Made by a program: the position numbers and the translations under genes. DNA of 44,070 bases from a virus. Each line of letters opens with the position of its first letter. The stretch's first letter is position 1. The DNA is taken from the IMG/VR virus record IMGVR_UViG_3300042569_003330, positions 1 to 44,070 of that record; one strand, given 5' to 3'. Shown in pieces: positions 1 through 44,070 of this stretch. A model generated the notes under the pieces. The model saw nothing but the letters and a program-made list of their open reading frames with translations, was not told the origin of the DNA and did no database searches.

Positions 1-3000
1 TACTAGATCCACTAGGATGTACTTAACAGGTCTTGTAGGACGAATATATACTGCAATATTCAATACTCCTTGATCAATACTAGCACTTGTGTTATTTCTT
101 TCGTCACACACTAATAGATAGTCGTATAATCCACCATTATCTTTCATATAATCCAAGATTGGTTTAAGAGTATTGTTTACTCGCGTTCTTGTTGTAATAT
201 TATTCGGTTGACCGATAAATTGAACAAGATTCCCTTGAATACTTTTCGCTAACCACAATGCACCTCTACGAATAGAAATCTCTTTTAATGCAGAACTTTC
301 TTTTAATAGAGTTGTGCTATTCCAGTTAAGATAACCTTCTGGGAAACGAACAATTGGGTTTAACCCGATTCTTGAAATCAAGTCACGTTCACGTTGATTT
401 GGATTAATAGCAAGATCAACTACATTTGCTAATTGACCATTACTAACTCCAAGTGGACTTGTCCAAGGATATTGATTTGCATCATTACGGGCTAATAGTG
501 CAGCTTGGAATGAGCTTGGACCATACCAAGTATAACTATCTGTATTAGAATCATAACCTTTAACCCAGTTAGCATAACTGACACTATATGAAGAATTAAT
601 TCCTTGATACAAGTTGCGTAGATAGCTGTAAATATTTCTTCCAAAAGTAGAATATTTCTCAGATGGCTGATTAGTATTTGGATCAAGATACAATTGTTTT
701 TGACGTTGTACAACTTTATAATCTTTACCATTAACAAAGATTTGACGAAGCGGATCTTGAATATGTAAGTGCGGAACACCTCCTGCTGCTTTTCGGGTAA
801 ATCTTGCAAAAGAATCGAAAATATTATAGATTACTTCCCAACCATCCTGAATAGCAGAATTTATTGTTGTTCCATCATACGGACTTAAAGAATCCGTATT
901 TACATAATACGTATCATCAAAATTATAGCAAACAGTTGGATCAGTGATACAATGATCTGCTGCAACTGCATAACGTGTAGCCCATATTGTAGACAATCCA
1001 TTATCAATTGTAATATCAATTGGATATTCAATAGGATTTTCTACTCCACGCAATGCACGCTCTAGTTTTGCAGGAAGATTTCCTAAATCTTTTTTAACAC
1101 AATTATCATAAACAACATCGCGGCAATAGCTATTATATGCACCAGTTCCGTATAATTTATCATTATATCCTTTTAGTGCAAGACTTGCGCTAAAGTTTCC
1201 AAACATTCCGCTAGTTTTTTCACGATACATACGAACCGTTTTTTGCGGCAATCCAGTTGTTTGATCAACCCAGCAATTATTTTGGGAAAGATATGGATTA
1301 ACATAAACTTCCAAATAATTACTTCCGTCATTAACTGTTTTTTCTAGATAGAAACTACGATCAGGACCACCAAAATCATCGTGAACCTTACGATCATTGT
1401 TTAGCGAACCAACAAATTGTTCAAGTCGTACTTGATCTAATTTAGAAATGTTATCTGAAACGCGAGTTGGGCGAACTTTAAACAATGAAAGAATTAAAGA
1501 ATCATTATATGTTTTTTTACCAAATTCCACACCAACGTTTTGATGAACAATTTCAGTAATAGAACCCGGAGTTCCATTAAATGTTGCAGAAACATTAAAT
1601 CCTAATCTTTCACTTGGCACTTGAACCCAATTTCCGGAAACTCCAATACAAGAATTATTGTTATAATATCCTGCAACCGCAGTAAGATCATCAAAATCAG
1701 TTGCTGGATTAACATTCAAATTATCATTTAATGCAAGATAATATCCAGAAAAATCTTCTAGTTGTGCCGCTTTAATTTTGTTTACAACCACAATAGCTCC
1801 ACGAACATCGTTATTTGCAACATCAAGTTCTGCAACACCGTTTTCATAAACTCCGCATTTCCAATTAAATTGTTGATTTTGAAGAAGTTGATATTCTCCG
1901 ATTGTCATTGTTTTACTAATTGGTTCTCCGATAGCATAGAAATTCGCATCATTTAATGTTGCATCTCCTAGTAAAGGATAGAAATCATATTTTTGTTCTT
2001 CTGGAATTTCTAAACCTAAACTTGTAATTGCACTGCATGTTAATCCTGCTTCCAACGGAACTGCACAGAATGAGATTAATGCATCTAATGTAGTTGCATT
2101 TACTGCGGATGTTGGAATTGTTGCGGAAAGACCTGCGGTTAATTGGCTAAAAGTTGTTAAATTAGTTTTATAACTTTTTGCAACACTTGAATCAGCCGTA
2201 TAGAACTTCAATACTGCACTTCCTGTTTGAGAGTATGTACCAAAAACGTCACCTGCTAACACTGGAACACCTGATAACACACTTCCACTTAAAATACCAT
2301 TTGTAACAGTTGTTTTAGGGAATTGTGCGCCAGTTAGAGCTACATTCAATAATGTTGATCCTGTTTCTTCGTCAAAAGTTCCACGAATTGAAGACAATTG
2401 ATAAGAGCTAACTATTCTGAAAACTGTGTCAGTTCCAACAACAGTTGGACGAATATGATAAAGAGTTAAATTTTCTTGAACTGTATCGCCATCCATTACA
2501 AATTTAAAATTAGTAACTACTGAATTATATTCAAATGGATAATTATGGATATATAGTTTCCCCGGATCTTCGTCCTGAGAAGCCAGTGAGCAATTCAAGT
2601 TAACTGATCCATAACAAATGCTTTGAGGAACAAAACTATCCACTAACCATGGATAATCGCTTTGAATTGTCGAAAATGGCATATCTTTAAAGAAATCACA
2701 AACATTTTTCTCTACCGCAGAAAGACCTACAATAGGAAAAATCAATGCATTGTAATATTCTGAAAATCCATAACCTGCTCCGCTACCATAAGGCATTCTA
2801 GTAAATGTAATTGATGCATTACTAGTTGTTAATAATTGTTTCACTGCATTATGTGAATATTTTTCTGCGGGTGTTGATGGTAATCCGAAAATTTCTTCAA
2901 ATTCAGTAAGAGAAGAAACTGAAATCGGTTCATCAGTTGGTCCCTGTGGCGTAAATCCTGGAATGAAAACATTTGTTCCTACTGCATTAGTTGTAGTAGT

Positions 3001-3063
3001 AGACAAATCCCTTTCATTTATAACAACGCCGGGGCTTTCTAAGAGTGTATTTAACCTAGTCAT
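1..3063 (-). CDS. 18: Tail sheath protein (gp18-like), 3' end cut by the window edge
   Basis: This frame stays open for 1021 codons from the ATG at 3063 to base 1 with no stop, so the C-terminus is missing. The start MTRLNTLLESPGVVINERD is the typical sheath N-terminus (a short polar stretch, then SPGV and a charged strand). The last visible part, with YLLVCDERNN and IAVYIRPVRPVKYILVDLV, matches the conserved C-terminal sheath domain that ends T4 gp18, so little is probably missing. The protein forms the contractile cylinder around the tail tube. It is much longer than T4 gp18 (659 residues), and the excess lies in the middle, as expected for inserted outer domains. It follows the tube and terminase genes on the same strand, keeping the T4 neighbourhood of 17, 18 and 19. 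A T4-type late promoter lies six bases upstream of the ATG. Confidence 0.9.
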   Translation of the reverse strand, partial: MTRLNTLLESPGVVINERDLSTTTTNAVGTNVFIPGFTPQGPTDEPISVSSLTEFEEIFGLPSTPAEKYSHNAVKQLLTTSNASITFTRMPYGSGAGYGFSEYYNALIFPIVGLSAVEKNVCDFFKDMPFSTIQSDYPWLVDSFVPQSICYGSVNLNCSLASQDEDPGKLYIHNYPFEYNSVVTNFKFVMDGDTVQENLTLYHIRPTVVGTDTVFRIVSSYQLSSIRGTFDEETGSTLLNVALTGAQFPKTTVTNGILSGSVLSGVPVLAGDVFGTYSQTGSAVLKFYTADSSVAKSYKTNLTTFSQLTAGLSATIPTSAVNATTLDALISFCAVPLEAGLTCSAITSLGLEIPEEQKYDFYPLLGDATLNDANFYAIGEPISKTMTIGEYQLLQNQQFNWKCGVYENGVAELDVANNDVRGAIVVVNKIKAAQLEDFSGYYLALNDNLNVNPATDFDDLTAVAGYYNNNSCIGVSGNWVQVPSERLGFNVSATFNGTPGSITEIVHQNVGVEFGKKTYNDSLILSLFKVRPTRVSDNISKLDQVRLEQFVGSLNNDRKVHDDFGGPDRSFYLEKTVNDGSNYLEVYVNPYLSQNNCWVDQTTGLPQKTVRMYREKTSGMFGNFSASLALKGYNDKLYGTGAYNSYCRDVVYDNCVKKDLGNLPAKLERALRGVENPIEYPIDITIDNGLSTIWATRYAVAADHCITDPTVCYNFDDTYYVNTDSLSPYDGTTINSAIQDGWEVIYNIFDSFARFTRKAAGGVPHLHIQDPLRQIFVNGKDYKVVQRQKQLYLDPNTNQPSEKYSTFGRNIYSYLRNLYQGINSSYSVSYANWVKGYDSNTDSYTWYGPSSFQAALLARNDANQYPWTSPLGVSNGQLANVVDLAINPNQRERDLISRIGLNPIVRFPEGYLNWNSTTLLKESSALKEISIRRGALWLAKSIQGNLVQFIGQPNNITTRTRVNNTLKPILDYMKDNGGLYDYLLVCDERNNTSASIDQGVLNIAVYIRPTRPVKYILVDLV

Positions 3064-3069
3064 ATATAG

Positions 3070-3077
3070 TATTTATA
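3070..3077 (-). promoter_or_regulatory. T4-type late promoter of the sheath gene
   Basis: The minus strand reads TATAAATA here, an exact match to the T4 late promoter -10 box, followed by CTATAT and the sheath ATG. With only six bases between box and start codon, the predicted transcript would begin at or very near the ATG. There is no Shine-Dalgarno sequence. Confidence 0.75.
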
Positions 3078-3132
3078 TTTTTCATTGAAAACTTGAAAAA
3101 TAATACTCAATATATAAATAGTAGCTTTTATC

Positions 3133-3771
3133 TTATAATAGATTCATTTTCAATTGACTAAATTCGAATGAGAAATTAGTTTCCAATTCTTTTGTTTCTC
3201 GGTAAGATGCTTCGATTGATCCAATAGAAATTGGAAATGCATATGAATAATCCCAACGGGCAGTAGGATTATCATATTCATCTAATGAATAGATACTAAA
3301 TGTCGAAGAATAATCTTTTAAATGGCCCCTAGATGCACTATTCATATTTTTTGCATCAAACTCTGAATAGCTTTCGTCATTTTGAATGTCCAACCATTTA
3401 TACAAAATAAAATAATTATCAAAACGGTTATCTACAGTAAAACGAACATTTACTGGTTGATATGCAGGTCGAGATAATCCAGAAAATTTTAATGTTTGAC
3501 CTTGAAACTGTTTTTCCGTAACATTTACTTTTATTTCAGGAACCACAAATCCCCAAATACTCATTTGCAATCTTTCTAAATTTCCCCCATTACAAATTCT
3601 GTTTTCTTTTTTTAATAATGGTTTTAGTATATCAGGAATGTCCATTATTAAACGAAATTTATCTTGTCTAGTGACATTTAATTGACTTTGTTGAGTTGTA
3701 AAATATCTTTCAGGTTCAGTTGTTGGAACTGGACATGTTAGATTTGGAATGATCGGAGGATTATTAGCCAT
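3133..3771 (-). CDS. 19: Tail tube protein (gp19-like)
   Basis: The product is about 212 residues. It lies between the terminase and sheath genes, where T4-like phages carry the tail tube gene. The second half shows the tube-protein pattern: a strand-rich core, then YAFPISIGSIEASYRET, then an alternating strand close to the C-terminus. T4 gp19 likewise ends with a conserved FPT.VG.I.L.W motif and a final strand. The tube forms the inner channel on which the sheath polymerises. I start it at the ATG at 3771 (MANNPPII), because TAAATA ends six bases before it; an in-frame TTG two codons upstream is less likely. It is longer than T4 gp19 (163 residues), with an extra N-terminal segment of about 30 residues. 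A baseplate tube-like protein is the main alternative. Confidence 0.65.
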   Translation of the reverse strand: MANNPPIIPNLTCPVPTTEPERYFTTQQSQLNVTRQDKFRLIMDIPDILKPLLKKENRICNGGNLERLQMSIWGFVVPEIKVNVTEKQFQGQTLKFSGLSRPAYQPVNVRFTVDNRFDNYFILYKWLDIQNDESYSEFDAKNMNSASRGHLKDYSSTFSIYSLDEYDNPTARWDYSYAFPISIGSIEASYRETKELETNFSFEFSQLKMNLL

Positions 3772-3783
3772 TTTCAATATTTA

Positions 3784-6700
3784 TCAAATAAATTCCCATG
3801 AGGAATTTTCTAACATATCCTGATATTTTTCAGGAATGCTAACTTTTTCTGAGTGATAATAATTGAAAAATGCATTATATTCTTTTCCTCCTCCAATATC
3901 TCGTATAGGTTTATTTTCAGCTAATAAGTTTGTTATACCTGAATTAGACAAGTTTTGATTTGGATCAAGTACCACAAGGGGTTTTCCAGCTTCATCATAT
4001 TCAATAACATCTAGATATTTCTCTGCAATATCTTTTTCTAATAAAACTAATGCCCATACAAGTGCCATTACTCGGTCATCATTAAAACCTTTTTTTGCTC
4101 CCCATGTTCTATTAACTTTTCTTATAAATGTTTCAAATTCACGAACTGTATTAATATCCCTTAACACTACACTTTGTTTATTTTCTACAAAATATTTCAT
4201 GTTTTGAATTCCGGTATATTTTGAATTTTGGTGACAGAAAATACCCGGACTTTGGTATACATTTCTTTTATCATTTTTCATAGAATAATGAACAATATTA
4301 TCATAATTATGCACATTCATTAATGCATCAATAACTTGTCCTCCTTCTTTATTTCTTTCAATACATAAAAATGGTCTTCCCCATGAGCGTGCAATTTGAT
4401 TCAATTTTTCAGCAAAAATCCAAGGTTGCATTTTATTACATGCAAAAACCCCGCATTGCTCAATATTATTCAAATCAGTTAAATCTAATATAATAGCAAT
4501 TGTAAAATCTTGACCAACTCCTTCTGCAACATCAACTCCGATACTAATAATTCTATTAGGTTCCGGTTGTTTCCAAATTAAATAAATTCCATCATCAAAA
4601 CTAAATTCAGCAGGATAACATTCGCCTTTCATTCGATCAATAACCATTTGATTTAATGCAGCCGTTCCATCTTCTAAGAATTCAATTTCATATTCTTGCC
4701 GCCATGTGTCCATATCATAGTTGATAGATGATAATTCTTCTTTTTTCCAATTTTCATCTCTTCCGGGAACTTCTGAATAATGTATTTTTACTGGACTCCA
4801 TCCGGATTTTTTATTAGTCGCTGCTGCTTTTTCTGCATCTCTGAAAATTTCATAAAATTTTCCGGTGGCACCCTTTGGAGTTTGGTGTCCTAAAATTCCA
4901 TTATATATTACTGAATGGTTCCAATCATACGGATCAGTTTCATCTAAATTTGGCAACGAAAAATCATATACGTTTTCCTTTCCAATTATATTATTAGATT
5001 TTACTTTTTCCCAACGAATATTATCATCTACAATTTCATTTAATAAATTATTAGTAAATCCATAAGTTTTTTTAAATTGTAATAATCTGTGTCTGGAAAT
5101 AGGAGCATTCTCATAAAAACTATTGACCAATGCTTTAGATAAATTCTTCTTTTTTACCTTTCTGAAATCATCTCTTAGCATAGACGATACAAAAGGAACA
5201 TTATCCATATTATTAATTATAGGTTTTCTATTTTTATAATGTTTTTCTAATATTTGTTGTTTTCTGGAGAAATTAAAACCTATTCTATTGTAATAATTTT
5301 GTGCATTAGCTCCGTTCATAACTATTCGGAAAAATTTTGATGATACTTTTACCCTTTCTGTAGGAGGGGTAATTCCTTCCGAATACTCGCACATTATTCC
5401 AAAATTCAATAATAGAATTTTGATTTGCTCTATTAACTTTTTAGAAGATAATGATATATTAACTCTGCCATCACGCACTGCCGATCCGTCTCCATCGAAA
5501 ATACCACGAAGGAGTTGAATTATATTTCCTCTCGACATTTTTAATAATCTTTTCGGTATTACTTTTTCAGGAGCTTTTTTAGATAAATCAAACCCTATAT
5601 ACTCCAAAAATTCAATAAAATTCTTAGAAGAAATGTTATAATGTAAGTCGTCATTTTTTGTTTTAGTGTAAGTTAGCTTTGCATTTGTGATAGCATCATG
5701 TAAATTATCACCACAAGTTAATGTGACAGAACCTCCTATAAATTTTCCATCTACAAATTTTTTATAACAAGAACCTTCTGCAATATATAAACCAATTAAG
5801 TAGGCTAATTCTGGAGTGATTTCTTTTGGACAAAATATATTTTTCAACTTATTAGATACTGACGGAATAAAGTCGATTTTATCATTTTTCCCCCATATCT
5901 CATTTCCATGCTGAATTGCTATATAATCTCCCGCAGATAATTCAGATAATTTATGCCAACCATATTCTCCATTTTTACAAGAAAACAGTTTATGTTCTGG
6001 TGATCCTTTTAGTTGTGAAGATTGTGATACTATTTGATATATCTCACTTTCTCCACTATTGAACATAATATTCCCTGTTCTAGTTTTGTTCTTTCCTAAC
6101 ACTTTATAAGGAGGTATATAATATCCTTTCTCTTTCTCTTCATTGATGAATTCATCTAATTGAAAAATCCCTTCTTCTGTAACAACATGAGTATCTTTAG
6201 TAACACATGAAATTAATACAATTTTCGCAGATTTTGAAGAAGAAATTGTAGGCATTACTGATTTGAAAAACGGTTCTGCAATTTGGGAGGCAATGTGTGC
6301 AAATTCGTCAACAAAAAGCATATTAACTGATTTTCCCCGAATACCACTTTCGGAAGTAGTAGAAACAAATATTTTAGACCCATTAACCAATTTCAAAACT
6401 TCTTTAGTAAATTCACTAACTCCAGTTTTTAACCAATTTGGCAATTCTTCGTATGCTAATTTAATACGTTCAAGAATTTCCTTTGCTTGATCTTCTTTAT
6501 TAGCAAGAATAGCAACTTGGAAATCTTTTCGAAAAATAACATACCATAAACATACAATAGTCATTAAGGTAGAATTATGGGTCGGTATTCTCTTTTTTCC
6601 AGCTAAAAACATATGTTCTGGATTATCAACACTAATGCATCGAACAGGAACTTTTTCTACTTTTTTAACACTATCAATTGTAACGTATTTGATTATAGTA

Positions 6701-7281
6701 TTTTTATCTTTTAAAGGAATAATATGATTTTTGTTTCCTTTTTTATCATAAAGAGAATTATATATTTCTATCGTCGTTTTTACAGATCCTTTTTCTTCAG
6801 CAGGTGTTTTAGTAAACCATTCATGTTCTTCTCCAGCAACTAATTTTTCTCCATTACTAAATGTTAATTCATAGCAATTTATCTCATCACTAATTGGATG
6901 CGCTTTAACAACTCTGGTAGGATTTCCACTCCAATCTAATACAAAATCACCATCCTGTAATTCTCCCATAGTTTTATATCCATCTGGAGTAGGAATAATA
7001 GTATCAATGGCTAGTGGCTTTCCAATTTGTCGGCTTGCACAAATAATTGTTCTTTTATTTTCAATAATGCTTCGGATTGCTTTCTTTTGTGCATCAAATA
7101 ACTTAATTTTCTGTCTTCCTTTATCTAAATGTACAATGACAAAAAAATGCTCTGCAAAGTAGATTACATCATCCATACATTTTTGCATTTCAATTGCTTG
7201 TTCAGGTGTGTAATCTATTGTAATATTAATTGGCAAACTTTCATTATTATTTAAAAATTTATCTACTTTCTTAATAGCCAT
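3784..7281 (-). CDS. 17: Terminase large subunit (gp17-like) precursor with two inteins
   Basis: This is the DNA-packaging motor, an ATPase fused to a headful nuclease. The 1165-residue precursor loses inteins at residues 89-236 and 359-800, leaving about 575 residues (T4 gp17 has 610). After splicing the Walker A motif reads SRQIGKST (residues 83-88 joined to 237-238). Walker B is MLFVDE (D325, E326). The motif after it reads IVLIS joined to TPKG, like T4 TTTPNG. The C-terminal RNase H-like nuclease has D917 in GVDVAEG, E975 in CIERN and D1068/D1069 in FNDDR. The ATG at 7281 is preceded by TAAATA with a six-base gap. The gene is divergent from the head protein at 7332 and lies upstream of tube and sheath. 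Packaging activity should need both splicing events. Confidence 0.95.
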   Translation of the reverse strand: MAIKKVDKFLNNNESLPINITIDYTPEQAIEMQKCMDDVIYFAEHFFVIVHLDKGRQKIKLFDAQKKAIRSIIENKRTIICASRQIGKPLAIDTIIPTPDGYKTMGELQDGDFVLDWSGNPTRVVKAHPISDEINCYELTFSNGEKLVAGEEHEWFTKTPAEEKGSVKTTIEIYNSLYDKKGNKNHIIPLKDKNTIIKYVTIDSVKKVEKVPVRCISVDNPEHMFLAGKKRIPTHNSTLMTIVCLWYVIFRKDFQVAILANKEDQAKEILERIKLAYEELPNWLKTGVSEFTKEVLKLVNGSKIFVSTTSESGIRGKSVNMLFVDEFAHIASQIAEPFFKSVMPTISSSKSAKIVLISCVTKDTHVVTEEGIFQLDEFINEEKEKGYYIPPYKVLGKNKTRTGNIMFNSGESEIYQIVSQSSQLKGSPEHKLFSCKNGEYGWHKLSELSAGDYIAIQHGNEIWGKNDKIDFIPSVSNKLKNIFCPKEITPELAYLIGLYIAEGSCYKKFVDGKFIGGSVTLTCGDNLHDAITNAKLTYTKTKNDDLHYNISSKNFIEFLEYIGFDLSKKAPEKVIPKRLLKMSRGNIIQLLRGIFDGDGSAVRDGRVNISLSSKKLIEQIKILLLNFGIMCEYSEGITPPTERVKVSSKFFRIVMNGANAQNYYNRIGFNFSRKQQILEKHYKNRKPIINNMDNVPFVSSMLRDDFRKVKKKNLSKALVNSFYENAPISRHRLLQFKKTYGFTNNLLNEIVDDNIRWEKVKSNNIIGKENVYDFSLPNLDETDPYDWNHSVIYNGILGHQTPKGATGKFYEIFRDAEKAAATNKKSGWSPVKIHYSEVPGRDENWKKEELSSINYDMDTWRQEYEIEFLEDGTAALNQMVIDRMKGECYPAEFSFDDGIYLIWKQPEPNRIISIGVDVAEGVGQDFTIAIILDLTDLNNIEQCGVFACNKMQPWIFAEKLNQIARSWGRPFLCIERNKEGGQVIDALMNVHNYDNIVHYSMKNDKRNVYQSPGIFCHQNSKYTGIQNMKYFVENKQSVVLRDINTVREFETFIRKVNRTWGAKKGFNDDRVMALVWALVLLEKDIAEKYLDVIEYDEAGKPLVVLDPNQNLSNSGITNLLAENKPIRDIGGGKEYNAFFNYYHSEKVSIPEKYQDMLENSSWEFI
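4882..6207 (-). other. Intein 2 of the terminase: LAGLIDADG type, C-terminal Gln
   Basis: Residues 359-800 of the precursor (442 residues) interrupt the terminase between IVLIS and TPKG. The first residue is Cys359, a standard nucleophile. Block B is GSPEHKLFS (residues 426-434). The two endonuclease helices are LAYLIGLYIAEGS (492-504, acidic residue E502) and LLRGIFDGDGS (590-600, acidic D596 and D598), so the homing endonuclease looks intact. The end reads VIYNGILGHQ with Thr as the first C-extein residue. Most inteins end in Asn; a terminal Gln is known but uncommon, and usually cyclises more slowly. The large size is consistent with a mobile intein targeting this terminase motif. Confidence 0.9.
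6574..7017 (-). other. Intein 1 of the terminase: class 3 mini-intein in Walker A
   Basis: Residues 89-236 (148 residues) split the Walker A motif exactly between Lys88 and Ser237. The intein begins with Pro, not Cys or Ser, so it lacks the usual N-terminal nucleophile. It has the class 3 WCT triplet: Trp155 in EHEWFT (block B), Cys215 in VRCISVD (block F) and Thr234 in PTHN (block G). In class 3 inteins the block F Cys starts splicing. There are no LAGLIDADG motifs and the length fits a splicing domain alone, so it cannot home by itself. The C-extein nucleophile is Ser237. Confidence 0.9.
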
Positions 7282-7331
7282 ATAGTTTATTTACTTTTAG
7301 CAAAATTGTTGTGTTTAATGTAAATAAACAT
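7282..7331. promoter_or_regulatory. Divergent pair of late promoters between terminase and head protein
   Basis: Both strands carry a near-identical start signal. On the minus strand TAAATA (7288-7293) ends six bases before the terminase ATG. On the plus strand TAAATA (7321-7326) ends five bases before the ATG at 7332. In each case the longer context is GTAAATAAAC. The two promoters point away from each other within 50 bases and leave almost no 5' leader. No ribosome binding site is visible for either gene. Confidence 0.6.
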
Positions 7332-8156
7332 ATGGACAACGATTTAGTATCAATTTATGAGAATGCATACCTAAAAGGTAATGTTATTGAAGAGAAGAAA
7401 GTTTCTGCTAAAAAAGATGATGAAGCTGAAGAATCTCCGAAAAAAACCTTTAAGCGCAAAGGCAGTAAGCCTAAATTTAAAGGGAAAAAAAGTAAAAAAT
7501 CTATGAGCAAAGCAGATATTGGCGGAATCACATACGATTCATTTAATAGGTCCGAAACTATTTTCGACAAAATCCTTCGTGAGATGGACGAAATGGGTGG
7601 CGGAGTAACTGGAGTAAGTTCTGTTGGTGACGACAATAATGTGTTCGACGCCAATGATCTTTCTGATGAAACTGGAGATGAGCAATCTTTTACTCTTTCT
7701 GAATTAAAAGCTATGACACTTGGAGAATTAGTGGATCTTCTTTCTGGCGACGATATGGTGGATGACGAATATGATGATTCCTTAGATTCAGGTTATGAAG
7801 ATGACTTGAGCGAAGAAGATGACATTCCTAGCGAATCATATGGTTTCACTGGTGGAGAAGGTAATTATAAAGGAGATCAGGGAAATTATGACGGAAAGGC
7901 AAAACGTCAAGCGCCAACTAATTTCGTAAAAGCTAATGGTGATGCAGATTTTGGAAATTCCGAAACTGATTATGATCCAGAAGAAGTGGATGGAAATGAA
8001 GAAAGTAATTATAAAGGCGACCAAGGAAACTATGATGGCAAAGCAAAACGTCAAGCACCAACTAATTTGGTAAAGTCGAACGGTGATGCGGACTTCGGTA
8101 AAGTCAAACCGGGTTTCAAAACTAGTAGTGGTAAAAAAGACAAAAATTACTTCTAA
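7332..8156 (+). CDS. Acidic internal head or prohead-core protein with a duplicated segment
   Basis: The product is 274 residues. The start is set at the ATG at 7332 because TAAATA ends five bases before it; the frame extends back to a GTG at 7311. The N-terminus MDNDLVSIYE resembles a capsid-targeting peptide ending in a prohead protease site (IYE). Next come a very basic stretch (residues about 25-55, Lys-rich), then a long acidic region (about 90-180). A motif starting NYKGDQGNYDGKAKRQAPTN occurs twice (about residues 179-211 and 227-259). Charge segregation and low complexity fit a scaffold or core protein packaged in the head, but no known family is recognised. It is transcribed divergently from the terminase and ends just before a strong terminator. 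Confidence 0.6.
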   Translation: MDNDLVSIYENAYLKGNVIEEKKVSAKKDDEAEESPKKTFKRKGSKPKFKGKKSKKSMSKADIGGITYDSFNRSETIFDKILREMDEMGGGVTGVSSVGDDNNVFDANDLSDETGDEQSFTLSELKAMTLGELVDLLSGDDMVDDEYDDSLDSGYEDDLSEEDDIPSESYGFTGGEGNYKGDQGNYDGKAKRQAPTNFVKANGDADFGNSETDYDPEEVDGNEESNYKGDQGNYDGKAKRQAPTNLVKSNGDADFGKVKPGFKTSSGKKDKNYF

Positions 8157-8176
8157 TAAAATAAGAAATCAATTTT

Positions 8177-8218
8177 AAAAAACAAAAGGTCCATGAATTC
8201 ATGGACCTTTTGTTTTTT
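8177..8218. terminator. Bidirectional hairpin terminator
   Basis: A perfect 34-base inverted repeat (8181-8214, centred on GAATTC) is flanked by A-runs on the left and a T-run on the right. It sits 20 bases after the stop of the acidic head protein and 17 bases before the start of the fibre-like gene, so it should insulate the two plus-strand units. Confidence 0.9.
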
Positions 8219-8221
8219 CTA

Positions 8222-8229
8222 TATAAATA
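8222..8229 (+). promoter_or_regulatory. T4-type late promoter of the fibre-like gene
   Basis: An exact TATAAATA lies directly after the terminator and ends five bases before the ATG at 8235. It supports the choice of that ATG over the in-frame ATG at 8193, which lies inside the terminator hairpin. Confidence 0.7.
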
Positions 8230-8234
8230 ACTTT

Positions 8235-8918
8235 ATGCTTTATTATATTCCTGATCTTGTTGTAAAAACAACGTGTATTGGCAATGCCTTATCCACCATG
8301 AACATTAGTTTCTCTTCATTAGATACTAATCTTTATAATTTATCAACATACACTGTTAATAGCGTTAATTATTTAAGCGCAACAATGATTTCAGTTAGTG
8401 CAACACTTAATTCAAGAATAAACTTTTTAAGTGCAACAATGATTTCTGTAAGTTCTACACTAACAAATAATATAAACTTTGTTAGTGCATATTCAACAAA
8501 TGTGAACAATAAAGTAGATGTTGTGAGTTCTAGTTTAAATGATATAAATGATTATGTCACCAATTATATATTTTCAAGTTATGATGATCCTTTAGCCCTA
8601 ACGACTACCGCAGATGGTGCCACTATAACTATTAATTTTTCTACAATAACCAATGGAACTGAAAGACATAATGCTAATATAGTATTAGGACATAATATAA
8701 TTTTGGGTAATTTTAATGGTGCAACACCCGGACAAAGCGGTAGTATTGTAGTTTTTGTAGCATCTGCTGGAAAAAGCATCTCTGGATATGGAAATCAATG
8801 GGTATTTAACGGAACATCTGCGATATCAACTACACTTTCTGCTAGAAACTTAATTCGCTATTACGTTCATTCCATTAATAATAATACAAAAATATTAGCA
8901 GAATTAAAGACTTTTTAA
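8235..8918 (+). CDS. Fibre-like virion protein with heptad-like repeats
   Basis: The product is 227 residues, starting MLYYIPDLVVKTTCIGNA. Many phage fibre and whisker proteins start with a similar stretch around TTCIGNALS..N..F..LDT. Residues about 45-110 form two or three copies of an 18-residue unit (NFLSATMISVS.TL...I), typical of a trimeric coiled coil or beta-shaft. The last 100 residues are Gly/Ser/Thr-rich and beta-like (SGYGNQWVFNGTSAIS) and end in KILAELKTF. This layout suggests a short tail or head fibre with a small globular tip. No specific family is recognised. It is alone between a terminator and convergent genes, under its own late promoter. Confidence 0.5.
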   Translation: MLYYIPDLVVKTTCIGNALSTMNISFSSLDTNLYNLSTYTVNSVNYLSATMISVSATLNSRINFLSATMISVSSTLTNNINFVSAYSTNVNNKVDVVSSSLNDINDYVTNYIFSSYDDPLALTTTADGATITINFSTITNGTERHNANIVLGHNIILGNFNGATPGQSGSIVVFVASAGKSISGYGNQWVFNGTSAISTTLSARNLIRYYVHSINNNTKILAELKTF

Positions 8919-9235
8919 TTTTCTTTTTTCTTTTTTTGCATTGAAATGCAAATTTCATAAATTGATGATATTAATTGTTCTTTTTCTAATTGAAATACAA
9001 ATGATTTTTGATATTTTTGTAAATATGGTGTTGCAGATGATTTGAATAAAGGCGTTACAAAACTGCCTTCTTTATTACATAATATAAAAAACGTTTCGTC
9101 TATATCATATTCATTAATAAAATTTTCAAATTGTTCTAATTTATATTCTGTGGTTTTTTCAGAAAATAAATCTATAAAAAGGATTTTCTCCGCACGTTTA
9201 TAACAAAATCCCGTTATTGGTTTATTTTTTACCAT
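8915..9235 (-). CDS. Hypothetical protein (106 residues)
   Basis: I do not recognise this protein. It starts MVKNKPITGFCYKR, is rich in Phe, Ile and Lys, and ends in a Lys-rich tail. It has no signal peptide or membrane segment. Its start overlaps the end of the upstream zinc-ribbon gene by 14 bases and its stop overlaps the convergent fibre-like gene by four, so it is the last gene of the minus-strand operon that begins with the glycosyltransferase at 12096. Tight overlap and operon position support it being real. Confidence 0.55.
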   Translation of the reverse strand: MVKNKPITGFCYKRAEKILFIDLFSEKTTEYKLEQFENFINEYDIDETFFILCNKEGSFVTPLFKSSATPYLQKYQKSFVFQLEKEQLISSIYEICISMQKKKKEN

Positions 9236-9467
9236 TTTTCTTTAATAACTTATTAGCATCAATGTACTTTTTTGAACATTTCGAACACAATATAAAATGA
9301 CGTTGTTTTGTATCAAATCCTGTATAAAATCTTCCATAACAATGTTTACAAGAAGAACTAGGTTTTTTTACTAACGGAATTTGGAAAGCATCCAACACAT
9401 CTTCATCACTAGGTAAAGATTCAAAGAAATATCCTCCAAAAATAGAAAAGTATAAAGATTTATCCAT
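9222..9467 (-). CDS. Small zinc-ribbon protein
   Basis: This 81-residue protein carries two CxxC knuckles, CKHC (about residues 40-43) and CSKC (about 60-63), about 17 residues apart and followed by a Lys-rich tail. That is a four-cysteine zinc ribbon. Such small proteins often bind nucleic acid or RNA polymerase, but nothing here shows the partner. The ATG at 9467 is used; an upstream in-frame TTG would overlap the previous stop. It overlaps the next gene by 14 bases, consistent with co-transcription. Confidence 0.6.
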   Translation of the reverse strand: MDKSLYFSIFGGYFFESLPSDEDVLDAFQIPLVKKPSSSCKHCYGRFYTGFDTKQRHFILCSKCSKKYIDANKLLKKNGKK

Positions 9468-9468
9468 G

Positions 9469-9846
9469 TTATTCAAATTTTATCTCTAAAATATTATTAA
9501 ATAATTTATTCGGAGACTTAGGATCAATTTCTTCTATCCAACGTTGGATAGAAGAAATTATTTCTGGACGATTTTTAAATAATGAAGAAATTCTATAATC
9601 CATATAAATTAAATTATCTTCTACATATTCTTCTATTTTAAAAGGATATGGTACTCTGATAACATCTATTTTCTTCTCTCTTTTTATAGTAAATTCAAAA
9701 AAGAAATTATTACTAATAATACAATTTTTAATTAAAAGGAATTTTCCTTTTTTTATCGGTTCATCATTTATATAGAGAATTATATTTTTTTGAAAATATT
9801 TATCAAAAATCTTTTCTATCTTTTCCGAAGATGTCAACAAATTCAT
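9469..9846 (-). CDS. Hypothetical protein (about 125 residues)
   Basis: This is an unrecognised soluble protein starting MNLLTSSEKIEKIFDKYF from the ATG at 9846. The frame could extend to a TTG at 9879 overlapping the previous stop, but the ATG is more plausible. It is rich in Ile, Lys and Phe and has strand-like segments (NIILYINDEPIKKGKFLLIKN), which suggests a small beta-rich fold. It lies one base from the zinc-ribbon gene and shares its operon. Confidence 0.5.
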   Translation of the reverse strand: MNLLTSSEKIEKIFDKYFQKNIILYINDEPIKKGKFLLIKNCIISNNFFFEFTIKREKKIDVIRVPYPFKIEEYVEDNLIYMDYRISSLFKNRPEIISSIQRWIEEIDPKSPNKLFNNILEIKFE

Positions 9847-9875
9847 GAAAATACTTAGAAGGGAAAAGATATAGT

Positions 9876-10433
9876 TCAACTATTGTTTCCCTTCTTCTTA
9901 TTAAAATTGAGAACAAAATCTTTCAAGTTTTGATAAACTGATAATACACGTTTTGAAACAGGTTTTGGGTCAGGGGATTGACTAGAATTAATTAAATTCC
10001 CCGGACTTCTTCTAGATAATTGTTTCATTGCATATGCTTCTCCTTCATATCCCATAAAATCATTTTTTTGATCATTGCTCATATTTATGATATATTCATA
10101 AAACCAATCATAAAATTCTTGCATTTTATCTGGATCTGATAAATCAAATAGTTGTCGAATCTTAACTTGTTCAGCGCCAAAAACACGATATTCCTGTCGA
10201 AAAAAATCCCAGACTACACATAAATTTTTCGATTTATAATCATAGCCCATTCCTCGTCCATTTGGAGGACGAAAATGCAGAACAGTGTTTCCAAATGGTC
10301 CATTTAATAATTCGTAGTTAGTAGTTCCTAATAAACCTCTAACATCATTCCATTGCAGCTTTTCATGTCTTCTGACAAATGTTAATTCCACAACATTTTG
10401 ACCAAGCATTTGCTGCACAGACGAATTATTCAT
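9876..10433 (-). CDS. Conserved-type hypothetical protein (185 residues)
   Basis: The N-terminal half has a compact pattern, VELTFVRRHEKLQWNDVRG followed by LL.TTNYELLN and later LCVVWDFFRQEYRVF. This resembles small phage domains of unknown function in which an arginine- and tryptophan-containing strand is followed by a (C/G)T.N..LL motif; I cannot name the family with confidence. The C-terminal part is helical and then basic and disordered. TAAATA ends five bases before the ATG at 10433, which fits a late or dual promoter inside an otherwise early-type operon. It lies eight bases downstream of the co-chaperonin gene. Confidence 0.55.
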   Translation of the reverse strand: MNNSSVQQMLGQNVVELTFVRRHEKLQWNDVRGLLGTTNYELLNGPFGNTVLHFRPPNGRGMGYDYKSKNLCVVWDFFRQEYRVFGAEQVKIRQLFDLSDPDKMQEFYDWFYEYIINMSNDQKNDFMGYEGEAYAMKQLSRRSPGNLINSSQSPDPKPVSKRVLSVYQNLKDFVLNFNKKKGNNS

Positions 10434-10441
10434 TCATATAT

Positions 10442-10885
10442 TTATCTTGCCAAATATATATTGTCTTCTAAATCAGTTTTCATCTCTTCGGAAGTACCAT
10501 CAAATTCCACCACTGCTATTACTGCATCTTCCCGAATCAACCATGTTTTATAACCATCTACTTTTTGTTCATACGGTTGACCGACGCCTTGAGAAAATCG
10601 GATTATTTCTCCTGATGTTGCATGTTTTGCATCAGGACCACACATTAACACTTTTCCTAAACGAAACAATCCTTTTGATTGGGAAACTGGAATAGCAATA
10701 CCATTTCTCATAATAGTATCTGCATCAGGTTCATCTAATAGTTGAACCCAAAGAGTATCTTTGTATAAATGTTTTATTTTCCATTTAGACAAATCTAAAT
10801 CATAATTAACTATTTTTTCCGTTTTGTATAATTTTTTAATGGCATGGTTAATGCTGGCATTTTGTAAAGGAGTAATGTCGTCCAT
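10442..10885 (-). CDS. 31: GroES-like co-chaperonin (gp31-like)
   Basis: The 147-residue product shows the GroES-fold pattern from about residue 45. It has LWVQLLDEP, then GIAIPVSQSKGLFRLGKVLMCGPDA (mobile loop followed by the GKV..xG strand), then a G...RFSQGVGQ segment, and finally YKTWLIREDAVIAVV, which matches the terminal (I/V)RE.D(I/V)..V strand. In T4, gp31 replaces GroES so that host GroEL can fold the major capsid protein. It is longer than T4 gp31 (111 residues) at both ends. It sits between the gp62-like gene and a hypothetical gene. TAAATA ends five bases before the ATG. The family is well supported, the exact T4 orthology less so. Confidence 0.65.
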   Translation of the reverse strand: MDDITPLQNASINHAIKKLYKTEKIVNYDLDLSKWKIKHLYKDTLWVQLLDEPDADTIMRNGIAIPVSQSKGLFRLGKVLMCGPDAKHATSGEIIRFSQGVGQPYEQKVDGYKTWLIREDAVIAVVEFDGTSEEMKTDLEDNIYLAR

Positions 10886-10900
10886 ATTGATATTTAAAAG

Positions 10901-11308
10901 TTATTTTCTAGATTTCAAGATTTTTTCTTTTTGTTCAATTAGTTCTTTTTCAAGTTCTGGAAAAGTTTCTAACATAATATGCAATTCTCTCCTAGAAATT
11001 TCTAAATTATTACAAATAGTTTCCTCATCAACTTTTGATTCTTTTTTGGTTGCGGGCTTTCCGAAATATCTATAGTTTATATATTTTTTCTTAGGAATTA
11101 AAATCTTTAATAGATTATAGATTTCTTGCGGATCTTTCCATACCAATAATTTTGTATTTAATACATTATTGATTAATACACAATATTCTGGAGATACACC
11201 AGAAATATATTTTTGCACAAGATACGGAATAAATTGATCACTTTGAGTAATATCTATAAGCTCTTTATTTTTTAATATATCTCTAGTAAAATCAGATGAA
11301 TTTTTCAT
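10901..11308 (-). CDS. 62: Sliding-clamp loader small subunit (gp62-like)
   Basis: The 135-residue protein begins with a helix-rich FTRDILKNKELIDITQ, followed by FIPYLVQKYISGVSPEYCVLINNVLN and then IPKKKYINYRYFGKP. This matches the plan of T4-type gp62: a short lead, P(F/Y)(L/I)...(L/I)S..P....N..N, then a PKK(R/K)...W/Y.K basic motif and a helical C-terminus. With gp44 (not in this window), gp62 loads the gp45 clamp for the gp43 polymerase. It is shorter than T4 gp62 (187 residues), like other divergent relatives. A strong sigma-70-type promoter lies upstream, inside the end of the glycosyltransferase gene. Confidence 0.6.
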   Translation of the reverse strand: MKNSSDFTRDILKNKELIDITQSDQFIPYLVQKYISGVSPEYCVLINNVLNTKLLVWKDPQEIYNLLKILIPKKKYINYRYFGKPATKKESKVDEETICNNLEISRRELHIMLETFPELEKELIEQKEKILKSRK

Positions 11309-11339
11309 TTTTTTATTGTTTTTATCGTATGATATACGC

Positions 11340-11367
11340 AGTATACCATTAGTCAGGAAGTTGTCAA
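11340..11367 (-). promoter_or_regulatory. Strong sigma-70-type early promoter upstream of gp62
   Basis: On the minus strand TTGACA (11362-11367), a 16-base spacer and TATACT (11340-11345) form a near-consensus host sigma-70 promoter. The -10 box ends 31 bases before the gp62 ATG, so this transcript should carry a short leader, unlike most genes here. It overlaps the last codons of the upstream glycosyltransferase gene. Confidence 0.75.
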
Positions 11368-12096
11368 TTTATTAATTTCTGTATAGTGTTGTTTGAATTT
11401 GACCGATAGTTCGTGCCAAAGAGGATCATTATTATAATCTCCTAAACCATGATGAATGCAGAAAATGGGAAATACCCCGATTTTTAAATCATTTATTTTT
11501 GCATTATAGCATGCAGCCAAATCATAAAAATGAAAGGAGAAAGTTTTATTAAATATCGCAGGTTTATTTTTTAATGCTGATTTTTTGAAACTCATAAACA
11601 ATCCATCAATGACTACAACCTCTGCTGGTGTAGGACCAAAGTAAACACTGTTGACGTGCGATTCCTGCGCTCCTGCAAAGTTTTTAGGGATGTAGTGGCA
11701 CACCATCCCGCGTGCGTCCTGCGGGGATTCTGCGCTTAAATGCCATACAGGAGGAACATTCTTGTTATAATTTTGACTCGTTGCTCCTGCCAACCCGACA
11801 ACATCATAAAGTTCATGAGCTTTTAATAATTTTTCAAATAAGAATTTATCATGAATTTCTAAATCATCATGCATGAATAATATGTAATCCTCACTGGAAG
11901 AATCTAATTTACTCTGATATAATTCTGACAATCCTATTTTATTTTCTGAAACAATATCCAAAATTATCTTTTGATCTTTACTAGTTTTATTAGCAAAAGA
12001 TATTGAGGAATCTATACAAAAAAATGAAACAGTTTTTTCAAAATCTTTTAATAGTTTGGTAGTAGGAATAACAACACGAATTGAGAATTTCTTCAT
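11353..12096 (-). CDS. Glycosyltransferase-like protein
   Basis: The 247-residue product has the GT-A glycosyltransferase layout. It has an N-terminal strand (SIRVVIPTT), then YILFMHDDLEIHD around residue 90-100 (a DxD-like acidic metal or nucleotide-sugar site), VVGLAGATS, and a C-terminal FHFYDLAACYNA...GVFPIFCIHHGLG segment like the catalytic-base and His region of family 2-type enzymes. Possible roles are modification of phage DNA or of host surface sugars; nothing decides between them. The ATG at 12096 is used because a sigma-70-like -10 box ends five bases before it; the frame reaches further to 12129. A patch at about 11645-11740 is clearly more GC-rich than its surroundings. Confidence 0.65.
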   Translation of the reverse strand: MKKFSIRVVIPTTKLLKDFEKTVSFFCIDSSISFANKTSKDQKIILDIVSENKIGLSELYQSKLDSSSEDYILFMHDDLEIHDKFLFEKLLKAHELYDVVGLAGATSQNYNKNVPPVWHLSAESPQDARGMVCHYIPKNFAGAQESHVNSVYFGPTPAEVVVIDGLFMSFKKSALKNKPAIFNKTFSFHFYDLAACYNAKINDLKIGVFPIFCIHHGLGDYNNDPLWHELSVKFKQHYTEINKLTTS

Positions 12097-12147
12097 AATG
12101 TATTTTATCGGTTTTAGAAAAAAAGTCAAGAGTCAATAAATATAAGT
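12097..12147. promoter_or_regulatory. Divergent early/late promoter region
   Basis: On the minus strand TTGACT (12124-12129), a 16-base spacer and TAAAAT (12102-12107) form a sigma-70-like promoter whose -10 ends five bases before the glycosyltransferase ATG. On the plus strand AATAAATA (12135-12142) ends five bases before the head-protein ATG at 12148. One intergenic region of 51 bases thus carries an early-type and a late-type start, both placed for leaderless mRNA. Confidence 0.65.
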
Positions 12148-12711
12148 ATGAACTATAAAAGTCTATTCAATAAAATCTTATTAGAAGATGTGGGTCTTCC
12201 TCAAACGCCTAATTCTGCTGTTCCACGCCGAAACGGTTCTCATTCTGTACCGGGAGATGCAATGGGCGATTTCTTAGATCAAGAAACTGATCCTGATGAA
12301 TTTTTAACTAAAGGTATTAAAGATACCTTTGCAACTGTTCAAAAACATTTTGATTCTAAAATGAATGATTTTTCCAATTCGTTATCTCCTGAAGGAGTGC
12401 AAGCAATGACTCTTAAACAGATTAAAGAAAAAGTAGGAGAGGTTGCAGATTTTACTAATCGAATTGAAGTTTTTTCTAAAGCTAAAATTGATTCTATGGC
12501 ACAAGATCCGTATGCAATTATGGCAGGATTTGTTGCTAGTGATCCAACAAAACTAGCAGCATTTAAAGAACTGCATAAAACTCTTCAAGATTTCCAAAAT
12601 TTATTTGAAGATATTGATGCAGCAGTTAGTAATGTGCATAGTAAAGTGGCCGAATTTGTTTCGGATTTACAAAAATCTGATCAACTCGAAAATCCTTCTC
12701 CACAAGTTTAA
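12148..12711 (+). CDS. Putative packaged internal head protein
   Basis: The 187-residue product starts MNYKSLFNKILLED. This resembles the short amphipathic capsid-targeting peptide of T4 internal proteins, which ends in an (I/L)xE prohead protease site (LLE here). The rest is mostly helical: residues 50-80 (FLTKGIKDTFATVQKHFDSKMNDF) and about 90-185 look like long helices with few aromatics. A role as internal, core or portal-associated protein is inferred from the N-terminus and the late promoter. No family is recognised. It ends at a terminator shared with the convergent primase gene. Confidence 0.5.
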   Translation: MNYKSLFNKILLEDVGLPQTPNSAVPRRNGSHSVPGDAMGDFLDQETDPDEFLTKGIKDTFATVQKHFDSKMNDFSNSLSPEGVQAMTLKQIKEKVGEVADFTNRIEVFSKAKIDSMAQDPYAIMAGFVASDPTKLAAFKELHKTLQDFQNLFEDIDAAVSNVHSKVAEFVSDLQKSDQLENPSPQV

Positions 12712-12744
12712 TAAAAAAGGCCGATTATAATCGGCCTTTTTTAT
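12711..12744. terminator. Bidirectional terminator between head protein and primase
   Basis: A perfect 34-base inverted repeat has the core AGGCCGATTATAATCGGCCT, flanked by A- and T-runs. The plus-strand stop codon (12709-12711) touches its left edge and the minus-strand primase stop lies inside its right arm, so both convergent genes end within the hairpin. Confidence 0.9.
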
Positions 12745-13739
12745 GTTAGTTTCAATAAACCTTTTTCACCGGAAAAAGAAAAATTGATTATATCATTTGG
12801 ATCTATACAATCTATCTTATTCTCCACACAAAAATCATTTAAATCTTTAGTTTTGGAATAAATTCCTTCGTACAAGAATACTTTTTCATTATTTTTGAGT
12901 TTATTAATGATAATATCAACAACTTCCTTTTCTTCAAACCGATAATTGTCCAATACCCAAATTTTTTGATGAAATGGAAAATTATTAGTTATTTCCTGTT
13001 CTTGCTCGTTTGTTAAGTGTGTTCCTGATATTGCAATTCCATTTTTTACAAACATGGAATCAATTTGACCTTCGAAAATAAAAATATAAGGGAAATTTTC
13101 ATCAATTTTATTCAAATTGAAGACTGGTTTTTTGCTTCCAAATTTTATTAAGTATTTTGCTTTTTTGTCATTATCAGATATTTTCCTAGAAATATAACTT
13201 TCGATTTTTCCTTTTTCATTATAGAATGGAATAATTAGTCTGTTTCCGTGAAACTTGTCGTTTAAACAACAAAACAGTGTTTTCGGGGAATTAATTGCTG
13301 AAAACAATCTGCGATTTTTACAATATTGTAATGTTGTTTTAACAATCGGAAAATTATCGAAGTATTTTACTTGCAATTCGTCTCGGAGATTTACACATTC
13401 TCCGGGAAGAGTAGGAACTTCATAAACCGCTTTTTCTACAGAATCCACCACTAAACTATAATCAGTGCTATAATTATTATCTTTTAAATCTTCTAAAACT
13501 TCTTTAAAAGATAAATTTGCAACTTCCATAACCCACGAAACCGGAAACCATGACCGATTACAATTATGACAAAACAAATAGTTATCTTCTAGAAAATAGA
13601 ATAACCGTGTTTTCACGTTCCATGATTTGCCTTCCCTGCAAACTGGACAGCAACCGTTTAAGTAATAACGACTTTCTTTTACCTTAGAAGAATATATATT
13701 GAATTTGTCTATAATGTATGATTGCGGCAATTCCACCAT
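12741..13739 (-). CDS. 61: DNA primase (gp61-like)
   Basis: The 332-residue product is close to T4 gp61 (342). An N-terminal zinc-binding domain has CPVC (C31/C34) and CHNC (C57/C60), the CHC2-type primase ribbon. The catalytic TOPRIM domain begins at YIFIFEGQIDSMF (conserved acidic E223), followed by GIAISGTHL and KIWVLDNYR with D264. Primases of this type make the RNA primers for lagging-strand synthesis and work with the gp41 helicase. I start it at the ATG at 13739; the frame extends to a TTG at 13769. A TATAGT box ends seven bases before this ATG, though its -35 is weak. The gene stands alone between convergent and divergent late genes. Confidence 0.85.
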   Translation of the reverse strand: MVELPQSYIIDKFNIYSSKVKESRYYLNGCCPVCREGKSWNVKTRLFYFLEDNYLFCHNCNRSWFPVSWVMEVANLSFKEVLEDLKDNNYSTDYSLVVDSVEKAVYEVPTLPGECVNLRDELQVKYFDNFPIVKTTLQYCKNRRLFSAINSPKTLFCCLNDKFHGNRLIIPFYNEKGKIESYISRKISDNDKKAKYLIKFGSKKPVFNLNKIDENFPYIFIFEGQIDSMFVKNGIAISGTHLTNEQEQEITNNFPFHQKIWVLDNYRFEEKEVVDIIINKLKNNEKVFLYEGIYSKTKDLNDFCVENKIDCIDPNDIINFSFSGEKGLLKLT

Positions 13740-13786
13740 CAAAGATACTATAAAAGGTAATAGTTGCAATAAGTATTTTTATTAAT

Positions 13787-14248
13787 ATGACTGACGAGTT
13801 TGATAAATTTTACCAAAGAATTGTAACAGAATATTTGACTGCTAAATCTAAACGAAATAATAGTAATCAAAAATCTCGTTATTGGAATAATAACTTGTAT
13901 CCAACCGCATCAAATAAAAGAGTTCGTTCATCAAATAAAAGAATAAGTGATTCTCAAAAAACTAAAGTTTATAAGCAGCAACAATACACTGGAAATTATT
14001 GGAAAGAAAAAGGCGTTAGAGTCCGAAATAAATCTGAGAAAAGTGCAGATGAAGCAGGTATTGCTAAAGGGTTGGGTGGAAGATTAAGAATAAGTGGAGT
14101 CAATCCTCGTCAACCGGGCGCAAAAGTCAACTCTAAACAAGGTGATATGATTGTAAAATATACTTTACCAAATGGAATTAGCAAAATTGGTTCTCGCGGA
14201 AAAACACAATATGATAATATTGAAAAAATATTCGGTGATGATTCTTAA
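13787..14248 (+). CDS. Basic hypothetical protein, possibly packaged
   Basis: The 153-residue product is rich in Lys, Arg, Asn and Ser (for example KRVRSSNKRISDSQ), which suggests nucleic acid binding. The N-terminus MTDEFDKFYQRIVTEYL is a short helix ending in VTE, loosely like the capsid-targeting peptides of other proteins in this window, so a DNA-associated head protein is possible. The C-terminal half (residues about 85-150) is Gly-rich with IVKYTLPNGISKIGSRGKTQYDNIEKIFG and may be a small folded domain. The stop TAA is also the first bases of the TAAATA motif for the next gene. Confidence 0.5.
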   Translation: MTDEFDKFYQRIVTEYLTAKSKRNNSNQKSRYWNNNLYPTASNKRVRSSNKRISDSQKTKVYKQQQYTGNYWKEKGVRVRNKSEKSADEAGIAKGLGGRLRISGVNPRQPGAKVNSKQGDMIVKYTLPNGISKIGSRGKTQYDNIEKIFGDDS

Positions 14249-14256
14249 ATAAAGAT

Positions 14257-15027
14257 ATGTCAATTATTCCCACAAATTGCGGAGATTTGAATTTAGCATT
14301 TTTCTCCCAGAGTTTATTAGATGGTTTTCAACAAAATCATATAGCAAATGCTCGTCAACCAAGCATTGTTAATGGAGGAATCACATATTTTCATAATACT
14401 ATTTGCAATTGGGCATATAATGTTCCTTTAAAATTTCATTGGGTAGTAGTTATAGAAGCAATCAATTCTAATTTTTTAAAAAATGAAATAAAACAATTAG
14501 GAAATCGGTATGAAGGAAAAGGATGGAATGTTAGTAAGAGTGTTGATGCAACAACAATGGATAGTGTCCAAAATGTCATTGGATGTATTTTTGCTCAAGG
14601 CGTTAGTATTCCGGGAGAAAAGATAAAAGTGGAGTATTCTGGAATAACGGAAGGTTCTAATAGAGGATTTATAAATTCTCCGATTATTGCAGGACGTTCA
14701 GATTTTGAACCATTACAAATAGGATTTTTAGAAACAAATCGGTCTTTTATTGATGGATTTTTACGTCCGTGGTCTATTCTGGTTGCACACCGAGGATTAA
14801 TTGCTACTGAAAATTCATCTTCTATAAAAGCAAGAATTACAATTCATCAATTAGCAAGAGATGGAACAGATGTTCAATCAAGAATACGAAAAAGTATAAT
14901 TTTTGAAAATTGTGCGCCAATTTCTATTGCAAGTGAAAATCTGGATTATTCTTCTTCAAGCGACTTTCCTAAAGTTCAAGCAGACTTTGTATATTCTAAA
15001 TATTATATAGTGGATAATATATCTTAA
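14257..15027 (+). CDS. 54: Baseplate tail-tube initiator (gp54-like)
   Basis: The 256-residue product matches the gp54/tube-like fold in its second half: a QGVSIPGEKIKVEYSGI strand pair, then the DFEPLQIGFLETNRSFIDGFLRPW segment (T4 gp54: LDPLVISFRMDSEACNYRAMQDW), then ARITIHQLARDG, and finally IIFENCAPISIASENLDYSSSSD (T4: FTGCIPISVSAPELSYDGDN). gp54 caps the baseplate hub and starts tube polymerisation. T4 gp54 is longer (320 residues) with a C-terminal extension missing here. TAAATA overlaps the previous stop codon and ends five bases before the ATG. The gene starts a run of three baseplate genes. Confidence 0.7.
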   Translation: MSIIPTNCGDLNLAFFSQSLLDGFQQNHIANARQPSIVNGGITYFHNTICNWAYNVPLKFHWVVVIEAINSNFLKNEIKQLGNRYEGKGWNVSKSVDATTMDSVQNVIGCIFAQGVSIPGEKIKVEYSGITEGSNRGFINSPIIAGRSDFEPLQIGFLETNRSFIDGFLRPWSILVAHRGLIATENSSSIKARITIHQLARDGTDVQSRIRKSIIFENCAPISIASENLDYSSSSDFPKVQADFVYSKYYIVDNIS

Positions 15028-15044
15028 CCTATATAATTAAAGAT

Positions 15045-15995
15045 ATGGCATCTAATCGAATATGGATTCCTTCAATTCAAAAATATAAAAGAATGAAGGA
15101 AATAGATTGTGAGCAATATCGTGATATTCTGAAATCTATTGATGATGATACTGATTTTGAGCTAACATTAAATGAAGTTATTAACTATAATCTATTAGAT
15201 AAAAGTATTTTTTCAACTATTACATTAATTGATAAGTTTGTAATACTTTTGCAATTAAAAGTGGTATCTTGTGGACCTATATTAAAATTAACTAGAGTTT
15301 GTGAGAAATGTGAAAGTAAAACCAACTTTAGTATTGATTTAAATAAAATGTTGGATGATTTATCTGAAAAGATTGACCAATCATTTTCGACTACTTTTCA
15401 TAATGCATCAATAAGTGTAACTTGTGATATTCCTTCTTTACTTTTAGATGAAACTATAAATGTTGAAGAAACTGATTATAATAAAAAATTGGATTTATAT
15501 CTTTATTCTTTTATTAAAAATATAAAAGTCGGAAATTCGGAAATTAATTTAGATGAAATTTCATTGTCAGACAAAATTGCAATTTGTGAAAGTCTGCCAT
15601 TTTCTCTGTTATTAGACATTAAAAATAATTTTATAGATGTTCTTCATAAAATATTCAAGAATCTATTATTATTAAAGACTAAGTGTTCTAATGATAAATG
15701 CGAAGATTCTTTGGAGTTGAAGATGGATTTTAATAATTTGACAGATTTATCTAAAATATTATTTCGTGATTCTTCATTAGCTAATATACTTGGGCAATAT
15801 GCGAACATTTCAATGAATTGTCATTTCGATTACAACTTTTATAAAAACTTATCTCCCGGAGAACTTGACATCGTAACAAATATGCTGAAATCTAGTGAGA
15901 AAGATAATACAAAATCGTCTAAAGATATAAACTTATTTGAAGAATATAACGTTAATGCAGCAGGTATGGTTGAAAGTCCAAGTGAATTCTTGTAA
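15045..15995 (+). CDS. Baseplate hub assembly protein (gp26/gp51-like) with zinc knuckles
   Basis: The 316-residue product resembles the T4 base plate protein family that includes gp26 and gp51: IPSIQKYKRMKEIDCEQYRDIL, a conserved tail-phage start, then a helical block FVILLQLKVVSCGPILKL. CEKC (about residues 87-90) and CSNDKC (about 221-226) provide four cysteines that could form a zinc site, as in similar chaperone-like proteins. In T4, gp26 and gp51 help assemble the central hub. The next gene appears distantly related, so this may be a tandem pair. There is no TAAATA box, but an AT-rich TAATTA lies at the same spacing. Confidence 0.55.
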   Translation: MASNRIWIPSIQKYKRMKEIDCEQYRDILKSIDDDTDFELTLNEVINYNLLDKSIFSTITLIDKFVILLQLKVVSCGPILKLTRVCEKCESKTNFSIDLNKMLDDLSEKIDQSFSTTFHNASISVTCDIPSLLLDETINVEETDYNKKLDLYLYSFIKNIKVGNSEINLDEISLSDKIAICESLPFSLLLDIKNNFIDVLHKIFKNLLLLKTKCSNDKCEDSLELKMDFNNLTDLSKILFRDSSLANILGQYANISMNCHFDYNFYKNLSPGELDIVTNMLKSSEKDNTKSSKDINLFEEYNVNAAGMVESPSEFL

Positions 15996-16003
15996 TTACT
16001 TTT

Positions 16004-16813
16004 ATGTCTCAACCATTAAACATTAGTGAAATACTAAATCTTGTTCGTGAATCCAATCGTGATTTGGAAAAATCTTTATATATTCCATCACTTGGTAAAT
16101 CTGTTGTAGTCAAACCAATGACTGCACTGCATTTGAAGAATATTATTAAAACTTCTGTATCAGGAATTTTTGCAAATAATATTTTTAATCAAACAGTGTA
16201 TGGAATTCTTAATGAAATATTAATTGATGATAGCATAATTTCACAAATTAATACTTTGGATAAAGTTGCAATTATTCTTCAACTTCGACAGAACAATATT
16301 CGTCCTACAATAGAAGTAGAATTATCTTCAGATGATAATAAAATTAAAGAAGAAATTAATATCAGTACAATTTTATCAAAGATTCAACAAACGTCTTTTA
16401 AATTTGATGATGAAATTGTAGTAATAGATTCTACCGAAATATTAATTAATTTTCCAACAATAAATCAAGAATTCTTATTTAATCGTAGTTTTGAAAAGAA
16501 TTATACTAAGAAAATTGACGAAAGTGACAAGTCTGCATTAAAGGAAATTTTCGGCGTTTTGTTCATTTATGAAATCGCACAATATTTAAAGAGTATTAAA
16601 TTTAAAGACACCGTTATAGATTTTTCTGAATATTCTGTTGATAACCGAATTTCCGTAGTAGAAAATATTTCAGGAAATACAATTTCCAAAATTATAGAAA
16701 CAATTGACCAGAAATTTGGAAAACAATTAACAGATATTTTATCTGTAGAAAAAACCATAGATGGAATAAAATACTCAGGAAAAATAGAAATTAATCCGTC
16801 GATTCTTTCCTAA
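16004..16813 (+). CDS. Baseplate hub assembly protein (gp26/gp51-like), second copy type
   Basis: The 269-residue product contains LYIPSLGKSVVVKPMTALHLKNI, the typical entry of the gp26-type base plate family (an IPS.GK strand followed by a helix), then IFNQTVYGILNEILIDD and VAIILQLRQNNIRPTIEVEL. It lacks the cysteine knuckles of the preceding gene. It follows that gene after eight bases and ends at a terminator, so both are probably co-expressed. T4 gp26 has 208 residues. Assigning gp26 or gp51 separately to either gene is not possible by eye. Confidence 0.5.
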   Translation: MSQPLNISEILNLVRESNRDLEKSLYIPSLGKSVVVKPMTALHLKNIIKTSVSGIFANNIFNQTVYGILNEILIDDSIISQINTLDKVAIILQLRQNNIRPTIEVELSSDDNKIKEEINISTILSKIQQTSFKFDDEIVVIDSTEILINFPTINQEFLFNRSFEKNYTKKIDESDKSALKEIFGVLFIYEIAQYLKSIKFKDTVIDFSEYSVDNRISVVENISGNTISKIIETIDQKFGKQLTDILSVEKTIDGIKYSGKIEINPSILS

Positions 16814-16814
16814 T

Positions 16815-16843
16815 AAAAAAGCCGCTAAAAAAGCGGCTTTTTT
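16815..16843. terminator. Hairpin terminator
   Basis: A 12-base stem (arms AAAAAAGCCGCT and AGCGGCTTTTTT) with a five-base A loop follows the plus-strand stop at 16813 and precedes the end of the convergent minus-strand gene at 16852. T- and A-runs on both sides allow it to work in both directions. Confidence 0.88.
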
Positions 16844-16851
16844 AATTTTAA

Positions 16852-17385
16852 TTATCTAGGAGTTCCTAATGTTCCTTGTCGTTTAACAAAACGACCTTTT
16901 GGTCCTTGTGCCCATTGTCCAGTTAAATTTCTAGCTAATGGTTCTCTTGAAGAACTGTAACTATTTGATGGTGATCCTCCAGTTGAAACGTCCATAACAT
17001 GTTTATCTAATTCACTTTTCATATTGCGAATTGATGCTTCAATTTCAGGAGTTGCAATGTCTAGTACACGCAAATCATTTAAATAATCATCTAATGCTCT
17101 TTGGAGAACCGCACGATGTCTTTTTAATGCACTGCTGCCTTTTGCTTGTTCGTATTCGTAATCACGATTATAACCTTTTGGTTCACTGCGACCTTTTAAA
17201 AAACCTTTTGTTCGGTCAAATGCACGACCTAAAATTCCTTCTGCCAAAACTATTTGACTTTCAGATAAAAGATTATTATTGATATTTTCTTGGATTTGAC
17301 TTTCAGTTAAATGACCAGAATATATTTGACGTTCGAAACTTTCATTTTGTGATTGTTCGTATATATGTTGATATGAGTTGTTCAT
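16852..17385 (-). CDS. Putative packaged head protein, paralogous N-terminus with the next gene
   Basis: The 177-residue product starts MNNSYQHIYEQSQ, with an IYE site like a prohead protease cut point. It continues with RQIYSGHLTESQIQE and LLSESQIVLAEGILGRAF. The block SG.LTES.I is shared with the upstream neighbour, so the N-termini are homologous. LAEG at about residue 49 is another plausible (I/L)xE cleavage site. The remainder is basic (GRSEPKGYNRDYEYEQ, then an RHRAVLQRALDDYL helix), with a Gly/Arg-rich tail. I infer an internal head protein. TAAATA ends five bases before the ATG, indicating late expression. Confidence 0.5.
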   Translation of the reverse strand: MNNSYQHIYEQSQNESFERQIYSGHLTESQIQENINNNLLSESQIVLAEGILGRAFDRTKGFLKGRSEPKGYNRDYEYEQAKGSSALKRHRAVLQRALDDYLNDLRVLDIATPEIEASIRNMKSELDKHVMDVSTGGSPSNSYSSSREPLARNLTGQWAQGPKGRFVKRQGTLGTPR

Positions 17386-17400
17386 GTTATTATTTACAAT

Positions 17401-18264
17401 TTATGAAATATTTATTCCTGCTGCTTTTAGTTGTTTAATAAAACCAGTAGTTTTTGCCCAATCCCATTGATTGGTTCTCATTAAATTATTCAAGACTGCC
17501 GCCATTTTATTAACTTGTGCTGGCGGAAGTTCATTCTGCTTCTTCTTCTGTTTCTGTGGTTGTTGAAGCTGTTGTGGTTGTTGAAGCTGTTGTTGGAATT
17601 GCTGTTGAAGCTGTTTATGTTGATTCTGTGGTTGTTGAAGTTGCTGTTGGAATTGTGCTTGCGGAAGTTGATTTTGTTGAGGTTGTTGATTTTGTTGAGG
17701 TTGTTGATTTTGTTGAGGTTGTTGATTTTGTTGAGGTTGTCTATTTGTTCGAACTGTATTTGCAAACGTTACCGCATTTAGAATTGCCTGATTTATTTGT
17801 TGATCTCCTAAAATATTATCAGGATTATTTGCCAATGTTGCCAATTTAGGATTGTTGGCTACATCAACTCTCTGACTTTGAAAAAAATCTAGTAATTCAC
17901 TGTTAGTCAACGCATTGACCTTTTTATTAATACTTCCTAAATAACGGTGAAGCTGTTTTTTTAAATTATTGGCTTGTTGACTATATTGTTGTTGTCCTTG
18001 TGCAGATGCTTGAAAATTTTGTAAAGGTACTTTACTTTTTGCCCATGTTCCTGCCCTTGAAAGCATTCCTACAGGATTTGCTTCCAAAAGAGACACTAAA
18101 TATCCCGGTTTATATCTTTCAATTAAATTTAATTCAGCATAAGAAATATCAGGTGATCTCACCATTTCTAAAATTCTACTTTCAGTTAGATAGCCAGACA
18201 ATAATTGTTGCTCCAAATTATCTAAATGTATTTGTTCGTAGACGAGGCTAGGTTTATTATTCAT
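17401..18264 (-). CDS. Glutamine-rich repeat protein, putative packaged head protein
   Basis: The 287-residue product starts MNNKPSLVYEQIHLDNLEQQLLSGYLTES, homologous to the N-terminus of the downstream gene and ending in a VYE site. Residues about 60-165 look helical. Residues about 167-245 are a low-complexity Gln/Pro/Asn tract built from QPQQNQ units and then QQFQQQLQQPQ units, encoded by tandem DNA repeats. A folded C-terminal segment follows (AQVNKMAAVLNNLMRTNQWDWAKTTGFIKQLK). The middle tract is probably a flexible linker. The start signal is TAAGTA, a one-base variant of the usual box, seven bases from the ATG. It is divergent from the tape-measure gene. Function is unknown. Confidence 0.5.
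   Translation of the reverse strand: MNNKPSLVYEQIHLDNLEQQLLSGYLTESRILEMVRSPDISYAELNLIERYKPGYLVSLLEANPVGMLSRAGTWAKSKVPLQNFQASAQGQQQYSQQANNLKKQLHRYLGSINKKVNALTNSELLDFFQSQRVDVANNPKLATLANNPDNILGDQQINQAILNAVTFANTVRTNRQPQQNQQPQQNQQPQQNQQPQQNQLPQAQFQQQLQQPQNQHKQLQQQFQQQLQQPQQLQQPQKQKKKQNELPPAQVNKMAAVLNNLMRTNQWDWAKTTGFIKQLKAAGINIS
17668..17739 (-). repeat. Four tandem copies of an 18-bp unit
   Basis: Four direct copies of TTGATTTTGTTGAGGTTG (plus-strand reading) encode the repeated QPQQNQ hexapeptide of the Gln-rich protein. The copies look identical, so the array probably expanded recently by slippage and may vary in number between relatives. Less regular related repeats continue at about 17560-17660. 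Confidence 0.9.
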
Positions 18265-18292
18265 AATACATTACTTACAATAAATAGATATG

Positions 18293-20191
18293 ATGGCAGA
18301 TATAGCAGACATAATTTTAGCAATAGAACAATATTTAGCTAAGACAGGAAAAGGCAAATCTTACCTTGCCGATAAAATCGCTGAAGTTTTTGAATCAGAC
18401 GATTCTCCGTTTAATGTTAATGGTACTGCTTTAACAGAATTGAGAAATAATATTCTGGATATGAATAAAAATATGTCCCAAAACAGTAAACATATTGATA
18501 AAATGTCTAGAGGACTTCAGAGTTTTGCTGCTAAATTGAAAAATATAAAATTACCAGATCAAAAATCTTTAGATTTTTCTGGATTTGGCGAAATAACGCA
18601 AAAATTACAAAATTTTGGAACCATAATAGACAAAGCTAGTCAGAATTTAACTTCACAAAATCTTGGAAAAGAAAAAGCAGTTAAAGAAAAAGTTACCTTA
18701 GATGTAAATGTGCAATCATTTTCAAATAGTGCATTAAAAATTTTATCAAAACGAATAAAAGAAGATTCCCCCGAGAAAAATACAACTATAGTTAATAATA
18801 TCAATCGAGAAAAAGAAGAAGGTAGCATATTAGGTTCTATTTTTAAAACTATATTTGGTGGTGTTGCACTATTGGCAGGGGCGGGTTTTATTGCTAAATT
18901 TTTAGAAACTCCCCAAGGATTAAAAATGAAAGAGTATTTCAAGGAAGGATTTTCAAAATTTGCGAAAATCGCAAAACCTTATTTGGATGCTGCATGGAAT
19001 TGGCTAAAGGAAAAAATGCCTCCACTTTTTGACACCTTGTTAGATTATGTTGTAACAGGTGCAAAAGCATTAGGCAATTTAACAATAGAATTTTTCAAAT
19101 CTACTTTTAATTTTTTCGGTTTGAAGGGAATGTTAGGACCACAATTCCAAGGAGTGGCAGTTCTTTTAACCAAGGCAATTTATTATGGAGTTTCTAAAAT
19201 AGGAAAAGGGTTGTTAAACTTTTTCTCATTCGGAGTTTTTGGTAAAATAGAAAATTTGATGTATAGGTCGTTTAAATTTATCGGGGGACATGTGGAGAAA
19301 TTTGGAGAAATGATAAATGGGTTTATAACAAAAATTGCATCAAAAGGAGGCACTTTTGGAAAAGTTCTTGCTCCAGTTGGTAAACTATTGTCAGGAACAT
19401 TATTCAAAACCATTGGTAAACAATTAATGAAAAGAATACCAATCATTGGTTCATTCATTAGTTTCAAGGATGCATATGATCGTTTTCAACAAGGTGATTA
19501 TATTGGAGGCTTTTTAAGCGTAGGTTCTGGATTAGCAAATTTTGTTCCGGGAATTGGAACGGTTATATCAATTGGAATAGATTTATTAAATGCATTCATA
19601 GATTACAAAGCATCAGAAACATCAAAATCAAAAGGTGCAATGATTGTGGATTTCTTATCTGGTATAAGAGATAAGATATGGAACGGTTTGCGTGATTTGT
19701 TAGGAGATTTGTTAGAAAGTTTAAATCCGGTTAATTGGTTCAAAGCGGATAGTAATGATACTCGCAGTTTATATGAAAGAATGAAGAGTTCTGTGTCATC
19801 ATGGTTTTCAAGTGATTCTCCAACTCCAACCCCGGCTCCACCAACACAACATACTGCCCCAACTACAACTACTTCGCCAAATGTTTCTCCAGTTTCTAAA
19901 ATTGTTGAACCAATTAGTGAAGTAAATGAAATTAGTTTAATAAAAACATCTGAACAAATCGAAACATTGAATAAGAAATTTGATCAATGGATTTCGTTAA
20001 TGGAACAAGGATTTATAACAGTTGCAGGTGCATCTGTGCAAGGAAGTAATCAGATTACAAATGCAGTATTGGCTACTGCAAATTCTGGAAACAGTGGTTC
20101 TGCCTCTGGTCCTGTCATTGTTAATACACAAGATCCAATTACTCAATACCGAATAAGAGCACAAAGGGCTATTGAATATAATTCACGCTAA
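18293..20191 (+). CDS. 29: Tape-measure / baseplate hub protein (gp29-like)
   Basis: The 632-residue product is close to T4 gp29 (590), the protein that sets tail length. Residues about 50-115 are predicted coiled coil. Hydrophobic helices lie at about 185-205 (IFGGVALLAGAGFIAKFL) and 400-430 (GGFLSVGSGLANFVPGIGTVI), as usual in tape measures. A Pro/Thr-rich linker (PTPTPAPPTQHTAPTTTT, about 510-530) leads to a C-terminal helix. It precedes the tube cap gene as in T4, where 29 is followed by 48. The ATG at 18293 is chosen over the adjacent ATG at 18290 because TAAATA then ends six bases upstream. Identity rests on position, size and hydrophobic pattern, not a sequence signature. Confidence 0.55.
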   Translation: MADIADIILAIEQYLAKTGKGKSYLADKIAEVFESDDSPFNVNGTALTELRNNILDMNKNMSQNSKHIDKMSRGLQSFAAKLKNIKLPDQKSLDFSGFGEITQKLQNFGTIIDKASQNLTSQNLGKEKAVKEKVTLDVNVQSFSNSALKILSKRIKEDSPEKNTTIVNNINREKEEGSILGSIFKTIFGGVALLAGAGFIAKFLETPQGLKMKEYFKEGFSKFAKIAKPYLDAAWNWLKEKMPPLFDTLLDYVVTGAKALGNLTIEFFKSTFNFFGLKGMLGPQFQGVAVLLTKAIYYGVSKIGKGLLNFFSFGVFGKIENLMYRSFKFIGGHVEKFGEMINGFITKIASKGGTFGKVLAPVGKLLSGTLFKTIGKQLMKRIPIIGSFISFKDAYDRFQQGDYIGGFLSVGSGLANFVPGIGTVISIGIDLLNAFIDYKASETSKSKGAMIVDFLSGIRDKIWNGLRDLLGDLLESLNPVNWFKADSNDTRSLYERMKSSVSSWFSSDSPTPTPAPPTQHTAPTTTTSPNVSPVSKIVEPISEVNEISLIKTSEQIETLNKKFDQWISLMEQGFITVAGASVQGSNQITNAVLATANSGNSGSASGPVIVNTQDPITQYRIRAQRAIEYNSR

Positions 20192-20199
20192 ATAATTTT

Positions 20200-21300
20200 A
20201 TGCCAACTAATATCAATTACACATTGAAAGAAAAGGAAAATACCAGATATTATGTACCAATTAATAGCGGAACTATTGATGTGGTAAGTGATATGGCATG
20301 GACATTAACGCCTCCGGGATCAAGGGAACAATATAATAATCGTGTTCCTTTTATGAGTCTTACCGAATATCAGCAATCTACTGGTCAATTAATTGCATCT
20401 ATAATTTACTTTGCAAGAGTGGGACAAAGATTGTTTGAAACTGGACGAAGTGCATCTGGTTTATGGAATGCAGATGCTGATCCATCAGAGGTATATAAAC
20501 TGAAATATTTCGGAGAACCTACAGGGTTTAAATATCGCTTGCCTTATTTTAATCCCGCACATACAAAAAGAGGAAACACTTTTGGCGGAGACGAAAATCC
20601 ATTTTCTAGCTTACTATCATTGAGTAAAGATATTACTGCCTTTTTTCCTAAATCGTTATTTTCCAGTGGAGTAAAAAGTAGTAGCAAAAATATGTATTCT
20701 ACATTAGGATTAGGAAGTGCATGGACAGATACCGCAATTTCATTAATTAATCAAGCAATACCGGGTAAGATAAAATTCGAATATCCTCAAGCATGGAACG
20801 AAACAAGTCCTGAATCATATTCGACATCATTTGATTTATTCAACACTGGAGATTTGAATCAAGCTATTCAAAATAGAAGATTTTGTCATTTAATAAGTTA
20901 TCAAAATTCTCCGTCAAGAAGAAATTTTGCGATTATGGACCCTCCAGTAATTTATTCATTAAGCATTCCCGGAATAGTTAATCTTCCAGTTTGTTATGTA
21001 AATGATTTAAGTATTACCAATTTAGGAAATACCCGCGTAATGTATATTGATAATAAAGAAGTTTTAATTCCGGAAGCATATCGAATAAGTTTATCATTTC
21101 AATCATTATTACTACCAACAAGAAATATTATGCTGGCGGTTGAGAGTGGAAGTGTAGTCGAAGGAATCAGTGATTTAAGTCCATTTTTAAATCAGGCAAA
21201 CGAATTGATTAATAATGTTAGAACATTTGGTAATAATTCTCAACCAAATACTACACCAGAAGAAGATCCATTCCCGAATGTGAATTTAAACAATTTTTAA
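20200..21300 (+). CDS. 48: Baseplate tail-tube cap (gp48-like)
   Basis: The 366-residue product is nearly the size of T4 gp48 (364). Its second half shows the tube-like domain: PGKIKFEYPQAWNETSPESYSTSFDLFNTGD, then MDPPVIYSLSIPGIVNLPVCYVNDLSITNLGNTR and IPEAYRISLSFQSLLLPTRNI. This corresponds to the gp48/gp54 pattern of a strand pair, a long loop, and a final YRISL(S/T)F..LL..(T/S)RN motif. gp48 sits on the hub and joins gp54 to start the tube. The stop codon of the tape-measure gene forms the first three bases of the TAAATA box, which ends five bases before this ATG. The order tape measure, cap, gp53, hub and spike supports it. Confidence 0.7.
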   Translation: MPTNINYTLKEKENTRYYVPINSGTIDVVSDMAWTLTPPGSREQYNNRVPFMSLTEYQQSTGQLIASIIYFARVGQRLFETGRSASGLWNADADPSEVYKLKYFGEPTGFKYRLPYFNPAHTKRGNTFGGDENPFSSLLSLSKDITAFFPKSLFSSGVKSSSKNMYSTLGLGSAWTDTAISLINQAIPGKIKFEYPQAWNETSPESYSTSFDLFNTGDLNQAIQNRRFCHLISYQNSPSRRNFAIMDPPVIYSLSIPGIVNLPVCYVNDLSITNLGNTRVMYIDNKEVLIPEAYRISLSFQSLLLPTRNIMLAVESGSVVEGISDLSPFLNQANELINNVRTFGNNSQPNTTPEEDPFPNVNLNNF

Positions 21301-21304
21301 AATT

Positions 21305-21628
21305 ATGACTAATACGGTAGACTTTTATGATTATGCCAAAATCTTCAATATTTATGAAGAAAAGGATGGCACACAATTTTTCAATTTGATGAATTCTATT
21401 AATATTAGTGGTGACATTGATCCTCAATTATATCAATATGATTATATAGAATCATTTACATCGTTTTATGCATTATCAAAAAAATATTACGGAACTCCTA
21501 AACTTTGGTGGATTATTCTTGTTGCAAATAATATAGACAATCCTTTTTCAGTAAAAGCAGGTCAACAAATAAAAATTCTAAAAAATGCAGCAGTTACTGA
21601 AATATTAAATCAGATAAATAATCCTTGA
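21305..21628 (+). CDS. 53: Baseplate wedge protein (gp53-like, LysM-type)
   Basis: The 107-residue product contains ALSKKYYGTPKLWWIILVANNIDNPFSVKAGQQIKIL. T4 gp53 has the same signature (A.AIYGNPQLYWVLLMCNDNYDPY), a LysM-like fold that clamps the wedges around the hub. Many contractile tail systems encode this domain as a short separate protein. It is about half the length of T4 gp53 (196 residues), lacking the C-terminal extension. The TGA stop overlaps the ATG of the hub gene (TGATG), so the two are probably translated together. Confidence 0.75.
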   Translation: MTNTVDFYDYAKIFNIYEEKDGTQFFNLMNSINISGDIDPQLYQYDYIESFTSFYALSKKYYGTPKLWWIILVANNIDNPFSVKAGQQIKILKNAAVTEILNQINNP

Positions 21629-23580
21629 TGTCACTAGAATCTTCGAATAAAACTTTTAATTTTAACAAACAGGATTATGAATTTTTGATAAGAATTTATA
21701 ATGGTGTTAATGATGTAATTTTGAATAGTGTGGCATGGGAAGATTTATTTTTAGAAGAGGATATTTTCGATTGGAAGATAAAAGGAAGCATTCTTGTAAA
21801 AAGCGATTATGAAACATTTGAAAGAGCAAGTAATGATGCAGTAAAAGCAACAGGAATGAACAAGAGTAATTTGATTTACAAATTTCGTAATGATTGCCGT
21901 GATACTATTTTCATAACTATTAAACCTACAAATCCTACACAATTACAAGGTTTAGAAAACAATAGTAATTGGCAATTTCGTGATAAAATTTGGAGAATGG
22001 AGTTAGAAGGAGTTATATATGATGTAGAAGATTTACCAAATGAAGGAGTTGACAGAAAAATTAAAAAACTTTATTTCTGGGACAAAACTTATCAAATGAT
22101 GCTGGAAAAAGATTCCGAATATTCTACTGCAAATACCGGAAGCAATACAGGAAAGAATAACACTCAATCAAGTAATAGTTCAAAAAGTTTAGCAACGGTT
22201 GAAAGTGTTGCTGCATTATTAACAAGTGATGAAGACTTTAAAATTCATTCGGATTTAACATCCAATCCGAATGAATGGGAAACTGGTGATGAAAAAACAA
22301 AAATATATTTTTCATCACCTGTTGGAGCGAAATTTTTAGATAATTTAAACTATCTACTAAACTATACATTAGCATCCGCTAACGATAATTATCAACCTTG
22401 TATTTTTAAATTAGAACGAGCAGAAAAAAGCATGTTGCCAAAACAGTTTTCTCTAAAATCTATTAAAAAATATTTCCAAAAGGCTGGCAAAGAAGTTAAA
22501 ACTCCCGGAGAATATCAAAATGAACACTTTTTCATATATAGCGGATCAGATGATAAAAATGTCTTTCCTATTCAAAAAGCTCCATTAGATTCTACAAAAA
22601 TTGATTTGAATGGTGAAATCAAAGCAGATAATGCGAATACAATTCGTGGCTATCAATTAATGGATATTAGTGGACTAGACTATTCAATGAACTTAACAGA
22701 TTACAGAGTAGTTTTCTATAATTACTCAAATGGGCAATTTATGGATGAAGGTCAAAAGCATCGTGCAGAAGAATATAAAAAGTTTTTTAATGATACGATT
22801 CGTCCAAATATTTTAACAAAAAATAGTTCGGATCGTTTGCCATTAACCCCATTTATTAAAGAAGGTAAAAATACTAAAACTGTTGTTTCTTTACGAACAG
22901 ATGAAATGTCTCGTTTAGCAGATGGACGTAATCGCTTGCTGAAATATTATTTATTTTCAAATTTAGCAATTTCATTTGATGTAGAAGGGTCCACTCATCG
23001 TCAACCCGGAAGATTTTTTGGTGTTTCGAAACAAAGCGAAAATTCAGAAGAATATGACAATAAATTAGAGGGTCAGTATTTCTTAACCAACGTAGTACAT
23101 CATTTCAACAATGCAAAAAATTCTTATATGACAAGAATTATAGGAGTTAAAACTCATACATACGAAGAAAATAGTTCTTTTGTTAGTAGTGATGTTTCAA
23201 TTATAAATCCTGTACAAAATAAACGAACGGAAACACAAGTTAATCCAAACAAAGATGATTCTTCTCAGCCACCAATAAGAAATGTTTCACCATCAAATGA
23301 ATCAACTAATAGTTCTGATGGATGGAAACCATGGAATCCATCTTCTGATCCATTAGAAATAGATGATTCAGGAAATGTTAATGAAGTTGAACCTCCTAGT
23401 GGTGATTTATTCCCAAATACAAATGAAATAAATGGAATCCCCGAAGATACTTCTGAATATATTCCTCCTGCAACATTTGGTCCTGAAACAGATTTGCCAA
23501 GTACGCCGGGAAATTCTGATGGAAGTATATTTGATGATTTGACTCCAAATCTTCCAGAAGATGTTGGTCCTTTGACATAA
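21628..23580 (+). CDS. 27: Baseplate hub protein (gp27-like) with Pro/Ser-rich tail
   Basis: The 650-residue product carries hub-type features. An N-terminal domain has FLIRIYNGVNDVILNSVAWEDL, then MELEGVIYDVEDL and KKLYFWDKTYQMM. A C-terminal domain has ISFDVEGSTHRQPGRFFGVSK followed by LEGQYFLTNVVHHF and YMTRIIGVKT. The v.G.s..PG.......l.G.Y.(I/L)T.V.H.F pattern is that of gp27, gpD and VgrG-type hubs that form the trimer above the spike. The last 110 residues (from about 540) are Pro/Ser/Asp-rich and probably unstructured. It is much longer than T4 gp27 (391). The ATG at 21628 is used because TAAATA ends seven bases upstream. Confidence 0.6.
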   Translation: MSLESSNKTFNFNKQDYEFLIRIYNGVNDVILNSVAWEDLFLEEDIFDWKIKGSILVKSDYETFERASNDAVKATGMNKSNLIYKFRNDCRDTIFITIKPTNPTQLQGLENNSNWQFRDKIWRMELEGVIYDVEDLPNEGVDRKIKKLYFWDKTYQMMLEKDSEYSTANTGSNTGKNNTQSSNSSKSLATVESVAALLTSDEDFKIHSDLTSNPNEWETGDEKTKIYFSSPVGAKFLDNLNYLLNYTLASANDNYQPCIFKLERAEKSMLPKQFSLKSIKKYFQKAGKEVKTPGEYQNEHFFIYSGSDDKNVFPIQKAPLDSTKIDLNGEIKADNANTIRGYQLMDISGLDYSMNLTDYRVVFYNYSNGQFMDEGQKHRAEEYKKFFNDTIRPNILTKNSSDRLPLTPFIKEGKNTKTVVSLRTDEMSRLADGRNRLLKYYLFSNLAISFDVEGSTHRQPGRFFGVSKQSENSEEYDNKLEGQYFLTNVVHHFNNAKNSYMTRIIGVKTHTYEENSSFVSSDVSIINPVQNKRTETQVNPNKDDSSQPPIRNVSPSNESTNSSDGWKPWNPSSDPLEIDDSGNVNEVEPPSGDLFPNTNEINGIPEDTSEYIPPATFGPETDLPSTPGNSDGSIFDDLTPNLPEDVGPLT

Positions 23581-23620
23581 TAATTTCTCCTAGAAATTTA
23601 TTGTTAAATAAATAACTAAT

Positions 23621-24661
23621 ATGCCTCAAATTGTTACGGAAGATTTTCAAAAATCATTAAGATCCAGCCCCCACGGAAAACGCAAAAATGGTACAGAAAT
23701 TGATGAATTATACTGTGCAATGGAAACCTCTGAAAATCCATTGGATCGAACAATACAATTAATTGCAGAGTTTCACGGTCCTTGGTCAGGTGGTTCTGTA
23801 GAATTAACTGATTTTACATCATTTGTTGCATCTGCATTAAAATCATCGCCAATGGCACAACAAGCTGTTCAAACTGCATCACAAGCATTGGATGCAGTTA
23901 ATGCGGTGAATAGAGTTGTGGAATCTGCGGTAGGCAAGCATTCTCCATTAACTTGTGCAATTATGCCCGCTCCTCTATTACGAGAATTTTTGAATAGAGC
24001 ACAAAAATTACATCCTTCTATTAATATGTATCTTCAAATGAATATTGGTTCTTTCCCATATTTTCAACAAATTAGCGAAGATATAGGTTTATTTGCCAGC
24101 ATTGTTATGAATCAAAGTTCTATAGATCCAATGATGTGGCCCTTACAAGGAGGAGTCGGATGTTTAAACACAAATAGTCGAATGAATTTAAACACTTATT
24201 TAAAAATGGCAGAAGATATTTTTAATTTAATGGATAATGCTAATAATCTTACAAATGCATTGTTTTTAAGATCAATGGCAAAACAGAATAACATGTCATT
24301 TTTACATCCAGAATATTCTAAAGAAACTCCAATTGCTCATGGTCATAATTTCACTATGGATGTTTTTAATGCTGCAAGAAATATCGCAGCAATGGCACCA
24401 TGTTTAGCAGCAGTATTGAGTATTGCAGGTGATGTTATTCGATTAATTAATAAATTTTTATGTTTAAAGGAATTGAATCGTTATAGTGTAGAAGGATTCG
24501 AAATATCTATGAATGAAGGTCCGAATGGAGAAGCGGTAACATATATTGTGGATCAATCAGGTAGACCAATGCATGATAATGAGAAAAGCAATGATTTAAC
24601 TGATCCTACTAATGATTCTATTTTGGGAACGAAAATAGAATATAAAAACGAGACTAATTAA
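23621..24661 (+). CDS. Baseplate-associated protein of unknown function
   Basis: The 346-residue product is not recognised. It lies between the hub and the OB-fold spike genes, so a place in the central baseplate is likely. Ala-rich helices occur at about residues 80-110 (SSPMAQQAVQTASQALDAV) and 247-280 (AARNIAAMAPCLAAVLSIAGDVI). The second is hydrophobic enough to be buried or to touch a membrane. A conserved-looking core holds HSPLTCAIMPAPLLREFL and MWPLQGGVGCLN. By position it could correspond to the distal hub component gp28 of T4, but there is no sequence proof. TAAATA ends six bases before the ATG. Confidence 0.5.
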   Translation: MPQIVTEDFQKSLRSSPHGKRKNGTEIDELYCAMETSENPLDRTIQLIAEFHGPWSGGSVELTDFTSFVASALKSSPMAQQAVQTASQALDAVNAVNRVVESAVGKHSPLTCAIMPAPLLREFLNRAQKLHPSINMYLQMNIGSFPYFQQISEDIGLFASIVMNQSSIDPMMWPLQGGVGCLNTNSRMNLNTYLKMAEDIFNLMDNANNLTNALFLRSMAKQNNMSFLHPEYSKETPIAHGHNFTMDVFNAARNIAAMAPCLAAVLSIAGDVIRLINKFLCLKELNRYSVEGFEISMNEGPNGEAVTYIVDQSGRPMHDNEKSNDLTDPTNDSILGTKIEYKNETN

Positions 24662-24676
24662 AATCTAAATATAATT

Positions 24677-26446
24677 ATGATTAAATTTGAAGGAAAATAT
24701 CGCGGAATTGTAATACAGAATAATGATCCTAATCAGTCAGGTAGGGTTAAAGTTTTCGTGCCCGGTATAAATCTTCATCAAACAAAAAACTGGAATCAAC
24801 AAAACGAAGAAGATAAAATCTTCAAAGTGTTAGGTCAAAATACAAATAGTAGTTTAACACCTGAAATTATAAACAATCAAAAAGAAAAATTGTTTTGGGC
24901 AGAAGTAATGATGCCAGTTTTCGGAATGAGCGCACCGGGTTATTATCGTGCATCAACAGATTTTTATTATATTGGAAATGATTCAGACTATCTTTTTCAA
25001 AATAATAAAACAACTGATGCATTTCAATTAGACTCAATTCAAGCATCATTAAGAATAAACATTGGAATTCAAAATCCAAACTATGGAATTTCTCCACGGT
25101 CTTCTATAAATTTTAATTTTCCACAAATAGGAGCAAAATATTGCATTCCGAGAAAATGTGATACTGACAATAATGGTGATGTTAACAATTTTTGGAAAAA
25201 AACTAACACTCAATTAGATAATATAATTTCTCAATTACCAAAAGTTTATAAGAACAAAACGACTGTTTTGGATAAAGAAACTTATCCATTACCATCCACT
25301 CAAAAAAATAAAAATAGTGATGATATAAATTATTCAGTATTAGCAATTGATTTGGATGTTTCTGATCCAACTGTTTACCTAAACGATGTCCCTATTCCAA
25401 AAGATAGTCCAGTATACAATACAAACTGTTTTTACACTCCTTCTTTACCAAGTTCGACTCTTGGTTATGAGGCACCAATATTATATGTATCATCAACAGG
25501 AATTCCTGCAAATTCTTATTCCGAATTGCCTGTCGGTTTAACTATTAATGGTAAAAAAAGTTTAAAGAATAATTTTCAATTACAATCATCAAATGACAAT
25601 GAAGTAATTTATAAAGATGGAAATCTTAAAGTAGTTGTTGATAAAACCCGAATTAATTCGATTACTATATTTCATAATAATAATCGGTTCGATTATAACA
25701 AAATAAATGCATTAAAACCATTGTTGAGTAAAAAATCTAAAATTATTATGCCGCGTGCTCCTCGACCAAACGGACAAAAAATGATTTCTAGAGGTGGCGG
25801 CGGTGCAGAAATTTTTGCTAATGTAATTTCCCAATTATTACCTTTATATATGAGAATGGATGCTCACATTGGAGGAGCAAACAACGAATCAAGATATAAT
25901 ATTAATACTGGTCGTTCTCCACTTAATGATCCAAATAATGTTAAAGGTTGCAATATAATTGGTAATATAGGTCAATCATATCGGGGGCCAATGAGAGCAG
26001 CAGATTATAATAATAATTGGAAAGGAATTTTATCTATTCCGGGAGTAGGATCACATGTTTGGGTTGTTTTTAATAATGGCGATAGTAATTATCCAGTTAT
26101 TATTGGAACATTTGCATCACAAAATGATTTCAAAACAGTTTATAATGTTAAAACTAGTGAAGAATCTTCTGGTCCAGAAGTAACAACTCCTCCGCTTAAT
26201 TCTACCACAACCGCAGAACCGGGAGATATATTAACATCAACTGATGAACCTGTTACAAGTCCTCTAGTTGCAAGTCCTGAAGTGATTTCTGAAACACCAA
26301 ATCCTCCAATTCCGGAAATGGATGATAGTTATAGTTTAGATAATATAGAAGAAAACCCATACGAAGAAGAATTGCCTTTAGAAATGAGAACTTCTCCGAA
26401 ACCGTTTATTCCATATGAAACCGAAGGAAATATGTTAACTCCATAA
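24677..26446 (+). CDS. 5: Central spike protein with split OB fold (gp5-like, no lysozyme)
   Basis: The 589-residue product begins GKYRGIVIQNNDPNQSGRVK (residues 7-26), the classic first strands of the gp5/VgrG OB fold (G.V..N.DP...GRVKV). The closing half, ILSIPGVGSHVWVVFNNGDSNYPVIIGTF, appears only at about residues 449-478. About 420 residues are therefore inserted in the fold. I see no lysozyme catalytic motif, unlike T4 gp5. The C-terminal 110 residues are Pro/Thr/Glu-rich and probably linear. It lies between the unknown baseplate protein and the beta-structured tip protein, with which it may form the puncturing device. TAAATA ends five bases before the ATG. Confidence 0.7.
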   Translation: MIKFEGKYRGIVIQNNDPNQSGRVKVFVPGINLHQTKNWNQQNEEDKIFKVLGQNTNSSLTPEIINNQKEKLFWAEVMMPVFGMSAPGYYRASTDFYYIGNDSDYLFQNNKTTDAFQLDSIQASLRINIGIQNPNYGISPRSSINFNFPQIGAKYCIPRKCDTDNNGDVNNFWKKTNTQLDNIISQLPKVYKNKTTVLDKETYPLPSTQKNKNSDDINYSVLAIDLDVSDPTVYLNDVPIPKDSPVYNTNCFYTPSLPSSTLGYEAPILYVSSTGIPANSYSELPVGLTINGKKSLKNNFQLQSSNDNEVIYKDGNLKVVVDKTRINSITIFHNNNRFDYNKINALKPLLSKKSKIIMPRAPRPNGQKMISRGGGGAEIFANVISQLLPLYMRMDAHIGGANNESRYNINTGRSPLNDPNNVKGCNIIGNIGQSYRGPMRAADYNNNWKGILSIPGVGSHVWVVFNNGDSNYPVIIGTFASQNDFKTVYNVKTSEESSGPEVTTPPLNSTTTAEPGDILTSTDEPVTSPLVASPEVISETPNPPIPEMDDSYSLDNIEENPYEEELPLEMRTSPKPFIPYETEGNMLTP

Positions 26447-26455
26447 GTGGTATCA

Positions 26456-26539
26456 ATGAATAGACTTACTACAGAATTAGGAACTTTCTTAATAACACAA
26501 GATGGAAGATATATAATTGTAGAAGATGGAAATGTTTAA
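26456..26539 (+). CDS. Possible 27-residue small protein between the spike genes
   Basis: A short frame with ATG and TAA fills most of the 129-base gap between the OB-fold protein and the tip protein. The translation is MNRLTTELGTFLITQDGRYII and a short VEDGNV-like end. The pattern T..G.FLITQDGRYIIVEDG resembles short beta-hairpin repeats seen in phage structural proteins. Its start begins ten bases after the previous stop and no promoter box is visible, so it would depend on translation coupling. It could be chance, but the composition looks protein-like. Confidence 0.4.
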   Translation: MNRLTTELGTFLITQDGRYIIVEDGNV

Positions 26540-26575
26540 GTTGATAGAATCCAATACTGCACATTAAATATCAAT

Positions 26576-28585
26576 ATGCACTATCCCGGAAAATATAATA
26601 ATGACAGTTCTGAAAATGAAGAAATTTTCAAAGATAAAGTTGTTATCAATCAACCTTCAGGAAATATAGAATTTATAAATACAAAGGATTCTGAAAGTAT
26701 AGCAATAACACATAAAAATGGGTCATATCACAAACTTGATAAATTTGGAACAGAAAGATTAACAACAAGAGATCATCGGGAACATGTTCAAGGAAATTCA
26801 TTAACTAATATAAATGGCAGCAATACAATTACCATTGATGAAGGGGAACAAAAAGTTGTTTTAGGGGATAGTATAGAAACAACTGGAGATGCAAACAAAT
26901 GGAAAGAACCAATGACTCAAATCAAAAATGCTCAAAAAGAATTGCATGATAAAAAAAGGTTATTTGAAGTAAAACGGGTAGATTCTAAAAATTCCATTGA
27001 TCAAGCTCCGGGTCAAACAAAATCAGGAAACCCTGCTTCTTGTCCAAGTGATTCCACCACATCAAAAATAATTCAAACAAGTTCAACTACAAATGTTACA
27101 CTTGAAGAAAACGTAATTCCTCGTAAAAAAATTATTCAAATAACTGATAACAAAGATGTTTATAAAAATGTAAAAGGAAGTGGTAATCGTTGTATGACAT
27201 GTTGGGGAAAACTGGTTAGTCCATCAAGTCAGGACGGAGTTTGGGAAACTGAAAGTGGTAAACAGGATATTACCAAAAAACGAGAAGAAGTTCAGAAAAA
27301 AATTGTAGAATATGAAAAACAATTAGGACAAAATAAATGCCCGAATGGAGGAACTTCTATTAAAAATATTGCTAAAAATTTTATAGAAAATATCGGTTTA
27401 GTGTTTAACGATTTTGAAAGTTTTCGTAAAGATCCTCATGGTAAATTAGTGCCTTGCGGCATTAAAATTGATCCATTAGGAACAACTATATATACACAAT
27501 ATCGGGATTCTTCACTCATAGAACACGTAGATGTTGAGAAATTGCCCGGTGGTAGTTATGAACTAAATGTGAATGACGGATGGAAAGCAACAGTTGGTTC
27601 TAATGGTATTGATTTTAAAACTACTGGACCTTTGAATTTATTTGGTTCTATTGTTAACTTAACAGGTGAACAAATTAATATTGGTTCCAGAGGAGAACTT
27701 GGTTTGGAAGGAGAACGAGTGGATATCTCTGGAGATATAATTTCTATTCGTCCAAAAAAATTATCCAGAAGTTTAGAATCAGGTGGAAATACTGAAGAAG
27801 AACAACAAGTATTAATTGATGGCAATTTAAATATTGGATTAAATGCAATTGTTCGTGGAGGATTGCATGTTGAAGGCGAATTAACAACTCATCATATAAC
27901 TGCTCCTTGTGAATATCAAATCACTGAATCAGATTTTACATGGGGAGAACAAATTCCTCCTACTTTTATTGCTCCTAAAAAACCGGGAAAAAATGGAATT
28001 AGAGCAAATGTTCGACCAGAAGATTGTGTAGAAGATTTTCCGAAAAGTCCAACATATGCAACTCTTTTACCGGGTGCAAAAATTGGATTTGTTAATATAA
28101 AAGATGAAACTACGGGTGTGGAAAAAACTTATGATGTTTATTCTTATCGTTCCGAAAATTTTGCACAAGTTGATCCGCATTATCATTACTTCAAAAATCT
28201 TCCGCTAAAACTATTCCAGAACGCCGGAGAATTGAATGTAGCGGCAGGTAGTGTCGGGGGTAGTGGAACTGCGTCTCCACACGATGCCGTGCGTGCAGTG
28301 GGTTCTCGCAACAACTGGACTAAGCCTGTGTTGAGTTTGCCTGTTCAAAATTCCAAAACGGAAAATTCAGTAATCAATAAATTTAGTAATTGCGAAAACA
28401 ATGGAATATCAATTAATAAAACTGATTGGAATGAACCTGCGGAAAGCGATTCATTACCAAATGGCGAAGGAGTTCGTACTAGTAAATATTCAGATCAGGA
28501 ACTTAAAATCCGAATAGCACAAATTGAAAAAGATTTAGAAAGCAAATATGCAGAATTGAAAAGTCAACTAGCAATGATTTCATAA
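26576..28585 (+). CDS. Beta-structured spike tip or central fibre protein
   Basis: The 669-residue product begins with a gp5/VgrG C-terminal-like strand repeat: GNIEFINTKDSESIAITHKNG, then YHKLDKFGTERLTTRDHREHV and NSLTNINGSNTITIDEGEQK. This is followed by a Cys-containing insertion (CPSD, RCMTCWG, KCPNGG). A second strand repeat runs from about 320 (SYELNVNDGWKATVGSNGID, then IVNLTGEQINIGSRGELGLEGE). This fits a trimeric beta-prism. A His-rich QVDPHYHYFKNLPLKLF lies at about 530-550 and could bind metal. The C-terminus is a helix. It carries the beta-prism that T4 keeps within gp5, so the spike appears to be made from two genes. A GC-rich patch covers about 28215-28335. Confidence 0.6.
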   Translation: MHYPGKYNNDSSENEEIFKDKVVINQPSGNIEFINTKDSESIAITHKNGSYHKLDKFGTERLTTRDHREHVQGNSLTNINGSNTITIDEGEQKVVLGDSIETTGDANKWKEPMTQIKNAQKELHDKKRLFEVKRVDSKNSIDQAPGQTKSGNPASCPSDSTTSKIIQTSSTTNVTLEENVIPRKKIIQITDNKDVYKNVKGSGNRCMTCWGKLVSPSSQDGVWETESGKQDITKKREEVQKKIVEYEKQLGQNKCPNGGTSIKNIAKNFIENIGLVFNDFESFRKDPHGKLVPCGIKIDPLGTTIYTQYRDSSLIEHVDVEKLPGGSYELNVNDGWKATVGSNGIDFKTTGPLNLFGSIVNLTGEQINIGSRGELGLEGERVDISGDIISIRPKKLSRSLESGGNTEEEQQVLIDGNLNIGLNAIVRGGLHVEGELTTHHITAPCEYQITESDFTWGEQIPPTFIAPKKPGKNGIRANVRPEDCVEDFPKSPTYATLLPGAKIGFVNIKDETTGVEKTYDVYSYRSENFAQVDPHYHYFKNLPLKLFQNAGELNVAAGSVGGSGTASPHDAVRAVGSRNNWTKPVLSLPVQNSKTENSVINKFSNCENNGISINKTDWNEPAESDSLPNGEGVRTSKYSDQELKIRIAQIEKDLESKYAELKSQLAMIS

Positions 28586-28924
28586 TTAATCATCGTTGTC
28601 ATCCATAAAATCTTGAGCAGATATTCCTCTATTTTGCAATTCTAAAAAATCAGATGCTAAATCGGATAATGCTCTCATTTCCATGTTATTTGCCGAATTG
28701 ACTAATATCATATCATTTCCGCTTGTATCAAAACCGACTAAAATATAACAATCAGTGTATTCTGCTAAAACCGTAGCAATCGCATTTCCTAATTTGTATT
28801 TTTCCTCTGGCGTTTTCTGTTTAGGTTTGCGGCGAATAGTCGGTTCCTTTTTATCGGCGGATTCCAATATTTTTTCAATTTTTCTAATATCGGACTTTGA
28901 TGGTTGTTTGTTTTTATCGTCCAC
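28586..28924 (-). CDS. Hypothetical protein (112 residues), GTG start
   Basis: The product has a basic, charged N-terminus (residues 1-45, many Lys and Pro) and a compact C-terminal domain (GNAIATVLAEYTDCYILVGFDTSGNDMILVNS), followed by an acidic tail. I do not recognise it. The GTG at 28924 is the only good start, as upstream in-frame starts run into a terminator. Its stop directly abuts the stop of the convergent tip gene with no bases between, so the two transcripts meet without an intervening hairpin. Confidence 0.5.
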   Translation of the reverse strand: MDDKNKQPSKSDIRKIEKILESADKKEPTIRRKPKQKTPEEKYKLGNAIATVLAEYTDCYILVGFDTSGNDMILVNSANNMEMRALSDLASDFLELQNRGISAQDFMDDNDD

Positions 28925-28948
28925 AAGTTTACTTATCAGTCTCTTTAT

Positions 28949-28990
28949 AAAAAGAAAAGGGAGAGACTTTCATCTCTCCCTTTTCTTTTT
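28949..28990. terminator. Strong hairpin terminator ending the gp32-gp45 operon
   Basis: An 18-base perfect stem (left arm AAAAAGAAAAGGGAGAGA) with a six-base loop lies immediately after the stop of the minus-strand gene at 28990 and before the GTG gene at 28924. The T-run on the minus strand fits termination of the leftward operon. Confidence 0.88.
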
Positions 28991-29298
28991 CAACTTCGTT
29001 GATGGTATCTCGGATGTTTATGAATAAGTCCTCGACTATTCAAATATTCTGCCAAAACTTCGACACTGTCAGTGTCAAGACGTAAGTTGGTATTAGTATA
29101 TCTTCCTCCATCATAAAGATGCATTGTTTCATCTTTATAGCAAGTGATGAAGATACTCATTCCTCCGTTATCTATGATAAATGACCACTTTCTTTCATCA
29201 GTTTGTGCATAATCGAATGCATCTTCTTTGTCAATTGTGTATCCAATGTCACGAAGACGTTTAATACAATAGCTTTTAGTAGTAAGTTTATTAGACAT
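28990..29298 (-). CDS. Small hypothetical protein, paralogue of its neighbour
   Basis: The 102-residue product has the layout RLRDIGYTI...DERKWSFIIDNGGMSIFITCY...YDGGRYTNTNLRLDTDSVEVL. The next gene upstream has the same order: R L.. T.YTV, DTRCW.AIINQGTDNIFVTYN, YFDIISSN and ILTDVEVDDV. The two are therefore diverged duplicates of one alpha/beta domain. It overlaps the neighbour by eight bases and is the last gene before the terminator. Function is unknown; position downstream of the sliding clamp suggests a role in the early replication phase. Confidence 0.55.
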   Translation of the reverse strand: MSNKLTTKSYCIKRLRDIGYTIDKEDAFDYAQTDERKWSFIIDNGGMSIFITCYKDETMHLYDGGRYTNTNLRLDTDSVEVLAEYLNSRGLIHKHPRYHQRS

Positions 29299-29599
29299 TT
29301 AATTCAGCGGTTTCTTGGGGTTGATCTACGAGAAGAGGACTCTTTGTACAAATATATTCGATTGTATCAAAAACATCGTCAACTTCAACATCAGTCAAAA
29401 TTCTATTAGATGAAATGATATCGAAATATTGAGTTCCTATATCGTATCGGTTAACATTATAAGTTACAAATATATTATCTGTTCCTTGGTTTATAATAGC
29501 TGTCCAGCAACGAGTATCAAGTTGATTATAACTGATATTTTGTCGGGTGACAGTATAGTTGGTATTCTTCAGGCGACCTGAAAAGTTATTGTAGTCCAT
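29291..29599 (-). CDS. Small hypothetical protein, paralogue of its neighbour
   Basis: The 102-residue product has the motif DTRCWTAIINQGTDNIFVTYN in the middle and TDVEVDDVFDTIEYI near the end, matching the downstream gene in order and spacing. The start immediately follows the stop of the gp45-like clamp gene, so expression is probably coupled to it. No catalytic residues stand out, and a small protein-binding or regulatory domain is a guess only. Confidence 0.55.
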   Translation of the reverse strand: MDYNNFSGRLKNTNYTVTRQNISYNQLDTRCWTAIINQGTDNIFVTYNVNRYDIGTQYFDIISSNRILTDVEVDDVFDTIEYICTKSPLLVDQPQETAELNV

Positions 29600-30334
29600 T
29601 TATTTTATAAGTGGGGTTGTTATGTATTTTAGGTTTGTGTTGGGGTTTTCAACTTCGATGTACATGACTCCATTGTCATTTAATTTCATTGAAAAATCGT
29701 TTTTGGCTTTTAGTATAAACCTCAAAATATCAATATCATACGCTTTTTGCGGAATAATTGAGGTTGCACTATCAGTAACAAGAATTTTGATATCATCATA
29801 ATGGGTTGCTGACTTATCACCAAAATAAAAATATACATTATTTTCTTCTTGTTGTAGGTAAAATTTACAGGTATCGGTGGAAAATTCCAATGCTTTTCGA
29901 ATATTATTAACTTTATCCACGCTAATTTCCAACGAATGATGAACTTCGAATTGGCGAAATGTGTTTATGTTGAATTTAGGAACATCTACCAAATTATCAT
30001 CCAATAGCCTAATATTGAATTTAATATCATTTGTGGAAAATGAACACATTCCATTTTCAAGAGAAAAATCCAAAGATATAAATGTTTCGTCATTATTAAT
30101 ACATTGTAATCCTTTAATCAATTTCAATACATTAATGCTGCATCGGTCGATTGATTCAGAAATATTCAATGGACGATACGTATTGTAAAGATGAATTGTT
30201 CTTGATTTGGTTGATGAAACTGAATATAATTCATTATCATGAGTAAAAATAGCTATTTTACCTTCTTTATTCAATTCATTAATTGGATTGATAAAATGAG
30301 CTATAAATTCTTTAGGATTGATCTGGATTTTCAT
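29600..30334 (-). CDS. 45: Sliding clamp (gp45-like)
   Basis: The 244-residue product has the size and pattern of T4 gp45 (228 residues): KEGKIAIFTHDNELYSVSSTKSRTIHLYN in the first domain, then a central SLDFSLENGMCSFSTNDIKFNIRLLDD, and a C-terminal LKAKNDFSMKLNDNGVMYIEVENPNTNLKY. The last block closely follows the family ending in which a strand-loop-strand is followed by a short tail. The trimeric clamp tethers the gp43 polymerase and, in T4, also activates late transcription through gp33 and gp55. It overlaps the upstream proline-rich gene by 23 bases. Confidence 0.8.
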   Translation of the reverse strand: MKIQINPKEFIAHFINPINELNKEGKIAIFTHDNELYSVSSTKSRTIHLYNTYRPLNISESIDRCSINVLKLIKGLQCINNDETFISLDFSLENGMCSFSTNDIKFNIRLLDDNLVDVPKFNINTFRQFEVHHSLEISVDKVNNIRKALEFSTDTCKFYLQQEENNVYFYFGDKSATHYDDIKILVTDSATSIIPQKAYDIDILRFILKAKNDFSMKLNDNGVMYIEVENPNTNLKYITTPLIK

Positions 30335-30902
30335 CAGGAAGAGCGGCGGTAGTTGGAGGAGATAAACGGTCTAAAATAATTTGATTGCTTAGTATAAGCG
30401 CAGAGACTTGTTTTTTCAAGTCTTTAATAGAAGTTTTTAAAGATTTTATTTCAGATTTCAAAGATTTAACTTCAGTTATTAATGCATCACGAAATTGTTG
30501 TTCATCATCAAGATATTGTTTTTGTTTTGCATTGTAATCTGGTATATTAAAATTACTAGTTGACTCCATTGCAGGCATTCCATATTGAGGAGTTTGCGGT
30601 GGAGGCGAAAAACCTCCCGGCATGGGAATCAAATTTGGATTTGCTGGGGGAATAACTCCTTCTGGAATGTTCGGATCAACAGGCGCATATTGTTGTGGAG
30701 GCGCATACTGAGGGGGATATTGGGGAGGGTATTGTTGTTGCCCAATATATTGTGGAGGATTTGGACGTTGATTTCCTCCATTATTTAAAAAATTTCTAAA
30801 ATCGGTGCGATTATGACGTAATCCGGAACTTCCGGCAAGATTTTGTCTCATTTGTCTTTCGACGGATGCCGCTAAAAATGCAATGTCTGTATTATCATCC
30901 AT
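30312..30902 (-). CDS. Proline/glutamine-rich coiled-coil protein
   Basis: The 196-residue product has three parts: a short helical N-terminus (TDIAFLAASVERQMRQNL), a low-complexity Pro/Gln/Tyr tract (about residues 50-120, many PPQY units), and a C-terminal coiled coil (VKSLKSEIKSLKTSIKDLKK). This looks like a flexible oligomeric linker or adaptor. It sits between gp32 and gp45, a place T4 does not use for such a gene, and I recognise no family. The ATG at 30902 is chosen because TAAATA ends six bases before it; another ATG lies two codons upstream. Confidence 0.5.
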   Translation of the reverse strand: MDDNTDIAFLAASVERQMRQNLAGSSGLRHNRTDFRNFLNNGGNQRPNPPQYIGQQQYPPQYPPQYAPPQQYAPVDPNIPEGVIPPANPNLIPMPGGFSPPPQTPQYGMPAMESTSNFNIPDYNAKQKQYLDDEQQFRDALITEVKSLKSEIKSLKTSIKDLKKQVSALILSNQIILDRLSPPTTAALPDENPDQS

Positions 30903-30939
30903 AAACATTATTTAGCGGCATCCACGAAATTTTCAACGA

Positions 30940-31887
30940 TCAATCCTTTAAGAGTTCGTCCAGATCATCGTCTGCACTATCTCCCATTGGAATTTCGTCT
31001 TCCTCTTTATCAACTTTTTTAGAATTGAGTTTAACAGATTTAGACTTTTTAACAACTGGTGCTTCATCTTCATCTTCATCTTCATCGTCCATTTCGTCAT
31101 CTGGAGAAGCACTTTCTCCGAACCAGTGCTTAGACAAGATTTCTTTAATTTCTTCCACAGGTTTTACCTCTGGAATAAATGTTTTCAAATCGTGTGCTTC
31201 TTGAAGAAGTTCCACGATACGTTCCTGACTAAGTCCAAGTGTTTCTGCATCATCAAACATTGTTTCGGAATAGTTATGATAACCACCTTTTTCCGTAACT
31301 TTAATGATAAGAGATTTACCCTTTTCACTCAAATCCAATGCTTTAGTTCCAATCTTTTTACTCATGTCACCAAAAATGGCACCATGAATACGTTTGAATA
31401 CATCACTAATTGGTGCATTAGTCTTATCAAGTTGTGCTGGATAACGAACAACAACAACTTTACCAACTTTTTCTTTTCCTTCTGGATCATCCCCATCCAC
31501 ACTCACCAAATAAGCATTAACTAATTGCTTACGTTGACCAAGCAACTTATATGATGCTTTTTTTTCTGCGTCGTCACCTGCTTTGTTAGCTTCACTATAA
31601 TGTTTCCATTGAGTAGCTTTATAAGGATCTTCTTTAATTCCTGCATCAGATGGAGAACGACCGCCAAAAATAAAGGAGTTATCTACACGGGAGGTGAATC
31701 CGATTTCCTTGTATGTAACAAACGTATTATCTACGTCCTTAATATTTGGCATGAGACGCACAGTATATGTGCAATTCTTTTTGAGGGACAGGAGTCTTTC
31801 ATCTCCCTTATATCCGCCTTTTTCATTTTCAGTGCGAGTTTCCTCAACAGCTTTGACTTGATTAACAATATCTTCTAGATTTATCAT
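30940..31887 (-). CDS. 32: Single-stranded DNA-binding protein (gp32-like)
   Basis: The 315-residue product is close to T4 gp32 (301). The N-terminal half fits the family: a charged start, RLLSLKKNCTYTVRLMPNIKDVDNTFVTY, then YKATQWKHYSEANK and KLLGQRKQLVNAYLVSVDGD, followed by KVVVVRYPAQLDK. The C-terminus is very acidic (DDEMDDEDEDEDEA and a final DDDLDELLKD), like the T4 gp32 tail that recruits replication proteins. The four zinc ligands of T4 gp32 are absent, with only one Cys in the protein, as also seen in other divergent relatives. It lies downstream of a 262-base non-coding region that may regulate it. Confidence 0.85.
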   Translation of the reverse strand: MINLEDIVNQVKAVEETRTENEKGGYKGDERLLSLKKNCTYTVRLMPNIKDVDNTFVTYKEIGFTSRVDNSFIFGGRSPSDAGIKEDPYKATQWKHYSEANKAGDDAEKKASYKLLGQRKQLVNAYLVSVDGDDPEGKEKVGKVVVVRYPAQLDKTNAPISDVFKRIHGAIFGDMSKKIGTKALDLSEKGKSLIIKVTEKGGYHNYSETMFDDAETLGLSQERIVELLQEAHDLKTFIPEVKPVEEIKEILSKHWFGESASPDDEMDDEDEDEDEAPVVKKSKSVKLNSKKVDKEEDEIPMGDSADDDLDELLKD

Positions 31888-32149
31888 AATTTTCTTAATT
31901 TGTTTCTTAATATTTTCTCAACTTTTTAGGTTATATTTTGTAGTTTTACCTACATTAGTATTTATCAGATTTCGTCGGTTTTCCTGCACCAGCACCATTT
32001 CCAGAATCGAACTGGACGGTTTTTAGATCAAATAAAAAATAGTTTTTAATTTGCTGTGTGAAATCTTATTGACAGAAGCGATTTTGGTTGTTTGTTGTAA
32101 GGATAAAACATCTTTTTATTTGCTGTATCGCTTCTTCCTTTATCTTACA
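31888..32149 (-). other. 262-base region upstream of gp32 with a possible RNA element
   Basis: This is the longest gap in the replication block. On the minus strand 31999-32015 folds into a perfect five-base stem TCCAG/CTGGA around TTCGATT. A frame without a normal start codon (31955-32065, 36 codons plus stop) translates to a Gly-rich end, DSGNGAGAGKPTKSDKY. A 21-codon frame with ATG at 32111 overlaps it in another frame. A short direct repeat with core TTTGCTGT occurs at about 32045-32059 and 32112-32126. T4 gp32 controls its own translation through an upstream pseudoknot, so an operator here is plausible. A broken small gene is the alternative. Confidence 0.35.
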
Positions 32150-32821
32150 CTACTTTGCTCCCCTTTGCAACTGTTTTCTGATGTATCTTGCTATTTTTTC
32201 TTGGACTTTACTCAGAAATTCTTTTGTCTTCTGGCTTCCTTGATATTTGTTATACAAATTTTGTAAATTCATTGAAGACCCAAAATATAATTCAAATTCA
32301 TCTTTTGGCAAATTATACAATAAATTGTAAAATTCTGGAATACTAAAAACAACATACCAAGAGATTTTATGTTGTTTTAAATGAATTAAGCAATCGTTTT
32401 GAGCCACTGAACAAAATTTAGGGTATTCTGAAAAACTTATTTCTTTTTCAATACAAAACTTTGCAATAAATTTATAAGATTCTTTGAAAAATTCAAATTG
32501 TGTTTCTGGTTCACTATCTTTTAGTAGTTGCAAAAACGCTAAACATGTAGAAATTCCTTTTTGACTACTATAAAAACTCAAAGAGTAATAAGGCTTTTCA
32601 TCGTTGTAAATTTTATAAGGTGCATCAAAATATTTCTGACTGGAAAATGCAGGATATTTTTGAAAGATTTTTTCTATTTTAGCTAATTGAAATATTTTCT
32701 TTTCATCTTTTTCAATATCTGAAAAATTCTTTTTTGCACGAAAAGGTTCATTTTTGTTTTGACGATATGATTTTAAATATAAATTATAAATTTGTTTCTG
32801 CTTTTCCGTTAATTGATTCAT
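32150..32821 (-). CDS. Hypothetical protein (223 residues) between gp41 and gp32
   Basis: The product starts MNQLTEKQKQIYNLYLKSYRQNKNEPFRAKKNF and has a central block PYKIYNDEKPYYSLSFYSSQKGISTCLAFLQLL. It ends with a basic helix (QEKIARYIRKQLQRGAK). It is mostly helical and basic at both ends, consistent with DNA or protein binding. Its size and place next to gp32 recall the T4 helicase loader gp59 (217 residues), but I see no sequence match, so that is only a positional guess. Its ATG overlaps the TGA of the upstream gene (ATGA). Confidence 0.55.
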   Translation of the reverse strand: MNQLTEKQKQIYNLYLKSYRQNKNEPFRAKKNFSDIEKDEKKIFQLAKIEKIFQKYPAFSSQKYFDAPYKIYNDEKPYYSLSFYSSQKGISTCLAFLQLLKDSEPETQFEFFKESYKFIAKFCIEKEISFSEYPKFCSVAQNDCLIHLKQHKISWYVVFSIPEFYNLLYNLPKDEFELYFGSSMNLQNLYNKYQGSQKTKEFLSKVQEKIARYIRKQLQRGAK

Positions 32822-33084
32822 TTTTTAATTTTTTTCGATTTGTTAAGAGAAGGATAACGATATGCCATATATTCTACAATAGAATACCACGAAGTTTCTG
32901 ACATTTCAACTAGAGCATTTTGTAACTGTTGATGTTTTTGTATTGTTAGAAACAACGTAACACATGAAATTGGTTTATTAGTAACAATTGTTACTAAACT
33001 CCCAAATTTGTTTATCAAATCTTCTAATTCTTGATTTATTAAGAAAGTATTAGCACACGGAGATACAAAGTCATCATTATACAT
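32818..33084 (-). CDS. Small hypothetical protein (88 residues)
   Basis: The product starts MYNDDFVSPCANTFLINQEL, has a helical middle (QKHQQLQNALVEMSETSWYSIVEYMAYRYPS) and ends in a basic KSKKIKK tail. I do not recognise it. TAAATA overlaps the stop codon of the helicase gene and ends six bases before this ATG. Its stop overlaps the next ATG, so both are translated from one message. In T4 the small late co-activator gp33 is encoded near gp59 and gp32, but no gp33 signature is visible. Confidence 0.5.
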   Translation of the reverse strand: MYNDDFVSPCANTFLINQELEDLINKFGSLVTIVTNKPISCVTLFLTIQKHQQLQNALVEMSETSWYSIVEYMAYRYPSLNKSKKIKK

Positions 33085-33093
33085 TATTTTTAT

Positions 33094-35484
33094 TTAACTG
33101 ATATTGATCAAAGAATCAATATCCAAAATATCTGATAAATTACCTTTTTTATTAAATGATGGTATATTTGGCATGTCATCAGAATCTTCTGATAAACGAA
33201 GAGTATCATAATCAATTGATAAAAATCCTTCGCCCCCTTTTGCACCATCTCGCACTTTTTTACCGCTATAGCGAATCATGTTTGCTTCCCGATCTTCATC
33301 GGTTTGCCAAATATTAACATGCGAATCAAAATCTGCTAATTGGTCCCAACTTCCTGCCATATTATCCAATCCGGGATTGTTTGCTTTATGACTTCCCCGA
33401 TTAAGTTGAGCCACTGTTAAGATAGGTGCTTCAAAAACATAACTCAAACCTCGACATTCTTGAACAATAAACTGTAGTTCGGCATGCTTAGAAGGTTGAT
33501 TAACTGAGGGACGCAATAATGCATGTCCATCAATGCATATCAAATCAGATTCAAATCCTTTTTTATCACGTATCTTTTTTAAGTATGCTCCAATATTTTT
33601 TGCAGAAACTCCTTTTGTCGGAACTTCTTTAATAATCAATTTTGATGATAACTTATTTTTAATTTGATTAATATCTCTTTGGTATTTGTCAATATTTTCT
33701 CCTAATGTTGCAATTGCAATTCCTGTCAACATACCGGAAATTCTTTTAGCATATCGCATTTCAGACATTTCAGGTGAAACAATAACAACATTTAAATTTT
33801 GAAGAATTATATTTACTGCAATATTCGCAAGACAAATGCTATTGTGGGTAACAATAAAATCATTCGTCAAATATAAGTGATCTTCCGCATCTACAGTGAT
33901 GCAGGTGCATTCCTCTCCGTCTGAATAGAGTTCAACTTTAGTTATGCTATTATGAATTTCTTTCTTTTTATTTTTACCAAATAGAATTAGTCGTTCATCT
34001 TTACGAGGAATCAAGTTCATTCTTTTCCGAAAATCATAATCAAATCTGATTCGCAACGTATAATATGTATGATATTCTCCTTTATATTTCTTTTGGGTGC
34101 TTGATACTTTTGCATTGCCTCCTAATGAACGAACAACGAACGCCAGTTGATTAATCATTTGTTCATTTTTAAGAAGAATTTCCATGGAACTATTCTTTCC
34201 TATGAATCCATCTGTATCTATCATACCTTCCAACAATGCAATACGGTTTTCGACGGAAGTATAAATATACTTTTCTGGAATAAATTTTGTATCTGATTTC
34301 TTTTCACTTAATCCTAATCTTTCTAATTCTTCGACTAGTGGATTGTAAGATACTCCTCGTTTTTTTACTATATTAATTCCACGGGTTCCAGACAGTTCTA
34401 AACCCATAGAAGATAATTCTTCTCTTACTCTATACAAACAGATATCGTCAAAATTAGTAAATGATGTTCTACGAGAAATACTCAATCCCCCATCTCCTAG
34501 CAATGCTCCCATAAGATATGGTGGAATAATTAATTTTTTCATGTCATTTGGAAATTCCACTGGTTCACACAATGGAACTTGAAGTCGATTCTTGTATGTG
34601 ACATAATTTTCAATTTTGAATTTAATAGTTTCTGTATCAAGTGTTTGATAACGAGATTTACAAGAATTCCACACTGTCCATAAATGTTCTGGGCAGCACA
34701 GTGTGCTTCTTCCATCCATAAAAGATACTTTATACACCTTTTTGATTCCTTGTGGATGAATATGAGTGATTCTGATAGGCTTTCCAGTTTTCCCATATAC
34801 CAAGTCGCCCACACAAAGTTCCCCAAATTTCTTATACCCAGAAGGAGTATAAATTTCTAGAGAATTCGGTTGAGCTTTCCCCACATTAGTTTCTCCGCCA
34901 ATATCATAAATAGCTTTTCCTTCTTTTTGAAATCCTCCACCAAATGCTTCATCCAACCCTATATATCCTGTTGAAATTAATGAATCTTTTTGTTTTAAAT
35001 ATTCTACAATTCGTTCATTATCAGAAAAATAATCCAAACCCAGATTATCTATAAGAGTAATAGCATGGATTTTTTCTGATTCTTTTTGAATATCATCTAA
35101 TTTGAATTCACGGGAATTTGATTTTTCATCAATGATTTTTTCTGTCAAAATCCCGAATTTTCTCTGCTTTATAAAATATTCAGTATTAAATATCAATTCC
35201 TCTTCATTATAATCACTATCTAGTTTTCTAATATAATCTACAGTTGCTTTTAGACTTTCTTTCAAGTTGGCATCACTAGCCCTTAGTTTTATTTCTGTAA
35301 GACTTGGAATACTATTTCGTTCAATATAAAAGTCGTGAATGATGGAAATGACATTTCCAATATGCTTATCTTTAAATAGACTCTTATCCAAGTAATCTAT
35401 AATAGATGCAAGATATGCTGAATCTTTCTTCAAACAGTGTTGAAGAATTGTTCTTTCAAAACGATCAAGGTCTATTTTTGCCAT
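33094..35484 (-). CDS. 41: Replicative DNA helicase (gp41-like) precursor with intein
   Basis: The 796-residue precursor loses an intein (residues 204-548) to give about 451 residues; T4 gp41 has 475. The N-terminal domain (1-160) is helical. The RecA-like core has STGYIGLDEAFGGG, then Walker A GETNVGK joined to S, and a Walker B region DLICIDGHALLRPS. Later come APILTVAQLNRGSHK and an arginine-rich GKKVRDGAKGG near the end, as in DnaB-family hexameric helicases. It unwinds DNA ahead of gp43 and recruits the gp61 primase. A sigma-70-like promoter has its -10 ending five bases before the ATG. Confidence 0.92.
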   Translation of the reverse strand: MAKIDLDRFERTILQHCLKKDSAYLASIIDYLDKSLFKDKHIGNVISIIHDFYIERNSIPSLTEIKLRASDANLKESLKATVDYIRKLDSDYNEEELIFNTEYFIKQRKFGILTEKIIDEKSNSREFKLDDIQKESEKIHAITLIDNLGLDYFSDNERIVEYLKQKDSLISTGYIGLDEAFGGGFQKEGKAIYDIGGETNVGKAQPNSLEIYTPSGYKKFGELCVGDLVYGKTGKPIRITHIHPQGIKKVYKVSFMDGRSTLCCPEHLWTVWNSCKSRYQTLDTETIKFKIENYVTYKNRLQVPLCEPVEFPNDMKKLIIPPYLMGALLGDGGLSISRRTSFTNFDDICLYRVREELSSMGLELSGTRGINIVKKRGVSYNPLVEELERLGLSEKKSDTKFIPEKYIYTSVENRIALLEGMIDTDGFIGKNSSMEILLKNEQMINQLAFVVRSLGGNAKVSSTQKKYKGEYHTYYTLRIRFDYDFRKRMNLIPRKDERLILFGKNKKKEIHNSITKVELYSDGEECTCITVDAEDHLYLTNDFIVTHNSICLANIAVNIILQNLNVVIVSPEMSEMRYAKRISGMLTGIAIATLGENIDKYQRDINQIKNKLSSKLIIKEVPTKGVSAKNIGAYLKKIRDKKGFESDLICIDGHALLRPSVNQPSKHAELQFIVQECRGLSYVFEAPILTVAQLNRGSHKANNPGLDNMAGSWDQLADFDSHVNIWQTDEDREANMIRYSGKKVRDGAKGGEGFLSIDYDTLRLSEDSDDMPNIPSFNKKGNLSDILDIDSLINIS
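33841..34875 (-). other. Intein of the gp41 helicase: class 3 with LAGLIDADG endonuclease
   Basis: Residues 204-548 (345 residues) split Walker A between Lys203 and Ser549. The first residue is Ala, so the normal nucleophile is missing. The class 3 triplet is present: Trp269 in EHLWT, Cys528 in CITVD and Thr546 in VTHN. Two LAGLIDADG helices are visible, LMGALLGDGG (324-333) and LLEGMIDTDG (417-426), both with their acidic residues. The element therefore looks able both to splice and to home. The insertion point equals that of intein 1 in the terminase. Confidence 0.92.
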
Positions 35485-35489
35485 TCTAA

Positions 35490-35518
35490 ACTATGGCGCA
35501 CTATAGCAAGAAAGTCAA
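35490..35518 (-). promoter_or_regulatory. Sigma-70-like promoter of the helicase gene
   Basis: On the minus strand TTGACT (35513-35518), a 17-base spacer and CATAGT (35490-35495) precede the gp41 ATG by only five bases. Transcription would be expected to start at or beside the ATG. Confidence 0.55.
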
Positions 35519-35526
35519 GAAATTCC

Positions 35527-35820
35527 TTAGACTCTTTTATATTCGATGCTTATAATTCTACTTTCTATGTTTTTACCTTTGATGAATTTTTGTAAAAACC
35601 AACTCTCAAATAATGTATAATCGACTTCGTCTCCCGTTTTTATATAATTGGATTTTTTTAAAAAAGAATCGAACAACTGAGCAATAGTCAGTTGTTCGAT
35701 TTTTTCCGTTTCCTCATTTTTTCTTCTAACAGCTATATCATCCTCTTTTTCAATAATTATCTTTTTGAAAACTGGCTTGTCAATCATTGCACCAGTCATT
35801 TTGATAATAGCTTCAATCAT
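35527..35820 (-). CDS. Hypothetical protein (97 residues) between UvsX and gp41
   Basis: The product starts MIEAIIKMTGAMIDKPVFKKIIIEKEDDI, is highly charged and mainly helical, and contains QLTIAQLFDSFLKKSNYI. I do not recognise it. T4 has gene 40 in the same place between uvsX and 41 (115 residues); this is a positional match only. TAAATA, partly formed by the UvsX stop codon, ends five bases before the ATG. Confidence 0.5.
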   Translation of the reverse strand: MIEAIIKMTGAMIDKPVFKKIIIEKEDDIAVRRKNEETEKIEQLTIAQLFDSFLKKSNYIKTGDEVDYTLFESWFLQKFIKGKNIESRIISIEYKRV

Positions 35821-35828
35821 AATGCTAT

Positions 35829-36839
35829 TTATTGGATAGCATATTTCTTTTCTATTTTTTCACAAAACTCTTTGTTTGCTAGAAGACTTTCCATGAAATC
35901 AGAATCTTCTTCAATTTCTGCCCTTCTTTTTTGTTTTTCATCTCCCGGCACAATATACCATCCTTGTTTTTCAGTTTTTAAGATTCCGAATTCTAAAGCA
36001 AAATCAAATAATCCAGAATAACGATTAACTCCGTCTCCGAAATAAACAGAAACCGGGAATGATGCATTCTCTTTAACATAGCGACTTAATCCTGCACGAA
36101 GAGTAAAACGGAATCCGGACAATACGTTTTTACCATCTTCTTTTTCATTTTCTTGTGCTTTTGTAATGAATAATAGAGTGTGTGCAGCATATTGCGCTCC
36201 TCGTCCACCTGCGGCAACTTCCTTGGAATATAATTCCATTGTTTGATATGAATGATTTACAATAACAATTGGAATTTGTTTGATTGCAGATTCACCAGTA
36301 ATAATACGGAAAAATGATTTTAATTGTTTTGCACGGGTCATGTCTGCGGTACTCTTATTATCAATTGCATCTTGTGTTTCTTTATCAGAACGTAACATAC
36401 CAATTGAATCTACACAAATCAAAACATTATCTCCTTCGGAAATATCATTCATTAAATTAGCGCAATCTGTTTTCAATTCTTCCACGCTTCTAATAGGACG
36501 ATGATCAATCTTTGAAGTATCTATTCCGGCTTTTTCAAAATAACTTGGTGTAGAGCCAAGTTCACTATCATATAATACCACTAACGAATCTTTGCCTGCA
36601 TTTTGTATTTGAAAACCTTTTATAATTTCGATCATGAAATTAGTTTTAAAGTGTTTTGGGGGTGCAGCAATTTGAAGTATTCCTCGGGGAAGTCCTCCAT
36701 CCAACTTTCCACTCATTGCTAAATTTAGCAAAGGAACATCAGTTTTGATGAACTGTCCTTCTATAAAATATCTGCTATTTTTTAATATTTCTGGTTTTAA
36801 AATTGTATTTTTTCTAAGTTTCTCTAAGAGTTTTGACAT
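35829..36839 (-). CDS. uvsX: UvsX RecA-like recombinase
   Basis: The 336-residue product has the UvsX-type Walker A APPKHFKT (residues 59-66; T4 reads GPSKSFKS), a Walker B ending in VLICVDSIGML (D144), and a RecA-type DNA-binding region following VNHSYQTMELYSKEVAAGGRGAQ. The core starts at DGGLPRGILQIA. UvsX forms filaments on single-stranded DNA coated with gp32 and carries out strand exchange for recombination-dependent replication. T4 UvsX has 391 residues; the C-terminal part is shorter here. A sigma-70-like promoter has its -10 ending seven bases before the ATG. Confidence 0.93.
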   Translation of the reverse strand: MSKLLEKLRKNTILKPEILKNSRYFIEGQFIKTDVPLLNLAMSGKLDGGLPRGILQIAAPPKHFKTNFMIEIIKGFQIQNAGKDSLVVLYDSELGSTPSYFEKAGIDTSKIDHRPIRSVEELKTDCANLMNDISEGDNVLICVDSIGMLRSDKETQDAIDNKSTADMTRAKQLKSFFRIITGESAIKQIPIVIVNHSYQTMELYSKEVAAGGRGAQYAAHTLLFITKAQENEKEDGKNVLSGFRFTLRAGLSRYVKENASFPVSVYFGDGVNRYSGLFDFALEFGILKTEKQGWYIVPGDEKQKRRAEIEEDSDFMESLLANKEFCEKIEKKYAIQ

Positions 36840-36846
36840 ACCATAA

Positions 36847-36874
36847 AATATACCACATTTCTAATTTGATTCAA
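36847..36874 (-). promoter_or_regulatory. Sigma-70-like promoter of uvsX
   Basis: On the minus strand TTGAAT (36869-36874), a 16-base spacer and TATATT (36847-36852) precede the uvsX ATG by seven bases. It lies directly after the terminator of the upstream operon, so uvsX begins a new transcription unit. The expected start site falls on or next to the ATG. Confidence 0.65.
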
Positions 36875-36884
36875 TACTAAAATT

Positions 36885-36920
36885 GAAAAAGGCGAAAGAT
36901 TTTCATCTTTCGCCTTTTTC
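36885..36920. terminator. Hairpin terminator upstream of uvsX
   Basis: A 16-base perfect stem (left arm GAAAAAGGCGAAAGAT, loop TTTC) follows the end of the leftward small-gene group at 36943 and precedes the uvsX promoter. It should stop transcripts coming from gp43. Confidence 0.88.
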
Positions 36921-36942
36921 TTTTACACTCAAAGAAAATCAA

Positions 36943-37200
36943 TTAGTCTGCGCATGCACAACTACCACTGCAAGAGGTAACTTCTGCACTTTTCTTTTCT
37001 GCTACTTTTACAAGTTTATCCGTTTGAAGTTCTTTACGAACAACTTTCAAATGTTTACTCAATTCACTTGCGCCTTTGCGGGCACGAACTGCGGCACTTG
37101 CAGTTCCTTTGGTGCGAAATTTAGCAGCATCTTCAAGAAAATCCTTGACTAGGTCGATTACTTTCTTCTCATTTTCTGTTAGGTTTTGTAGTGTTTCCAT
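36943..37200 (-). CDS. Histone H1-like (Hc1-type) small basic protein
   Basis: The 85-residue product has DLVKDFLEDAAKFRTKGTA, then SAAVRARKGASELSKHLKVVRKEL. This matches the pattern of small Hc1-like proteins, in which an acidic helix, a (K)G..A...RARK..xEL junction and a Lys-rich helix follow each other. Such proteins bind DNA non-specifically; short phage versions also occur. The C-terminus is unusual, with four cysteines in SCSGSCACAD-like order, which could bind metal. It is the last gene before the terminator of the gp46-gp43 operon. Confidence 0.55.
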   Translation of the reverse strand: METLQNLTENEKKVIDLVKDFLEDAAKFRTKGTASAAVRARKGASELSKHLKVVRKELQTDKLVKVAEKKSAEVTSCSGSCACAD

Positions 37201-37202
37201 AA

Positions 37203-37565
37203 TTAAAAAAGTTTAACAATATTTTCTTCCGTTGAAGGAACTTGCGGAGCTTGCTTTAGGGTAAGATTTGTATAATTTTCCACAACATTTGCAGCCAATG
37301 CAAGATTAGCATTTAATACACTATCTTTTGCAAAGGTATACAGAATATCTTCAGTTGGATTTGCAAGTAAACTGCGTAGATTTACTGGAGGTGAAATACT
37401 AAGCATTTCAATAGGAATGAAATTGATATTTACTTGACCATCTTGTCCGCCAATTCCTAAGAATGCAGGATTTTTCACAACCAAACTAGTTTCAGTTTCA
37501 TTTACGAGTGTTGCAACGATTAATTCGCTTATGTTTTTAAGGATTCCAATAACTTTAATGTCCAT
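37203..37565 (-). CDS. Hypothetical protein with Sm-like beta pattern
   Basis: The 120-residue product starts MDIKVIGILKNISELIVATLVNETETSLVVKNPAFLGI and continues QVNINFIPIEML. A run of short strands with (V/I)KNP in the middle resembles the Sm-like beta-barrel proteins of cyanophages and other T4-like phages, but I cannot name the family firmly. The C-terminal 50 residues are helical and polar. It lies two bases from the Hc1-like gene, so both are co-transcribed downstream of gp43. Confidence 0.55.
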   Translation of the reverse strand: MDIKVIGILKNISELIVATLVNETETSLVVKNPAFLGIGGQDGQVNINFIPIEMLSISPPVNLRSLLANPTEDILYTFAKDSVLNANLALAANVVENYTNLTLKQAPQVPSTEENIVKLF

Positions 37566-37602
37566 ATCAATATTAACTCTTAATAAACTCCTATTTCAAG
37601 CA

Positions 37603-37923
37603 TTATTTTAATTTTCCTTGCATTTTTCTTTCTAAAAGTTGATAATTTGAAAGACTGTTCAAATTGAATGATTGTAATAAATCATGATAATCTTTTTGAA
37701 GTGCTGAATAAGTTATTATAAACTGATTTTCTTCGTGTTCTATGAGTTGAATTAGTTCAGCTTTTGAAATCCATTTGCCGGAAAAATGGTCTTCACGAAT
37801 AATTTCAATATCTCTTTGTTCAAAAACAATAGCAAAAATTCTTTTTATTTCAGCCGAAAAGGTCTTCCAACGAGAATTCAACTTGTTTTCTAGGGTCTGG
37901 GAGGTTCCATCGGAGTGCTTCAT
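37603..37923 (-). CDS. Hypothetical protein (up to 106 residues), uncertain start
   Basis: The product contains FSAEIKRIFAIVFEQRDIEIIREDHFSGKW and a helical C-terminus (LLERKMQGKLK). From the ATG at 37923 it overlaps the end of the polymerase gene by 74 bases; later non-ATG starts (for example TTG near residue 11-15) would shorten the overlap. The part beyond the overlap has normal composition, so the gene is probably real although its first residues may be wrong. Function unknown. Confidence 0.45.
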   Translation of the reverse strand: MKHSDGTSQTLENKLNSRWKTFSAEIKRIFAIVFEQRDIEIIREDHFSGKWISKAELIQLIEHEENQFIITYSALQKDYHDLLQSFNLNSLSNYQLLERKMQGKLK

Positions 37924-40438
37924 ATATAGGAGTCAAAGATTGCAAAAATCCTTTAAAGAAATGTCGTGTATAATCAATTGTCAAATTGAATTCAGGAGGT
38001 AATTCATTTTGATATGCAATAGCAGGCAGATTAAATTTATTTTCCTTTAAAAACACAATTTTTACTTTAGAACCATTTACAATCTTTGGATACTTATCTG
38101 TTAAATTTAATGTCTTCAATAATTCGTTATGGTAAATGCATAATTTAGCAGTTCCGTGTGTTCCTGTGGCTATATCAAACTTGTTGTTTTTACCTTCCCA
38201 TTTATTCAATACCTTAATTGATGTTCTTTGTGCAATATCATTTGGTGATAATTGTTGAAAATCTGTATTGAAGATTTCATTAATCATATCATTTGCTTGC
38301 TTATTATCCTTGGAAATCATAATTGCTGTTTCGACAATCTTTTTTGCCAGATTTCTGACTGGAATACTCCATGTACTTTTAGCAAGACTCAATCCAGAAT
38401 ATTTGAATTTATTCATTTTCTTTCCTTCCTTATTAACAAGGTGGAGAATATAATGCTTCTTTCCTGTCCAAATTGCTCTTGGACAAACGGATTCTCTTTT
38501 AAAGAAAAAACGCGGATCTTTGGAATTCCATTTATCAATTGCCCATTGGCGAATTGTAGAATTGATATGATCAGAAATTTTATTTTCCACTTCAACAAAT
38601 TCAGGGGTCAAATCACCATTTTCATCAATTAGTTCGAATTTATATTTGTCTTTAATATCTTTAATTGTGATTAGGCACGAATCAGTATCACCTGCAACAA
38701 CAATATCTTTCCATTCCAAATCCCATTCCTTTGATACGAAATCATTAATAGTCTGATCAGTTTTACGAATCATTTCTTGCCCTGTTAATGTAATGCTGCG
38801 AGCACAGTCAGGATCGAATAATGCAAAGAACCGATTACAGAAAACACCATATGTAGAATTCAATAAGATTTTATAAAGATATTGTTCTGTATCTTTTTGA
38901 TCCGCAGTTTTACGAAGCGAAATATATTCGTTCGATTCTGGATTTAATTTTTCCAGTTTCTTTTCCATGATTTCCACTTCTTTACGAATATTCTTTCGTT
39001 TTTCATAAAGTTCATCGCAAAATGATGCAGCTAAACCTTTTTCTTTTTGATGAAAAACTATTCCTGCTGCTGAAATACTGCAATCGTTTCTAACTAAAAA
39101 TTGTTGAAGTTTGTCTTTTGGAATCGACGTTACAACACCTTTTTTAAAGAAAAATAAGACTACTTGATCATTTTCTTCTTTAACAATTTTAGCAACCTTC
39201 ATTTCAGGAGAAATGTTTAATGTAATAATTGTACTAGGATACAAACTGTTTGCATCAAAGCTAACAATATCAGTATGCATTGTATTTTCCGGTTGCTTAA
39301 CATAGCCTCCGGGAATTCTCTCTTTTACTCCTTCGTCTTGTGTAGTAATAATCTTATTTTTCAACAACCCTTGTTTAGCAATAATTCCTGTAATAATTGC
39401 AACTTTACCAAGTGCTTTATCAATATTACAAAATCCACTAAAAGCAGAGAATTTAGCGATTTCCAGATATTTTCGTCGTTCATCAATCAATATAAGCAAT
39501 TTTACGTCCCAAATATTGTAATTGATAAATCTATTCCAATCGGTGTGACACAAATCGTGTAAACTCAATTCACCATAATCTAATTTACCCATTCCTAATT
39601 CTTCTTTTGCAACAAAATCCAATCCATCACTTTCCCGTTCACCGGGAGTGAAAGTTTTATATAAAATCATATAATCCAAATGGGAAACTCCGCCAATGGT
39701 ATATTCTGTATACGTTTGTTTAAACTTGTTCTCTTTTTCTTGACCGTAAATATATTCGACAGGAGACAAGTTCTTTGATTTTCCTTCTCCAAGAACTGAT
39801 TCGATACGACGCACAATGTATGGCATGTCGAAACTATAAGAATTATATCCAACAATAAGATCAGGAAAATTCGCTCTCCAAAATCTCAAAAACTTTTGAA
39901 GTAGTTCTTTTTCAGTAGGAGTAAAATTATAAACAATTTCTTCTGGTTCAATATTTTCCAAATGATCTTTGCATGAATAATGATTATATGGTTTAACTCC
40001 CCATACATAATACTTCTTGGTTTTACTATCAAAAACTGTAATTGATGTTAATGGAAATTTTGCATCTTTTGGATCAGGGAATTCCTCAGAAATAACTTCG
40101 ATATCGTAATAAAAAATTCTCAAAGGTTGTCGAGTCAAATCTATAATATCAGAATCATAATAGTTCTCTAAAAGATATTGCTGAGTTGCAGGAAGATTAA
40201 AATATTTGGTTCCTTTATAAGTTTTAAGATATTCCGTTCTTTCCCATTCACTAGAAAATTCTTTTTTTGCCAAAGGAGTTCCATCAATACCGTGAGAAAT
40301 TACCAAACGATTATCTTTAGTTGGAATATAAAGATATGGTTTGTATTGAACTTTCCGATAAATCGGTTCTCCATCATTTGCATACAGCCAATGATGAATA
40401 ATTGATTTTTTCTTATCGTAAAAAATATTTCTTAGCAT
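37850..40438 (-). CDS. 43: Family B DNA polymerase (gp43-like)
   Basis: The 862-residue replicative polymerase (T4: 898) has the proofreading exonuclease motifs YYDIEV (D112, E114), GYNSYSFD (N199, D204) and YNIWD (Y307, D311). Polymerase motif A is FDANSLYPS (D395), motif B is KILLNSTYG (from K523), and motif C is GDTDS (D584, D586). The C-terminus VEFSLEDLFG looks like the short clamp-binding tail that ties gp43 to gp45. All catalytic residues are present, so it should be active. It follows the glycosyltransferase gene after 12 bases without a promoter of its own that I can see. Confidence 0.97.
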   Translation of the reverse strand: MLRNIFYDKKKSIIHHWLYANDGEPIYRKVQYKPYLYIPTKDNRLVISHGIDGTPLAKKEFSSEWERTEYLKTYKGTKYFNLPATQQYLLENYYDSDIIDLTRQPLRIFYYDIEVISEEFPDPKDAKFPLTSITVFDSKTKKYYVWGVKPYNHYSCKDHLENIEPEEIVYNFTPTEKELLQKFLRFWRANFPDLIVGYNSYSFDMPYIVRRIESVLGEGKSKNLSPVEYIYGQEKENKFKQTYTEYTIGGVSHLDYMILYKTFTPGERESDGLDFVAKEELGMGKLDYGELSLHDLCHTDWNRFINYNIWDVKLLILIDERRKYLEIAKFSAFSGFCNIDKALGKVAIITGIIAKQGLLKNKIITTQDEGVKERIPGGYVKQPENTMHTDIVSFDANSLYPSTIITLNISPEMKVAKIVKEENDQVVLFFFKKGVVTSIPKDKLQQFLVRNDCSISAAGIVFHQKEKGLAASFCDELYEKRKNIRKEVEIMEKKLEKLNPESNEYISLRKTADQKDTEQYLYKILLNSTYGVFCNRFFALFDPDCARSITLTGQEMIRKTDQTINDFVSKEWDLEWKDIVVAGDTDSCLITIKDIKDKYKFELIDENGDLTPEFVEVENKISDHINSTIRQWAIDKWNSKDPRFFFKRESVCPRAIWTGKKHYILHLVNKEGKKMNKFKYSGLSLAKSTWSIPVRNLAKKIVETAIMISKDNKQANDMINEIFNTDFQQLSPNDIAQRTSIKVLNKWEGKNNKFDIATGTHGTAKLCIYHNELLKTLNLTDKYPKIVNGSKVKIVFLKENKFNLPAIAYQNELPPEFNLTIDYTRHFFKGFLQSLTPIYEALRWNLPDPRKQVEFSLEDLFG

Positions 40439-40450
40439 TCTATAAAACTA

Positions 40451-41785
40451 CTAGAATTGTTCTGGATTGTTCTGTAAGAAAGTTGAATTTTCTTTTCTTT
40501 TAGAACTTCCGTATTCTGTAGTATACAAGAGCATATACTCATCAAGATGATCTTGCAAGATATATTTTTCGGAGTATTGACGAGAAAAATCGGATGCATT
40601 CATATAATTTTCTTCACTACTCAACACCTTTTCTAATTGTTGGAATAATTCTTCTGAAGAATTGAATAAATATTCCCATCCATTAAAATTATATGCTTCC
40701 AAGTTTTGAGCAATACAAGGAATACCTTGGATTCCTGCTTCAGTTAATTTAATATTTGCTTTTGCTCTTGAAAAGTTATTCTTTTGTAATGGAGCAATTG
40801 ATATATTAACATTCAAACTTTTCAGTTTTTCGGTATATTCGTTAATTGGACACCAATCATGAAATTCGATTCCATTATTAATAAATTGGCGTAATTTTAA
40901 TGGCAATGCTCCAAAAAATACCCATTGATATTTTTTATGAACAAGTATATCTTGAATTATTGCATCTACTACATGACCAAAATCATCATTTTGTGACACT
41001 TTATTAGCTACATCAAAATGTGTTCCGCTTCCTGCATACAATACTCTTGGCTTACTTTGGTGTTTTTTATAACGATTAATTATTTCCTCCCTATTATAAT
41101 TTTTTTCAAACCAGTTTTTAGGTGCATAATTAGGGATAACCGTAATTTTATCAAAATTTAAATACTTTTTGTAATGCTGTCTCATATGTTCGGAAACAAC
41201 GGTCATTTCATCAACAAATGGCATTATTTTTCTAACAGTGTTTAATACTGCATCTCCTTCAAATGCGCTTTTACAAACATTATAATCTGGAATATCCTGG
41301 GAGGGAAGTACAATATCATCGACCTCATAAATAATACGAAATCCTTTTCCGGTTTGTGCTTTTAGTTGATTAGAAACCTCCCGCAAGAATTTTACAAATT
41401 CATACTGAGGTTCGGTACATTGTCTTTGTAATCGCACTGCATCAATTCCACCATAGAATTGACCTACAGTAACCATTTGATATAATGTCATAACTACAGC
41501 TTTGTTGTATGCCAACAAGTCGTCTGCGGGCCAAATCATTCGCCAAAAAGCACACCCACTTTGATCAGCACAATAATGAATCACTCTTGGCAATCCATCC
41601 CCCGGAGGCAGAATTTTTGGACTTTGTTGAGCAACTGTTTGCTGAACAGTTGCAACATTATTTGTTACCGCTCCATATTTTTTATTATATGGAAAATTTA
41701 TATTTCCATATTGAGAATTCTGAATGCTTTCTTTTTGAACTTTCGGAACTTTTTTTATCGTTGTGGGTTTAATTATTCTAGCCAT
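40451..41785 (-). CDS. GT4-type glycosyltransferase-like protein
   Basis: The 444-residue product has the two-domain GT-B layout. The N-terminal part has PRVIHYCADQSGCAFWRM, then IDAVRLQRQ and RIIYEVDDIV (about residues 155-165). The C-terminal part has DKITVIPNYAP, then PRVLYAGSGTHFDV, WVFFGALPL, and NISIAPLQKNNFSRAKANIKLTEAG, the nucleotide-sugar binding E-G region with an NIKL.E motif of family 4 enzymes. A phage-encoded sugar transferase inside a replication operon suggests modification of DNA or of host surface, but the target cannot be read from sequence. TAAATA ends six bases before the ATG. Confidence 0.75.
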   Translation of the reverse strand: MARIIKPTTIKKVPKVQKESIQNSQYGNINFPYNKKYGAVTNNVATVQQTVAQQSPKILPPGDGLPRVIHYCADQSGCAFWRMIWPADDLLAYNKAVVMTLYQMVTVGQFYGGIDAVRLQRQCTEPQYEFVKFLREVSNQLKAQTGKGFRIIYEVDDIVLPSQDIPDYNVCKSAFEGDAVLNTVRKIMPFVDEMTVVSEHMRQHYKKYLNFDKITVIPNYAPKNWFEKNYNREEIINRYKKHQSKPRVLYAGSGTHFDVANKVSQNDDFGHVVDAIIQDILVHKKYQWVFFGALPLKLRQFINNGIEFHDWCPINEYTEKLKSLNVNISIAPLQKNNFSRAKANIKLTEAGIQGIPCIAQNLEAYNFNGWEYLFNSSEELFQQLEKVLSSEENYMNASDFSRQYSEKYILQDHLDEYMLLYTTEYGSSKRKENSTFLQNNPEQF

Positions 41786-41808
41786 TAACGATATTTAAGA
41801 CTGTATAA

Positions 41809-43548
41809 TCAATTATTCAATCGTGTAATGCCATTCTCTTTAATTAAATCAATAATATTACAATCAAACAACTCCACATTACTTGCCCGATGAGTTACAA
41901 TCAAATAGCATTCATCACTGTTTTCTTTTAACACTTCTAAAATTGCTTGCATGCCACTACCGTCTAATGCAGAATCGAATAATTCATCCATAACAGTTAA
42001 GTTGACATGAACATTACTTTGTAATCTTCTTATATCCCTGAATGCGAAAAGCATTGCAAAATCAACTCGTTTTGCTTCACCTCCACTTAAACTGCCATAA
42101 CTATAATCTTCTCCATTAACCGATTTAAATGTTTCTTCAAAAAATTCATCAAAATACACACGAAACGGAGAATTCAATCGTATAAGATAATGATTGATTC
42201 GATCATTTAAGGAATTGATAATTTTCTTAATTAAAAGTGCTTTAATTCCTGTTGGCGATGCACCTTCTTTAATTAAGTTTGCCAATCTTGCTTTATTTGA
42301 TAGTTCTTTCTCTTCTAATTGAAGAATAGTTAACTTTTTCTGAGTTTCATCAATTTTCTCTTTAAATGGATTAGTAAAATTCTGTAATTTGATTAATTCA
42401 TTTTCTAAAGATTCTATTTCTGTTTGACTTTTTACAAACTTTTGTTGTTCCAGATTTAGAATTTGAACTGTTCGATTGTTTTCCGAAATAGTTTTTTTCC
42501 CAGAACTAACATCATTTGATACTTTGTTTATTCCATTATTCAACCGAGATATTCCTTCAACTAAAGTGGTTATTTCTTCTGATAAAACCTTCTTTTCATT
42601 TTCGATACTTTCTCTGTTATGCTCTTCAAATGGTCTTTTACAAGAAGGACATTCTGCTAATGTTCCTTTTAATTTAGTTAAAATCTTCTGCTTTTCATTT
42701 TTATCTGCTTCCATCCCGTATTTCTTTTCATTGCCTCTGCGAATCTTATCTTCTTTTTCAATTAAAGAATTTTGAATAAGTTCATTCTCTGCAATTAATT
42801 CATTTATTCGACTTGAATTATCAACTGGTTGAACACTTTTTAATGATTGGATTTTATTAGATAAATCTAGAATATTTCTTTCATTCTTTTCCTTTTCTCT
42901 TTGCTGATAATCTATATCCGATTGTAAATCTCTTTGTGTTTGAGTTACTTCAAACAATTTGCGATTTTTATTATCTTCCGCAATTTTATATTCTTCTTTT
43001 GCTAGTTTTAGGAATTCGGTAAATGCTTCCAAACCTAAAATTCCTTCCACGAATTTTGTCTTTACTTCTTTCTTTTGATTTAAAAAAGCCATGGAATCCC
43101 GATTTGTCATTACAATAGTATTAGTAAATATTGTTTTACTAATACCAAGCATTTCAATAATACTTTTGTTTGTTTCGGGAATACTTTTTGTAAAATTGTC
43201 ACTATCTCCATTAACAGTTAAAATCAATTTACCCGGATTTAATGAACGAACCACATATAATTCGTCGTCATTAACTTTTAACCAACCTTCCACAATACAA
43301 CTCTTTTTAGAATCTTTATTTCTAATAAGTTTTTGATTAATATCCCGATAAGTTTCCCCAAACAATAAAAATGATAATGATTCAACTATTAACGATGTTT
43401 TTCCAACCCCATTGTGCGAATCAGTGTCTTTATTATAACCTGTAATAAATGTTATTCCATTTTTGAACTCTACTTCGATAGGATCATCCCCATATGATAA
43501 AAAGTTTCTAACTTTTATTTTTTGAAATTCTACAATTTTAGAAATCAT
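41809..43548 (-). CDS. 46: Recombination endonuclease subunit (gp46-like, Rad50/SbcC family)
   Basis: The 579-residue product (T4 gp46: 560) has Walker A ending GVGKTS (K50), long coiled coils at about 180-290 and 310-400, and the zinc hook CPSC (residues 300-303) between them. The C-terminal lobe has YGSLSGGEAKRVDFA (ABC signature) and VMDELFDSALD (Walker B and D-loop). With gp47 (not in this window) it resects DNA ends for recombination-dependent replication. I start it at the ATG at 43548, seven codons inside the longest frame, because a sigma-70-like -10 box ends five bases before it. Confidence 0.93.
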   Translation of the reverse strand: MISKIVEFQKIKVRNFLSYGDDPIEVEFKNGITFITGYNKDTDSHNGVGKTSLIVESLSFLLFGETYRDINQKLIRNKDSKKSCIVEGWLKVNDDELYVVRSLNPGKLILTVNGDSDNFTKSIPETNKSIIEMLGISKTIFTNTIVMTNRDSMAFLNQKKEVKTKFVEGILGLEAFTEFLKLAKEEYKIAEDNKNRKLFEVTQTQRDLQSDIDYQQREKEKNERNILDLSNKIQSLKSVQPVDNSSRINELIAENELIQNSLIEKEDKIRRGNEKKYGMEADKNEKQKILTKLKGTLAECPSCKRPFEEHNRESIENEKKVLSEEITTLVEGISRLNNGINKVSNDVSSGKKTISENNRTVQILNLEQQKFVKSQTEIESLENELIKLQNFTNPFKEKIDETQKKLTILQLEEKELSNKARLANLIKEGASPTGIKALLIKKIINSLNDRINHYLIRLNSPFRVYFDEFFEETFKSVNGEDYSYGSLSGGEAKRVDFAMLFAFRDIRRLQSNVHVNLTVMDELFDSALDGSGMQAILEVLKENSDECYLIVTHRASNVELFDCNIIDLIKENGITRLNN

Positions 43549-43553
43549 GTAAT

Positions 43554-43582
43554 ATTTTACCACAACCATAGGTTTTACGCAA
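43554..43582 (-). promoter_or_regulatory. Sigma-70-like promoter of gene 46
   Basis: On the minus strand TTGCGT (43577-43582), a 17-base spacer and TAAAAT (43554-43559) end five bases before the ATG at 43548. If used, this places the start of transcription at or near that ATG and rules out the upstream ATG at 43569. Confidence 0.6.
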
Positions 43583-43594
43583 CACTTTAAATTA

Positions 43595-43602
43595 TATAAA
43601 TA
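43595..43602 (+). promoter_or_regulatory. T4-type late promoter, divergent from gene 46
   Basis: An exact TATAAATA ends five bases before the plus-strand ATG at 43608. It is back to back with the early-type promoter of gene 46. Confidence 0.7.
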
Positions 43603-43607
43603 ACATT

Positions 43608-44070
43608 ATGACATTTGACCACTTATTAAATTTAATTCATGAAAGTTCGGAAGAATTTAATCCAAAATTATTCGATATATTAAAGAATAGTTCTGATCCA
43701 TTAATTGGTGTTCATTTTTCAGGAGGAATTCCAAAAAACCGAGAACCTAACGACACCACTCCATTTCTTGCCACTAGATTAACACCGGGTCATCATGATC
43801 CATTGGGAACTTATGTTTTTCCAAAAGAATATGTATTAAATAACCTATTGCTTAAAAATTCAATGTTTGCTAATAAAAAATATGCATATATAATAAAACC
43901 TAGTAATAAAGCAAATATATTAAATTTAAATATGTCTGAGGAAGAAGCTAGAAAAATTCTCTATTCTATGGGAATCTCTGATGAATATTATGATCATCCA
44001 GATTTATATCATCGGTCAGTAATGAAAAAAGATTTAACGCCGGGACATAAATTTTGGGCAAGTATAGAAT
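43608..44070 (+). CDS. Putative packaged virion protein, 3' end cut by the window edge
   Basis: The frame is open for 154 codons to the end of the window. The N-terminus MTFDHLLNLIHESSEEF resembles a capsid-targeting peptide ending in an IHE prohead protease site, as in T4 proteins packaged with the DNA, such as Alt. The body contains GVHFSGGIPKNREPND, TPFLATRLTPGHHDPLGTYVF and KYAYIIKPSNKANILNLN, a globular alpha/beta pattern that I do not recognise. A packaged effector enzyme is possible, but no catalytic motif can be assigned. It is under a late promoter, which fits a structural or injected protein. Confidence 0.5.
   Translation, partial: MTFDHLLNLIHESSEEFNPKLFDILKNSSDPLIGVHFSGGIPKNREPNDTTPFLATRLTPGHHDPLGTYVFPKEYVLNNLLLKNSMFANKKYAYIIKPSNKANILNLNMSEEEARKILYSMGISDEYYDHPDLYHRSVMKKDLTPGHKFWASIE

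Follow-up and report, generated by a model that had tools for sequence, protein, structure and literature searches.

A putative gp32 control region, lengthened by about 180 bases in one lineage of T4-like viruses

The operator of T4 gene 32 consists of a pseudoknot and a tract bearing UUAAA/UAAA units (PMC535899, PMC3014915). The frame of segG overlaps this operator pseudoknot (PMC535899), and the gene 32 promoters are located inside segG (PMC2988022). A 2010 review (PMC3014915) notes that RB49 is without the pseudoknot and calls for further work on the autocontrol of gp32 across diverse T4-related phages.

A candidate operator stretch is also found directly upstream of the gp32 gene in the DNA analysed here, a 44,070-base IMG/VR virus record that we refer to as the window. 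As in the operators of T4, T2 and RB69 (PMC535899, PMC3014915), the stretch stands before gp32, with a gp32 homologue downstream, and in relatives a folded element is followed by an AU-rich tract that extends to the start codon. Unlike the pseudoknot of these operators, the folded element seen in the relatives is so far recognised as a simple hairpin, whose sequence varies and which is accompanied by few UUAAA/UAAA units and no Shine-Dalgarno (SD) sequence. The window has only a weak counterpart of it, and about 180 nt of extra DNA lie ahead of its leader. The likeness to T4 segG (ORF 32.1; PMC2988022) is that extra DNA occupies the 59-32 interval and that the gp32 promoter motif overlaps the end of a frame carried by it. 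Unlike segG, the extra DNA of the window measures only about 180 nt and is without an endonuclease ORF or domain; indeed, no GIY-YIG or other nuclease ORF was found in the gap by Pfam and PHROG, the longest ATG/GTG/TTG ORF wholly inside it having 26 codons. Our main reading, to which we assign a probability of roughly 0.55, is that the stretch is a gp32 control region, made of a promoter and an AU-rich leader, that has been lengthened in one lineage by about 180 bases.

Gene order around gp32

On the minus strand of the window, a UvsX-like gene is followed by a DnaB-type helicase with an intein, an 88-aa ORF, a 223-aa ORF (32150-32821), a gap of 262 nt (31888-32149), gp32 (30940-31887), a 198-aa ORF and a 244-aa ORF. 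The gp32 single-stranded DNA-binding protein, of 315 aa, is identified by Pfam gp32 (6.5e-09) and PHROG 224 (4.2e-14), and profile comparison aligns it with T4 gp32 over 237 columns (E 2.5e-05). Since the order in T4 (NC_000866), read in the same sense, is 33, 59, segG, 32, the 223-aa ORF occupies the place of gene 59 and is named by this synteny only. Alignment of this ORF with T4 gp59 by hhalign covers 7 columns (E 0.34), a fold comparison of the two gave no significant match, and the ORF could be aligned with its relatives only. Neither the name gp59 for this ORF nor the name gp33 for the 88-aa ORF was confirmed by sequence or fold. Public phages yielded nothing at E 1e-5 in a DNA similarity search with 31000-33500 and no match in tblastn searches with gp32 and with the 223-aa ORF, and no relative was found with the 223-aa profile among 157 pattern matches in genome contigs.

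The helicase gene (33094-35484, minus strand) contains an intein at approximately residues 205-548; judged from the sequence, it is situated in the Walker A region. Its LAGLIDADG-type matches fall slightly short of the Pfam cut-offs. A record more than 97% identical to the window (L009/L032) is without this intein, and its differences from the window cluster beside the insertion site. The helicase of locus L017 aligns over its full length and so seems to carry an intein at that site too.

Length and contents of the gap

Relatives were gathered by a UvsX search and by a profile search with the 223-aa ORF, and the gene order is kept in those with long enough loci. The profile search returned 29 loci, 5 of the window clade and 24 others. 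The gap is 262 nt long in the five window-clade loci and 53-91 nt in 23 of the 24 non-clade loci, the 24th (L051, on the same contig as L017) having a negative gap, with the upstream ORF running into the leader. The window clade thus carries about 170-210 extra nt, and the gap is best read as a composite of a gp32-proximal leader of about 79 nt and an extra segment of about 180 nt. In L017, the ORF upstream of gp32 crosses both the promoter motif and the leader hairpin (L017:11822-11870), as is reported for T4 segG and its pseudoknot (PMC535899). In L019 an extra 147-aa ORF (L019:10400-10843) lies between the homologues of the 88-aa and 223-aa ORFs, and the spacing in L018 and L020 is similar.

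The initial annotation had listed several features of the gap, each of which is indeed there: a perfect TCCAG-TTCGATT-CTGGA hairpin before gp32 (32016-32000, minus strand), a GC-richer core (32029-31970, with 0.43 and 0.50 in two 30-nt bins versus 0.31 for the window), a start-less frame reading DFTQQIKNYFLFDLKTVQFDSGNGAGAGKPTKSDKY up to its stop (32065-31955), a 21-codon ATG ORF in another frame (32111-32046) and a short direct repeat, ACAGCAAAT, at 32126 and 32057. Of 1000 dinucleotide shuffles of the gap, 15 contain a perfect stem of 5 bp that has 3 or more G/C and closes a loop of 7 nt, a number that rises to 84 when loops of 3-9 nt are admitted. Shuffling gave a repeat scoring as high as the direct repeat 7 times in 1000, and a match for the strongest perfect stem in the gap, AGAAGCGAT/ATCGCTTCT, 8 times in 300. 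Folding of the whole gap gives a z of -1.0, with 33 of 200 shuffles as good, and folding of the other strand a z of -0.2. Collectively, the noted features are mostly near chance; the exceptions are the direct repeat and the gap length.

It had also been proposed that the gap holds a small gene, either broken by a frameshift or read by +1 frameshifting; here this would connect MFYPYNKQ... with ...GAGAGKPTKSDKY. The start-less frame, 36 codons on the minus strand (31955-32065 with the stop included), ends in GAGAGKPTKSDKY, and its last codons coincide with the late-promoter-like motif discussed below. It is coding-like, as only 10 of 370 off-frame open runs score as high, although it is one of 11 open runs of at least 20 codons that were scored in the gap, and an ATG frame overlaps it upstream. 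Against the proposal, this 21-codon ATG ORF (32046-32111, minus strand) has a codon score of -0.23 and no family match, and is probably not a gene, the first half of the other frame scores -0.12, and the 36-codon frame has no ATG, GTG or TTG start. Five frame pieces of the gap found no match in Pfam or PHROG, nor did the longer gap peptide in a tblastn search of phages. With one coding-like frame as its little positive evidence, a frameshifted gene is thus a most improbable account of the insertion. The suspicion of a sequencing indel can be dismissed, since five other records hold the same gap, four with identical letters and the fifth with one substitution at 32006, in the hairpin loop; a sequencing error in the window is therefore excluded.

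The gp32-proximal leader and its counterparts in relatives

The initial annotation had suggested that the gap could hold the autoregulatory operator of gp32. Position, promoter spacing and the covarying hairpins of relatives speak for this in the gp32-proximal 79 nt or so (31888-31966), which are partly supported as an operator-like gp32 leader. The suggestion is not supported for the TCCAG hairpin, which lies in a segment absent from the 23 other loci with a measurable gap.

At the distal end of the leader, a late-promoter-like motif, GATAAATA, is located at 31959-31966 on the minus strand, 79 nt before the gp32 ATG, and overlaps the codons of the SDKY-stop end of the start-less frame. The T4 late promoter has the consensus TATAAATA. 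Motifs of the GATAAATA / TATAAGTA type resemble it and stand before window genes and before gp32 of most relatives; the window copy differs from the T4 promoter by one mismatch, and its use as a promoter is predicted. Transcription would presumably start a few bases downstream of GATAAATA, at a position that we take over from T4. Among 31 window ORFs taken as genes, which were hand-picked from ORF lists with other long ORFs left out, the pattern [ATG]ATAA[AG]TA occurs within 70 nt of the start in 7, versus 0.54 expected. In these seven other genes it sits at -11 to -31, far closer to the ATG than before gp32. Of 18 distinct relative leaders, 13 also carry the motif, at 64-80 nt ahead of the gp32 ATG, and 5 lack it; two of the 13 have a further match inside the AU tract.

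At the proximal end, an AU-rich, SD-less stretch, GAGAAAATATTAAGAAACAAATTAAGAAAATT (31888-31919, minus strand), adjoins the gp32 ATG. The A+U content of the last 28 nt before gp32 is 0.89 in the window, a value equalled by three other of its 31 genes, and 0.82-1.0 in the 18 distinct relative leaders. The tract is unpaired in the predicted fold of the window, and none of the 31 ORFs has an SD-like motif in its last 20 nt. Over the final 45 nt ahead of gp32, the window has two UUAA and one UAAA, compared with 0-2 and 0-6 in relatives.

Between promoter motif and AU-rich tract, the relatives carry a hairpin with compensatory changes. Across 19 distinct relative leaders, the end of the best stem lies 24-38 nt ahead of the gp32 ATG, and its shuffle p is at most 0.05 in 15 of the 19. 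This census was confined to stems whose end lies 22-40 nt from the ATG, limits set after inspection of the leaders, and it nearly always yields some best stem; the leaders are moreover related, and the combined p of 3e-13 overstates the case. The census and the folding set collapse leaders identical in the last 75 nt, while the 18-leader count collapses identical gaps; the L051 leader was added by hand to the census and is absent from the 18-leader count of motifs and A+U. The pairs of the hairpin changed on both sides number 3 of 8 in the A5 leaders (10 sequences) and 4 of 8 in the A6 leaders (6 sequences). The covariation score and the percentage paired were reached in 0 of 500 shuffles for both sets, with structures derived from the same alignments as were scored, which favours them. 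Slid versions gave at most 0.128 against 0.350 for A5 and 0.283 against 0.575 for A6. The number of pairs changed on both sides was reached in 33 (A5) and 26 (A6) of 500 shuffles, and the number of pair types in 47 and 249 of 500, respectively. Folding energy is below the shuffle mean in 19 of 19 distinct leaders, that of the window included (mean z -1.5); A5-type leaders (z -0.04 to -1.9) hardly beat shuffles, and the others range from -2.1 to -3.1. The comparison over relatives that had been called for thus finds covariation in the A5 and A6 leaders, and it came upon no diverged copy of the extra segment. A second pairing spotted by eye in A5 leaders (AUCAA with UUGAU) would, together with the hairpin, leave a loop of zero length, and we therefore do not propose a pseudoknot there.

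The hairpin of the relatives stands directly downstream of the promoter motif in those leaders that have one, a location that would also suit a 5'-terminal stabiliser of the mRNA, situated where the late transcript begins and without a part in gp32 autoregulation. T4 gene 32 mRNA is unusually stable (PMC3014915), in keeping with such a role. On the other hand, the AU-rich tract comes after the hairpin, as in the T4 operator, and the motif stands at a far greater distance from the ATG than it does in the seven other window genes that carry it. A purely stabilising hairpin is therefore a tentative alternative, which we consider unlikely though worth keeping in mind; the stabiliser and operator roles could also coexist, and the rival explanations put forward here apply to separate portions of the gap and do not exclude one another.

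The window's own leader hairpin is not recognisable. A weak candidate structure (31927-31954, minus strand) occupies the place of the relatives' hairpin, as either TAGGT/ACCTA (31952-31948 / 31931-31927) or TGTAG/CTACA (31954-31950 / 31943-31939). The former is the best stem of the window at this place, with a shuffle p of 0.206, and folding of the last 75 nt before gp32 gives a z of -0.8. A pseudoknot of UAGGU/ACCUA and AACU/AGUU can be drawn by eye and is without statistical support. The leader model R1 found five matches in the whole window, the best with E 0.5 and none in the gap. Over 31800-32250, R1 and R2 gave weak matches only (E of at least 0.12), and the gp32-side alignments shown are without a hairpin; among the four best matches of R2, the one that uses the hairpin falls within the extra segment (32051-32020; 9.2 bits, E 0.64 for 451 bases). 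R1 also has a weak match at 32152-32109 (10 bits, E 0.34), in which promoter-like letters coincide with the stop of the 223-aa ORF, and the start of the insertion is therefore uncertain. When R1 was run on ten sources, namely T4, one locus of the window clade and eight relatives on which it had not been trained, no gp32 leader was matched; as the model does not transfer to untrained relatives, its silence in the window is weak evidence. With a weak hairpin, and models that place none there, it is position, promoter spacing and the AU-rich tract that argue for an operator in the window.

In the control region that we favour, the gp32-proximal 79 nt or so would be the 5' leader of gp32, in which a T4-type late promoter, GATAAATA, is followed by an AU-rich, SD-less stretch up to the ATG. 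By analogy with T4, the leader structure may serve as the nucleation site for gp32 in excess over single-stranded DNA, from which the protein would spread cooperatively over the AU-rich stretch (31888-31919), the proposed site of ribosome entry, and block the entry of ribosomes.

The extra segment, its possible origin and the layout of the region

The extra segment, with approximate ends at 31967 and 32149 on the minus strand, is present in the window clade only, the 23 other measured gaps being 53-91 nt long, and it houses the noted repeat and frames as well as the TCCAG/CTGGA hairpin. When viral contigs were scanned with patterns from this segment, only the five clade records were retrieved. 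Comparison with 15 related records gave the clade copies and short matches, the best of 19 bases (E 0.008 for one genome). A blastn search with the 190 nt on the gp59 side at E up to 10 matched 149 records, none covering 80% of the query, with a best E of 0.6 among the matches listed.

One explanation is that the extra segment forms a functional structured RNA, acting in gp32 control or as a small RNA, with two stems that share ACAGCAAAU(U)AAAAA. Element A (32074-32135, minus strand) is a AGAAGCGAT ... ATCGCTTCT stem that encloses ACAGCAAATAAAAA, and element B (31967-32066, minus strand) is an AGATTTC ... GAAATCT stem that encloses ACACAGCAAATTAAAAA and the TCCAG hairpin. The shuffle results for the direct repeat (7/1000) and the strongest stem (8/300) favour this explanation, as does the fact that both elements match one and the same Rfam model below threshold (E 0.017 for B and 0.35 for A in an 801-base search). 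However, the fold z is only -1.0 for element A (34 of 200 shuffles as good), no better than shuffles, and -1.5 for element B (14 of 200); the Rfam matches stay under gathering (26.1 and 20.9 versus 41.5 bits), for a family from Dictyostelium, and neither the viral contigs nor the 15 related records supplied a diverged copy for covariation. We consider a structured RNA improbable. The matches to that model, RF01414 (Dictyostelium class I RNA), adjoin each other at 32073-32134 (E 0.35) and 31966-32065 (E 0.017) on the minus strand; they are driven by a shared ACAGCAA motif and the stems, and are probably due to chance in AT-rich DNA. An Rfam scan of the window at gathering thresholds returned nothing.

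The TCCAG-TTCGATT-CTGGA hairpin (32000-32016, minus strand) is similar to a tRNA T-arm, and it might be the 3' end of a tRNA gene (T-arm and acceptor strand) left behind by recombination. Its 18-base core lies inside a tRNA gene in all 5 matching non-clade viral contigs, two of which are near-identical there, and 5 of 49 phage records matched by blastn have the core under a tRNA-Thr gene. Against this, no 5' half is seen, ARAGORN and the tRNA model RF00005 find nothing, the 15 related records (three of them of the window clade) contain no tRNA, and a stricter pattern has 0 matches in genome contigs. Moreover, other blastn records place the same bases in protein genes, T-arm-like hairpins number 3 in the window versus 0.3 expected, and the search pattern is itself T-arm-shaped, which favours tRNA matches. 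A tRNA remnant is thus quite unlikely, and the likeness to a T-arm has perhaps arisen by chance. A 13-base match to a part of the hairpin, GTTCGATTCTGGA, occurs at 38930-38942 on the plus strand, antisense to an 862-aa ORF, and a second match of 12 bases lies 70 bases before it; the two are 60 bases apart in the gap, in the same order.

According to our main reading, the roughly 180 nt on the gp59 side would be a lineage-specific insertion in the control region. Its likeliest origin may be a mobile or foreign gene cassette of which a decayed 3' part remains, situated in the interval that segG occupies in T4. Such an origin is plausible since T4 carries segG in the corresponding place, and a cassette decayed up to the promoter would explain the start-less frame; Pfam and PHROG show no signature of a mobile gene in the insertion. 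The location of the gp32 promoter, in or next to the end of the insertion, may be the reason why the insertion has been retained. The analysis itself establishes the layout of the region, its greater length in one lineage and the compensatory changes in the hairpin of relatives, whereas promoter use, repression by gp32 and the source of the insertion are inferred. A more elaborate scenario would have gp32 autoregulate, across this SD-less T4-like lineage, through a simple 5'-terminal hairpin with free sequence turnover, a nucleation element that the window clade would have replaced or enlarged with a tandem two-stem RNA domain of about 180 nt bearing the T-arm-like hairpin; we regard this as very unlikely.

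A limited literature search by title found no publication on gp32 leaders in this phage group, and the leaders of the relatives are concrete RNAs for testing. If the main reading is true, the combination of a covarying hairpin with an AU-rich leader in a distant, SD-less T4-like group would suggest that the layout of the operator persists where the pseudoknot and the Shine-Dalgarno sequence have both gone. The extra segment would then add to the cases in which DNA has entered the 59-32 interval with its end at the gp32 promoter.
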